A program made the position numbers and the translations under genes. From contig ML976796.1 in the NCBI GenBank assembly GCA_010015655.1, positions 1-64,000 of the forward strand: a DNA stretch of 64,000 nt. The letters run 5' to 3'. This document shows positions 1-64,000 of the stretch, in pieces; position 1 is the first letter of the stretch; each line of letters begins with the position of its first letter. The notes beneath the pieces were generated by a model. The model saw only the letters and a program-made list of their open reading frames with translations, was not told the origin of the DNA and did no database searches. Source of the DNA: Bimuria novae-zelandiae CBS 107.79 (lineage: Eukaryota; Ascomycota; Dothideomycetes; Pleosporales; Didymosphaeriaceae).

Positions 1-130
1 ACCAAGGCAAGCTGGCGGAGGCAGAGGCCATGTACAGTCGGGCGCTGCAAGGCCGTGAGGAGGCACTCGGACCGAAGCACACATCGACCCTCTCTACGGT
101 CATCAACCTAGCCTTGCTCTACGCTCTACA
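1..130 (+). pseudogene. TPR-repeat protein fragment (kinesin-light-chain-like TPR)
   Basis: The frame beginning at base 3 reads as part of a tetratricopeptide repeat of the kinesin-light-chain type: the helix pair QGKLAEAEAMYSRALQ, a GREEALGPKHTSTL linker, and the start of the next helix, VINLALLYA. Such repeats form the C-terminal part of many fungal NB-ARC/NACHT-TPR proteins, which are NLR-like. The gene enters from outside the window. At about base 131 the TPR pattern stops and the frame runs into sequence resembling the tail of a pogo-type transposase. The TPR array therefore ends abruptly instead of with a normal C-terminus. The repeat family is clear; the parent gene and its function cannot be seen. 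Confidence 0.6.
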
Positions 131-413
131 GGCTGAGGAAGGTCGTAGGCTGGCTGCAGAGGCTGAAAGGGCGCTCTAGCAGGTAGAGCAGGAGGACCGT
201 GTAGGACAACTACGAGCACCACCAACATGCAGTAACTGTCATGAGCAAGGCCACAGAAGGACTTAGTGTACCCAAAGATCGTAGCTATCATATAAATCTA
301 TTTATAGAAAATTTAACAATCGCGTTGTTTAGCTATCGCGTAGGAAGCTGCATCGATTCTAGTGGGGTGGTCAGCTTAATTACTGATCTGGCCAGCTTAC
401 TGATCCGACACGT
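131..413 (+). mobile_element. 3' end of a pogo/Fot-type DNA transposon
   Basis: The reading frame resembles the C-terminus of the 1833-bp pogo element at 1542-3374. Both have an EEGRRLAAEAERA-like segment (QEG-RLAVEAEIRA there) followed by a CCHC zinc-knuckle-like motif (C-x2-C-x4-GH-RT-C). The stretch near 371-413 resembles that element's terminal inverted repeat in layout: a GTGGGGTGG block, two copies of a CAGCTTA-type box, and an end in ..CACGT next to TA at 414-415. The sequence is different enough to be a related subfamily. The 5' part of the element is missing and replaced by the TPR fragment. One TAG interrupts the frame at about 178-180. Confidence 0.55.
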
Positions 414-1050
414 TAAGTTACAATCACCTGATTACGTAGCTGGTTTGTACTGACTCGGTTCGGGAATCGCCTCACCGAAGTACTACCCACCATTGCGACT
501 GGGCCTAGATCTGCTCGCCACAACGCTGCCATGTATATGGTAAGATAAGCTATTAAATACTTAGGCTTTAAAGACTAACCCGACAAAATTTCTTAGCGCA
601 GATAAAGGCTATTAACTTATTAAATATAATTTAAGCAGCGCGTGTTATTGTCACGAGTCGTAGGTCGAGGGCCCTCGACGGCCCTAGTCCGCTCTAGACC
701 GGCGCTATCCGGGCCTTCCGCCTATCTACTTCCCTCGCCGCAGCCCTTCTCTTCCCTCTCTAAGGGATCGCCTTAGTACTGTGGATAGACTGAGTCGCCC
801 GTAGTCAGGGCGCTTTTTACAGTTATTATACTTAATAAAAAGTAAAGATATATTTTACGTAAGAACTTAGTAACGCGCATGTAATTTTTATATATAAAAT
901 ATTTTTTTTAAAGAGTAAGAGCTATAGTACGCGATAGATAGTAACGTCCCTCACTGCGTAGCGAGACACACTGCGTGCCGAGACAAACGAGGGGTACTTT
1001 GACTTTCAGCAACTAGAAAACGCATGCGCACAACGAATATTGCTATAATT
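414..1050. other. AT-rich intergenic DNA, no gene seen
   Basis: No convincing coding sequence. Long T/A-rich stretches alternate with short GC-rich patches. A perfect 16-bp palindrome, GTCGAGGGCCCTCGAC, lies at 664-679. The composition suggests decayed, RIP-affected repeat DNA. Confidence 0.4.
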
Positions 1051-1052
1051 TG

Positions 1053-1232
1053 ATGAAAATAATCTGCTGCAGCTAATCCTGAATGTCCATGATGCACTCT
1101 TTCCTAAAAATTACGATCGCATCGTCGCCTCCGAGCCGGATTTGTACAGCGCCTTCTTTCGTGGCGTAGCAGACCTTCCTCCCCACAGCGCCAACGTCAA
1201 GTCTTTATCGCTCCAAATTTTCGTAGAATAGC
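1053..1232 (+). pseudogene. Short coding relic, unknown family
   Basis: An open frame of about 58 codons without a start ends at TAG 1230-1232. It has a protein-like composition (segments such as PKNYDRIVASEPDLYSAFF and GVADLPPHSANVKSL) and is flanked upstream in frame by TAA, which could be a mutated CAA. I do not recognise the family. It looks like the C-terminal remnant of a decayed gene; chance coding cannot be excluded. Confidence 0.25.
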
Positions 1233-1509
1233 CTTGTCCAAGCCTCAGAACCTCCCTCTAATGCTCAGAAGCCATCATCAGCCCTATGCGCGCTACGGGG
1301 CGCGATTTCATGCAGCGCCGCCCCGTCGATTGGTACTTCCAGCGGAAGCGAACCACTGATCCGGGCTAATGCGCGATGACCCCACATGTCTTATCTCATG
1401 CATCTGCGGGTATTTTACTGTAGGATATGTGGCTGTGCGGATTGCACAAGCGCTCGGATTATCCTTAAATCCGACTAGGGATTGGGAGCAGTGATAAGAC
1501 ATGGTCCAG

Positions 1510-1541
1510 GGGAATTAATGCGGGCACCACCACTTTTACTA
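1510..1541. repeat. Left arm of the palindromic target of pogo copy 1
   Basis: The 30 bp at 1510-1539 are the reverse complement, with 2 mismatches, of 3377-3406 on the other side of the transposon. The TA that was duplicated on insertion therefore sat at the centre of a palindrome of about 62 bp. In copy 2 the same transposon ends are not followed by this sequence, so it belongs to the target and not to the element. Confidence 0.8.
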
Positions 1542-3374
1542 ACGTAATCCACCAGTGAGCTGCGTACACCAGTGAGCTGCGCACCCCACCAAAACGCGTT
1601 ACAACGCGTCTACCTTTTCAACTATAGCTTAATAACGACGAGCTTAATTGCTATTAAAAGAAGGCAGACTTAGTCTTGCCCTTATCTTAATTAAGTTTTA
1701 TCCTTATTAGTTAATTCGCGCTATAGCAGTAGCCTATAATATCCTTAAATTAACCCTCTAGTCGCGCCTCCGTAGTGTCTAAGCTAGAATTAAGATAACG
1801 TCTAACAAGCGTAAGCTATCGCCTTTTAAAGAGTAGTCTTTTGTTCGCTAGATCCTAGACCTTAATAGACGAGGCTTTTCACCCTATATTATTAATGTGC
1901 GCTAAATAGCAAACGTCCTACTTTAAGCTTAAGGCTAGATCCTGCCTCTATAGCCTATTAGCAAGAACTGGGTGTTACGCTTTATTAATAGCTAGGTAAA
2001 GCTTATAACTAAGTAAAATAAGAAGGTACATGCTTAGTATATTCTCTATTAAGATCTAGTTAAGTTTAGAGCCTAGTTTAAGCTTGTTAAGGACACGCGT
2101 CAGAAGTACGGCATAATAGATAAGGACATATATAATTTTAATAAGACAGGATTTATAATGGGGGTCGCTAGCATGTCTAAGGTTATTATAAGCTCTAATA
2201 AAGTTAGGCGAGTAATTGCTATACAGCCTAGCAATCGTGACTAGGTTATAGTAATTAAATGTGTTAGCGCGTCAGGCTGGGCGCTCTCGCCATTTATTAT
2301 ACTATCTAGAAAGCTATACTAAGCTAGCTAGTATTAGCTTATCCTAGGCGATTAGAGGCTTGCAGTAAGCGATAATAGCTAGATAACTAATAAGCTTAGC
2401 CTAGAATAGCTTAAGCACTTTAACTATTAGACCGCGTTGCGCTTAGCTAGAGCCTATTACCTACTTATTCTAGATAGCTATAGTAGCTATGCGACGCCTG
2501 AGTTTAATTAGTTCTATATAGAGAATAAGATTATTAGTCTCTATATGCTAGCTTATAGCTCACATCTACTGTAGCCACTAGATATTACTTACTACGCGCC
2601 GCTTAAAGCTGCGTATAAACGCGAGGTGTCTAAGCTCGCGCGTAATTATATCTTTCACGTTAATAAGTAGGAATTTCTTAATATCTACACGCGTATTAGG
2701 GCTTTAGTCTTCTTAAAGTAGTTAATTAAGAGTAGCTTTTAAGTAGTAGACCTTATCTTATACTGTCCTAAGCGCGTCCTATTATCGCTTATTATAGTCT
2801 AAACGCTGTCTCCCCTAAGGCAAGAAGCTAATAGTAAGAGGCGCTAGACTACTAAGACGCCTTATATAGTTACTTAGCTATAATAGTAAGCCTAGCTACT
2901 ACGTAGCTTCCTTAGTCGTTAATTGCAGAGCCCTACACGTCAGGCTCTAGGTTAGCTTATAAAAGGATATTAGATGGCGATGCACTCTGCGACAATCCTT
3001 ACTAAGGAGAACACTAAGCTACGTCAGGCCAATTATCGCCGAGAGAAAAAGAGGCAACAGCGACGGCAGTATATTACTACAGGAGGGACTCTTACAGGCC
3101 AGGAAGGTTAAAGGCTAGCTGTAGAGGCAGAAATAAGGGCGTAGGTAGATGTCTAGAGCCAGGCATCTTAGAGCTATTAGCGAGTACTACTAACATGCTT
3201 AAAGTGCCATGTGCAAGGCCATAATAGGACTTAGTGTATAAGTAATTAGGAATATTTTGTACATATATTTATATAGGTTTAATTTAGTTATTATTTAGCT
3301 ATCTGTTAAAAAGGCGCACGCGTTTGGTGGGGTGCGCAGCTCACTGGTGTACGCAGCTCACTGGTGGATTACGT
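1542..3374 (+). mobile_element. Pogo/Fot-type Tc1-mariner transposon, copy 1 (RIP-inactivated)
   Basis: Length 1833 bp, starting ACGTAATCCACC and ending GGTGGATTACGT, flanked by TA at 1540-1541 and 3375-3376. The terminal inverted repeats are about 55 bp and each contains two direct copies of a CCAGTGAGCTGCG box, probably transposase-binding sites. The plus strand carries a DDE-type transposase relic around 2050-3240: a YNFNKTGFIMG segment, an LLILDSYSSYATPEF segment (second catalytic Asp region), a LDITYYAPLK segment, and a C-terminal CLKCHVQGHNRT knuckle. TAG/TAA codons throughout where Gln/Arg/Trp are expected point to RIP. A second copy of exactly the same length is at 48139-49971. Confidence 0.9.
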
Positions 3375-3406
3375 TAGTAAAAGCGGTGGTGCCCGCATCA
3401 ATTCCC
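3375..3406. repeat. Right arm of the palindromic target of pogo copy 1
   Basis: Inverted partner of 1510-1539. 28 of 30 bases match, and both mismatches are G/A-type transitions compatible with RIP. Confidence 0.8.
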
Positions 3407-3831
3407 GTAAGTTAACCGCTGCTTATGTAATAAAACACATTAAACATTGCTGGGTGCCAGGCGGAATAGAACCTATAGCGGCTGCTTAGACGCTTAAAAT
3501 ATAGAATGGAGGAGCACTGACCGGCTGTAACTTTAAAGGAAGTAGGCGCGTATCTATACGCGTTGGTAACGTGATCGTGGCATTACACTAAAAAACACCC
3601 TTAACCGTCCCAACTGTCCCTTCTCCCCCTCAAGACAACTATTAACCCGTTCTAATATTTTCATCTTTAGTATCAGCAGGCAAATTTCTCCAGGTCCAGT
3701 CTGGGTGCGCCTTATTTAACATATGTCCTTCACGCTCGTTGCGGAGTCGCGGCGTGGAAGTGACTCGATCGCATCAGGCATGTCACTCCTCAGGGGCCCG
3801 GGCATCCATTCCTAGGTAGCACGGGTGTGAG
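3407..3831. other. Intergenic, nothing recognised
   Basis: Transition from the repeat island to the gene island. Composition becomes balanced from about 3590. No gene, RNA or repeat recognised. Confidence 0.3.
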
Positions 3832-4011
3832 ATGGATCGCGTTATGACAGAATCCAGCGCCACTACCAGCTTAGGTCTCTTATCAATCATTGATGATCAC
3901 ATAATCATTGAAGTCACGCCCTTTTTGAGAAGACGAACTACGGTAAAAGATGCGCAATACATTCGGAAAGTCCTAAATGGAATCCAAAAAGCTATCCAGA
4001 CTGCAAGATCC

Positions 4012-4647
4012 TCATTGAATCCCCTTCTCCGCTCCTTCAACAGTGATGGAACCATCGAGAAGTTGCGACACGTCAACAGCGACACAATGGTAATACGTAC
4101 CCATGGTCAGTATCAGTTCATAGCCCCGGTCCCTTTTCGTGAACGTTTTCAAGATACCCACTCCTACCTCTTCACACACCTTTCCAGCGGCGGCATCAGT
4201 GACGCGTTTGACAGAGACTTCCGAAGACAAGAGTGAGGTAAGCTTGAGTTGATACCATCGGTCTGTTCGTGGGCGCTTGTTGGCCGGCAGTAGTGTGGAC
4301 GCAATGCCACTGAACGCGAAAACGATCTCTTGCATCGCAGCATTAAGCGGTCGTGCTGGATCGATGGTATGGTAGCACATGCCGCTAACAAAAATAGCCA
4401 CTTCCACAACATCTACCTCTTGACCGACACTGCTTTTGAACGTTGGCAGCATATTGTGAATGGCAGTACCGAGTTGAACCATTCCTCTTCCCTTGTCTTT
4501 GATCTCCCATTCTTTGTTGATCTTGTTCAAGAACAAGGAATTCTCAAAGTTGGTATCAGGCGGTGCAGAGGGGAGGATCTCAAGCTTTGCTCGAACTATC
4601 TGGGGGTAGACCTCCGGCGGAGGCGGGAGATATTCCGGCGGTAGCAT
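4012..4647 (-). CDS. Hypothetical protein, 211 aa
   Basis: A single open frame runs from ATG at 4647 to TGA at 4012. The N-terminus is proline-rich (LPPEYLPPPPEVYP). The rest is a globular-looking protein with hydrophobic segments such as VDVVEVAIFVSGMCYH and a Lys/Arg-rich stretch, and no signal peptide or membrane segment. I recognise no family or motif. The opposite strand has a 134-codon frame at 3832-4236 that overlaps it. I prefer the minus frame because it is longer, starts with ATG and contains no stop; with no homologue known to me the choice is not certain. No intron was needed to close the frame. Confidence 0.45.
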   Translation of the reverse strand: MLPPEYLPPPPEVYPQIVRAKLEILPSAPPDTNFENSLFLNKINKEWEIKDKGRGMVQLGTAIHNMLPTFKSSVGQEVDVVEVAIFVSGMCYHTIDPARPLNAAMQEIVFAFSGIASTLLPANKRPRTDRWYQLKLTSLLSSEVSVKRVTDAAAGKVCEEVGVGILKTFTKRDRGYELILTMGTYYHCVAVDVSQLLDGSITVEGAEKGIQ

Positions 4648-5800
4648 AGGCGACCACGGAGCTTTCCTAAATGCCCGGTTAGCATTGCTATGTTAAAGAT
4701 CGAAGTAAATAAAGGAAGGGCTCACAGATTATTCTGCTTGCGGGGGAACAAGGTTGAGAAGATGCCCATGATGACTCTAAGGATTTGGACAGTGAAGGGA
4801 TATGGATGGTTTACAGTGAAAGGAGGAGCCTATTTAAGCGATTGAAAACACGCCCCGTCGCTCGTAGCCTATTTCTCTCGGGCCTTGTGATTAAAAGCAC
4901 GGGACGAGACAAGGTATCCTAGCTTATGCATGCACGTCTGCGTGTTCTGAAAATGTCTCTGGTGACACCAGTCGCGTGCTGCCCTTTGACTATGTGACAA
5001 GGTGCATATGCGGGATTGCGAGAGGCGTCTCGCCATGAGCCCCGTGAGCAAGGTATGGTTCGCTACGGTTCATGGGAAGACTCGGCACCTTGACGCTCGC
5101 GACGCCTTGTATTGGGTGGTGTCCATAGACGGATCTGGACCCCGGGCGCGCTGACAGGTGGGGCTTGTCTATACACGCAATGGGAGATTATCGTCTCTTC
5201 CTACTGCATGCATGTGCAGCCTGTAGCATCGTGGCATAAGCTGTAGCGCTCGTCCGATAATGCGCATATGCACGTATCTTCACTGGCGACGCTTCGTATG
5301 CGTGGTTTGGCACAGGGCCGTCCAATTGTTTGACGAGCTGCACAACGCAAACCCGCTTAAAACTTGACAAGTCCGAGTCGGGAGCAGAAAGGCTTTCCAA
5401 TACACACTGCATATGCATGTACACAGTCCCACCTATGGAGAAGTGCGAAGAGATAACAGTGCACACAATCTCAGTCAGAGCGTCTGGTCGAGAACAGCTG
5501 TCGGCTGTACCCACCTCGCCGTGACGGACCGATGGATCGATTGCAGTGTTTTCAATATCATATTAACCGGCGAAAGAAGTATCTGTTCCGTACTGTAGGA
5601 TTTCCGATGGCATATAAGGAGGTGAGGAGTGAATATCTTGGGTCCAAATTATCACATCTTCGCATCACATCTGTTTGATATCACCGTGTAACCTAAGAGT
5701 CAAAATGGAAAACTAACCACAATGCGGGCACATATACGAGGTTCCAGGCTCGGCATTCAACGAAGACTGCCCTCTGGCAGGGGCAGAGGGTCACAAACGT
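4648..5800. other. Intergenic, no gene seen
   Basis: Only short overlapping frames on both strands. Presumably holds the promoter of the 4647 gene and spacer DNA. Confidence 0.3.
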
Positions 5801-5930
5801 AACCGCCTCGCATGACAATCCTCAAACAAGCCTGGCCAGGCTCAACAAAGACGAGTTGAAGGTTCATGGGAACGTTTGACCAAATGCGGCGTACCTCAGC
5901 ACAAGCAAGTTAAGCACGTAGATTATGTTA
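5801..5930 (+). pseudogene. Possible SAP-like coding relic
   Basis: A short plus-strand frame contains SLARLNKDELKVHG, which resembles the helix-turn-helix of SAP/LEM-type DNA-binding motifs (L..L.KDELK..G). It is broken by a stop a few codons later and has no start. It may be a remnant or coincidence. Confidence 0.2.
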
Positions 5931-5966
5931 TAGATTTAACAACAAAGGAGTCTAAAGGGCAAGCGG

Positions 5967-6632
5967 TTAATTTAATATAGCATTACTATAATCTATTAAA
6001 CAGCATAATATTAAGTAGACAGCTGTCTTTCTTTTCTTCACTGCTCGCTCGTCCCTTTCGCTATCCTTCTCTGATTCTCTCTTCAGGATCCTTGCCGTGT
6101 CCGCGAATCTACGCCCCGTATCGTTAAGCCAAGCGCTTGTCTTCTCCAGCAAGCGGTTACGATTGCTTAGTTCTTGTTCAAGTTCGCAAATTTTTGTATC
6201 CTTTCTGGCAATTTCACGTCGCAGATTAGCAGCCAACGCAACTAACGTACTTATTCTTTCATCTAATAGAGTAAGCCACGCTTAGAGTATTCTTAAAATA
6301 CTTACCTCGCAAATCCTGTAGAGATGGCTGCTTTATCTCCGGGGGTTGGTCTTCGGCAGAGCTTCTATCCGTACCCGCATCGCTACTCTCTGCACGGCTA
6401 TGTTGCTCCATCGGGGACTTAACCTTCATGTTTTGTTAGCAGTCGAGCTAAACGGATAGTGGCTAACATAACATACCTCGTCCGTCGTACCTACTGCTCC
6501 ATTCGAGCCGTCAATCTCTACACCAGGTAGAGTAGTCTATGACTGTGAGCAACTCTCTAGAAGGTTATTCGTCCTACACACCATATTCTCATACAGAGTG
6601 GGATCCTCGATGGTGGATTCGGAATCGCTCAT
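5967..6632 (-). pseudogene. Three-exon coiled-coil protein with an in-frame stop in exon 1
   Basis: Exons 6632-6477, 6423-6306 and 6262-5967 join in phase. Intron 6476-6424 starts GTATGT and has a perfect TGCTAAC branch site; intron 6305-6263 starts GTAAGT. Exon 3 encodes a charged coiled coil (KICELEQELSNRNRLLEKT) ending in a basic RAVKKRKT stretch that looks like a nuclear signal, then a short hydrophobic tail. The first ATG (6632, MSDSEST) is followed by TAG at 6537-6539, codon 32, which may be a mutated CAG. Either the gene is inactivated or translation starts at the Met codon in exon 2, giving about 130 residues. A TATAAAA box lies at 6738-6732 on the same strand. Function unknown. Confidence 0.5.
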
Positions 6633-6644
6633 CCTTCAAGACTG

Positions 6645-6702
6645 AAAGAGGTGGGCGAAATGGACGAAATGGATGAAGTGTAGGCGAAGTGGACGAAGAG
6701 AA
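6645..6702. repeat. Short degenerate tandem repeat, period ~10 bp
   Basis: About five imperfect copies of a (G/A)TGGACGAA-type unit between the coiled-coil gene's start codon and its TATA box. Confidence 0.5.
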
Positions 6703-8030
6703 TCAAATAGCATGCTCGAGGTATGAGCTCCTTTTATATCCTCCTCTTGCCCCTCTGCGCATTGAGCTCGTAAGCTTGATCGTTTGGCGCCCAGTCTCTG
6801 TGGCGTGCTTCCTTTTCAATCGTAACCCCCTCTGCCTCCCTGATAGGCCAAGCTGATTGGGAAGGTGTGATGCCACCGCCGGCGTAACGAGGTTGCAGGC
6901 AGCCGAATTGAACCGACAGCGCCTCCTCCATCGGCTCACCCTTTAAAGCCTCAATCCTAGCGGTACAGGCCATGGGCATGCACGATCGAAGCCACTCCCG
7001 TCTGTCTCGATATCGAAGGACTCACCGTGCTTATGAGATAGACAGTGTCATTCTCCAGATCCAGCGTAGATACTTAATCTGTGACGGTTCTGAGGAGACG
7101 CGGATCACATGTGAACGTTGAGGTTGGTCTGACGCTACTTTCTCAACATGCTAAGCACCTCGTACCTCAACGGTATTATAATACGTAAACAGACCCCGCT
7201 ACTAGCTCGTTGAGATAAAAAAGCACGAGCAGAGGACACACATAGACAGAACAATACACATGACACTCTGATTTACTGCCCTGCGCGGTTCCATACTTGT
7301 TCTCACTGAATCTCCGCGACATAATCACTCTATGCATGCAATTTGGCGGTGAGCTCACTGACCTACGCGGGATGGATGCTTCCCCAATTTCTACAGCAGC
7401 GTCGCTGTCAGCTTCGCCTCGACGCCTATCCACGGCCGACAGGCAAACGCAATCGAATCAATCCGCGGCCTAAGAGCCACCCTGATACTTGTGACACTGG
7501 GCTGCGGCGAATCGGGATACGGACTCATCCCACACGATCGGCCCCCTCAGGACAATAAGGGTAGGGTGTCCTGCTGGGTGACGCGGTCAAGGCATAGAGA
7601 TGAATTGATTGTCTGTCTTGTGCCACGACCTCATTCACGCAGCATCTCCATGACTAGCCTCTCAGGACGGACCCAGCTCCGCTAGCACGGTATAGAGCCG
7701 AGTTTGAAGCAGCCACCCGAACGGGGCCATAATATGAGCTCCTCTCCAGTTGCATTGAAACCGGGGGAAGTCGTTTACTTCAGTATGTTCTCCGCTGTAT
7801 ATATCCTTTCTCGTACATTACGGGGCCCCCCTCTATTCTAGGCACACCGCAGGGGTCGGAATTTCCAACGATGAGGTCGTACAGCGTCATAGGCGCTGCA
7901 ATACCACCTCATCATCCTCAACATGAATCAAACGCCGTATACCTATCTGAACGAGAATCTTCTTAGTAATCCGTTCTATGCTCATAAAGCAAAAGATTAT
8001 AGGACAGGATAGCTGTATAGAGATGCAGGC
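6703..8030. other. Intergenic, no gene seen
   Basis: Balanced base composition but only short frames, overlapping on both strands, with no motif, intron pattern or family that I can support. A missed small gene is possible. Confidence 0.25.
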
Positions 8031-8034
8031 CTGC

Positions 8035-8825
8035 TTAGGTCAGCATACAATACGTATGGATAGTGAAAAGACATACCAGAAGTGCGCACTGGCGAAGCAT
8101 ACCATTAACTTGCCTGTCTTGATACGAGAGGACGTAAAAGACGACAGCTACAGTAAGAGTACCCAACCCGGTAGCCGCGTTGGAAATACAAAGTGCAATT
8201 AGGAAGCGTATATAAATCTTCTTGTGCTGTCCGGAGATCATATGCTGTTTTAATCGCCAGCCCACTACCGCTACAGAGAGCAGTGACGAATCAGTCATCC
8301 AGAGGAAGGAATCGTACGAAATCGGGACGCCTTTTTTTCTATTCTGATAAGCAAAGGAACGGGGTCCAGCAGAGAGCGCCTTACTTCGTAAAATAGACAA
8401 AGCTAGAAGTCGTTACCACCCCATAGGTGCCATATATGAAAGGGGTGGCCCAAGGCAGAAATGCTAAGTATCGTATTATTCGGGCGAGCTGTTCAATCCG
8501 TAAGCCCAAATAACAAAATCCCGGGCATACCCCTTACATTTATTCCAGTGCAGAGTTGAAGAGTGCTTATAAGGATCGCATCAAGCCAATAGACCTCATG
8601 CCCTAGGTTGAGACTGACGGCAACTGCAGCAATAGTCGCAGTGAACAACGCCACTTGACTGATGCCGAAAAGAAATGTGAGGGGTCTTTCTAGTTTGCTG
8701 TCTTCCCAAGGAACCGGATGCGCTCGAGATGTCTTTGATTTTCTACAATCAATGTATAAACATGCGAGGCTCAGAAGTAGGCCAAAAGATGAGCAAACAA
8801 GTAGGCTGCGATAGACAAAATCCAT
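8035..8825 (-). CDS. Seven-transmembrane-like fungal membrane protein, 231 aa, three exons
   Basis: Exons 8825-8538, 8488-8385 and 8338-8035 join in phase to 231 residues from an ATG (MDFVYRSLLV) to TGA. Intron 8537-8489 begins GTAAGG and ends GAACAG with a CTTAC branch site; intron 8384-8339 begins GTAAGG and ends AATAG. The product has about seven hydrophobic segments: one near residue 8-25, SQVALFTATIAAVAVSL, one near AILISTLQLC, AFLPWATPFIYGTYG, SSLLSVAVVGW, the stretch around IALCISNAATGLGTLT, and CALLVCLFTIHTYC at the C-terminus. It is shorter than typical rhodopsin-like fungal membrane proteins and lacks a long cytoplasmic tail. I cannot name a family. The splice model rests on phase, splice signals and hydrophobicity. 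Confidence 0.55.
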
Positions 8826-8999
8826 CTTGGAGGATGATAGTGAGAGACCTGGAGCAGGTAACCGGAGGGGCATTTATACGTTGATTCCCCGTCAGTCTTT
8901 CGATGATAATGTCGCTGCAGGATTATTGCTTGGGAGGAATCAGACCAGAACATAATCCTTGTACAATGAAGGAACTTGAGCGCTCACATTCCGAATCAA

Positions 9000-9384
9000 G
9001 CAAAGCTGAAGGAGCGAAAGGGCACACTGTTCGCAAGCTTGCAAGACGACCGGTACTATTTCGGGCTTGTAGGGGATTTAGCAGCTTTTCCCATTAGTAT
9101 CTACGTAACCATGCCACTGGCAGACAGTTCAACGTTCCAGAAGGAAGCGACTCGGTGAATATTATTTGGTAACGGCCAGGCTATCCCGCGAAGCGAAAAT
9201 ATTGCATTAGAAAATGTGAAAGTGGCGTTTGGCGTGCTCCCAGAGGCACTCCTGGGCTTCAGAGGTACCGTAGGAGAAAAAATCTTGATCGAGGTTGTTA
9301 AATCGCGGTTTGCCTCGGACGTAGGCGCTGGGTTTGGCTTAGAGCTGCCACAAATCTCGTCAATGCTCATACATCGGTTTTAAT
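9000..9384 (+). CDS. Possible small two-exon gene, uncertain
   Basis: A plus-strand frame ending about 9157 can be joined, through a putative 39-bp intron starting GTGAAT near 9157, to a frame containing ENVKVAFGVLPEALLGF and SRFASDVGAGFGLELP, ending TAA at about 9384. The joined frame looks protein-like, but there is no good ATG at its 5' end. An ATG-started 89-codon frame lies on the opposite strand (9370-9101). I cannot decide between them; this is a lead only. Confidence 0.25.
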
Positions 9385-9630
9385 GCACCATTAGGTATAT
9401 GCCTGCCATTGGAGAGATGAACATACCTCAGGAGGCCTACGATCATTGTGTGACTTGTGTGGTTGTGGTGGCATCCGGCGGAGAACACACGTTGTCAGTG
9501 AGCACCTTGGCAGAATGCAAGCACGCCACAAGTCATGCAACACCGAAACCGACGGCCAATAGTTACTGCACAGCTCTAAAATCGCCTAGTACATTCGGTT
9601 CTTCGTTAACGCCGCGCTCTGCAGATAATC

Positions 9631-9637
9631 TATAAAT
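9631..9637 (+). promoter_or_regulatory. TATA box of the RBR gene
   Basis: TATAAAT lies 81-87 bp upstream of the ATG at 9718, a fitting distance for a fungal core promoter with a short leader. Confidence 0.45.
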
Positions 9638-9717
9638 CCAGCGCGTCCTCTGTCTTGAGACAACCATCCCATCCATCAGTCGCCGTTCGAAACCATCAAC
9701 CATACTACCGTTACACT

Positions 9718-10953
9718 ATGCTTATTAAACAGTCCCTTACGACGCAGGATGAGAAGAACCAACTCGGTCCCACGCTATCGTTGGCCCGACGACCTTCGCC
9801 AAATGCATGTATGGGCAATTCAGATAAGCCAGGACAGAGGACGACGGAGGGGTCTGGGTACGTTCCGTATCCGGACTTAGGAGCAACCGGCACGTTCGTG
9901 GCATTACTGAACGGGGATAAGGGAGAAGAGGCTTCACTACAGGTCGGTCTACCTTTGGAAGCCTTCCGGGGAACGATAAAGCGTGTCAGAAAGTCCGGTG
10001 ATCCCGGCACTCGGGACAACCCTATAGCCCTAGACGGCCCGGAAACTGGATTCCCAAGTAAGGCGGCTCGTAACGAAACCAGGCGGCTGCGCCGGATCCA
10101 AGGTTTGATTGACCAAGCCACTCGTCAGCGTGTAGGGAAGAGCTATAAAGGAAAGCAGCAGCAGCAAGAAACCCCTACATGCAGTCAAGAGTGCATGGCA
10201 TGCGGACATACCCAAAGGTTGCAAGACTTTACCACTTTGGCAAAATGTTCACACGGCCCTGTTCTATGTGTCCAATGTTTCACCTCATGGATTGCGGCGC
10301 AGGTCGAAGAATCAAAGGACAAGATTCGGTGTCCAGAAGCTGGGTGCAAAACTACTCTAGAGCACGCCGAGGTAAAACAGTATGCTTCGCCAGCAACCTT
10401 TGACCAGTAAGTAGTTTCCGTGCAGAAACGAGAAGACTCTGACAAGCCACAGATACGATACTTATGCTACCCTAAGCGTCCTCGCTCGCGACCCGAAATT
10501 CCGTTGGTGCCTGGAACCTGATTGCAGATCTGGACAGATACACGAGGGCGGGCTGGAACAAAATATTTTCACTTGCACAGTATGCGGGTTTTGCGTATGC
10601 GTATTCCATGAAAGAGAGTGGCACGAAGGAGAAACTTGTGATGATTTTGATCGTCGTGTGAAACAAAAGGAAGAGCAGCGGGTGCAAGAAGCAGCAAGTG
10701 CTGAAGCTATTAGCGAGCTCACAAAGAAGTGTCCTGGAGACGGATGCGGCTGGAAAATTGAGAAGAATGGAGGATGCGACCATATGACATGTGAGTTTCT
10801 ATTAAGGAGTTGGAATGTTACGCTAATTCGTGCTCAGGCACAAGATGCGGGTATGAGTTTTGCTGGCTCTGCCTCGCCCCGTACGATTCCATTCGCAGGG
10901 ACGGGAATTTAGCCCATAGAAGTGGCTGCAAATATCATTCGAGTAGAGTATAG
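9718..10953 (+). CDS. RBR-type (RING-IBR-RING) E3 ubiquitin ligase, 380 aa, three exons
   Basis: Exons 9718-10406, 10453-10790 and 10838-10953 join in phase. Introns of 46 and 47 bp start GTAAGT and GTGAGT. RING1 spans about residues 159-211 (CMACGH...CSHGPVLCVQC...CPEAGC). The IBR domain spans about 249-292 (WCLEPDC...FTCTVCGFCVCVFH...C). RING2 spans about 323-370 (CPGDGCGWKIEKNGGCDHMT, then CTRCGYEFCWLC). By family rule, ubiquitin passes from the E2 to a RING2 cysteine, here most likely Cys338 in GGCDH, and then to substrate. The first ~150 residues are basic, low in order and carry no recognised domain, with a Gln run before RING1. I chose the ATG at 9718 because upstream in-frame starts are non-ATG and a TATA box fits it. 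Substrate unknown. Confidence 0.9.
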
Positions 10954-11860
10954 TTGACGATAATGAAATAATTATAAAACCCAAGATTGAGAGCTGGCAA
11001 AGCAACTGGCAAGCATCTCCGGACTAAGTTCACATAAGTAGCAGCGCATCTTTTATATATCTTGTAACCTTATTGAGTAAAGACTGGGTCGCGGCTTTAG
11101 TTTCGCCGATTAGATATTCTATATTAACATAATGCAAATGAAATTGTTACTATAATAACTGGTATTAATTAATTATAACAGAGAATTAGAGAGCTAATTT
11201 ATATATAATATTTCTAACTATATAATACTAAAAAGTCTGTGCATGTTTGTTATTATAATAGTAACCTTAACTTGTACAATTAACTATTTTTATTATTAAT
11301 TAATATATTACGTTCGGCTCGCCCACCTAGCGCTTGCATTACTTTATTATTAATTCTAATGTTAGACTAAAGTTACCTAAGGGCTCTGAGACCAACATAA
11401 CACGGATTTATAAGTATTATATACAAGTTATTAGCGCAGTTTTCTATAAAATAGTTGTTAGCTCTGTAACCACGTGCTGCTTAGTTATGGCGATGGTAAC
11501 ATTTGGCGGTAGGAACATATTTAAATTCTTTAAACTTATTAATTATTTATATATAAAAACTTGGTTATAATAACTATAGGATGCTAGGCGCCCAAATTAG
11601 AAATTCTTTCTATGCATTATGTAAGGTTGTGAATTGAATAGTCGTTAATTGATTAAGTAGCTACGCTACCGAAGCCGCCGGTGGTCCCTAAAGATATTGC
11701 CCATACCCTAAACTGTCACACATTTAAAGGCCCGCACAATTCGTCCGTGTCATAAACAATGCGGCAGGAAGAAAAGGGCCGCTGTAAACTACCCTTTTAA
11801 AGAATATATACCACAGAAATTAGCCGCCTTATTCTTGCTCGCCTTGGCGTCCTACATGTA
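10954..11860. other. AT-rich intergenic stretch
   Basis: Strongly T/A-rich from 11040 to 11700, resembling RIP-decayed repeat DNA, though no element ends are visible. A 78-codon frame at 11334-11570 is A/T-biased and is not supported as a gene. Confidence 0.35.
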
Positions 11861-11867
11861 TATAAGG
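11861..11867 (+). promoter_or_regulatory. TATA box of the cysteine-motif gene
   Basis: TATAAGG lies 61 bp upstream of the ATG at 11922. Confidence 0.4.
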
Positions 11868-11921
11868 CATAGGAATAGTTATAATCTTAACTATACCAGC
11901 CCCTCACTCCTCAGTATAAAC

Positions 11922-12879
11922 ATGGATGGGATTGTGAGCAAGATACACAAGGATCTCATTGAGCTTGCCAATTCCTATCAAGGAAAGAATGTAACGCAAC
12001 GCTTGATGTCTGAATTCAACTACGCCACCTTCCTCATCATCCCCGACGAAATACGAATTAAGGATATGGAACATTCTGCCGAGTTTAGAGAGGAGATGAT
12101 GGGCGTCTTCGAAGACAAAGATCCTACGAAACCCGGGACGCCGTACCTTGGCCAGCTCAAAGAGCAGGACAGTTGCTATGCTGCCAGGAACTGCAAATTC
12201 GAGTTTGGCCAGACGCTTTACCAATGTACCTCGTGTAGGAACCATTTTGTGTGCGAGAGGCATAAAACCAGCACATGTATGCTATGTCTTGCTAGTAAGA
12301 AAAAGGAGAAGTCCCCGAAAAGTACAGACGAAAGGAACGTAAATGTGGAGGCTACAGGCAGTGATAAAGATAGGAAAGACAACAAGAACACAGTCAACTA
12401 CAACGCGCATAGGGAAGACGAAGATGCAGAAAGGGGGGACAAAGATGCAGAAAGTGGAGATGAGGATGCAGACGCCAACAGCAACGACAAACGCGAAGAC
12501 AAAAGCGAAAGTGGAAACGTTGATAGTGGAGGTAAAGGCACACATTGCGAAAGAAGCGCCGTTTACTAACAAAGACGCAGACGAGAAAGAAGATCCACTC
12601 CCAAAGGGGAAGGAAAATGATCGAACGGCAAAGTTCCAGGTCGAAGATATTCAAAATCTCTCAATAGACGACTTTAAGTTTGAGCCAGGCCACTTTATGG
12701 ATGAACTTCAGATCTGCCAGTTGCGAACGAAATCAGGAGATCTCATATGGGTTACAATAGAGGATTATGTCCAACTAAAGGCGAAGTACGTGAATAATGA
12801 AGCTAACAGTGATGGTGATGAATCAGAGGGGTCAGGGTTTGGATGGAAGCATCGCAAGAATGCAGACATTGGAAAGTAG
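11922..12879 (+). CDS. Hypothetical 302-aa protein with cysteine cluster and acidic linker, two exons
   Basis: Exon 1 is 11922-12531 and exon 2 is 12581-12879. The 49-bp intron starts GTAAAG, has a perfect TACTAAC branch site and ends GCAG, and the phase is kept. Without this splice the two halves lie in different frames. The product has a helical N-terminal part (residues 1-80), then a possible metal-binding cluster (Cys85, Cys91, Cys102, Cys105, Cys111, His114, Cys119, Cys122). After that comes a long low-complexity Lys/Asp/Glu-rich linker (residues ~125-210) and a more ordered C-terminal segment (QVEDIQNLSIDDFKFEPGHF). The Cys spacing suggests a treble-clef or B-box/ZZ-like fold, but I cannot assign it. 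There is no signal peptide. Confidence 0.6.
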
Positions 12880-13308
12880 ATAAACAAAGAGAGAGCTGTT
12901 TTAAGAGCGATATATGGGTAATGCAAATTTACGTTAGTCTCCTGTGTACACGCAACGTGGATCAGTATAAAAAGGAAAAACGTGACATTATATTATGTAT
13001 TCTCACCTTTCTTTCATCCTTATGTGGACGTCTCGCTGCACACGAAGTTCCCGAGCGCAATGTCTATATTATTGACACTCCATGGAGTGCTCCGTATCAT
13101 AACGCGTACGGCTTGGGCACTATCCCACACGCTATCTCGTTCTTAGCGGATATTAACGTTGTACAAGAAAGGGTGGATAGCGATTAGATAATAGGATTGT
13201 CTCTGGAACAGCAATTTACATATAGTTACTAATCCAATTTCAAAGTCTCTCAAGAACGGAACCGGCGTTATCCGAATAAGTGGACTTGACGTACCCCTCG
13301 CCCACAGA
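12880..13308. other. Intergenic, no supported gene
   Basis: A plus-strand frame (ATG near 12920 to 13187) contains a hydrophobic stretch, but it has no family resemblance and overlaps the end of the preceding gene in another frame. I do not call it. Confidence 0.25.
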
Positions 13309-14329
13309 CTAGCAGTACCTGCTGATATCTTCAGACTCGGTGCTACTTAACGATACACAGCTGACCTTATGACTGTATGATATCTCCTCCGCTTTCTTTA
13401 TACGTAGCCTGTTGAAGTCTGGCTTAAAAAATGCGCCTAATTCAGGGCTGTCTTTATTTGCGTGTCTTCTATCTTCGAATTCTTCTCCCATAACGGTATG
13501 GAAATATTGAGCCATTGCTGCCGTCGCTTAGGCTATAGCTTCCTGGGCTTCCAACAGGCCTTTTGTTTGTCGCTCTCCAGAGTCTTGGATGCTCCCGAGG
13601 CGCGACCCAATCTCATCTAAACTTGGATGTTCATCAAGTATGAAGACGGCTAAGCTATAGCTGTCCTGCTCATATGACAATTTATGGCCTTTGATGGTGT
13701 TAAGGAGTATACGCGCCACATGTGCACGGCACTCTGCGCCTTTTACACGGATATTTGCTTCACTTGTTAGCAGCATTCCGTGATCGTAGAGCAGGGCTCA
13801 TACCTAAGATGATCGCGTAATCTGCAACGTAGGGTTCCACTTCCCCAGTGACTGGCAATTGTTCAAACTGAAATGGACGAAAAAGGAATATGGCGTTCAG
13901 GAACTCTTTGAAAGTAGTAGGGCCTAAGGTCTTCGCCACCTGAATAAGCTTTAGGAGCTTGCTTGTCGGGATCGCTTCAGGCCTCAGAGCCTGTACGACA
14001 AAACTGGAAAAAAGGGTATAATGCACATTTGACCCTAAGCGGATCTTGTATCGTGCGATCGCATTCGCCATCTTCACAAGCGTGTCCGTTGATATGTCAG
14101 CTTGGCGCACAAGGAAACCGTGCGCCGACTGACAGATTCGATAAAAAGCCTCCGGATCTTCGCCGGGCAGCTTAATTATTCTTGTTAGTGGTCGACTAAA
14201 GAGCTTTTGAAACGCTGGCGATATAGCTGACATCTTCGAAGAACGAACAAGGAATCTACGGTCTTGAACCAGAAGCTCGACGTCCCCATCTTGATCCACA
14301 GCCGCAAAGAGGCCCTTTTGCTCTGTCAT
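13309..14329 (-). CDS. BTB/POZ-like domain protein, two exons, possibly truncated by a late stop
   Basis: Exon 1 is 14329-13804 and exon 2 begins at 13757; the 46-bp intron starts GTATGA, has a TGCTAAC branch and ends GAAG. The N-terminus reads as a fungal BTB-type domain: DVELLVQDRRFLVRSSKMSA, then SPAFQKLF, then PEAFYRICQSAHG. These domains act in dimerisation and often as Cullin-3 adaptors. The frame ends at TAA 13530-13528, giving 251 residues. The same frame then stays open for about 70 more codons to 13309 (MAQYFHTVMGEEFEDRR..., SLSSTESEDISRYC). The TAA is a possible CAA-to-TAA change that removed the original C-terminus. A TATAAA sequence lies about 60 bp upstream of the ATG. Confidence 0.6.
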
Positions 14330-14399
14330 CAGATCGAGAATAAGACAGAAAGGTGATGTCGAAGAGAAAAGCGATTTCTACGGTGGTTTATAAAGAGTA

Positions 14400-15870
14400 T
14401 GTGACAGGTCTTTTTCTGACACTATTTTCACGGCTCTCGAAGGCTGCTGCCGGCCGGAATGCGCGGGGTCGCTCTTAATAGGTGCATTGCTTGCTGTCCT
14501 ACCCAACTTCCAACACACTCACAGAGTTACTGGTTTGTAATTCTCTAATCGTACCTCGCAAACTCCTCGAAGTACAGGCATAGTAACGATGCAGAGCTTT
14601 TGTATCTTCTACGACTGACATTTTATAATTCTCCTAACTAACCAGCTAAAGAAGGAAAAGGGTGTCGCGGAGCAAAAGGCTAACCTTCTGCTCCTCATGA
14701 GTAGAATATTATTTAAGGTTACAAAGGGAAACAAGGACTATACCTGCCTACTCCTTAACGTCGCCTAACTACCACCTGCAGGTTGATAAAGAAGTTGTCA
14801 AGTCCGAAAGGGCCATTTCTGCCACTCCCTCCTGCTGTGAGGACGGGCACGGGCTCCTGCATTAAGAGAGTAGATGAGGTAGGTTGGCTCTATTTCAGCT
14901 ACACTAAGATAAGGAGACTGTAGGTATATAGGCTCACAGCGCTTTTGTGTGCTGCTGCTCGGCACGGAACAACCCTTCGGATCCTCTTTGCCAGGGCAGT
15001 CGCGTTCGGGCGCGAGGTTATGTGACCTGCCAGTGTACTGGGCCATCACACCTGCCAAGGTTATAGCCAATCGCTATAGATAACCTAACAAGTGGAGTAC
15101 GCAGCCAAGGGTGAGGTTGCCGTCGGAGCTATATTCTGTATACTGGTATTTGAGGCTCCAGCTGGCGGGCAAGCAGAGGTGCTGTTTAAGCACTGATAGC
15201 TCCCCACTTCACGCTGGAAGCCCTGTGTCACCTCATAATTCCCTGGGTACCAGACTCCCGTTTCCCCTTCTCCTCCCCACCCCTTGTAGGACTCGCTACA
15301 CTCGTCGTCACTATATAATTAGTATAAGCTTTCGGAATTAGGAAGCGCGAAAGTACCTATAAAATCGGCAACACATCCCAAGGTCTATGGCAATTGACTT
15401 AACATTAATCATGTTATCAGTCGAGGTACATTTTAGAGGCGATGTGAATACTGGATTGCAATATTGCCAACCAGTTTCACTACAAAAGTGAACCTATAAA
15501 AAGTTAGCGTAAGCTTCGATATTAATCTATAGTACTTACAGTTGGAGAATATGGAGATGCAGACGGTGCAACCCTATGGATCTCGAACGGTTGTGAAGCA
15601 TTTATAAAAGTGCCTCTTACTAGGCTCGCGACTATAGTAATAATAAAAAGTTTTAATAACATGTCTGGTTGATGTTCGGAATTGTAGGCACACAACACAA
15701 TAGTAGCTATGTAAGGTTTTATAGTAATCTGGTTTATTTCTATGCCCTCTAAAAGATCCTAGTTAGACCTCTATTTCCTGCTATTAGCCTTTTAATGCCG
15801 CGCCCCCAAATTATTGCATTAGCAGACAAGGATGTAAAATTTTAGTATCTTCCTTTATTACACACACAAT
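14400..15870. other. Intergenic, no gene seen
   Basis: Mixed composition, turning AT-rich beyond 15300. Short overlapping frames only. Likely decayed repeat and spacer sequence. Confidence 0.3.
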
Positions 15871-16845
15871 TTATTTACGCCCGGCGGCCGAGCCGAAAGG
15901 GCTACTAACACTGGCTATTACTACACTGCTTATGCTACATCGCGGCCTCACTAGCCTCTGTGTCTTCCTTAACTCGCGTCTTCATGCCGCTTGTTATTCT
16001 AGTTAAAGCTCTTGCTTAATATATATGTCGCTTATTCTCTACCTGCTGTCTCTTATTAAGCGCTCGTAGGTTAGTATTATTAGTAGTAGACTAGCTTAGA
16101 TTCGGCATCTCTAAGAGATTCTCTAAGTATTTAGCGTCTTATTTTTAGTAGCTAAAGCGCTGTCTGCTCTATACTATATAAGTTTGTTAATAAGTGTTAT
16201 GTTAGTAGATAAGGTTTATCTAGTTATTAGATATTAATTTGTGTTAAGTCTTCCTATTACTAGTGTAAATCGAATTGTTGCTTGCACTGCGTCCATGTCT
16301 AGCGCCCACTTCGCGCCGTCTGTTGCTACTTTACCGCCCAGGTAGAGCGACATGTTTCCTCTACCTGTCTGCGTGCACTGCAGCATCTCTGTTCGCTGTG
16401 CTATCTACCGTCTGCATTAAAACAAGAAGTGCTCCACTGTCTCTACCGCCTGTCCGCACTCACACTGGTCTGTGTCGTAAGCTTTGATCTGGTGTAGATA
16501 CGTGTTTAGCTGTGCCATGCCTGTTCTGAGCTGTGCGAGCACGCTGCTTTCTTTCCGCGATAGCTGGTCGTACAGTTGTCGAGTGTGCTTTCCTGGCAGT
16601 GCCGCGTCGATTCGCTTAGAGTAGTTTCCTACTTTTTCTGGCACTTTCTTGGCGTTGCCTTGCTTACGTGCAATATTGTAGGTAGTCGATCGCATCCTAG
16701 GAAGCTGTGTCTGTGGCCTGGCGTCTAGTCTTGTTGACGTCTTTGCCTCTTGCTTGGCGAGGCGTGCGAGCTCGTACTCTTCGCTTGCTGGCAGCCATAG
16801 CGCTGTTACCGTGTTGCCGTCTCTTCTTAGTGTTTGCACGGCCTT
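15871..16845 (-). mobile_element. 5'-truncated LINE (Tad-like non-LTR retrotransposon) 3' fragment
   Basis: Minus-strand frame 16839-16417 reads as the very C-terminus of a LINE polyprotein: KRIDAALPGKHTRQLYDQLS, LAQLRTGMAQLNTYLHQI, then a CECGQAVETVEHFLF zinc-knuckle-like motif (C-x-C-x7-H). This layout is typical after the RNase H domain of fungal Tad-clade elements. The upstream part is missing, as expected from 5' truncation during reverse transcription. The 3' side down to about 15871 has the AT-rich, stop-filled look of a RIP-decayed 3' region. It is a different lineage from the LINE at 21544-27574. Confidence 0.65.
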
Positions 16846-16856
16846 GTACTCCCAAA

Positions 16857-17093
16857 TACAGTCGCTTGCAAAACCGACTTCACCTCTTAGCGCACTGCAA
16901 GAATTTCCCCCGCACCACTCTTGGCAACCGCCTTACCAAAATAAGCTAAGTTTTACACAAGGGCGGTACTTGTGGCTTCGTCAAGTGGCGATCTCGTGAG
17001 CTGCGCCACATGTACCTCTACTTTCCCATTATCTATTCAACTCAAAACATACATAACCATCTGGCCGGTGTGGGTCGGCCGCCCTCCTTGCTA
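16857..17093 (+). repeat. ~235-bp dispersed repeat, copy A
   Basis: Matches 28829-29062 in inverted orientation, with many scattered transitions. Shared blocks include GATCTCGTGAGCTGCGCCAC and TGTACCTCTACTTTCCCATT. No coding capacity seen. It could be a solo end of a larger element or a non-autonomous repeat. Confidence 0.7.
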
Positions 17094-17390
17094 CAGTAGC
17101 GGTGGCGGGTTGAAAGTATTTTGCATTCTCACTCACATGCCGTAAATGCCGCTAATTAGGTTGCCGCTAAGGCCTATATTTGGTTGAGGTGGGGAAAATG
17201 CTCAGCTGACCAAAGATTAGAAATAGGCAACAGCCAATTCAACTACCCCGCTATCTAGATACACCATCTTCAAATCATCACTCAACCCTAAGAGCAAAAG
17301 CGTAGCTCGAATTATAGCTGGTTAGTGTGGAACATTGTAAGCTAGAGGAAAATATTATAATCTGTCTTGGCTGCAGTTAAACAAGTTCCG

Positions 17391-20279
17391 ATGGACCAGG
17401 AAACATGGGAAGACACCCTGTTTAAGGTAAGCGTTGCTAGTAATTAGATGCTGTTCTAGCTAACGGAGTAAATATAGAGTGTAAGTATTTAAGTTGCATA
17501 GTCTAACCCTTCTTTTAACATTTTGGACTATAGGTTGTAAGTTGAGCTGCGAATCTTGATATATGAGGCTGCTGCTGACCCTGGTTTGTTTTGTGGTGTA
17601 GNNNNNNNNNNNNNNNNNNNNNNNNNNNNNNNNNNNNNNNNNNNNNNNNNNNNNNNNNNNNNNNNNNNNNNNNNNNNNNNNNNNNNNNNNNNNNNNNNNN
17701 NNNNNNNNNNNNNNNNNNNNNNNNNNNNNNNNNNNNNNNNNNNNNNNNNNNNNNNNNNNNNNNNNNNNNNNNNNNNNNNNNNNNNNNNNNNNNNNNNNNN
17801 NNNNNNNNNNNNNNNNNNNNNNNNNNNNNNNNNNNNNNNNNNNNNNNNNNNNNNNNNNNNNNNNNNNNNNNNNNNNNNNNNNNNNNNNNNNNNNNNNNNN
17901 NNNNNNNNNNNNNNNNNNNNNNNNNNNNNNNNNNNNNNNNNNATATATGAGGCTGCTGCTAACCCTGGTTTGTTTTGTGGTGTAGTATGTAAGTTGAGTT
18001 GCGAATCTTGATATATGAGGCTGCTGCTAACCCTGGATTGTTTGGTGGTGTAGCTTGTAAGTTGAGCTGCGAATCTTGATATATGAGGCTGCTGCTGACC
18101 CTGGTTTGTTTTGTGGTGTAGCGAGTAAGTTGAGCTGCGAATCTTGATATATAAGGCTGCTGCTGACCCTGGTTTCTTTGGTAGTGTAGGTTGTAAGTTG
18201 AGCTGCGAATCTTGATATATGAGGCTGCTGCTGACCCTGGTTTGTTTGGTGGTGTAGCGAGTAAGTTGGCCTTTGCACGTATCTGGATGAACTTGAACTA
18301 CTAATTACGTAGCCTGACGTCTGGCATTCTTCCTTTGACAGCACGTTCGCCCAAGGTTTCTTTGAAGCATTACCGGCTGGTACGCTACGGACGCAGCATA
18401 CCCCAGCCCAGTGTTGCAATTGCTGTAGCTCCATTTTAGCTGCTGACTGCGACACTAACCTCTCCGATGTCCGTGCAGCTGAAAAGGATTGTCAATTCTG
18501 CGCTCTACTCCTCCGTACACTTGAGCCCCACGTCATCAATGATGATGGACACGATGTTCGAATCGTTCGTGAAGGGTCGGCGTTGAAAGTAAGGAGCAAT
18601 GGGCAACATGTTCTCTGGGTATCTTCGAATCTAGGTTAGTGTTCCCAGCTCATGTGTATTGGGCAAGCCCCTTGCTTACTGCATTATTTTGCCACAAAAG
18701 GTTCGGTCAACACGAAGACCCACATCCAGACAGAAGGACTAGTTCTTCCTAAAGCTATCAGCTCTGCACGGTTTGAACTACTTCGCACATGGCTTCGTTG
18801 GTGTGATCAACATCAAGACTGCAACATACATGACAGTAGATCGAACCTATTGCTTCCGAGCAGGCTCCTCTGGGTCGGGGATCCAGATGATCAGCATTAC
18901 GATCCTAATTTATTGCGACTGAGCACCACCACCGATAAAAGCGGAGGAAAATATGTCGCGTTATCACATTGTTGGGGCGAACTTCTAACCGAAGTCAAGA
19001 AACACTTTTGCACAACCTCGGATAATATTAGCCGCCGGGAGGGAGGTTTCAGTTTCTGGGAACTGCCAAGGACTTTCCAGGACGCTGTTAAAGTGACGCG
19101 AGAACTTCGCATACCATACATTTGGATCGACTCACTCTGCATTATCCAATACGGCGACAATGGTGAAGATTGGAAACGCGAAGCTGGACGCATGGAAGAG
19201 GTCTTTTCTGGGGCTTACTGCACAATTGCTGCAACTTCGGCCTCAAATTCGTACGCAGGGTTCCTTCAGCCACATATGAAACATGATTATATTCATGTTC
19301 AGGATCCCTCAGGCAACCGATTCTATATCTGTGCTGGTAGGGACGATTTTGACAATGATGTGGAGAAGGCTCTGCTCAACACACGAGCATGGGTAATGCA
19401 AGAAAGAGTCTTGTCTCGACGGACTATCCATTTCAGCGCCAATCAGGTATACTGGGAATGCGGTGAAGGGGTTTACTGCGAAAATCTTACAAGGCTGAAA
19501 AGGTGAGTGCTTAACTGCATCTGACTGTTCAACGCTTTCCTAACTTGGGCATTTCCTTTAGCTCATTCCGAAAAAAGTACTTTATGCTCGACCCAGATTT
19601 TCCGCGGCGGCTCCTTACGTCGGGTTATCTACGTACCATGGAATTCATCCACTTTCTTTCCCAGGACTATTCGAAGCGTGGGCTTACAGAGAAGACTGAC
19701 AGATGTGTGGCAATATCTGGATTAGAAGCCCGTATTGCACGTGCTTTACGCTGCAAAAGCAGATATGGTATCTTTGAGAGGTACTTACACAGGAATCTCC
19801 TCTGGCAGCCGTCCGATATCAAGATGGAGAAGATTGTCTACAAATCCCGACAAGTGCCATCTTGGTCATGGATGGCATATGATGGGGGCATTCGATTCCT
19901 TGATAAAGACATCCAGTTTGGTACCGTTGATTGGATTGCCAACCTCCGGTTCCATGACGAATGCGAACATGTATTGATCGCCGACGTAGGGAAATTCCAG
20001 GATGAAATGGAACTAGATGGGAACTATGCCGTCTTAGATTCTGGCGGAATGGAAAGAGGGTGGACACAATATGATGTTGAGAAAGACAAGGACGAGGGAC
20101 GCAGGGGTCTTTGTGAAGAACGATGTATTGTCGTTGGAAGGGAGACTAAGAACGGTGTTAGAGTTTACCATGTATTAGTTGTCAGACAGACCAGAGATGG
20201 CGAGTATAGGAGGGTGGGAGTTGGGCTGATTCAGAGTGACTGCGTAGTGAGAGAGAGGCTCAGCGTGCGAGTCGTCTGA
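17391..20279 (+). CDS. HET (heterokaryon incompatibility) domain protein, ~625 aa
   Basis: Exon 1 is 17391-17426 (MDQETWEDTLFK). Main exons are 18313-18634, 18701-19502 and 19562-20279, all in phase. The introns at 18635-18700 and 19503-19561 have GTTAGT/GTGAGT donors and AG acceptors. The N-terminal part has the Cys-rich QCCNCCSS and RAAEKDCQFCALLLRTLEP pattern common before HET domains. The HET core begins about residue 204 (YVALSHCWG), with FQDAVKVTRELRIPYIWIDS and then CIIQ, then MEEVFSGAYCTIAATSA, and further on NTRAWVMQERVLSRRTIHF and VYWECGE. HET proteins trigger cell death on non-self fusion. The exon 1-exon 2 interval contains the intron-like array described separately. The coding exons show no stop or RIP damage although repeats flank both sides. 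Partner locus unknown. Confidence 0.85.
17534..18260 (+). repeat. Tandem array of 68-bp intron-like modules in the HET gene
   Basis: Complete units are at 17534-17601, 17986-18053, 18054-18121, 18122-18189 and 18190-18257, with a partial unit at 17943-17985 after the gap. Each is a 3-nt spacer plus a 65-bp module that begins GTAAGTTGAG, carries TGCTGACCC or TGCTAACCC, and ends GTGTAG. That is a full fungal intron: donor, branch site and acceptor. The spacers are GTT, TAT, CTT, CGA, GTT and, before the final non-repeat intron (18261-18312), CGA. All are sense codons in phase 0 with both neighbouring exons. Reading through a full module without splicing meets an in-frame TGA (GTA AGT TGA). Confidence 0.9.
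17602..17942. other. Assembly gap (341 N) inside the repeat array
   Basis: Run of N flanked on both sides by the 68-bp repeat, so the gap most likely holds further copies. The N length is not a whole number of units when the flanking phases are considered, so it should not be read as a measured size. Confidence 0.95.
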
Positions 20280-20340
20280 ATCATTTTGTGTTAGGAAATC
20301 TAGAGGAGCAACCGGCGCATGATGAATTCAACGTTAAATT

Positions 20341-20559
20341 ATGAGCCATGACCAACATATGGGCTCCGCCTACCTGTATTGTGGGTGCTTGGTCAGCTGG
20401 GGGAACTGTAGAGATGAACCAATCTATACTAAAAGTTTAACAGAACACATTGCAGATTCAGCAACAATTGCACCACTATATAGTCGCGGAGCTAGCTGTT
20501 CGGACATGGCCTTTGAATATTCTGGGCAAGCTTACTGCCAAGACTGTTGCCTGAGGTGA
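20341..20559 (+). CDS. Small Cys-containing ORF, 72 aa, doubtful
   Basis: ATG at 20341, 62 bp after the HET stop codon, running to TGA at 20559. It contains several cysteines (YLYCGCL, YCQDCCLR) and ends at a GTGAGT that could be a splice donor, so it might be the first exon of a gene disrupted by the pogo element that begins at 20652. No homology recognised. Confidence 0.25.
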   Translation: MSHDQHMGSAYLYCGCLVSWGNCRDEPIYTKSLTEHIADSATIAPLYSRGASCSDMAFEYSGQAYCQDCCLR

Positions 20560-21543
20560 GTTTTGAGCACTTTTGCTATGTTGTAGGGCGACCGTTACCA
20601 ACGTACCTTTTGTACTGGACAGGGAAGCGGCAACCTAATTAGCGGCATTTAACGTGTCCGTGCGCGTGCCGAGCCACTTCGCGTGACGAGCCACCCAACA
20701 CCATAACAGCTCATGCAAGAATGAGGCTGCAGAACCACCCACAAACAATATTATTATAAGATTTTCTACTAGGGTAGTCAATCGATAGCTGCGATTAATT
20801 TGCACTACTTAAATCTATCTAGAAGCTTGATGTCGCGGCCGCTGCGTGTAGATTTGCTCGGGGCAGCAGATGCGCCCTCTGAGGCCTCCCCAACATCTGT
20901 AGCATCAACAACACGTTTTGGACGCTTTCTGCTCTGTGCAGATGGCTGAGAAGCCTTTCTCTTACACCTTTGGGATAGTTGTAGAGCTTTTTCTGCGTCG
21001 CGGGCAGACTTCTGGGCAGCGCGCTGAGCTGCCTTTTCAGCCCTCTCCTTCTCCTTCGCCTTCTTAGCTGCCTCTCGCGCATCACGCTTTTCCTGCTGCA
21101 TTTTCTCCTTATATAGCTTAGCTACCTTCTTTAGCTCTACTATTTTTGCTTTTTAAAGCTACTGCTGCTTATCCTCTTGTTCCTTAATAGATTGATAAAC
21201 ACGTGCCTCCCTCACCTTCCTTAGTAACTATAAGATAGCCCTACTCTAATACTCCTGGCGCTGTTAGAGATCTAGAGTCTTACCCTTCTTTCTGCGCTTC
21301 TCTTTAATAGATAGTGCCTGCTTAATCCTATCTATCTCATGCTTAAGTAGCTCATTTTGGACAGATAGGTGGTGGAGCGATTGACGAAGCTTCTTTGTAT
21401 CTTGACTACCCTAATCCTTCACTGCTAATTGTACAAGCCTATCCATCTTTCTCCAGTCATGATCGCTAAGCCCTGATAAGGAGTTATCGCCTGATTCTTG
21501 ATCCTGGGCGAACCTATCCAGGATAGGATTAGGATCAGGTGGC

Positions 21544-24500
21544 TTGGTTGGTTGGTTGGTATTCATTTTACGTCTCTTTAATGGGGATTAAGTCCACCAT
21601 CTCGCCTCCCGAAGGGCATATACGACGTGCTAAGCTATGGAATTATAGTACTAATACACTACCCTAGAAAGCATTTCTTGCCTACGCGGGTATTACTACT
21701 ATTTTAGAACTGTAGCTCCCCTTCTAGTTGGGGAGGCTAAGCGATGTATATACATTAGGGTGGTTTCCTTGCATTTTGAGGCATCTATGTGCTAAGAGAG
21801 AGAGAGAGCGAGTGTGTGTGTATGTGTGTGTGTGTAGGGGGAGGGGAAAGAGAGGAAGAGGGGTGGAGAGTATTATAGCTATTATGCTAGACCTAGTTCT
21901 TGCTAGGTGCTGTATTACTTATTGTTATTGTAGGGCTGCAGGAGCTAGCGGGGACAAATCTTAGTATAGTACTATGTAAGTTAGGTAAAGGCTTTAAAGG
22001 CCTCTGGATCCCCCAGCAGCACCGCAGTATACGCCAGGCCGTTAGCCCGGCTGGATGGTAGTGTAGGTGGTCGAAGTGACCATCTACTAAAGGCCCCTAG
22101 GGTCTTACGGTAGAGCGCAAGGTGCTTTAGTGTCTTATCCTATTTATATAAGCAGGTAAGGTTTGCATCCTTGTAGTTATACTTTTAGTGGTACCAGGCA
22201 AAATCCCCATGTCTAGACCAGATAGAAAGCAGTCTAGCTAGGATAGCTTTTAGTAGGTCTAGTTCCTTTAGACTGCTGCGTGGTGCATAGTCTAGGTGCC
22301 AGCTTTTATACTATCTAGAGAGTTTATTCTTTTTGTCAGACCACTAGATCTGCTGTATGTATTATAATGTCTTACGGGCAATTATCTTAATGCCTAAAAG
22401 TATAGGCAAAGCAGCTTTACCCGTTAGGGGTAATAGGTGTTAGGCTTCTAGGTTAGCTAATCTGTCTGCTGCCTCATTTCCTTTAATGCCTAGGTGTCTA
22501 GGGGCCTATTTAATAGAGACGTCGTGAGTCTCTATAGCGCCATGGCACTCCAAAAAGGCCCATTAAGAGGTAGGGGGTAAATTGCCCCTTAGGCACTATA
22601 TAACTAAGGTGCTGTCTATACACAGCCAGATTTAACGGGTATTAAACTCTAGTTATCTTATAGTGTGCTAGAAGCCTCTCCATGCTCCTATTACCTTAGC
22701 GTTAAAGACGTGCAAGGTAGAGTTAAGTAACCCGCGTCTAGTCTATAGTTGCTTTCCGTTCTAATACACTGCAAAGCTATAGGTTACCCGCTTTTCTCCT
22801 TCCTTTGTGTACTGTTTAGAGCCATCTAAGAAGATAGTCACGTCTAGTAGTAAGAGATAGGCCTACTATATATTAAAAGCCTTAGCTATAGTCTTCTTAT
22901 CTATGCTAAGCGTTAGGTCAGTTTAACAGCCAGTTAAGTAGTAAGGGGCTGTAAGTGTAGTCCTAAGGATCTCTAGTAAAAGAGATGCTATCTATTAGAC
23001 TTTTATCTTAACTCGCTAGGGTTATCTAGTTTTTACGCCCCTGTTTACTATATGTACTAATGTGCGCCTAGTAAGAGGATAGTCTATATCTATAGTTCGC
23101 AAGGGGGTTACAAATCTAAGTTTAGCTTCCTCTAGTGCTACTACTACAGATAGTAGTCCGGCGTCTCGAAAGAGTGCAGCTATAGGGGTTATTCTCTACG
23201 CTAGTAGAATGCCCCTTGCTGCTATAGCTAGTGTCTTATCTATAGTAGCTATATGCCATCTAATATAAGCGCTAACCTCTTAAGGCCTGCCTGGTTTAAG
23301 TGTATATGGCTGTTTAGTGCGGCCTCTGTACCAGCATTCAGTCCCATACAGAAGCGACGGGTATACACAGGCAATAGTGGCCTTGCGGAGGGAGCTAGCT
23401 AGTAGTCCATAGGTAGTCCTGGCCAGACTACAAATATAATAAGCTACCCTAGCAGCTTTTACAGTGCGTGTGGCTACATGTCGTCTAAAGGTAAGTCTGC
23501 GGTCAAACCACACTCCTAACTAACGCAGGGCTGGCTGGCTGTGCTCTCCACCTAGGAGAATAGGGTAGATCGTAAGCTACTTATCTATAATATATAGTAG
23601 TGCGTATCTACTTCGCTGTCTAGTTAGGTGTATTATTTCCTACTTTTCTAGGGCAAAGGTAACCTTGTTAGCCTCGCCCTATGCTCTAATCTGCCTTAGA
23701 TCTAATACTAGGAGCTCGACGTTATCGTTTATAGAGTGTGAGACCTAGTATAGACATATGTCGTCTGCATATCCAAACCTCCGTTCTGTGTCTATAGATA
23801 GTAGCTCTGCTAGGTACAGTGTATATAGGACAGGGGAGAGAGGCGAGCCTTAGGGTATGCTACAGGCAACAGGGTAGCTAGGGGTAGTAACCTGTCTAAG
23901 GCGGACCCGAACCCTCCGATTAGTGAGGAATAAGTCTACAAAGAGCATGGTCCTTTATGGCCAGCCCTATTGGGCTATCTAGTATAGCAGGCGGTTCTTA
24001 AGGAGCGCATCAAAGGCGCCTTAAACATCTAGGGTGACTATAGTAACATGCTTTCCAAGTACCTATGCTACTTCAGTATCGTGGGTGAACGCTGCAGTAA
24101 GGTCTACTATAAAGCGCTTTAGAAGGGCGCCGCCATGCTAGGGGCTAAGGATCTTATGTGTTATAGCGGTCCACGCAATTTGTCTAGCCACTATTTATTT
24201 AAGTCCCTTTCTAATGTAAGAGAGAAGCGCTATAGGTCTCTAGAAGCAGGATAATGTTTAGTCTGTCTTCCCTATCTTCGGTATTATTGCTACCTCGGCA
24301 AGCTTCTATTGTACTAGGAAGTGATTAAGCTTAAGGCATCGCTAGAAGATTCTTCGTATAAGTTCCCTAACCTAAGCCCAGCAGGCACGGAGTAGTCGCA
24401 TAGTAGAGCGGTTAGTGCCTAGTGAGGTGCTCGAGACTCCTACTGTGTTTCGTTCAGTTTCCTCTAGTGAGATGTGTGTGCTCCACGGGAGGGCATCTGC

Positions 24501-27500
24501 ATTCTCCTGGTCTGGGTAGTGTCTGAGGTCATCCTCTGCTGTGTACTAGTTGAGGACTTCCTCTCTAAGAGCCTCTGCCTTCTCTAGAGGGTCTAATATT
24601 ATCCTATTATTCACGATAAGAGGAGTGTCCTGGTTCTCTAGTGTAAGCTTATGCTAGGTAATAATCTTAAACAGGTCCTTATTATCCTTAGTATTATTAA
24701 TAACATGCCTCTAGTACTGCCTCTTAGCCTGTTAGACGGTAGTCTTAAAGGCCTGTCTCTCCTCTAGTAGACTGCCAGAGCAGAGTAGCCTAGCATGTTT
24801 ATAGGCCTAGTAGGCAGTTTTGCACTCCTTGGTCCACCATAGTGTAGCGCGGCCTTCCTTGCGGTCGAGCTTGCCTGCTGTTTGTACAGAGTGCTGTATG
24901 GTCTCTATAAACAGCGTAACGCATTCCTCTAGCTGTGCTGCATCCTGTGTTGCAAGCGGGTCTGGGATATTCTGGACACCTATTTCTACTAGCCCAGTGA
25001 ATTTAGGTAGGCTTGCCTCAGGGACTCTATAGTGGTACTGTTCTAGATGCGGAGTGCCTGGTGTGGAGAGAGGGATAGAGGTTACTATTATCTTATGGTC
25101 TGAGCCGCTGTGCATGCTAGCATTAACAGCAGACTAGGCAAATAGGATATTAGAGAAGGTAAGGTTAAGGACATGGCTAGCGTAGTATGTTAGCTACCCT
25201 GGCACACTAATATAGTCTATAAACGCGTTAGTAGCCTATCTAGCTAGCTCCACACCTCCGTTAGCTGCAGTGGTGGTAGGCTTAAAGGATTTATGTCTAG
25301 CGTTAAAGTCTCCTCCTATAAGGCAGAGTTGAGGGGGTATAAGATGTGTGACGTATTAGATAACGTGTAGGGTGTGTGGCTATCTATAGCAGTTAAGTAT
25401 TACCACTCTATTTACTACAGCCTATAGCATGTCTAGGTGGTTAAGGCTCTCTCTAGCCTGGTATCGTAGGTGGCATCCTTTGCGGATGTAGGTCATCACT
25501 CTAGGGCGGGCTGAGCCTAGTGTGTTGGGGCTGTCTTAGGTGCTGATGGGTGCTAGGTGTGTAAAACTAGGGTAGGTAGAAGTTCTTAAGTTGGCACATG
25601 TAAAGGGCTCTTAAACACACACAATATCTATGCCCTTCTAAAACGCTACCTCTAGTATTGTAATATGCTAGGGTAAGCTCTTACTAACATTAGCCTAGCA
25701 TACACGTAGTTGTTTACTTAACAGGCTGGGCTGTTAATGCCTAGTGTTAGCTAGGATATTGTAAGGGTGTTTTAGCATAATAATGGCGGGTTATTACTTA
25801 TGCTAGCGTCTTCCCTCTCCAAGGTAGACAGGTTAGTGTAGATAGTTAATTGTGGACGAATGCTACTAGCAGATAGTTATTCTACATTAAGGCTCCTTTG
25901 GCCTATAGCGGCCCGCCTTGGTCTCTTTTCTCTGCCAGTAGTAGAGGAGGATGTATAGGAGGCAGTAGTTATGGGAGGTGTAGCCCTGCTTTCTCCTTCT
26001 TGCCTCTAGGCAGAAAGGTGGGAAGGCACTGTCTCTAATACCTCTATAGGAGGAGCCTCAGGCTGAAGTGTTGCCTGTTTAAGGGCTACTTTAACTATCC
26101 TGTAGAGGTGCTGCTGTGCTATTTTGCCTGCGCGACGGATAGCCTTTAGCTTAGTCTTTATAGGCTTAGTAATGTGTCTGTTAACCTAGCGAGGAGCTGC
26201 CAGGCAGTTGGTGTAACTAGCTGGATAAGGGCCATGATAGTTGGCACATATAGCTTTGTGGGCGCAACTGTCTCCGTACTATCCTTGGTATCTATCCATG
26301 CGGTCCCCGCAGTGTGCACAGCGGGCTACTCGGGTATAGCAGGCAGCGTTGCAGTAGCCCTGGCAGCCTGGGTTATGTCGCTGTATGGTGGGATGCTTGT
26401 GGATTTCCTTCGAGAATTGGCTAGTGCCAAAGAGCCGGAACGAGCGGACTGGCTCCTTGTATAAAATAATCCAGGTAGTAAGGCCATACTAATTCGCCCC
26501 ATGTCGTAAGGTCCTGTAACTAACTGGCTGCTTACCTGTTTACAAGCAGACCTCTTCCTCTACTAGCTAGGTAGTAGTTAATAGTTCTGTGCCGTCTAGG
26601 GTCTAGAAAGAGCTAGGTACTCCTTGTACTGCGTAGTTAGTCCAGCGTTCTGGGATCCTCACCGCGTCTCCGTCTAGCGCTCTTACTAGAAGTTCCTGGT
26701 TTTCTTAAGTTAGAAGTCAGCCCCGAATGTTCTTATTTGCTGGGGTAATCGCCTAGCCTATGTTAATTAGTAATGCGATAGGTATGTCTTTAAGGGTAAG
26801 TCCTGCTATACTCTTGCATATTACCTGCCTTATTATAAAGGGTAAGGGTTGTTACAGTCGCATTACTAGGTTAGAGATAGCTACGAATATTTAATTATCT
26901 TCTTTTAGCTTAGCGGGCGGGTTGGGCCGGGGCCTAGCAGGAATTAGGGGTTAACTACCACCCCTATCTGAGATCTGGGGGTCTCTAGCTACGTCCGCCC
27001 AAGAGCGGCGTCCTAACTCTTAGCTCCTAGGGTTACTGTGACCGGTGTCGCTGCTCTAGCAAGAGCTAGGGGGGGAGTTACTTAGGGAGAGCGAGGTTAG
27101 AGCCTAGATAACTCTCTGCTGCAGCTCCTTAGCAATCTTAGCCTTTTAAGGGTTAGTGTAGCTCTCTGCGTGTTGGTCTACCGCTACTACAAAAGCTATA
27201 ATAATAGTGTTCCACAGCTGGGCAATCTACTAAGTCTCGGTAATGTGGCGTTAGACGGCATTAGAGACGCGAGGTTTGGGAGCGCCCCCACCAAGGTTCT
27301 GGCTACTTAAAAGGGGTGCACGGTGATGCATGTCCTCCTGGGGCCGTCTTGGGGCGCGTGTATAAAGCTGCTAAGGGATTACAGGGTCTGGGGACCCTGT
27401 GTGCTAGGAAGAGGGAGACTCTGCCATCCTAACAAGCTCCTTTGCGCGTCTGCGCGGAGGGCTAGGCGGACGTTAGAGGTACTCCCAGAATTAGCGCAGT

Positions 27501-27574
27501 GAGCTTGTTCAGTTACTGGGATTATTAGGGTCTTTAGAGAGGATATCTAAAAATCGAAAAGTTGGTATTTAGTG
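21544..27574 (-). mobile_element. Tad-like LINE (non-LTR retrotransposon), ~6.03 kb, near full length
   Basis: Bounded by a perfect 14-bp target duplication TAGGATCAGGTGGC (21530-21543 and 27575-27588). The element is on the minus strand and its 3' end is a short (CCAA)n tail, not poly-A. From 5' to 3' on the minus strand come an ORF1 relic with a SWADVAR motif (~27000) and a Cys-rich knuckle region (CQGYCNAAC, CAHCGDRMDR, ~26300). Next are an APE-type endonuclease remnant with SDHKIIV (~25100), a reverse transcriptase (24500-23300, with FDRRLTFRRHV and LLYGTECWY at its end) and RNase H with a C-terminal zinc knuckle (22900-22050). Many TAG/TAA codons show RIP. A GA/GT-rich microsatellite lies in its 3' region at 21798-21838. 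Confidence 0.9.
21798..21838. repeat. GA/GT microsatellite
   Basis: (GA)n followed by a (TG)n-rich run within the LINE 3' region. Confidence 0.8.
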
Positions 27575-28828
27575 TAGGATCAGGTGGCGATATGCCTGTG
27601 GCTCTAAAAGAGCTAAGGATAGTTAATTCCTTGAAGGAGGCCTTCCACGCATTCTAGAATAAGGGGAAGAAGTCGTCTTTAGTGATAGAAGCTAGGCCTT
27701 GGCTTCTATGAAGGTATCGTGATAGCTCTGCTAAGTATGCTATTAATAGAGGCTTAAACATCGCAACGTCAAGTGGCTAAAGCGTATAAGTTAAGTAAGG
27801 AGACAGGACAGCAAGCAGGATCCTATGCTTATTATAATAGTTAATAAAGTCTATAGTAACATAAGATCCGTGGCCGTCTACAATTAAAAGACGATATAAT
27901 CGTCAAGTCTTCTCTTTTATACAGCGATCAAACACCTGCTTAAGCCAGGCAAGCCCGATATCGTTGTTCGTCCAGCCAGAGGATAATAAGGTGATAAAGA
28001 CTTCATGTTCTCCTGCCTTGATATCCTCTACCCAGCTTGATTGGATGCCCTTGTTGGCGGCCTCATAAATAAGGCTTAGCGGCAGAGCTGATCCATCAGC
28101 GCAGATACATGCCAGGAGCGTGATCCATGCGCGATTGCCATCTTGGAGTGATGCCCTAACCTCCTTCTTCTCCCACATTCGTCTGCTGAATATTCTCTTT
28201 GATCTACCAACAATACCGATCAGGACGCCTTTTTCATCCATATTATAGATATGACGAGGATCTATGCGATATTCATCCATCTTACTGTGTAGAAGGTTAA
28301 AATAGAGGTGATATTTATCCACTGAATCAGCTTTGTGGCGATTGTTGTCTATCCCGACGGTCCATTAGGAGATGAGATGAATGCTGTGTCGGTTGATAAA
28401 GCGGGTAACCCAGCTCTCGCTGACTGGCTCCTTTGCTATTGTAGAGGCAAAATTCTGTATCATCTCTCTAGTAGGAGGTGTATGTCTCTTTGTGAGTCCT
28501 TTGATATATTGTACAAGCTCCTGCTCTTGTTGTAGTGTAAGTTTCTGCTGGTTGATATTCTTGGCTTCATTTGGGGCCTGAACGCGCTTGTGTCTTCGGG
28601 ACAACGTAGTCCGATCTACACCATAGGTAGCCGCTATTTTTCTATATGAAAATTTTTCTCCTAGATCCAAAGATTGAATAGCTTCAATCGCATCTTCAAT
28701 TGCCCCCATATTGGTGGAGTTACGACGCGTCAAAGTTAGTGAGTCATTCAGTCTTTAGGTGTTGGGTGGCTCGTTACGCGAAGTGGCTCGGCACGCGCAC
28801 AGACACGTTATAGCATGCGAGTGACCGC

Positions 28829-29062
28829 TAGCAAGGAGGGCGGCCGACCCGCACCGGCCAGAGGGTTATGGATGTTTCGAGTTGTGTAGATAATGGGAAA
28901 GTAGAGGTACATGTGGCGCAGCTCACGAGATCACCACTTAATGAAACCATAAGTACCACCCCTGTTTAAAACCTAGCTTAGTTTAGTAAAGCGGCTGCCA
29001 AGAGTGGCGCGGAGAAAATCTCGCAGTGCGCTGAGAGGTGAAGCCAGTTTTGCAAGTGACTG
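28829..29062 (-). repeat. ~235-bp dispersed repeat, copy B
   Basis: Inverted copy of 16857-17093. The pogo element ends only 20 bp from its edge, so the element inserted next to or inside a larger copy of this repeat. Confidence 0.7.
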
Positions 29063-29432
29063 TAGGCGGTATATTTAATCGCCTTCTTCTACAGAGAGAG
29101 GCTGACTACAAAAAGAGACCGGCCGCAAAAAAAAAAACTGGTTGCAAGGGGCTGGTTCTTGCACCCTTATTATAACAGCTTTGCGGTTAACTATATAGGG
29201 TTTGCGGTAGGTAGGTACAGTAATATTAACGTGAGCCTATTTTTAGTTATTCTCGCTCTGCGGCCAGCCTATTCTTTTAGTTAGCCTCTCTCTGCGGTTA
29301 GCCTATTGTTTTAGACATGCTCCCTGTTTAACACTAGGACAAAGAGTGTTACGTAACTAGGCTAGCCAGCATCTTTTAATTATAAACTTATAACTTAACT
29401 TAATTAGTTAATTACTTCTTGCCAGTTCTATT
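29063..29432. other. Unassigned repeat-like DNA
   Basis: Contains a run of 11 A near 29128 and two related TCTGCGG(C/T)(C/T)AGCCTATT blocks around 29258-29310. No gene seen. Confidence 0.35.
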
Positions 29433-29720
29433 CTATGTTTTCTGAAGTGCTATACATGCTTCCTTTTGTAAACAATAAAGGTCAGCCTGTAACATAGGCC
29501 GCGATTTACATTTTAATAAGCCTTTTATTATATTTTCTTTCCTGGCTAACCCCTGCAAAATTATTTTCTGCATTTCCAAGGTTCCTTTAACATTATAAAG
29601 AGGTGGCTTTAAAAGCATGCTGAGATAGGTTGTTGTCAAAAGAGTTAGATTGCCCTTAGCATTAAACACTTTGCTGCGCTTTTGCTGACGTCTAGTAGGG
29701 CGATCTATTAGTCGGTTTGT
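29433..29720 (-). pseudogene. Uncharacterised transposon-coding fragment
   Basis: A minus-strand frame runs through RRQQKRSKVFNAKGNL and LTTTYLSMLLKPPLYNVKG to a stop near 29433. The Lys-rich, helical composition and position inside repeat DNA suggest the C-terminal part of a transposon protein. I cannot name the family. Confidence 0.3.
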
Positions 29721-29930
29721 ATTATTATATTAAAGGGATGTATTCAGTAATATAGTTATCTAAAGTCTTTAGGCGATCTGGTGGGAGGAGTTAATAGAAA
29801 AGCTCGCTATTTATGTACCGTTAAAACATATTATAAACACAGTAATATAATGCCTGATAAGATGTAATAGCGAAACCTAACCATTTTTGGGCCTTTATAA
29901 GAAGCACAGACATGTTTGAGATAGCAGCAT

Positions 29931-30720
29931 ATCTATTTATAACTGTACCAAGGCTTACGGCCTCCGTGATACTCTACCGAAATAAGGTACCTAACTTAGG
30001 CTCTCCGGGAAAACCGGGTCCCGAGTGGTCCCCTTACAAGTTGAGGATCCCAGCCGCCGTGGCTATGGGTGCAAAACAGGCACCTTAATCCACGTGAGTC
30101 ACATACCCACATAAGCATGCCCAGCAGAAAAGGCATGATGCACAGGAGTGGCGCCACTGTAGCTATGCTTACTAATAAGTAGGTTTTGAGACATCTTTCT
30201 CTCGAAACCAGTCCACATTTGCGACACCGCTAATCCTCCTATATTGATAGGAGCCGCATAAAAGTTTTTGGGGGCGCCACCGGCTGCCATTTATTCTTTT
30301 TATAGCATTCTTTCTCCTTTTTCTGTTTATATCTATTTATAACTGTACCGAGGCTTTCGTCCTCCGCGGTACTCTACCAAAATAAGGTACCTAGGCTCTC
30401 CGGAAAAACCGGGTCCCAAGTGGTCCCCTTACCAGTTGAGGATCCCAGCCGCCGTGGCCATGGGTGCAAAACAGGCACCTTAATCCACGTGAGTCACATC
30501 CCCACGTGAGCGTGCCCAGTATAAAAGGCATGATGCGCAGGAGTGGCGCCACTGTAGCTATGCTTACTAATAAGTAGGTTTCGAGACATCTTTCTCTCGA
30601 AACCAGTCCACATTTGCGACACCGCTAATCCTCCTACATCAATAGGAGCCGCAGTTTTTAGGGGCACTACCGGCTGCCATTTATCCTTTTTATAGCACTC
30701 TTTCTTCTTTTCCTGTTTAT
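29931..30720 (-). repeat. Tandem duplication of a ~395-bp unit
   Basis: Unit 1 is 29931-30330 and unit 2 is 30331-30720. Both begin ATCTATTTATAACTGTACC and are very similar throughout. A third start (ATCTGTTAAT) follows at 30721. Each unit contains an open minus-strand segment with the same protein piece (GGLAVSQMWTGFERKMS, then NLLISKHSYSGATP) and the same stop, plus a GC-rich (C/G)CCGG..AAACCGGG inverted block. It may be a retroelement 5'-UTR-type monomer or a duplicated relic. Confidence 0.75.
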
Positions 30721-30941
30721 ATCTGTTAATAGCAGCCAATGTTTCTGCTGCTGGCCAAGTGGACGATGGGACTCTCTTGATTATGCATTAAACGAAAGGA
30801 TCTGCCAACTGACTGGCTTGGATGCCTTGGGGGTATACGTTTAGTATATAGGTTAACAGAGCCATTATCATCCTGTTAGTGAACTTTGTGCTGTTCCTAA
30901 AGGTGTTAACAGATAATGCACACAAAGTGTGGACTTGGATC

Positions 30942-32172
30942 TTATATATGGGTTTTGAGGCTCCTACTGCAAGTTACTATAATCCCGATTCCGAGATAAG
31001 CGGCTAGAACCATCCATCGTTTACCCTACCTCTTATGATCCTTCAAGCTCTGTTGTCGCTGCGCCTTCACTCGTGGACTAACTTGTTTGCTGTGACGGCC
31101 ATACATGTCTTCCAGGACTACATCTACAACGACGCTGGATATCCTCTTACCTTAGGAAAGTAGGTTCGGGAGATTTGGATCCTCCTGTAGATTAATGCGT
31201 TTTTGCTCTAGATAATAATAAAGAAGAATTCTCGCCGCTCGGAGCCTAAACGGATCCACAGCACAGTTATGCTCAATAGTCTTAGCACAACGAAGGCTCC
31301 TAAGCACATTCTCCACTACCAAGCTGCCAGTAGTTGGATTACTTAGTGGAACACGATCCCAGAGGCCGTCCTGTCCCTAACTATGGCGAAAAGACTCTAT
31401 AAAGTGTACTGCATCTCCTCAAAGAAAAGAGTCACCAAGCTCAATAATTTCTCCTGCATTCTTAAGCCCACGCGGAGAACTGCCTCCGTATAGAGAGTCT
31501 AGCCGTCTCAAATCGCGAAGGTAACGAGTGGGCGGGGGCGACGATGCCGACCATGCATACATACTATCATGTACTGGGCTCAGGCTCCAGTTCGAGGAGG
31601 CCTGGGACGGTGACGCCGAAGAGAATTCGGTGTAAGGCTCCGCTTGAGAGGAGCCGAGTAGAGGAGTCTCCGCCACATCATCCATAATCGTGTTTGTCGG
31701 CTCATTCGAGTCGGCAGCTGTAGTTAGTGTGTTACTCGCATTTTTAGACGTTGGAAGCGTTGGAATATAGGACATAGAGCAGCTTGGTGTTGGCACTACG
31801 GCGGTATCTTCACCGCGGTCTAACATCTCCGTATCAACATTTGCAGCCTGCTCATAGGGAGATAGGTGATCTTCTAGCGTAGTGTAATTGGCAAGGAGGC
31901 CACCGCTATGCGCTGTTTCCGGTGTGGTTAGTCGAGGAGCAGAACCTGCGGGGTGTGACTGCCACTCGCCTATGGCAGGGAGAGCGTCGGACGGCTGGGC
32001 ATTTGCAGTAGTGTGTAGGCGAGATAGGGACTCGTTCGGAGTAGCTTGAGGTGTTTCGCAGGCAGGCGAAGCGGGTAGGCCACGATCGAGAGACAGCTTG
32101 TGTGGCAGGAGCTTTGACTGGACATAGTCTAGATCCTCAGCTTCCGCAACCGCAAGCAGAGACAGGAAAGCC
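30942..32172 (-). pseudogene. RIP-damaged orphan gene, Ser/Pro-rich with C-terminal hydrophobic segment
   Basis: The exon starts at 32172, directly after an intron end with a TTGCTAAC branch site and TTAG acceptor; the upstream exon is not identified. The frame is open to TGA at 31421-31419 and continues in the same frame to TAA at 30944-30942, with about four further stops at Arg/Gln positions. This fits one long protein broken by C-to-T changes. The first ~250 residues are Ser/Thr/Pro-rich and disordered (SSASPSQASSNWSLSP). The rest is ordered: PLSNPTTGSLVVENVLRSLR, NCAVDPFRLRAARILLYYYL, then a basic stretch and a hydrophobic MVLAAYLGIGIIVTC segment. I recall repeated orphans of this kind in Pleosporales but know no function for them. 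Confidence 0.5.
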
Positions 32173-32690
32173 CTAACCAAGGAAATAAACTATAGAGTTA
32201 GCAAAATCGTTAGCAGGATACCTATTATACCCCCTCTTCTCTTATTTGAGCACGTGTATGGCTTAGGAGCGATTTATTTGCGTTAGAATCCTGCTTAGTG
32301 TAAGTACTAGTCGCGTTAAGGTAAGGTTTACCTACTAGAAAGACGTAGCAGAAAGACGTAGCGCATAATGTTAGGAAGCGGATATGTTTAGAGTAGCAGC
32401 ACAGAAAAGATCTAGGATAAAATGTCCTTAATTAGAGACTGTAAAGTAGAAAGAGAGAGAAGCGGACGCACAGAACGAGGCCAGAAGGGGTAGAAGGACC
32501 TAGACATTCTATGCTTACTGTAATAGAGTAAAACGGGGGCCCGTTCTGTGCTGGGGCCCGTTTTATGCATGGCCGTTTGGCTTGCGCCAAAATATGCTGC
32601 GCCAACGGCGCTGTTAGTTAATATTGTTGCCCTAACCATCTACGTTTCTGCCGAAAGTTGAAACATATTGCATAATTACTATTATTATAC
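32173..32690. other. Intergenic/decayed DNA with GC-rich inverted blocks
   Basis: Presumed 5' region of the orphan gene. Around 32531-32565 the block GGGGCCCGTT occurs twice, 7 bp apart, within AACGGGGGCCCGTT-type inverted symmetry, next to two GGCGCA-containing boxes. Nothing else recognised. Confidence 0.35.
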
Positions 32691-32699
32691 TGTACTGTA

Positions 32700-32930
32700 G
32701 CACTACTATATTAATTTGTAGAAAAATAGAAGATTTAATAAATATATTAACACAAACTTATTAATAAAAATTTATTATCAAAAGTTTATTAACAAGTATT
32801 TATTAATAGGAATATGTTAAAAATAGACTAATAAAAATAGATTAATGAAAAAAGATTAAGAAAAATATATTAATAAAAATTTATTAAGAAAAACATACTA
32901 ATAAATATAGTATAGTAAAGATATACTAGA
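32700..32930. repeat. AT-rich degenerate short repeats
   Basis: A series of imperfect TTAATAAAAATTTATTA-type motifs about 17-20 bp apart, leading directly into the ordered 20-bp array. Confidence 0.55.
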
Positions 32931-32935
32931 ACTAG

Positions 32936-33104
32936 GAGATTCGCAAGAATCGCTAGAGATTTGCAAGGATCGCTAGAGATTTGCAAGGATCGCTAGAGAT
33001 TCGAAAAAATCGCTAGAGATTCGAAAAAATTGCTAGAGATTTGAAAAAATCGCTAGAGATTTGCAAGGATCGCTAGAGATTCGCAAAAATCGCTAAAGAT
33101 TCTA
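32936..33104. repeat. 20-bp tandem array of short hairpins (~8 units)
   Basis: About eight copies of GAGATTCGCAAGAATCGCTA with an exact 20-bp period. Each unit can fold as a 5-bp stem (GATTC/GAATC) with a 4-nt loop. Variants change the stem and loop by transitions (TTGCAAGGATC, TCGAAAAAATC). It is too regular to be RIP debris. Confidence 0.85.
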
Positions 33105-35655
33105 TAAGCTACACATGATGTGCCAACGAATCCCCAGAAGGCTGCAGAACTCACACTAATATCTATAATTAAGGAAAAGACACCATCTGCTGGCAGCCGT
33201 TAACCCAATCCTCTAGTCAAAATACCTATTAAACGTCACACTTAAGCTAGATAACTATAGTTTTTATTATAAGACGAAGAATAGTATGCCCAGTCTTTAG
33301 CTTCTTAATTCAGTCCTAGAAAAAGTCCCTTTGCCGCTTGCAAGATACAGGCTTAGAAGTAATACCTTCTTATGCATCCGCGTTAGATAGCTTGCTAACA
33401 AAGATTAGTAAAAATATATCTTCTATAGACTAAAGTCGACACTAGTACATTAATGGCATACGCCGTGTACATCTAATGCATGCCTTATAAAATGTTCTAT
33501 CCTATCTAGCTTCTTAGAACAGGAAGGGTGACGGCATTTAAACTTACCCTAATACTAGGGATCCTTAAAATATACTATAACGTGCTTCTTAAGAACGTCT
33601 TTTCGCGGTATATAGCGCATGCGCCTTTCGTACGAGAGCTCCTCTTAACCTATATAGAGAAGATATATAGGGTGTGGAAGGATTATTAGGTATAAATAAT
33701 AAGACTAAGCATTAGCGACTCCTTCGCTTCTAAATACAATAGGCTTAACCCTCTCGAATCTAATATTCAGCCCTGTAGGCTTAGTTATGGGCCCACCTGC
33801 TCTTAAGGATAACACCAAATTTTCTTTAGAATCTACCTTTCGTTTGCAAGCCTTTGGGCGAGGGGTTTCTTAGAGGCAGTATAGTTAAGCCAGAGTATAA
33901 ATATATTAGACGCGAGCTAGATCGTTCTTAAAAGGCTTAAAGAGTATGTTAGCTATAATAGAACGCTCTCAGAGTTCGAATTCTAGGATTAGTAGAGTAA
34001 GGATCTTAGTTGCAGGTTTCCTACTAAGCTACTCCCTAATCTTAATAGCATTAATTAAGTCGTGGAACGTTTAAATCGCCTCTTTTAAGCGCTCCCTACG
34101 TAACTTCTCCGTAGTGCTACTAATCCTACGGCTGGTCGACTCGTAGTCTGCGTAAAGCGAAGTTCCTCGAGCCTAAACAAGTGGCTAAAAGCCTTGTGTA
34201 TATAGCTCGTGCTTATAATTATCCCTTTCCTTGCAAAGTGCTATAAGCAGCGGGTGGTTACGCACCTCCTCTTATTACTTATTATCTAGTTTAACTAGCG
34301 CACGCCGATCTCGTGATAAGCCTATTCTTATAATAGACTAAACTAGGTTATTTTAAGACAGTGTACTAAAATAGATTAATTGGAAGTCGCGTGCGATGTG
34401 CGTTAGTGTATAGTATTTTTTATAGGTTTCGCTGCTATGACCTATAGTCTAGTTTCGGTTTGTGGTAGGAAGAGCCTCTAGCAACGTCTATTAGCTTTAG
34501 TATAAAGAACTAAGTTATTCGCAAGGGTCGCCTACTATTAATATTATCCTTAGAAGCTCGTCGTAGCTAGTAAAGCTTAACGTTTTCTTTAAATCCTGCA
34601 ACGCGCCCTAGTCGGACGAAAATTTCCTAATATTTCTAGTAAGGGAACGCTAATGGTAGAAGGGCGCGGCTACCTTTTACTGTACTTTGAATATTATAGA
34701 AGAAAGGCTTATCTAGCTTGTCCTTCTTCTATTTAATGCGGAGAACCTCGCGTTCTGCTGGTATCTTAAGATCGAAGATTTGCTAAATAGTAGAAAAACT
34801 ATCGTGGAATGCATCCTGCCTAAAGCCGATGGCTAGTAAATAAGACACTATATAGTACGCAGGCAACTCCTCGAGGTAAAATGTAAACTTCTTTCTAAAG
34901 GGCAAATAACAAGTTAACGAGGCACGATAATCTTTATAGTGTAACCTACGGTGTTCCATCTCTCTCCTTGTTCTTGACGTGCACCAGGTTTACGTTCGCT
35001 ATAAGAACGCTTTATCTAGGATCCGTAAGACTAGGGACCTTTATAAGTAATATATTCTTAAAGTAGAGTGCTTTGTTACTTCCTTTATTACTTGCACTCT
35101 TAATAAGCGCTCCTAGTCGTGTAGCGGTAGCTATACTTAAGAGGAGGAGGGCTAAAATCTGCACGCGAATAAAGCCGTGCAATAGCTTTTTATTATCTAC
35201 CTAAAGAGCATGCAGGATAGTAAAGAGGTCTTAGATATATATGGCTAGCTTGCCCTTCTTCGACCTGTCTAGTTAGAGCTCTAGTAACCACTGCATTAGG
35301 TTAAGGATTAATTACTAATTAGGGGATTATAAGGCCTAACGAACTCTGCGCACATCTTTAAGGACCTTATTAGTTATTATATAGCCTACAACTTAATTAT
35401 AATATATACTAATTTATTTCTAATAAGCTTTAATTGCACTTTCCTTCTTAATTTAGGAATACTTTATTCGCTATTCTAGATACGTCTTAAATACGGCTGG
35501 GTCGCATTTGCGTAGCTAGTCCTCTAAAGACAGCCCCGTTACTTCCTAGACTATAAGGCAGTATCTGAGCATTGTTAGTCTAAGTTATATAAATAACCTT
35601 AGTAATACTTGCCTTTTCTAGAATTAGCTTTCCGTCTTCTATAGTTTCGTCGTTC

Positions 35656-35831
35656 TGTTAGATGTCACGTCTTAATGGATGTCCTGATGATTCGGGGGGT
35701 TGAATTAATGTATTGGGTTGTTCTTTTTGTCTACGGGGTTCCCTCGGCAGGTTCTGTGTGTTCTCGGTTAATCCTTGGCCTTTTTCGGGCTACCCCTAAT
35801 CCTCCGAACTTGATATGCTTTTTATCTAACA
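35656..35831 (-). repeat. Copia 3' LTR
   Basis: 176 bp, starts TGTTAGATG and ends TCTAACA on the plus strand. Confidence 0.95.
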
Positions 35832-38800
35832 CACCCCCTCAGCTTGGAGCCGTTCAAGCCATGGCCAAGGTTATTAGACGAGGGTGAGGTTATTAAGCTA
35901 GTCTTAAATCTCCTCTAAAGGTGCTTTATTAGCTACCTTTTAATCCCTTACCTCCACCAGTCCCAGTTGCTTTAGGAAGTTCTGCCACTAATTTACTAAG
36001 AGTGCTTTAGTTAAGCCGTCTGCAATTATCTCTATAGATTTAGTGTATTCTACCTTTATCCTTCCCCTGGTTACTTCCTGTCGGAGCTAGTGGTTATGTA
36101 TATCGACGTGTCGAAGCTTCGTATGCAGCTTCGAGATCTCCTACGTTACTAGCTAAATAGTTTGCTAGTTGTTACATTAGATTATAATAGTAGGGCTAGG
36201 TAGCTTAACTTTCAGTTCCTCTATTAATCTTAATATAAAGATAGCTTCCTTTGCGACTTGCGCTAGAGCAAGGAGCTTAGCTTCTATAGTTAACGTAGTA
36301 ACAGTGTCTTGTTTGCTTGCACGCCATGTAATAAGGCTATTAAATAGCTTAATAGCGTAGCCTTGCGAGCTCTTACGGTCTAGAGTGTTGTCTATAAATA
36401 AGGCATTACTTACTACTTATAAGGATTTGCCTCCTCTAAGTTAAAGTGTCTTTTACTTTATTTCGTTAAGGTACAGCAGGGCTTGGTCAGCCGCATAATA
36501 ATGTTCTAGACTAGGATTTAATAAGAATCTCGCCAGCCTTAAGGTTGCGAATATAATATCTAGTTAGGTACTAATAGCTGCATATAGGAGTGATCTAATC
36601 TTACGTTGGTATTTATTAATCTTTGTAAGCAAAGCTAGCCCTTCTCTTAGCTTAAGCTCCCCTATGCCCATTAGGGTGTCATGTCGGATTGTTTAGTTAT
36701 TAACCAGCCAACTAATTTTGTTACAGTATGCGGCCTAGGAGAGTTAAATAAGTTAGTTCTACTAATCTCTAATTACTTTAATTCCTAGGAACTATAGTAG
36801 GTCTTTTTTGCCTGTTATTAAGTATTTCTTCCTAAGTTATTCTACGACTTACTAAGCTTGGCTAGCTTTGTCTCGGTGGTGCGCAATAATAATATTGTCT
36901 ACGTAAAAGAAGATAATAATACTATCCTTAATTATGTAGTATAGCTTATAGGGCATGGTCTAGAAACTAAACTTAATAAGCGTAGCTATAAACTCTTTCT
37001 ACTAAAGAAGTAATAAGATTCGTAGTCCGTAGAGTGCCTTCTAGACTTTAAGGATAGTACTAGGTTTTTAATATCCAGGCGGCATGCGCATGTAGACTTC
37101 TTAATCTAGTAATACGTATACAAACGCGTTAGTAACGTTATATTATATAAGTTCGAGGTTATATTTGGCAGCAATTGCCATAAGTAAGCGGAAGGATCTT
37201 CCGGCTAATATTGCTACGTAGGTGTCCTAGGAGGTTATATTACGTTATTAGTCTCCTCTAACTACCAGTCGCGCTTTGCACTTAATAAACTAGTAATATT
37301 TATTAAACTTATATACATACACCTACATGCAGTCTAGGATTTATTAGCCTATTACCTTTACTGTCTTGTACGGTACTTCTATCCAGGATTAGGTAATTCT
37401 GTAACTGTCCAGATACGATTGCTGCGCTTCCCGGAATAATTCTCCCATTAGATATTAGTCAAGGTCCGTTTTATAAGTGGGTGGCAGAGGTAACTATAAT
37501 TAGTGAATCTTAACGCCCTTCGCTAGTAGTCTTTTTATCTAGGCTTTGTCGATTGTATTCCTGTTATGTTTTCCGACCCTTCCTGCTTCCGTTCCTGCCA
37601 TGAAAGCTGCTGCCCAGGGGACTATCTTAAATAAAGTAATCTTAGGTAGGTTTATATTTTCCCCTATTATTAGCTATGCTAGCAGAGCTGCAGGTAGTAG
37701 AGTTAAAGGTAGTATTAGGTAGTAATCTCTAATCTTCCTTCCTTAATAGTAGCCCGGTAGGTCTACTTCGTCCTCTATAGGTAATTTGTTTTCTGCGACA
37801 TCGTCTTCGTAGAATAATTCGGTTTCTAGTTAGTGCACTAGTGGTGGTAGCTTAATTATCTTAATATGTGTAGCTATCTCGGCCAGCGTATTATACATAA
37901 CGTTGTCTATTAGATCCTCTATCTTCCCATTAAAGATTATATTTTTATTAAATACGACGTCTCGCGTGCTGATGACCTTAGCTAGCGTTAGTATCTATAT
38001 TTAGTAAATGTTTAATAACTAGTATCTAATAAGGTATCTAATCCATGCTTTAGGGTCGAGTCGTTATAGTCTTAATTTTCCATAGTAGGTATCGTTTATT
38101 ATAGCGAATGCTTTGCATCCGTACGCCTTCAGGTAGGCTAAGTTTAGTTTCTTAATAGACGTAACAATCCTATTAGCTAGTAATACTCGTGTAAAGAATA
38201 TCTTGTATAGTGTTTTCCAGTTGTTCGTGTAGTTTGGCGTTCGATTATATAGATACACTCTAGCTCTTATAATTTCAGGCTAGAGTTCCCATAGAAGGTT
38301 TACGTCTAGACGCATTACGCGAGATTTTTCTTTATTTACGCCCCCTAAGCGTTTAGCGCCACCGTTTTAAGCTTGCGTGTCTAGTGCTAAAGGCTTAATA
38401 ATTATGCCTAGGCTTTTCAGCCACCGCTCGACTTTAGGTTTAACTGTGGTAATCTCATTGTCTGTTTTAATAACTTTTAGAGTGATGTCATATTGGTTCT
38501 TAAGAAATCTAAAGAAGATTATTAATGTCTTAATAATTAATCTTGCTATTCGGTTATCCGTGAAGTAGAAGTCCCATTAGAGACCGGAATATCTGTCCGT
38601 AATAAGCATCTGGCTCTTCTCTTTGTTAAACAATAGTAATTCGTAGGTGTAGAAATTAATAGAAAGCCTTTCTGCGGATCCTTACTTATTAATCCTAGGT
38701 GCGCGGCTTATCTGCCTTCGCATCTTTACTCTTCCACATAAGTTACACTCTACTATTATAATTCCCTTAACGCGCACCCCCTTAGCTCGCTACACTAGGT

Positions 38801-40688
38801 GCTCGATTGCGGCAGGTCCTGGATAACCAAGCCTTTTATACCATAGGAAGGCTAATGCTCTTTAAGGTCGTTATTACGTTTAAGAATTATAGGAATATGT
38901 ATAGTGCGCTGCATAGTGCACAGGTTAGTGTTCTAATACTTATTATTTATAAATTTTAGTGAGCTCTCTAATAGTTGTTCTATTTAGTCGCTTTAGGGTA
39001 GTGGGCTCTAATTAGGTATCCTACCAGAATCTCTTCTGCCTCAGCACTTGGAAGGAGACTAGGTTATATAACATGTCTAGGCATATTACTACATTATGTA
39101 GTACTAGTCTTTTAGCTCCCTGTTTGTGTTTTAGGTTTAAGATAATAGTTCTATATCCTTTTACCTAGATTTAAGTGTCGCCTGCCTATATAAAGTCGCC
39201 TTGTGTAGGTGGCTAATAGTTCTAAATCTAATTAGGGTCGTTCGTGATATAGCACGTTAAGCCCGAGTTAAGGATAAAAGAACGCCAAAGAGGATAGTTA
39301 AATTAGTCTATAGTAAAGGTCGCAGAATAGGCGGCTTGCACCTTTAAAATCTATCTTCTATTTAGTTACTAATTAGTAATCTCTAGAGTTAGGGTATAGG
39401 AATTCTTAAAGGATAGAGTCTTAGTTCTAGGTCTACTTTAAGCTCTTAGTAGACTTTGAAAATCGGCATCGTGCTCTTGTTTCAGAGTAACGTATTTAGC
39501 TATTCTTAGGTTTGGCTCCCACTATTCTAGTGCTTTGTCCGGGTAGAGATAAAAGTATTCCCTAATAAGGTGTCTCATATCGCAGGCTAGGCACTTGGCG
39601 GTTTTATTAGTGCCTACTTTAGCAGGTTTACCACGATTAGCGTCCGCTTTAGCGGAGTTACCACTACCTTGTTAAGGGTTTAAAGAGCTTAAAGGTGCAC
39701 GATCATCATCCTTTATAGCTATACGTTAATGTTGGGGTCTACCCTATTTTATACCCTAAGAGTTTCTTATTTCTGTATATTAGGGATCCCCTTGCATGCT
39801 CTAGGCAGCTTGGCTACTTTTAGCAAGATAAGATAAGTCTTCCGTTATAAACGCTGCTTTTTAGCTTCTATTTCGCGTTATCGGATAATTTAGCATTATA
39901 TATTCTCGGAAACGTCCTATCATGTCCTTTTAGTCTATGCCAGGTAGGTCCTTTCTATTTAATTAGAAGGTTGCAGCCTATACTAGAGCTATCTTATTTA
40001 CTACTAATATAAAGTCTACAGCCACAGGATTGAATTATGTGGTATTAGACACGTTTAGTGTCTTGGCCTTTGTTGCGGCATAATTGTATTTAGTAAGCTA
40101 TGTGTCCTAGTTATTTACTATGCGTAGAGGCTTTAATAAGCTATAGTATCGCTGTCGCGCTTGCTCTTGTTCGAACTTAGAGATAACTCTTACTTTTACT
40201 TTTAGCTTTATAATCTATTCTTTAATAGTAGTATCTAGGAGACAGCAAGTGCGTTGTAGATGCGGTACTACTAATAACTAGATAAATACTACGATCTGCT
40301 GCAAACTTACGACTTTGGTCTTATACTTTATGTACTATATCTTGTATTTCTCCATCTAGAGTTTATAGAGGTCTAAATCCTCTTTATAGCTCTTTAGTCT
40401 AGCGGACGAAAGTTTAGATAGTCTTAATAGTAAGACGCCGTCTAGAAGGGTTGCGGCTGGCGTATAGTCTACCGTCTTAGGTAGCTCGGGCTCAAATAGC
40501 TCCGTAAGTAGGGTAATCGCTAAATTAGGGTTAACTTACGCCTATGTATTATATGCGACGCAGCGGGCTTGTAGTTAGTTAAGCTAGCTATAGTATTTAG
40601 TGTTATCGCGAAGAATAATCGTTCCGTTAGTTTAATTTAGGTTTTAGGTTGCCATTTTCGCTCTTGTTAAGGCAGTAAGACTCTTAAT

Positions 40689-40864
40689 TATTAGATATTA
40701 CGTCTTAATAAATGTCCTGATGATTTAGGGGGTTAAATTAATATATTAGGTTGTTCTTTTTGTCTACGGGGTTCCCTCGGCAGGTTCTGTGTGTTCTCGG
40801 TTAATCCCCGGCCTTTTTCGGGCTACCCCTGATCCTCCGAACTTGATATGCTTTTTATCTGACA
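40689..40864 (-). repeat. Copia 5' LTR
   Basis: 176 bp. The terminal TG has become TA (TATTAGATATTACG), a RIP-type transition, and the CA end is kept. Confidence 0.95.
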
Positions 40865-41518
40865 CGTTCTATTAGAGTGTCTTAGTTTCGCTGGACCTTG
40901 CTTCTAATAATAGGCTATTCTCTCTAGTATCGTAACCACTTTAGAACCTAGTAGATCCCGCTCTCTATCCCGTTCTATATCTAAGCTAATACCGCTGTCT
41001 CTATAACTATTAGTTTCTGCGTCCGCTGGTGATCTAGCATCCGTGTCTAAGGTTAAGTGTGTAACTAGTTCGAGATCTTCCTCACAGACAAAGCTAGAGC
41101 CACAGTCTAACGAGGGTGTTACGGGGGGTGACGGGTTTTTATAGATTAGCACGGCGATTAAGGTAAGAGGATTATTACGGCATTGTCTCTTCGTTCTACT
41201 CGTAGCAATAGTAGAGACCGCTGCAGGCACGGCGCGGGAGGTGCCAAGTCTGCGGCTGCGTCAAGCCATCGTCGCCGCGTCGCGAGCAGGTTGGCGAGGT
41301 CGAGGAAGGCGGCTGGATGCGCGAGGTATGCGTTGCAATGGTTGCAATGGTTGGATCTGTAGGGGAGAAGGCCTGGTAGGAGGGTGATTTATAGGGTTGT
41401 TCTGACAGAGGCCTGCGGAGCAGAAAGTGGAGGGTCATCGTGCCTAACGTTAGTCCAGCGGCGTTGCTCGCGGCGGCGCTTGCCCTCGAGCACGGTGATG
41501 AGGAGAGGTATCGGTGCT

Positions 41519-41617
41519 TTGCAAAAGACCGTCCCGACCCACTCTGGGCGCTTGTTAGGTAATCGCTTCCCCACTTTCATTGTCGCTCATACAAAATTAT
41601 ATGAGAGACGATGTAAT
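41519..41617 (+). repeat. Inverted-repeat arm (left) of an uncharacterised element
   Basis: About 100 bp beginning CTTTGCAAAAGACCGTCCCG and ending GACGATGTAAT, matching 45232-45357 in inverted orientation apart from one ~25-bp indel. Confidence 0.75.
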
Positions 41618-41641
41618 TAAGGAAATTACACTAACTTTTCT

Positions 41642-43000
41642 TATTACTAGAGTTCTGTATAGTATGCTAATTAATCCTAGGAGGCCTATAAGCTATAGAC
41701 TATAGGCGTTAATAGTGCAGGCGATTATTAAGCGCATAAAGGCAGGGCAAAAAAACCACGAGATTTATAGATCTCTTAGAGTTAACACTAAAACTGTGTA
41801 GAAATACTAACTTAATCTAGAAGCGTTTAGTTAGCCATACCCTCTACGATATGTTAAAATTGGTCAGCCACTATCGCTGCGTTAATGCTATAAAGACGCC
41901 CTGTTGGAGTTCCTACGGGGTAAACCTACGGCATATCTTGATGAGATACAGGCCTTCTTGTGCGACGACTTCGACTTACAGGTGTTAATAGCCACTATTA
42001 CGAGATTTCTCGCTAGTATAAGGTGGAGTCGAAAAGCTGCGTTAAAAGCTACTAGGGAGCGCTATAAAGGCCTCCGTTAGGTATTTCGTACACGCTGCTA
42101 ATAAATATATAAACTAGAGTAGGTTGTTTGCCTCGACGAGAGCGCCTGTAATAAGAGAACTAGCAATAAAAAGTATGCCTAGTTACCTGTAAACACGCCA
42201 ATAGACGTATAATACTTAGCGTAACGTATAGAGAGGTGGAGCTTGCTCCCTACTATAGATGTAGATAGTTACGTTAATTATGTCCTATACTAAGGAGTAA
42301 TTACCGCAGATTTAATAGAGGAGTTTTTAGCGAATAAAGTACTCCCTTATTATAATCCTTAGCTAGGTAAACAATTAGTAATAGTCCTTAATAATGCCTC
42401 TATCTATAGGTTAGAAAAGATCGTCTTATTATACGCGGAGGCGGGCGTTGTACTTAAATATTTACTACTATACTCGCCGGATTTTAACCTAATTAAGTAG
42501 ACCTTTAAGGCGTTAAAAAACTAGATAAAAAAGCACTACGAACGCGCTTATACGTATAAGGATTTTGCCTACTTCTTAGAGGAGGTAGTATAGAACGTAT
42601 ACTATAATTAGGCAGAATCCGCGCAAGGATTCTTTAAGTTCTATAGGTAGGTGCTATAGGTGCTAGATAAGGCATAACACTAAAGGATTAGTGTCTGCGA
42701 TAATATTACGGAGGTTACTAAAAGTTGCCCGCTATTATCTAAAACTTTAGCTTTAATAGCTAGAGAAGGTGTAACTAATATCGCTAAATTAATTAATATT
42801 ATCTATTTTACGATATCTGTTATGGGTAAAGAGTTATAAAGGGAAAGATGTTATTGGCGTAGACAAAGTATAGTGTTTTTAGCAGGTCTTAGCGCCTCTA
42901 TAAGTAACTTTATTACTAGACAGGCGCGCGTACGCGTGGACTTAGTTAAATTTTAATTAGAAAATGGCCTGTGCGTAGTATACAGAACCTCTCTACTAAT
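41642..43000 (+). mobile_element. Tc1/mariner-type DNA transposon with DDE_3 transposase, RIP-decayed
   Basis: Ends share an AGAG(G)TTCTGTATA-type inverted repeat (about 41648 and about 42995); exact edges are uncertain. The plus strand encodes an HTH part (IVQAIIKRIKAGQKNHEIYR) and a DDE core: VVCLDESACNKRTSNKKYA (first Asp), VIVLNNASIYRLEKIV (normally D-N-A-S-I-H; the catalytic Asp reads Asn) and LLLYSPDFNLIK (third acidic region). It then ends in a CENP-like helical tail. Several TAG/TAA stops interrupt it. Confidence 0.8.
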
Positions 43001-43586
43001 ATTGCCAGCTCTCTACACTAAATTATCTCTCTTCCTACGCAACCTCTCACGCTGTTTACGCTCTTAATCCTCTCTATATACGTCTACGGCACCCTCCTTA
43101 TCGCTCTTTGTAAGTCTATTATACCTAGATCGCCACCGAATCGCCATCCTGCGGAGGCGGAGGAGTAACGGCACCGGCAACATGAAATACTGCTCCTATA
43201 CGGCGTATAGCATCCCCGCGTTAGACGGATCTATTAGTATATTAAGGTTAATTTGCCCTTATTAAATAACGTTATTAAATACCTAATTAACTTTAGGCAG
43301 CTCTCTAGTTAGTGCTTAGTCTTTTTACTAGTTAAAGAAGTGCCGAGTTTAATAGGCAAGCTCTACTATGTTTCTATAAGTTAAGTCTTATTATACTAAC
43401 GTTAAAGAGCTCCCTAAGGTCGCAGACGGCGTCTTAACCTGTTACTACTAGCTAATAATTTAACTCTATGCTAACTAGCTTATAGAGAGAGAGCTAGCAG
43501 CGATAACCTTTATAAAGTCGTCTATATTAAGCTTAGATCTGGCACCTTTTTTAGCTGATTTCTGCGACGCCTTCTCCTTTACAGAC

Positions 43587-44023
43587 TGTTAAGTCCCCAA
43601 AAGGATAGCTAATCCCTAAGGGGTTAGGGTTGGTTCTCGGGCAGGAATACTGGTAGGACGGGAGAGGTTGTAGTGATAGCTTGCGCTTGTCACTGGGGCG
43701 TTAGTATCGAAGGTGTGTACAGCACAATCAAATCAACAAGGTTGCTTACTCAGATCCAAACGATAGATTGATAAACAAGATTGAACACGAATGTCATAAG
43801 GGCATTCGTGTGGGTTTATATACAAGAGGATTTCTGTACCATCCAAAGTTTTGTTGCCATCCATGGCTGGTGTCGCCATCCATGGCTGGTACTGCCATCC
43901 ATGGCTGGTACAGCCTTGGCTGGATGGTACATCACGTGACCTCGGTTGCGCAACCCCACCAAGTGTCACCCCCGCTGAGGGCCCGTTGGTCCTCCGCGTC
44001 CCATACATGTTCAGATCCTAACA
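43587..44023 (+). repeat. Solo Gypsy LTR (subfamily A)
   Basis: 437 bp, TGTTAAG...CCTAACA, with a perfect 5-bp target duplication CAGAC (43582-43586 and 44024-44028). It contains four tandem CCATCCATGGCTGGT-type boxes. Related to 58258-58676 and, in its first ~200 bp, to the LTRs of the Gypsy element at 47964-56534. The absence of an internal region indicates LTR-LTR recombination. Confidence 0.95.
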
Positions 44024-45231
44024 CAGACCTCTCTCTAGCTAGCGAGAGACTTAGGCGTATATTGTTATGTAGCTCGTTAACTATACACCTGCCCTTTATT
44101 ATATCGCGCGCCTATGCCGCCACTATAGTACTACTCGCCAGGTAATAGTTTTTAAAACAATTAGGTTACCTAGGCGTACGTTTAACCCAGCACACGTACG
44201 AATAGTTGCTATAGTAGGTATCCTAGCATTGCCATTAATTACGTATAGCGACTATAAGGCCCTCGCTAACAGTAGTATGTGCGAGGACTTTTAGCAGATT
44301 ATATAACTAGCGCTAAGTTGCGATAAGTTGCAACAGAGAGCTCTAAGAGCTTTATAAGCTAAATACCCCCCTATTACGCGTCTAATTATTTTAGCTAGTT
44401 TCTAGCTCTAACAGCGTTAAATTAAAGTTAATATAAGTTATCTTAGTAATAGACTCCTCCTTTAACTCGTACGCGCGCTCAACGACCTGTATAAAGATAA
44501 CGCTATTACCACGTTTAAGAGACTACGTAAGTCTCTATCGCTTAGGTATCTATAGTATATATACAATCGCGGTTAAGTTTTTTACCACAGTTTTAATAGG
44601 GGGAGTTGACTCTAAGAGGTCTTGTATAATATTGTCTACCTACTACCAGAGCTCTGCACAGAAGTACGTATATATCTTTATTTTAGTATTAAAATTAGTC
44701 TTAACTTCCTCCTTACGTAGGAACGCGCGCTAGCGGCAGGTAACGTATAGCTTAACTTTATATAATTCTAGTAATTTGTTAAATACCCCCTTATTACACG
44801 TTTAGCTATTATTATTAATCTCTAGCAGCGGCGTTAGCGCGTTAACTTTACTAAAAATTAAAGCCTGCTTGTCGTTATTAAATACCCCCCTATTACGTAA
44901 ATGCTCTTTCTCTAGCAACGTAGGTCTTTAAGCTAACTAAGGTTCTTCGTCCTTGGGGTAATTATTAACGTATATATAAAAGTCGTCGTCGTTAACGCCC
45001 TCTGGCAGAGGTTGTTCCTCCTCTGTAGGTCCTTCCTCCTCTATGCCGGCAAATCGTACAACGGCCAGGGGTGCCCTTGTTAATAGGGCTTTTTTTAGCG
45101 CCCTGCGCTTCCTCGGAGGGTTGTAGCCAGCGTTAAACACCTGTTTTGCCTTCCTTTTGCGGGTACTCAGCATGATACATTTACTACACGGCAACTGACT
45201 GCCTTTATACACCTCGTAGAAAGTTGATTTT

Positions 45232-45357
45232 CCTGTATTACATCGTCTCTTATATAATTTTAGGTGTAGGGCGATGAAAGCGGGGAAGCGATTACCTAAA
45301 AAGCGTGCAGCCACTCAGAAACTCGCCCCAAGTGGGTCGGGACGGTCTTTTGCAAAG
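45232..45357 (-). repeat. Inverted-repeat arm (right) of an uncharacterised element
   Basis: Inverted partner of 41519-41617; it keeps a ~25-bp segment missing from the left arm. Confidence 0.75.
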
Positions 45358-45940
45358 CGTTATAAGCCTGGCAAGCAAGGCGTGGGTAACCGACGCGCTG
45401 CGCGCCAACGATCCCTGTCCAGGCACCGTCCGAGCGACCAGGGTCATCGTTAAAGCAGCGAGCCTTTGGGGGCCAAGCGAGGTGGAAACGCCGCCAAAAG
45501 CGGCGGCAAACCACCTCCGAAAATGGATGCTTTTCCACCACCACTTGTATATACGTAGTGATATAGCAATTTTCTTGTACAGATACGGGGTATCTCTAGC
45601 TTTTATACCAGAATTTTTTAATGACAGGAGGCTGAGTTATTAGAGTGCCCTTGATTTTCGCGTGGGGATCCGCGGAGGTTACCTGGATAAACCTTAGCGC
45701 AGGCGGTTAGACTAAGACTAAATCTATATTAGGTAGGCGGTAGGAAGATTCTGCCGGTGTGAATGTTCTAGCGCAAAAAAGTGAGATTGCTATAAATAGC
45801 GCTAAACATCGCGAATTCGCGCGCCCCATAATAATTAGTCGTCACCTTCCTCCTACGGTTTTCGGGGCTTGAGAGTGCGCCCCCGGCTACTTTTGGACGC
45901 TGGAAGTCGCCCAGAGGACCTTCCGGCAGCCTCTGAGGGC

Positions 45941-47200
45941 TCAAATACCCTCTTGTCTCATTTTTAAGGCCAAAAGTAGCTGATCTTTGACCTTTTCGAC
46001 GGCGTAGGATGAGAAACAGCGATGGAGTCGACGTAGCTCATGAAGACGGAGTTCCTTGCGTATATCCCTTTTGTCAATCATGAGACTCTCAACGTGTTTT
46101 TGATGCCACGCCTGCAGCATGAGGTGCAGGTCCTTGACGACGTCGTAGAGGTGCCCCCGGACGTGAGACAGGTGACGTTTGTGGACGCCATGAGCGGCCT
46201 CCAGCCGGGAGGTCGTCCGTTCGCCAAAGTCGCGAAAAAAACGACAGCTGTACTCCGCCCACTGTGGGGTCAATGGGAGGACTTCTGTGCGTAAATACGT
46301 GAGCAGGCTACTATGTTCGGCATAGTCCGCCTGTATAGAGGCCCACTCAGCGTCAAAGGCCTCTTCGTCCGGGCGTATGACCCAGTAATTCCAACGCGTC
46401 ATGAAGCTGGCGCGCTCCTCGTACAGTATCTTGGCCTCGTCCTCGTCCCTTGCCTTGTTTACGTCCCACGACTTTTTGATCGCGTTTTCAAAGCACCCTC
46501 TGGTTTAGGTGCCAAAGGCAAAGTCGCTGCTGAGTGGATGGAAACACCATTGCGAGAGTCTTTTTCAAGGCGTCTTCGTTGTCTGTAAGTACCGTACAGG
46601 GATCTGGCACGTCCAGCTCGCGGAGGTAGTCACGGAGGCACATCATCGCTGTAGTATAAGATGAGGCATCCTCTGACGGAAGAAAACAATAGGCAACGTC
46701 GTACGTTCTCTTCAGCTGCGTGATGCCGGTAATGTGGAGAAACGGCATGTTAAAATGATTAGTCTTATACGTACAGTCCATTGAGAGAACCTGCGGAAAC
46801 CGCTAGAGGTACTGCGCAGTCAAAGGATGCGCAAAGAACAGTGTATGGAGCCTGTCAGACTTATCCATCTTGTAGTCAGAGTACCACCTGCTGCCGTCCT
46901 CCATAGTATCGTGCTCGAGGGAGTAGAGGAGAGCTCCTATTTTACTCCTCCCCTGCAAGTTCTTATTGCGCAGTCTCTTTATCAAGTTCTTTACGTCGTC
47001 GTACGTCGCCTCTAAGCGCTGCGCAAGGAGCAACTTGTATATTTCTTTCACAGGTAAGCGCTGCTGGACTGCACTTTTTACAGCGTCCATGACAGGCTCA
47101 GTCCATGCCCTGTAGTGAGGCAGGTGAGCTGCGGACGAGTCAAGGTAATAATTATAAAGCTAATTGCGGTGTTCGATTTCCCAAGGTTCACCGTCTAGGC
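45941..47200 (-). pseudogene. MULE (Mutator-like) transposase, lightly damaged
   Basis: The minus strand reads from HRN-LYNYYLDSSAAHLPHY (~47160), a FAR1/MULE-type N-terminal part, through EIYKLLLAQRLEATYDDVKN. The DDE core follows: LSMDCTYKTNHFNMPFLHI with the first Asp, VLTDNEDALKKTLAMVFP with the second, then LCLWHLNQRVL. Then come MTRWNYWVIRPDEEAFDAEW and RTTSRLEAAHGVHKRHLS (third acidic region). A TAG at about 46803-46805 replaces a likely Gln codon, and a frameshift near 46490 separates the LWHLN motif from the C-terminal part. It ends at TAA/TGA near 45941. The sequence is much less RIP-damaged than its neighbours, which suggests a younger or single-copy element. Confidence 0.8.
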
Positions 47201-47958
47201 TGTCTTTACAGTAGAGTATTACTTTTATAGGATAATCTAACATTCTTATACGCGTAAGTTTAGTATATAAATTATATTTATAGCTAAACGCGCAGCGTAA
47301 TTATACGTAATAAATAACTTTTATAGTCTTTTTAAAGTTTCTAATAATAAAGACGTTACTATTATAGTATATAAAGATATTAAGAGCTCTTACTGCCTGC
47401 CTGTAATTACGTCTATAGATATAATAAGGCTATCTATAAGGGTTTTCTAAGTAAAACTAAGCCTAGTTATTATCTAGGTTATACCTATAGCCTAGGAGAC
47501 TTTTAAGAGAGTCTCTAAAGAGCTCTTTAAGTGCTTAATCGTCTATATTAAGAGTAGTTATAACGTAATAGGTGCCTTAAAAGGCAATTGCGGATACACT
47601 TAATAAAGAAGGCGCTATACTTAGGGTCGATAGATTAGCGCGTAGTGTTAGTAATAAACTACTAAAAAATTACTAAAAATTAATTCAAAGCTACTATTTT
47701 ACCACGTAATATTAAATAAAAATATAAATTATACTATTTAAGAGCGCATACGCTGTATAGTAAAAGCTAACAAAAAGTATATAGGTTAGGGCGAGGTGTT
47801 GGTGGTGCAGCAGCGCTGTAGGACTTGGGGGATATTTAGTGTTTAGACGTTCGGGCATACGTTGGCGACTCAGCCGCTAGCGCCTACTAGTGCCGCGGTA
47901 GCCCCACCAAAATTTTGCTAGTTTGTTATTGATTCCCTGCCTATACTAGCGCAATTAA
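47201..47958. other. AT-rich repeat DNA, no gene seen
   Basis: Strongly TA-rich and RIP-like up to the Gypsy insertion at 47964. The sequence around 47790-47950 is more GC-rich but shows no motif. Confidence 0.35.
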
Positions 47959-47963
47959 TATAT

Positions 47964-50273
47964 TATTAAGTCCAACAGGGTAGCTAATCCCCAAGGGGCT
48001 AAGGTTAGTTCTCGGGCAGGAGTAGTGGCGATAGGACGAGGGGTCTTAATAGCTTGCGCGTATTAAAGGGGTGTTAGTATTAAAGGTATGTATAGTATAA
48101 TCAAATTAACAAAGTTGCTTACTCAGATCTAAATAATAACGTAATCCACTAGTAAGCTGCGTACACCAGTGAGCTGCGCACCCCACCAAAACGCGTTACA
48201 ACGCGTCTACCTTTTTAACTATAGCTTAATAACGACGAGCTTAATTGCTATTAAAAGAAGGCAGACTTAGTCTTACCCTTATCTTAATTAAGTCTTATCC
48301 TTATTAGTTAATTCGCGCTATAGTAGTAGCCTATAATATTCTTAAATTAACCCTTTAGTCGCGCCTCCGTAGTATCCAAGCTAGAATTAAGACAACGTCT
48401 AACAAGTGCAAGCTATTACCTTTTAAAGAGTAGTCTCTTATTCGCTAGATTCTAGACCTTAATAGACAAGGCTTTCCACCCTATATTATTAATATGCGCT
48501 AAATGGCAAACGTCCTGCTTTAAGCTCGAGGCTAGATCCCGCCTCTACAGCCTATTAGCAAGAACTAGGTGTCACGCTTTATTAATAGCTAGGCAGAGCT
48601 TATAACTAAGTAAAATAAGAAGCTATATGCTTAGCGTATTCTTTATTAGGATCTAGTTAAGTTTAGAGCCTAGTTTAAGCTTGTTAAGGACACGCGTTAG
48701 AAGTACGGCATAATAGATAAGGATATATATAATTTTAATAAGACAGGATTTATAATAGGGGTTGCTAGCACGTCTAAGGTTGTTACAAGCTCTGACAGAG
48801 TTAGGCGAGTAATTACTATATAGCCTGGTAATCGCGACTAGGTTATAGTAATTAAATGTGTTAGCGCGTTAGGCTGGGCGCTCTCGCCATTTATTATACT
48901 ATCTAGAAAGCTACACTAAGCTAGCTAGTATTAGCTTATCCTAGGCGATTGGAGGCTTGCAGTAAGCGATAATAGCTAGATAACTAATAAGCTTAGCCTA
49001 GAATAGCTTAAGCACTTTAACTATTAGACTATATTACGCTTAGCTAGAGCTTATTACCTGCTTATTCTAGATAGCTATAGCAGCCATGCAACGCCTAAGT
49101 TTAATTAGTTCTATATAGAGAATAAGATTATTAGTCTCTGTATGCTAGCTTATAGCTCACATTTGCTATAGCTACTAGATATTACTTGCTACGCGCCGCT
49201 TAAAGCTGCGTATAAACGCGAGGTGTCTAAGCTCGCGCGTAATTATATCTTTCACGTTAATAAGTAGGAATTTCTTAATATCTACACGCGTATTAGGGCT
49301 TTAGTCTTTTTAAAGTAGTTAATTAAGAGTAGCTTTTAAGTAGTAGGCTTTATCCTACACTGTCCTAAGCGCGTCCTATTGTCGCTTACTATAGTCTAAA
49401 CGCTGTCTCCCCTAAGGTAAGAAGCTAATAGTAAGAGGCGCTAGACTACTAAGACGCCTTATATAGTTACTTAGCTATAGTAGCAAGCCTAGTTACTACG
49501 TAGCTTCCTTAGTCGTTAATTGCAAAGCCCTATACGTTAGGCTCTAGGTTAGCTTATAAAAGGATATTAGATGGCGATGCACTCTGCGACAATCCTTACT
49601 AAGGAGAACACTAAGCTACGTCAGGCCAATTATCGCCGAGAGAAAAAGAGGCAACAGCGATAGCAGTATATTACTACAGGAGGGACTCTTACAGGCTAGG
49701 AAGGTTAAAGGCTGGCTATAGAGGCAGAAATAAGGGCGCAGGTAGATGTCTAGAGCCAGGCATCTTAGAGCTATCAGCGAGCACTACTAACGTGCTTAAA
49801 GTGCTATATATAAGGCTATAATAGGACTTAGTGTATAAGTAATTAGGAATATTTTGTACATATATTTATATAGGTTTAATTTAGTTGTTATTTAGCTATT
49901 TGTTAAAAAGGCGCACGCGTTTGGTGGGGTGCGTAGCTCACTAGTGTACGCAGCTTACTGGTGGATTACGTTAGATTGATAAACAGGTTGAACATGAGGT
50001 GGAAGAGTCTATCCTTATGTTCTTATATACTTAGCATGCTCGACTTGCTCGACTCGAGCAGAGTGAGCATAGCCTTGGCCTTATGCACTTGCTTGACTTG
50101 CTCGACTCGAGCAGAGCGAGCACAGCCTTGGCCTTATGCACCTGCTCGACTTGCTCGCTTCGAGCGCTTCGAGCAGTCACGTGACCTGCCCATTGCTGTG
50201 CCACTATTGGCTCCCATAAGACCTTAGTCGTCTCAGAATGTTAGCCTGGTGATGCTAAATATAGATCCTAACA
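47964..50273 (-). repeat. Gypsy 3' LTR, interrupted by pogo copy 2
   Basis: 475 bp after removing the pogo element and one TA. It is 53 bp longer than the other LTR because a GCTCGACTTGCTCGACTCGA-containing unit is duplicated in tandem (about 50040-50150). Its first bases read TATTAAG instead of TGTTAAG. Confidence 0.9.
48139..49971 (+). mobile_element. Pogo/Fot-type transposon, copy 2 (RIP-inactivated)
   Basis: 1833 bp, same ends and length as copy 1 (1542-3374), flanked by TA at 48137-48138 and 49972-49973. The uninterrupted LTRs show the empty site (AAACGATAGATTG), which confirms both the element boundaries and the order of events. The transposase relic has the same layout and shares most stop positions with copy 1. 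Confidence 0.95.
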
Positions 50274-50341
50274 TCATCCCCTCTCTCCGACGATTTGTCC
50301 CCGAATTACATAACCTGTTTTACTAAATAGATAAAGTTTAG

Positions 50342-50870
50342 TTGCCCCGCTTCTTAGTGCGTTTTACTATAATATCTTCCGCTAAAGCCCGCGCTATTCG
50401 TCTTAGTATTAAAACTTACTATAATAGTGTTATCTATCCTATCTCTTATAATTATTACTTACTTTCTAGCTCTAAGTGCATTATTATGCCGTCGTCTAAT
50501 CCTAACGCCTATTTAAAGTGTTCTAAGTGCATCCGTGCGTAAAAGCTTTGCGTAAACTTGTTATAAGCATCGTTAGACAAGACTTATAATAAGTATAAAA
50601 AGAAGGTGGATGTAGATAAGAAATTATTAGCAAAAGTGTTAATCTAACTTTTATAAAATAAGAAAATATTATAGTAGGCGGAGGAGCGTGCTAAGAAGAA
50701 GGCGCAATACCTTATATCCAAAATAGATACTACTAGAGAGTTAGAAGCAGAGGCTGCGTTAGAGAACTATCCTGCTATAGCGGCCACTATTAGCTTCTCT
50801 CCTCTAATATAGTCGACACTAGGGTTATTAGATAATTACTCTAGTACCTTGCCTACAACCGCGAGCGGCT
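50342..50870 (+). pseudogene. ORF antisense to the Gypsy polyprotein, near the 3' LTR
   Basis: Plus-strand frame starting about 50342 with an open part to 50542 (SSNPNAYLKCSKCIRA), then continuing with a few stops: DKTYNKYKKKVDVDKKLLAK, RAKKKAQYLISKIDTT, and an acidic end. I recall this CSKC-plus-coiled-coil ORF as a frequent companion of Gypsy elements in Pleosporales genomes. It lies between integrase and LTR on the opposite strand. Function unknown; a regulatory or packaging role would be speculation. Confidence 0.5.
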
Positions 50871-53800
50871 CTTAGGTATATTCCTGTAGTACTAGTAGAG
50901 TAATTATTTATAGTTTGCTAAGTTTTCTTTAGGTTCCTATATATTCTCGCTGTGTGGGTATCCCTTCTATTTAATAAGATATATTTATGGTTAATCCGTG
51001 TGTTATAGTATTTATTTGGCTTCGAATTCGTTTTCTTCCTCTGGCTAGTGATAGAAGGTGGTCTCGACTAGTGTCTCTAGGTCGACGGGTTCCAATTAGT
51101 CTATATAGAATACCAGGTGTATCTTGGCGTCTGGTGGTAATTCCAATTAGTAGTTAACTAGTGATACTTGTTTAGAAATAAAAAATAGTCTAATTTTAAC
51201 ATAGTCCAGTTTCTTGTGTTTCTTTTTCTGGGTCTAAAGATTCTTTGTAAGTAGATATGCTTTATCCCCCTTCTTTAGCTGAGGTGCCGTTTTTCGTTTT
51301 TAATTTGTATAAGAAATTACTTGCTGTTAAGCTTTCTTGAGATTCTCTCGGAGTTGTTCGTGTGTCCTCTTTATTGTTTCTGCCAAATTAATGGCTTTTT
51401 CTGTTCTGATAGTCGTAGGAAGTGCTTGGTTAAAGAGATATAGATGTCTTTCGTGGTTTATATAGAATGGTGTATGTCCTATTGCCGCTAATATCTTGTT
51501 GTTGTATGCCAGTTGTGCCATTAGTAATAAGGAAATCTAGTTATTCTTCTGGTTATTATAGTAGATGCGTAGGTACGTTTTAATTGTCTAATTTGTACGT
51601 TCTGTTTGTCTGTCTGTCTATGGATGGTAGGCTGTTGATAGCTTCCGTTTTATTCTAATAAGCGCCATAAGCGTTGTCTAGTAGTTTAATGTGAAGAGTT
51701 TGTCTCGATTACTAATAATTGTCTTTAGTATGCCGTGGTGTTGTATAAGTCAATCTAGGATAAGGAATGCGAGTTCCTTGGCCGTAGTTATTTTCTAACA
51801 TGGTAGTAGTTCCACGTATTTGGTGAATCTGCATACGATTACTAATATAGAGTTATAGCTTACTCCTATTGCTAGATCTTTTAACTTAGGTAGTCCTATT
51901 ATAAAGTCTATAGCGATATCTTCCTATAGTACTATTGGTATTTGGATGGCTTATATTTCTCTATATTTATAATATATTACGTGTTTATTGCGTTAGCAGT
52001 CTGCGCATTTACGGATGTATTTATTTACTACTTCCTTAATTCCTTTGAAGCTGTAGTTCCGTTAGATAAGTTCTATTATCTTGGTAATGCCTGGGTGTCT
52101 ATACACAGGGTCATCGTGGTATTGCCGTATAATTTCTGTCTGTTGGTTCTTGGGTACTTCTCGTGTTGTTATAAGGAGTTGGTTAAGTTCTATAGTTGGT
52201 TCTAATAATCCATCATCGTTCTGTTTTAGAATTACTAAGTAGGTTTTAATCTTGTCTCCTGCGAGGTCGCTGCGTCTGCTTAAGGCGTCTGCTTATCCGT
52301 TTTCTCTGCCTGGAGTGTACATAATTTTAAACTTGTATTATCCTAAAGTCTCTGCCCATCTCGCTTGTCGAGGTGTTAATTCTTTAGTTGTTGTGAATCT
52401 AAGAAGATTCTTGTGGTCTATAAAGATTATAAGGTCTAAGCAACTATATGCGTAGATCCTCTAATGCTTTAGTGCTTTAACAATTATATATAGTTCTTTG
52501 TCGTGTATATTATATCGTAATTCTGCATCGTTAAGTTTGCATAAGTAATAAGCGATTAGGTGCTAATATCTATTCTTCTCTTATTTAGCGCATGCTCCTA
52601 GTGCCAAATCGCTTGCGTCTATCTTAATCTTTATTAGTTTTCCGTCCTAGAAGTGCATAAGTACCAGTGGTTTAATACATGCTTTACGTAGTGTCTAAAA
52701 TGCTTCTTCGCATTTTATTATCTATTCGAAGGGTGTATCCTTCCTAGTAAGGTTTATAAGGGGTATTGTGATCTTTGCGTAATCTTGGATAAATTATTAG
52801 TTAAATCTATAGAATCCTAAGAATTCTTAGATGTTCTTTGCTATTTTTAGTCGTGGCCAGTTCTTAACGCATTTAATCTTGTTAGGGCTTACCTTAATTC
52901 CTTCTGTGTTAATAACATGTCCTAAGAATTTAAGTTCTGTCTAGAAGAACTTACATTTTTCTAGTTTAAGCTATAAGTGTAAGTTATTAAGTTCTTTAAG
53001 TACTATCTTGACATGTTCCACATGGTCGTCGAGGTTGTCCGAGTAGATTAGGATGTCGTCCATGTATACAATAATAAAAATGTCTAGGTAATGTTAGAGT
53101 ACGTTATTAATAAGCGTTTAAAATGTTGCTGGCGCGTTCGTAAGTCTAAATAGCATAATAGTGTACTTAAATAGTCTATATTAAGACCTAAATGCTATCT
53201 TCTATTCTTTACCTTCTTTAATTTAGATAAGGTGGTATCTATCGCGTAGGTCTAGTAAGGTGAATACCTTTGCCTGTGCTAGCCTGTCTCGTAGTTCCGT
53301 AATATTTAATAGTAGATAGCGATTCTTAATTGTTATATTATTAAGTTTTTAATAGTCTACGCAGGGCCTTGGTTCGCCGCTCTTTTTAGGTATAAATATA
53401 AATAGGCTTGCTACTAGTGACGTTAATAGTTATATGTATTCTTTCGCTAGGTTCGTCTTAATGAATTCTTTTTCTTGTTAGAGTTCTTTACCTAATTTTA
53501 TGTATAGTAGTCTAAAGGGTGGCGTCTTCCCTTCTTCTAGGTTAATTGTATAATCCTAGGGTTGGTGCTTAGGTAGATTTGCTTTTCCTTCCTCTTCTCG
53601 AAACAGATGGCTCTATTCCATAAACTATTTAGGGATAACGTGGGTTGTGCGTTGCTCTCTTTCCTTCGCAGGAATTGGCTTATCCACTATCTCGCGCTCT
53701 ATAACCTGGTGGTTCCTGCTAGCGTCTGCCAAGGTTAATCTATTCTCGATCTTTAATTTCGAGACTATAGTGTTAATAGCTCTCTTATTTACTATTAAAC

Positions 53801-56112
53801 TTTACTAATGCGTAGGCTTTGCTTGCGATGCATAGTCGCAGCACTTAAAGGATAGCGTTTATTATTCCTAATTAATCGTAGGGTTATGCTTCTTAAACTA
53901 GGTTAGTCCTAATATCACATCGTGACTAGCTTCCTTAAGGATATCAAGGGTAATCGTTTCCTGGTGTCCATGGATCTTAAGTGTTGTCTCGACCTTATAT
54001 TTAACTTGTGGCATGCCTGGCATTAGGTGTCCATTTGTAACATGGATAATATAAGCTTCTGTCTTCTAACGCTTATAGAGTCCTGCTCTATTAAGTGCCT
54101 TTTGCGAGATATAGCTTTGTTGTACTCCTAAATCTAGCATAGCCTTTATTTATATTCCTTTAAGCTAAACTGGTAGCTTAATTAGTGCTTAGCTATTAAT
54201 AGCATTTAGCTCTCTGAAGGCGTCTTCCCTCCTGAGCCTAGGTCTAAAAAAGACATCTTATCTATAGGTGGCTTTATGGGATTAAGGTGTCCTTCCTTCT
54301 TCTTCTCCTAAGGCTGCTGCTAGGCCTTTTCTAGGAGAGCTTTATCGTTTTCTTCCTTTTGTACTGTTTTAATCCTGAGGGTCGTAGTCCCTTTTAGTAT
54401 GCGATTAAACCCATACTTTTCTTTTTACTTTTTATGTTCCTTATAATTAGGGTGTAAGCATGTTTGCCACTTGTTAGATACGCATTTTCTATTAACTAGT
54501 AGCAATATTACTTAGTTTAACGCTTAGTTAAGGTGTAGAAAGTATCGCGTTTTGCGCTTGTCCTAAAGGTGAACGTTATAATAGGCGATAGGGTAGTTAA
54601 ACTACTCCTATTTGCATTATTAATACGTTTAGGGAAAGTAACTGTATTTCTTAGCTTGGTAATAAATGGTATATTAGTCTTCTCCGTAAAGGGTCTATTG
54701 TATAGTCTTATGCGTAGGATTACGGTGGTCTAGGTCGTACTATAGTTCGTAGTTTGGGCTTTTATTTAGGTATTTCTTCTTGGGGTCTTCGTAGGCGTAG
54801 CGGTGGTCCGCCATTTCTTGTGCCGCTTTACTAACTAGGTCAGGTTAGTAAGCGTGGAAAAATGCTTCTACGTAGTCTTGTTATTCTATCGCCGTAAACC
54901 CAAAGTCTCCTTCCCTTAGTTAGTGTTTTTTTAAGAAGTTAAAAACATTCGTTATTTTGCTAGTAACAGGTTTGCTCTAGCTAGGATAAGGTGTAGGAGA
55001 TTAAGGTATTAGTTCCTTCTCTTTTCCTTTATTGTCCGAACTTTCGTGTGCATCCTCGTAGAGTCGTAAGTTAGGTAATTCTAATTATTCTAATTCTTTG
55101 TTATAGATATCGATCTGCTTAATGGCGTCTATTACCTGCCATTCTTCGTCGGTGGTTTCTTTTTTGTCGACGGATAGTACGTTTAACTATCTAATAACTT
55201 TGTTCTTAGATCTGCAGTTCCTAGTAATATAACTTAGTTTATTATATGTAAAGTAAGTGCGTGTCTCGGTTCCCTAGCGTCAGGTTCTATCTAAGATACG
55301 CTTGTTGTCTTTTAGCTAGTAAGAGCCTGTTCCTCTTCCTTTCTTTCTAATTATAACGTTAAGCTATCCGTAGTGGATTCCTTCTATAGGTTATAGTCTA
55401 TAGTTATCTTATTACTGCCTTAGTTAGTAGTTAGTTTTTGCGGGCGGTCCTGCATATCCTTAGGATTAGTTTTATCGTAGGTCGCGTTCTAGCTCGTACC
55501 ATGCTTTATTAATTCGAATTACTTCCTTAGATAGTTCTTCTAATGTATTAGTCTTGGCTCTAGTGCGTAGGAGTTCCTCGCGCACGGTCTTCTTTAGTCC
55601 TTTATAATATATTGCTATAAGGGTAGCGTTATTCTAGTCAATTTAGTCTACATACTTATAGAATTTAGAGTCGTATTCTGCTGCAGAGCGTACCTGTCTA
55701 AGGCTTTAGATAGCTTGCTTAGCAATAGCTTCTTAGTTTGCAACTCTAAAGTACTATTTAACTTTCTCGCAAAACTTATTATAGTCTTCTATAATCTAGT
55801 TAGTTGCGTTATCGGTTTTATTGTCTCTAGCTAGATAATGGTTAAGATAAGGTTAAATCTATTTTAAAGCATTTCCTTTTATAAAGGTTATAGCGAATAT
55901 AGTCTTATTAGCGTTATCCTAGTCCTTGTCCTTCGTTCCGTAGAAGTAAAGGTTAAGCTATAAGATCTAAAGTTCCGTGTGCTTGCGGTCTCCGTAAAAG
56001 AAGTTAGGTTTACTATAAGTGCCTCCCTTAATAGTCGTGATACTATCCTTAGGGGTACTTATAGGTACATTAGAAAGGTTGTCGTATCCGCTTATGTTAA
56101 GGGTGTTTAAGA

Positions 56113-56534
56113 TGTTAAGTCTAACAGGGTAGCTAATCCTTAAGGGGCTAAGGTTAGTTCTTAGGCAAGAGCAGTAGTAATAAGACAAGAGGTCTTAATA
56201 GCTTGCGCGTATTAAAGGGGTGTTAGTATTAAAGGTGTGTATAGTATAATTAAATTAACAAAGTTGCTTACTTAGATCTAAACGATAGATTAATAAACAG
56301 GTTAAACACAAGGTGGAAGAGTCCATCCTCATGTTCTTATATACTTAGCATGCTCGACTTGCTCGACTCGAGCAGAGCGAGCACAGCCTTGGCCTTATGC
56401 ACCTGCTCGACTTGCTCGCTTCGAGCGCTTCGAGCAGTCACGTGACCTGCCCATTGCTGTGCCACCATTGGCTCCCATAAGACCTTGGTCGTCTCAGAAT
56501 GTTAGCCTGGTGATGCTAAATACAGATCCTAACA
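56113..56534 (-). repeat. Gypsy 5' LTR
   Basis: 422 bp, TGTTAAG...CCTAACA; contains GCTCGACTTGCTCGACTCGA repeats and ends beside the TATAT duplication. Confidence 0.95.
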
Positions 56535-56539
56535 TATAT

Positions 56540-57184
56540 GTACTCATGTGCCGCCGGCATTCCAACTCTAGATGAGACCTTGTTGCACCGCCTCTTATAC
56601 AGTGGCTGGAGCGACGCACGGCCTCCTGCAGCGCGCTAAACCCTCGTTTAAGTACTAGTGGCGCGCTAGAGTATGGTGGTGCTGACCTCGTCAATGGGTG
56701 GCCGAGAATCCTAAATGGGTGGTCGAGAATCCGATAAGGGTGGCCGCGGAACCTCCACCATTTATAAAATTACGCTTAGCTAGCGCAAGACTATTAATTA
56801 GTAATTATAAGCTTTTTAAAAATTTAAAATTTTTTTACTTAATATATTAATTCTCTCTGGGGTGCGCAACATTTTTTAATACTATTATTAATATACTATA
56901 AGTATATTAGTAATAGGACTTAAATTAATAGTAAATAAAACTAATAGAAATAGCGTCTAAATAGGTACTAGTAGCTTTATATAAATAAGCTCTAATAAAA
57001 AAAAATGTAGCTTTTTTTGGTGCTTAAAAATATTTTATACTTAAATATATTTATCTTAATCCTATAGATTGCATGTAAAAATTTAACTTTATTAAAATTT
57101 ATATATTTAGTTTAGGTAGCTATCTTTATAGCCTTTTTATTATTCTGCTTCTATAACTAAAAATAGACAACGTCTAGGGGCTAT
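56540..57184. other. Spacer with short tandem GGGTGGCC repeats, then AT-rich DNA
   Basis: Three copies of a ~22-bp GGGTGG(C/T)CG(A)GAATCC-type unit lie at about 56693-56750. The rest is AT-rich and no gene is seen. Confidence 0.4.
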
Positions 57185-57342
<158 letters not shown>

Positions 57343-58257
57343 GTATCTTATAATTATTACAAAAATATATAAAATTAATAGTAAGGTAGTTACTAAATCT
57401 ATTTAATATAAATAATTATTATACGTCTTTCTAGTGCGCGCGCATTTATATTTTAAAAAAAATTAATTATTTTATTATAATAAAGTTATTAGTATATGTT
57501 AATATTAATATAATAATTGTATAGTTATTAAGTAGCGTTGTATTTATATACTAGTAATAAAGGTAATTAACGCCTTATATAATAAGTATTAGTTTAAGTA
57601 CCTTTTATTATTAAAATTTAATTTAATACTTATAAAATAATTATAAGATATCTTTAATATAGAAATATAACGATAATTAAGCTTTATAATAATAATTTAT
57701 TAATTACTACTAATGTCTATGCAGAAGCTAGTTTCGTCTATATTATAAGTATCTAATAAGGTAACGCCGTAGGTGTATATTATCTTTTAAGCTTAATAAA
57801 ATAATAGCTATAAGCTTTAAACTATAAGGGGCTGCGCACAGGTTGCCGATGTCTAGTAATAGGATTATATTTAAAAAAGACGCTATCTTACACTTATGCT
57901 CCCTTTTATGTACTTTAGGGATGCTATGTTTGGGAAGCTTCCATTAGGCCTTAGCGTGCCGAAAAGGACAGAGGGTTCCACTAAGGAACAATACACTAAC
58001 TAGGCTCTAGCCCATTACATAAATGTTACTATTATTATATAATTAATATACTACAACTTTTGCTTTATATAGTAATAGTCTAAATTTCTTAATAACTATT
58101 ATAATAGCTAGTCCGTACTAAGTAAGGGAGCTCTACTATTAGGGTGTATATAATTAAGAATAAATTAAGTAGCGCCTTTTAACTATAGTATAAGGTATAG
58201 CATACTAATAGTGTTATAGTAATATATATATAACTTTAAAGCTTTATCTTAAGTCTC
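57343..58257. other. Very AT-rich, RIP-like DNA
   Basis: No gene or element ends visible apart from a short, more GC-rich patch at 57885-58015. Confidence 0.4.
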
Positions 58258-58676
58258 TGTTAAGATCTGAACATGTATGGAACAAGGAGGGCCAACGGGC
58301 CTCCAGTGGGGGTGACACTCGGCGGGGTCGCGTAACCGAGGTCACGTGACAACACCATCCAGCCAAGACTCACCAGCCATGGATGGCGATACCGTCCATG
58401 GATGGCAACGGTATCTTAGATGGTATGAATTCCTTATATATATAAACCAACACAAATACCCTTATAGCATACGTGTTTAACCTGTTTATCAATCTATCGT
58501 TTGGATCTGAATAAGCAACCTTGTTGATTTGATTATGCTATACCCACCTTTAATACCAACACCCCAGTGACAAGCGCAAGCTATCACTACGACCCTCTCC
58601 CGTCCTACTACAGTATTCCTGCCCGAGAACCAACCTTAGCCCCTTAGGGACCAGCTACCCCTTTGGGATCTTAACA
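58258..58676 (-). repeat. Solo Gypsy LTR (subfamily A), inverted
   Basis: 419 bp, TGTTAAG...CTTAACA, with perfect target duplication GTCTC (58253-58257 and 58677-58681). It is the reverse-oriented relative of 43587-44023 and shares its CCATGGATGG-type boxes. It marks the right edge of the large repeat island and is less damaged by RIP than the internal elements. Confidence 0.95.
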
Positions 58677-59263
58677 GTCTCTAAGAGTTATAGATTTATG
58701 CTACTATAGTTATAGTAGCTAATCTAGCCTCTAGCGCACGCTTAAAGTTATAAAATTAATACGCTCTATTTACGTGCTATAGCTATAAAATTAAGTATTT
58801 TTAAGCTAAAACAACTAGAGAAATAATTAAAAATATACTACTTAATTTTATATCTCTTACTATAATATTTAAATATAGTTATAAATTATTTATTAATAAA
58901 ATAATAAAATATATAGTATAAAGTTACATTAGGCTGCGCAGGGCCAACCTCCGGTTGGCGTGTGGGGCGAGTACCGTATCTGCGTTTGCCCCCACCGATT
59001 TAGCTTACAAGGTGTACACCTCATTCTCAGTCTGCGATGGCGTCGGCCGAGGAATTAAGTGCTGACAACGCTGGGCTGTGGCTGTGAAGCGGGTTAGGCG
59101 TGCGACGGCCTTGGCGGGCGGTACACATGTGCGTGCCACTGCGTGGTACGATGTTGTGGTGCGTTTATATGCAGGAGCGACCCAGTCCTGTAGAATAGAC
59201 GTGCTCTGAGTTGCATCGAACATTTCCACCTCACAACGGAGTAGAAAAGAACCTTGCAAAACC
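58677..59263. other. Island edge and promoter region of the oxidase gene
   Basis: AT-rich up to about 58930, then an abrupt change to balanced composition. The last ~250 bp presumably hold the promoter and leader of the oxidase gene; no clear TATA box. Confidence 0.35.
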
Positions 59264-60852
59264 ATGGGCGACAGCACTCCCGCACCCCTCGACGATGTGG
59301 TGCTGAAGCTGAAGCGCGAGTTCGGGACCGCCGTGCTACAGCCAGGCGAGTCCGCGTACGAGGAAGAGAACGGCAGATTCTGGAATAGGGATAACAGTGA
59401 CGTGCGCCCGAAGGCTATCCTCACGCCTTCGTCGTCGCAAGATGCTGCGTTTGTCCTCCCCTCCCCTCCCCCGTCCATTCTAACGTCCATCCAGATCCAT
59501 CATCCACACCCTAAGCAGCACAAAAACCCCCTTCGCAATCCGCTCCGGCGGCTACATGCCCACGCCCTCCTACAACACCTCCCCCTCCATCCTCCTCAGC
59601 TTGCGCAGGTTCTCCTCCATCGAGCTACTGCAAGGCGACAGAGTGCGCTTCGGCACCGGGTGCCAGTGGGGCAGCGTGTACGACGTGCTCGAGCCGCACG
59701 GCCTCGTCGTACCAGGCGGGCGCTCGCGCCATGTCGGCGTCGGCGGCTTCCTCCTGCACGGCGGCATTTCGCACTTCTACGGCGCGACCGGCTGGGCGTG
59801 TGAGTCTATCCTCGCGTTCGAAGTAGTCCTTCCGGATGGCAGGGTGGTGGAGGCGAGTCAGGGGAGAGAGGAAGAGCTGTTCTGGGCGCTGAAAGGCGGG
59901 GGTAAGAATTTCGGGTGTGTTACTGCGTTTACGATGCAGTGTCAGCGGTTGGGGAAGATATGGGGAGGTTCAAGGGTCGCGCTGGGGACGCCAGGCGTTG
60001 CGGTGCAGGTTTTTGATGCGACGCATGGGTTGCTTGGGGAGGAGGTGGATGAGAAGGCACACGTGGAGGTTATCTCGTTTTATAATCCATACGCGTGTCC
60101 AGGCGGGGATCCGATGTTTTCACTGTCGCTGGCGTACGCGGGGGAGGTTGAGAAGCCAGAGGGCCTGAAGGCGTTCTTGGAGGTGGAGGCCGTGGCGGAC
60201 ACGACGAGGCCAACTTCGCAGAGGGAGTTGGCCGATGATGAGAAGAACTTCATTGGGTTTGATAAGAGGTATGTTAACATTTCAAAGACGTGGAAGGGAA
60301 GAGATTGATTGACTAGACCAGGGCCCTTTTCCGCGGGTTTAGTTATCGAGGGAGTCCGGAGCTGACGTTGGACGTGTACAACGCGTTCTACGCCGCGGCG
60401 AAAGCGAGTGGTATGTTCGAGCTCGAACCCTCGGCATTGGCAGCAGTTCTATGGTCCCCTATCAATCGGAAGATGGCCGCTAGGACCAGCGCAGTGTCCC
60501 TGGGTGAAGATGCGGAACCGTATCTCTGTGAGCTCATCCTTTTCCTTGCACACCCTCGAAAGAATCCGCCTAATTCATGTTTCCAGTATTCTGCATGAAT
60601 TTCCGCTGGGAGAATCCAGAGGTCTCAACCAAGATGCACTCGATCGCAAACCGCATCGCAGACGAATTAAAGCAGAAACTGAGGGATGCGGACGCGTTCA
60701 TACCGTACACATACGGCAACATTGCAGGCGTGGATGACGTGACGTATGCAGGTTTGCCTGAGAAGACCAGGCAGCGCTTGAGAGAGGTGGCCGCGAAGTA
60801 TGATCCGCAGGGCGTATTTCAAAAGCAGGTTGCTGGCTTCAAACTCGAGTAG
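59264..60852 (+). CDS. FAD-linked oxidase (PCMH/BBE-like family), 469 aa, four exons
   Basis: Exons 59264-59448, 59495-60268, 60343-60527 and 60587-60852 join in phase. Intron 1 (46 bp) starts GTTTGT, has TTCTAAC and ends CCAG; introns 2 and 3 start GTATGT and GTGAGC. The FAD-binding PCMH fold is clear: PKAILTPSSSQDAASIIHTL, TPFAIRSGGYMPTP, IELLQGDRVRFGTGCQWGSV, PHGLVVPGGRSRHVGVGGF, LLHGGISHFYG, and FWALKGGGKNFGCVTAFTM. The C-terminus has AAKYDPQGVFQKQVAGF. Family members oxidise varied small molecules, often in secondary metabolism. The usual FAD-linking His in RSGGH is Tyr82 here, and the second covalent-site Cys is also absent (GGRSRHVG), so FAD is probably held non-covalently. There is no signal peptide, unlike many secreted relatives. 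Substrate unknown. Confidence 0.9.
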
Positions 60853-61303
60853 TTTCACGGCAGCTGAGTATTAATGGGGGCAAGGGGGTCATATTTTCCC
60901 TCCAGGCGTACTCAACTGATGAAAAATGATCAAAACGAATTCTGCCATTGGAAAGTGATTCGCAATGTTGTCTTGTACAAGGCTATGTTGCGAGGGTGTG
61001 TATTATTGTAGTGCTGTATGCAGCAGTGATGGGCATCGTATGACGTTCGCAGGAATCGGTAAGCATTGGTCACGAGTTAGACGAACGGGATTCCTTACAA
61101 TTGAAAAGATGTGAGCATCAAGCACCGCGCCGTAATCTTGCGTATGATCAGCCAGAAGACGTAGATAAGTAGAGTAGGGTATGTGACGGGCTTGTCACTC
61201 ACCTTTCGTAGATCCAAGTTCGCTCGCTGTGTAACTCAACGAGACGGCCACATAGGAGAACTTCATTTTCGAGTGGAGTACCAGGAATGAAAGTCTACGC
61301 TTC
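60853..61303. other. Intergenic between oxidase and secreted protein
   Basis: Balanced composition, no gene or RNA recognised. Should contain the oxidase 3' end and the promoter of the next gene. Confidence 0.35.
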
Positions 61304-61792
61304 ATGATGCTACCGTTTCTTTCTCTCTTGTTGCTTTGTGCCACTGCGCCCACCTTGCTTCACGCCCGCGTCGACGCTGGGAACAACATACCCCAAGCTC
61401 GAGGAATTACGTTTGCAACTGAAAGATCTGCATCGGAGGCGATAGCTACTGCAACAGCACCCGAGTTGCATGAAAGACTATTCATAAAGTCCCGGCCCAA
61501 ACCGAAGCCGCACACTGGCGGCAGCGACTCAGATCATACTAAAGATGCAGATAGATCCAGTACACGGCCCAACGTCCCATCTGGCACAACTGAAAATCCG
61601 GGGTTAAATTCACCAGATCGCACGTCTTCGGCGATGGTGACGAGAGATAGGAGTTCGGCGTCGCCCACGTTCAGTCCTACGTTCACTACTACAATCGCGC
61701 CACAGAGTAAAGCAGGTGGAGTGTTGCTTGATAAGAAGACAGATGTAGGCAGTGTATTCGGTCTGGGTGTCGCGATTCTGGGGTTGCTGTGA
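61304..61792 (+). CDS. Small secreted, Ser/Thr-rich, probably GPI-anchored protein, 162 aa
   Basis: Single open frame from ATG at 61304 to TGA. The N-terminus is a clear signal peptide (MMLPFLSLLLLCATAPTLLHA, cleavage near residue 21-22). The middle is Ser/Thr/Pro-rich and low in complexity (SSASPTFSPTFTTTIAPQSK), as in O-glycosylated wall proteins. The C-terminus ends in a hydrophobic segment without following charges (VGSVFGLGVAILGLL), with small residues (KAGG) upstream that could act as a GPI site. No catalytic domain. It probably sits in the plasma membrane or cell wall. An effector role cannot be argued from this; it has almost no cysteine. Confidence 0.6.
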   Translation: MMLPFLSLLLLCATAPTLLHARVDAGNNIPQARGITFATERSASEAIATATAPELHERLFIKSRPKPKPHTGGSDSDHTKDADRSSTRPNVPSGTTENPGLNSPDRTSSAMVTRDRSSASPTFSPTFTTTIAPQSKAGGVLLDKKTDVGSVFGLGVAILGLL

Positions 61793-62045
61793 GAAAATGT
61801 GGTTTTTTTTGGCGAACATATTCAAGGTTTGGAAAGAGGCCGGTGCAATGCCCGGTTGTTGAGTACATATGTAACGCCGCGGAGATGATATAAGCTTGAC
61901 ATGGGACTACGTGGAAAAAGACCGGTGCAGTGCGCGCTGTACAATACATACGTAACACCGCAGAGACGATGCAAACTAGAACTGGGACTATGATACAATT
62001 AGAATGGAAATGAAAACGCAGTACTGACGTTCTCGTGCCCGGCTT

Positions 62046-63299
62046 TTACCCGTCACTTTCCTGCTCCTTCTTTTGCAGCTCTCGGTACCAAAGCGCTGTG
62101 GCGAGAGCAATGACGCTTCCAAACGTCCCCCCAATGATCATGCGTCCTCTGAAGCCCTGTTTCCGCTTTAGCGCTTCGTCATCGCCTAGGATCTTGACTG
62201 CGCTCTTCGTCCATACGTAGCTCAGACCGGAGTACGCAGTTGTGGCAGCTACCCCGCCGCTCATGACTTCTTTCATTCGTGCCACGCCTTCAGGACCGCC
62301 CAAAGCGTCCTGGAGTGAGAGGAGAAGGCCACCGGCGGATGATGATACAGCTGAGGGATCATGTAGAAGGGCTACGGCCATCGTGGTACCAATGAGTCCA
62401 AGTTGGAGGAATGTGTTGAGCTTCGAGATGGTCGTAGGGTGCACTTCGGCGGAAGGAAGGCTGAAGTCCCAGTATCGAGCAAACGTCTTCGGCGCGGGTA
62501 AAGAGGCGTATCGAAAGTAAATCGCCGCAATAGCAAGGCTGGCGTCTCGCCCCAAGATCAATGTCGCAAGGGGGAGTGAGAGGCTGCCATTGATTGCAAG
62601 GCAAGATACTAGAGTCGTCATGAGGAACTTGTCGGCCATGGGATCGATGACGCTCCCCACAACGGTTTGGAGGTTCCATCGGCGCGCTATCCATCCGTCA
62701 AGGAGGTCGGAGAAGCCGGCGTACACGAACAATGAGAAAGCCCATAGGTGGTGATCGTTGACGATTAGATACCCAAGAACAGGTGTTGCGAAGAGTCGAG
62801 AGAAGGTGAGCACGTTAGGTATGTTCCACACTTCCTCGCGCTTTAACGTTGGGATTTTTGCTTTCAGCGTTGCTGTGAGCTTAGTTGTCTCTGAAAGCGG
62901 TTTCTGGTATTGTCAAATAATGTCCAGGATGTCTTATGGCTATTAGAAGAAACAGTGCATTATGAAAGCTACTTTATCACTTACCTGGTCACGTTCGCCG
63001 GCTGTAGGACGCACGTTTGTGGGCTCCGATTTGTCCACACCATTTTGTTTCGACCTCAAGGAAGCCGAGGTAGCAATGGTACCTCGTTGCTCCACAATTC
63101 GGCTTTGGAGCCCAACTCTTGATGGTAGCCTCAGTATGCTACCATAGGCGCTAAAACTTGATGTGCCATAGCGAGACGACCAGAAACAAGAGGCACGTGA
63201 GAGTACAGGGGCAAGGCTTTGTCGCGCCACCGGAAGCCGGGAAACGGTCCGTATCTCATATCTCGAGAGCGCATTCAATACGGTGGTGGTTGGAGGCAT
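62046..63299 (-). CDS. CRD1: Mitochondrial cardiolipin synthase (CDP-alcohol phosphatidyltransferase), 390 aa, two exons
   Basis: Exon 1 is 63299-62985 and exon 2 is 62903-62046. The 81-bp intron starts GTAAGT and ends CCAG, with phase 0. Exon 1 encodes an Arg/Ser-rich presequence (VLNALSRYEIRTVSRLPVAR) fitting mitochondrial import. Exon 2 encodes NIPNVLTFSRLFATPVLGYL and the family signature D-G-x2-A-R-x8-G-x3-D-x3-D, complete at about residues 174-196 (LLDGWIARRW, then VGSVIDPMADK), followed by several membrane helices. The enzyme condenses CDP-diacylglycerol with phosphatidylglycerol to make cardiolipin in the inner membrane. The N-terminus and motif context fit eukaryotic cardiolipin synthase better than phosphatidylglycerophosphate synthase (PGS1 is a phospholipase-D-type enzyme). 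The gene symbol follows yeast usage. Confidence 0.9.
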
Positions 63300-63820
63300 T
63301 TAGCTAGAGGATTCGCAACCGCAATAGGCGGCGCATACGATGCTCTAGCGTTGACGTCCATCCGTCATTGTCCAGAGCAGGAGCGAATGTTTTTGCCAAG
63401 CCGCGCTAGCCTGCTTGAGAGCAGCTCACTTTCAACTTCTATCTAACCCTCCCCGACCGACAACACCACGACCGCAACTACAGTCACCTTGTCATCTGCG
63501 TTCCTCGGCCACACTGTTGTGTGGAGTTCGAGAGCGTGATTAGAGCGACTTTGGACCGGTTGTTTGGAATGCGCCGATTGGACGAATAATTTCTCTGGGT
63601 TCGATTTCGACTAGTAAAGTGGAGCGGGATATCGACGGTGATTGCATTGGTTTCATCGTCTCAGTTCTGACAAATGATGAATTCTTCGGTTCTTCGCAGC
63701 TTTTGCAAGCCACAGCATAACGCAGTACGAATTGTCTAACGCAACGATTCCAAACAGCTCTGACAAATTTTCTCTATAAATATTTTCGTTGACATTTCTG
63801 TCTGTTCACGAAACAGTAGC
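63300..63820. other. Divergent promoter region
   Basis: Lies between the cardiolipin synthase start (minus) and a possible gene start at 63821 (plus). No distinct element other than TATAAATATTTT near 63775-63786, about 40 bp upstream of the plus-strand ATG. Confidence 0.35.
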
Positions 63821-63970
63821 ATGACCAGCGAGGCTCATGTCGGCTGTAGCCTGCAGCCGGCCTCTTTCGAGCATTTTGAAGCCAGAGCTCAGAGAGCCGG
63901 AAAGCTCCATATTTTCACCTGTTCCTCCCCGCAACAGTCGACCGCTTTATATCATTGGCAAGGTGTATGA
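63821..63970 (+). CDS. Possible first exon of a gene leaving the window
   Basis: ATG at 63821 opens 49 codons (MTSEAHVGCSLQPASFEHF..., ending TALYHWQGV) to TGA 63968-63970. A TATAAATA box lies about 45 bp upstream, and a GTGTATGA splice-donor-like sequence follows AAG at about 63961. It may be exon 1 of a gene that continues beyond 64000. No family recognised. Confidence 0.35.
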   Translation: MTSEAHVGCSLQPASFEHFEARAQRAGKLHIFTCSSPQQSTALYHWQGV

Positions 63971-64000
63971 AAACTAGCTGCGAGTTCTCTTTCGTTACCA

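Follow-up and report, generated by a model that had tools for sequence, protein, structure and literature searches.

Bimuria novae-zelandiae appears to encode stretches of protein with a separate exon for each residue, in tandem arrays of short introns

The micro-exon genes (MEGs) of Schistosoma mansoni encode secreted proteins and consist of numerous tiny exons whose lengths are usually divisible by three; they are hard to annotate and generate diversity through exon use (PMC10526429). MEG exons are described there as mostly 15 bp, with a minimum of 3 or 6 bp, and the introns as about 100–5000 bp (PMC10526429). Aphid bicycle genes, which are fast-evolving putative effectors, have been recognised by their exon-intron structure (PMC9168663). 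Microexons of 1–3 nt are reported from plants (PMC8831610) and Drosophila homothorax (PMC7392893), and a fungal microexon from Trichoderma Xlr2 (PMC11121469). Among fungal introns, stwintrons are complex introns that take successive splicing reactions to remove, and some of them multiply within a genome (PMC9024468), and introner-like elements of Dothideomycetes are near-identical introns found in many copies dispersed among genes (PMC4457414, PMC9860276). A chain of one-codon exons was not found in the open-licence literature among the matches listed.

The window, a 64,000-nt stretch of a contig of the soil fungus Bimuria novae-zelandiae CBS 107.79, contains a HET-domain gene whose first two exons are parted by a chain of intron-like units with spacers of exactly 3 nt (Table 1). 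As the preliminary description had claimed, the chain includes 65-bp modules, five complete and a sixth partly within an assembly gap, and GTAAGT, TGCTRAC and GTGTAG are present in all five complete copies. The six spacers it named (GTT, TAT, CTT, CGA, GTT and CGA) read as stated and are all sense codons, both flanking exons are in phase 0, and an in-frame stop, which it described for read-through of the modules, is met in all eight complete visible introns. The array also opens with two introns and closes with one of other sequence. With donor and acceptor omitted, these introns (A, B and C) showed no more similarity to the module, or among themselves, than shuffled sequences did (z −1.5 to 0.5), whereas a positive control, the window module against a C93 module, gave a z of 9.5. 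Because introns A, B and C are unlike the module and yet keep to the 3-nt spacing, the period of a single repeat is not enough to account for it.

Table 1. Features of the HET gene and its intron array, in window positions.
Feature	Position	Strand	Remark
Exon 1, ATG..AAG, 12 codons (MDQETWEDTLFK), ends in phase 0	17391..17426	+	gapless alignment, with exon 2, to N-terminus of Lepidopterella palustris P0007 (by eye)
Intron A, 51 nt, GTAAGC..CTAAC..ATAG, no detectable relation to 65-bp module	17427..17477	+	
Single-codon exon AGT (Ser)	17478..17480	+	
Intron B, 53 nt, GTAAGT..CTAAC/TTAAC..ATAG, no detectable relation to module	17481..17533	+	
Single-codon exon GTT (Val)	17534..17536	+	
65-nt intron module	17537..17601	+	
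Assembly gap, 341 N, space for about 5 more units	17602..17942	.	
65-nt intron module, first 22 nt inside gap	17921..17985	+	
Single-codon exon TAT (Tyr)	17986..17988	+	
65-nt intron module	17989..18053	+	
Single-codon exon CTT (Leu)	18054..18056	+	
65-nt intron module	18057..18121	+	
Single-codon exon CGA (Arg)	18122..18124	+	
65-nt intron module	18125..18189	+	
Single-codon exon GTT (Val)	18190..18192	+	
65-nt intron module	18193..18257	+	
Single-codon exon CGA (Arg)	18258..18260	+	
Intron C (last), 52 nt, GTAAGT..CTAAT..GTAG, no detectable relation to module	18261..18312	+	
Exon 2 (PDVWHSSFDSTFAQGFF..), start of HET protein proper, phase 0	18313..18634	+	end by eye
Exon 3, HET domain	18701..19502	+	both ends by eye
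Exon 4, C-terminal part and stop	19562..20279	+	start by eye

Confinement of the array to this one gene was not supported. Counting the window, the genome holds seven arrays of the 65-bp module, one of them only two broken units, and the array on C55 is a near-duplicate of that on C24; the C93 array region contains a 1070-N gap. An eighth array, on C90, is made of clearly different units. With splice ends omitted, one C90 unit matched the module at z 3.3–3.5 and another at z 1.5–2.1, partly due to the branch site and GGTGGTG, and this weak similarity may reflect a distant kinship. The units have the GT donor, CTRAY-like branch (by eye), YAG acceptor and fungal length of U2-type introns, with exceptions on C24, where one acceptor is GAG and one donor GTAAAT, and on C93, which has GTAGGT donors. 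RNA structure of the units was rejected, since window units were no more stable than shuffled sequences (z 1.25 to 1.53; 0.40 for two window units together) and C93 units only weakly so (z −0.47 and −1.27).

The pattern GTAAGT-N40-65-TAG-NNN-GTAAGT matched the genome 57 times, against one match for the reversed pattern; by manual count of the listing, 35 of these matches lie in arrays and 22 are dispersed. Spacers of 3, 4 and 6 nt were tried, and these arrays were matched by 3 nt only: the 4-nt pattern gave 20 matches (control 4) and the 6-nt pattern 21 (control 6), none in these arrays. Two overlapping 4-nt matches on C48 are a 17-bp minisatellite. With a 3-nt spacer, the donor GTGAGT yielded 3 matches (control 4) and GTATGT 23 dispersed ones (control 4), with no cluster for either. 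An early broad pattern (716 matches, control 113, about the first 100 listed) was swamped by AT-rich repeats and discarded. A scan of 50 loci (L001–L050) for 3-nt chains brought up nothing beyond the arrays of the window and of C93 and a single stray site in L042, and a search of viral contigs gave no match. Genome queries gave 6 matches with a window unit, 34 with two joined units of C93 and 18 with two of C90, all within arrays and with no lone dispersed copies, although diverged copies could exist. This absence weighs little, because the window-unit query missed the other arrays and the C90 query missed the C27 remnant. Introner-like multiplication found no backing in these searches.

In the C90 gene the single codons spell a coherent peptide. 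An exon that resembles a signal peptide by eye is followed by 31 in-frame single-codon exons spelling QCPGCEGVFCQVDTDCCFYCCKGVCSPATGC and by a last exon of four codons, GKSG, and a stop. Cysteine occupies 9 of the 31 codons, compared with an average of 4.8 in shuffles within codon positions (P(≥9) = 0.0035). The introns are 65–72 nt long, with GTAAGT at 29 of 31 donors (GTGAGT and GTAAGA once each) and CAG, TAG and AAG at 18, 12 and 1 of 31 acceptors; for 29 of 32 introns, retention of that intron alone places a stop inside it. The protein collection held no homologue of the peptide, and matches in Pfam and PDB were not significant (E 0.41 and 0.32). The 24 nt that span the end of exon 1 have a second copy where two units meet, so that this end could itself be a unit border.

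Divergence in the arrays is specific to the codons. On C90, entropy at the three codon positions is 1.76, 1.89 and 0.99 bits, against an intron-body mean of 0.55 (highest body column 1.52), and in a three-unit duplication, chosen as the closest pairs, 5 of 9 codon sites differ versus 8 of 204 intron sites (P = 4e-5). All three spacer columns of the window array are variable versus 7 of 65 module columns (P = 0.002). Across C93a and C93b (23 units of 65 nt), transitions make up 94% of intron differences and 32% of codon differences; units other than 65 nt (C93) or 69 nt (C90) were excluded from transition counts. No stop codon occurs in 72 spacer slots (P about 5e-4, with triplets taken from the same arrays as reference), a set that leaves out the C55 codons as near-duplicates, the two C93c codons and the three C27 codons; for C90 alone the absence of stops is not significant by shuffling (P = 0.27). 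Among C90 unit pairs with less than 10% intron divergence, codons are identical in 4 of 10. Units 3–5 and 6–8 of C90 resemble a segment duplication with changed codons, and the CAA units 1 and 11 share 97% of their intron, which together indicates that codon and intron travel together. A coding role for the spacers is better supported by the C90 peptide, the randomised codons and the lack of stops than it was in the preliminary description.

The HET assignment of the window protein comes through its relatives, as PF06985 is present in all 120 listed of 2122 matches; a search limited to the N-terminal 130 residues gave 0 of 311 candidates at E ≤ 0.001. In L. palustris P0007, the equivalents of exons 1 and 2 are joined directly with no residue between (by eye), as would be expected if the entire array were skipped, although gene annotations often overlook exons of 3 nt. 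Five homologue N-termini, chosen by eye from 43 printed, were tested for the residue make-up of the codon slots. The stretch just before the exon 2 equivalent resembles it in P0029, P0031 and P0045 (0.43–0.52 bits per residue, where 99% of random 13-mers score below 0.30), and P0031 has R-V-R at the places of the window's R, V and R; P0007 and P0022 do not share it. A HET paralogue on C93 carries an array, with introns of 65 and 58 nt, at the same intron position as the window gene, and its public model (P0048) starts about 470 bases downstream of the array.

How do these genes compare with described systems? Bicycle genes have many small exons which, to our knowledge, are neither single codons nor tandem copies of one intron. 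Their likeness to the arrays is that of fast-evolving putative effectors singled out by exon-intron structure. MEGs, as described there, are alike in gene anatomy only, with many short exons in multiples of three between larger end exons, but the fungal chain exons are all one codon and the introns, at 51–72 nt, are mostly tandem near-copies; the signal peptide, an MEG trait, has a look-alike in C90 exon 1 but not, by eye, in window HET exon 1. Isolated microexons demonstrate that spliceosomes can include 1–3-nt exons and that fungi use a microexon, although the passages cited report one or two per gene, versus chains of dozens here. In stwintrons, by the account cited, one intron is nested in another and interrupts its donor, branch or acceptor, whereas array units are adjacent, with acceptor and next donor 3 nt apart and a codon between. 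Introner-like elements, on the cited descriptions, are likewise near-identical multicopy introns of the same fungal class but are dispersed in many genes, whereas the array units are tandem within a gene, and unit matches fell in arrays only in a word-based search that missed known relatives. Intron gain by duplication across an exon-intron border recalls the C90 exon 1 end that matches a unit border, but the published passages concern a single new intron and no array with a variable codon.

We consider it probable that each unit is an intron removed singly and that the one-codon exons are translated under diversifying selection. The array would be a chain of short spliceosomal introns, each followed by a one-codon exon, grown by tandem duplication of an [intron + codon] cassette. 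Introns of 50–70 nt suit fungal intron definition and would be spliced out one at a time, and the mature mRNA would encode a string of individual residues between the parts from exon 1 and exon 2. With all spacers 3 nt long, splicing from any donor to whichever acceptor downstream also keeps the frame, and missed codons cost residues only. Recent duplication, unequal exchange or conversion would keep the introns alike while diversifying selection on the encoded residue, which presupposes that the residue has a function, would drive the codons apart.

An unlikely but serious alternative is that splicing runs from first donor to last acceptor and removes all 886 nt, or more should the gap exceed its assembled size, as one big intron, the units being a minisatellite that expanded inside it and retains its splice motifs by descent. 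Spliceosomes have difficulty including 3-nt exons, the gapless by-eye alignment of exons 1 and 2 with P0007 suits this reading, and the motifs of repeats with a common descent are not independent; the window array may indeed be a single intron. This alternative leaves unexplained the 3-nt spacing across unlike introns, the codon-only randomisation and the absence of stops, and on C90 such skipping would leave the signal-peptide-like exon and GKSG only. We regard as improbable a saturated insertion, in which one intron was copied into every phase-0 boundary of an older coding sequence, so that codons are old and introns young. The fully random look of C93a and C93b codon differences beside mostly transitional intron differences fits it, and introner-like elements exist in Dothideomycetes, according to the passages cited (PMC4457414). 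Insertion at every phase-0 site and nowhere else would be required, however, no lone copies were seen elsewhere, within the limited sensitivity of the search, and the duplicated C90 segments and CAA units moved codon and intron together. That the arrays are decayed or non-coding, satellite-like and functionless now, RIP-mutated and spaced by descent or chance, strikes us as very improbable. C93a and C93b are rich in RIP-like transitions and may be dead genes, and by eye transposon-like sequence lies next to C93b and C40; against this, the window array lies within a gene with open flanking exons, the C90 array is bounded by an open first exon and a stop, and the 72 slots hold no stop.

The preferred reading, of singly removed introns and translated codons, would extend to several kinds of gene with one architecture, those for HET proteins and one for a small, cysteine-rich secreted peptide. 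We lean somewhat towards regarding these as codon-cassette genes, in which [intron + one codon] would be the unit of duplication, exchange and selection, and segments (the mature part of the secreted peptide, the N-terminal stretch of HET proteins, which serve self-recognition) would be written one exon per residue, lengthened, shortened and reordered in frame, with any subset skippable by splicing. Classified conservatively, they would be an extreme form of micro-exon genes. Gene finders would miss the whole class, as the model of the C93 paralogue exemplifies, and the arrays would offer a natural substrate for questions of minimum exon size in chained splicing, intron versus exon definition and intron multiplication. 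If the codons are translated, the spliceosome would join 31 consecutive one-codon exons per transcript, beyond the microexon use found in print, and intron arrays would be a device for residue-by-residue protein evolution.

The array in the window (C141:1-64000 of the 77.4-Mb assembly of Bimuria novae-zelandiae CBS 107.79; Dothideomycetes, Pleosporales) interrupts a gene that protein homology identifies as a HET-domain gene. On re-reading the window sequence, we recovered the chain of modules with 3-nt sense spacers (TAT, CTT, CGA, GTT, CGA and others) of the preliminary description, and its claim of in-frame stops on read-through also held, with retention leading to a stop in eight of eight complete visible introns. 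The array codons read S, V, gap, YLRVR. The four complete modules 3' of the gap are spaced at 68 bp. The module starts on either side of the gap are 384 bp apart, which is not a whole number of units, as expected for a gap of estimated size. Three introns of the chain (A, B and C) align with the module and with each other no better than shuffles do (z -1.5 to 0.5). Exons 1 and 2 align without gaps to Lepidopterella palustris P0007 (MGAEKWKDSSFQ-YDGWEHTFDNNF, by eye), supporting the predicted outer exons, and at least this annotated relative has no residue between their counterparts.

Features of the window (C141) and of related loci in the same assembly
Feature	Position	Strand	Details
HET gene exon 1	17391-17426		phase 0 at its 3' end
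Chain 5' of gap			intron A 51 nt, AGT, intron B 53 nt, GTT, 65-nt module
Gap			341 N, then a module partly in the gap
Chain 3' of gap			TAT, module, CTT, module, CGA, module, GTT, module, CGA, intron C 52 nt
HET gene exon 2	starts 18313		directly after intron C
ORF just upstream of HET gene	16417-16839	-	similar to the C-terminal end of a LINE polyprotein
AT-rich minisatellite	32740-33102		14/28 bp; adjoins a 20-bp minisatellite
AAT microsatellite	57186-57341		~52 copies
ORF	59556-60308	+	FAD-linked oxidase-like sequence
ORF	62046-62831	-	CDP-alcohol phosphatidyltransferase-like sequence
Three module arrays	C93:185024-186102, 192165-192994, 204695-204824		within 20 kb of one scaffold
C40 array copy (L081)	C40:~246080-246185	-	two degraded units
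Remnant of C90-like gene (L083)	C27:577300-577660	-	slots AAC, AAC, GGT

Dispersed single copies of the module, envisaged in the preliminary description, were not found with the window module as DNA query, whose six matches all lie in the window array itself. The array of a HET paralogue on contig C93 gave 34 matches, namely C24, C55, two more C93 arrays, C40 (two broken units) and the window. The public model of this paralogue, P0048, matches C93 at 100% over all 388 residues, and the paralogue shares 60% identity with the window gene in the main exon and 34% in exon 2. Its units, 65 and 58 nt long and spaced by GAG and GGT, occupy the same intron as in the window, downstream of a 1070-N gap; the last intron is GTACGT..AACAG, and exon 2 opens with YQNW in phase 0. 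The codons read RSYDLYRLDEGSLRRM in C93a, IYDELSLRDREL in C93b, EG in C93c, GNFGIE in C24 and GFGIE in C55. Judged by eye, C93a and C24 keep the 3-nt rule in their 5' parts too, with other introns (extra spacers CCA and GAA, and AGA and GAA, respectively), and the stretch upstream of the first exon of C93a (MEATNALNTVKKAFKGLFKKKSKEKKDEANP.., no significant Pfam family) resembles C24. On C40, the degraded units are followed by a transposon with inverted ends, named mariner-like by eye, beyond which TAG-AAC-GTAAGTTGACTTG resumes with the AAC slot of C24.

Across the genome, the splice-grammar pattern GTAAGT-N40-65-TAG-NNN-GTAAGT had 57 matches (35 in arrays, 22 dispersed) against one for the reversed control, and its CAG version had 21 (control 4), of which 17 fall in C90, two in C27, one in C93 and one is dispersed. 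Among the spacer lengths compared (3, 4 and 6 nt), the 4-nt pattern (20 matches, control 4) and the 6-nt pattern (21, control 6) had no match in these arrays. The TAG pattern also returned a dispersed repeat family with intron-like ends, GTAAGTAACCTAGCTCTYRCTTACTAGTTC.. (e.g. C5:307747, C14:680032, C49:48673); copies of GTAAGTATTTTGTGTATTTTAC..TTGCTRAC lie on C2, C7, C15 and C17.

The C90 array was first found by this grammar. Read on the minus strand, ATGAGATTTTTGGTGCTC.. translates as MRFLVLFGMLMPSMTLVVQG, the exon 1 product being signal-peptide-like by eye; 31 introns of 65-72 nt follow, each with one codon after it, and these codons spell QCPGCEGVFCQVDTDCCFYCCKGVCSPATGC before a last intron (placed by eye) and GKSG-stop. 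All 31 codons are sense, and this lack of stops, taken alone, is not significant (P=0.27, shuffling within codon positions); under the same shuffling, the nine cysteines exceed the 4.8 expected (P=0.0035). Pfam and PDB returned only a non-significant likeness, confined to the cysteine framework, to conotoxins of the I-superfamily (E 0.41 and 0.32), from which we claim neither kinship nor activity. Two units were compared with the 65-nt module, one giving z 3.3-3.5 and the other 1.5-2.1 (positive control 9.5), and a distant common origin is possible. In the C27 remnant, whose 3' flank resembles that of C90 by eye, the upstream unit ends in CAA rather than CAG, and the last exon is an ordinary CTPPNTGTLA-stop; at this place C90 gives C, S, P, A, T, G and C an exon each, a short but suggestive parallel.

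Divergence is concentrated in the codons. In C90 pairs at body divergence 0.10-0.15 (40 of 465), introns differ by 0.128 and codons by 0.608 on average; below 0.10, codons are identical in four of ten pairs. Units 3-5 and 6-8, which look like a segmental duplication, differ at 8/204 intron positions and 5/9 codon positions (P=4e-5; chosen as the closest pairs). The third codon position is T in 24 of 31, with positions 1 and 2 variable, as would be expected from an NNT ancestor whose residues were selected to change; no such bias was seen in C93a (entropy 2.0) or C93b (1.96). In the 23 65-nt units of C93a and C93b, transitions make up 94% of intron differences, a RIP-like excess, and 32% of codon differences, about the value of unrelated triplets. 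Across five units of the window array, all three spacer columns vary but only 7 of the 65 columns of the module do (P=0.002). Stops occupy 0 of 72 slots (P ~5e-4 from the arrays' own triplets, only approximate because slots share descent).

Five N-termini of homologous proteins, chosen by eye from 43 among the 120 homologue matches listed, were compared with the make-up of 43 codon-slot residues of 65-nt-module arrays. The stretches directly before the exon 2 equivalent in P0045 (..VQDRDRVVRYEER-YNNW), P0031 (..YYRDDRVR-GDEW) and P0029 (..YYHYRERE-SQNW) fit at 0.43-0.52 bits/residue (random 99th percentile 0.30), and the N-termini of P0007 and P0022 do not. By eye, R-V-R of P0031 falls exactly at the window's separate R, V and R, before PDVW, and an E of P0045 at that of C93c. 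Because P0031 and P0045 occupy most of ~2.1-2.2 kb contigs, and given their lgn source label, they could represent transcript assemblies.

Isolated microexons of 3 nt and of 1 nt have been described (PMC7392893, PMC8831610), schistosome MEGs have short exons in chains (PMC10526429), introns multiply in fungi as stwintrons (PMC9024468) and introners (PMC4457414, PMC9860276), and a 2024 abstract terms functional microexons new to filamentous fungi (PMC11121469). Among the papers returned by searches of open-licence literature, which leaves out most subscription papers, no title or abstract opening describes chained single-codon exons.

We propose that the arrays grow by tandem duplication of an intron together with its codon. 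In C90, a 24-nt stretch bridging the exon 1 end and the first donor recurs once, at a unit border. This fits an origin in which the junction of exon 1 with intron 1 was duplicated; a CAG lying three bases 5' of the donor would then serve as acceptor, which would explain a left-over exon of exactly one codon. Alternatively, the recurrence may mean that the end of exon 1 is itself a unit border. Fungal intron definition typically acts on introns like these, 50-72 nt long and with good donors and branch sites. Under the proposed scheme, they would be removed serially, leaving single codons in the mRNA. With 3 nt in every spacer, the frame would be kept whichever donor and acceptor were joined, and the chain would tolerate skipping; retention leads to a stop in 29 of 32 C90 introns. 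Judged from sequence, the single codons are very likely included in the C90 product, and the array codons are somewhat likely to be included in that of the window HET gene.
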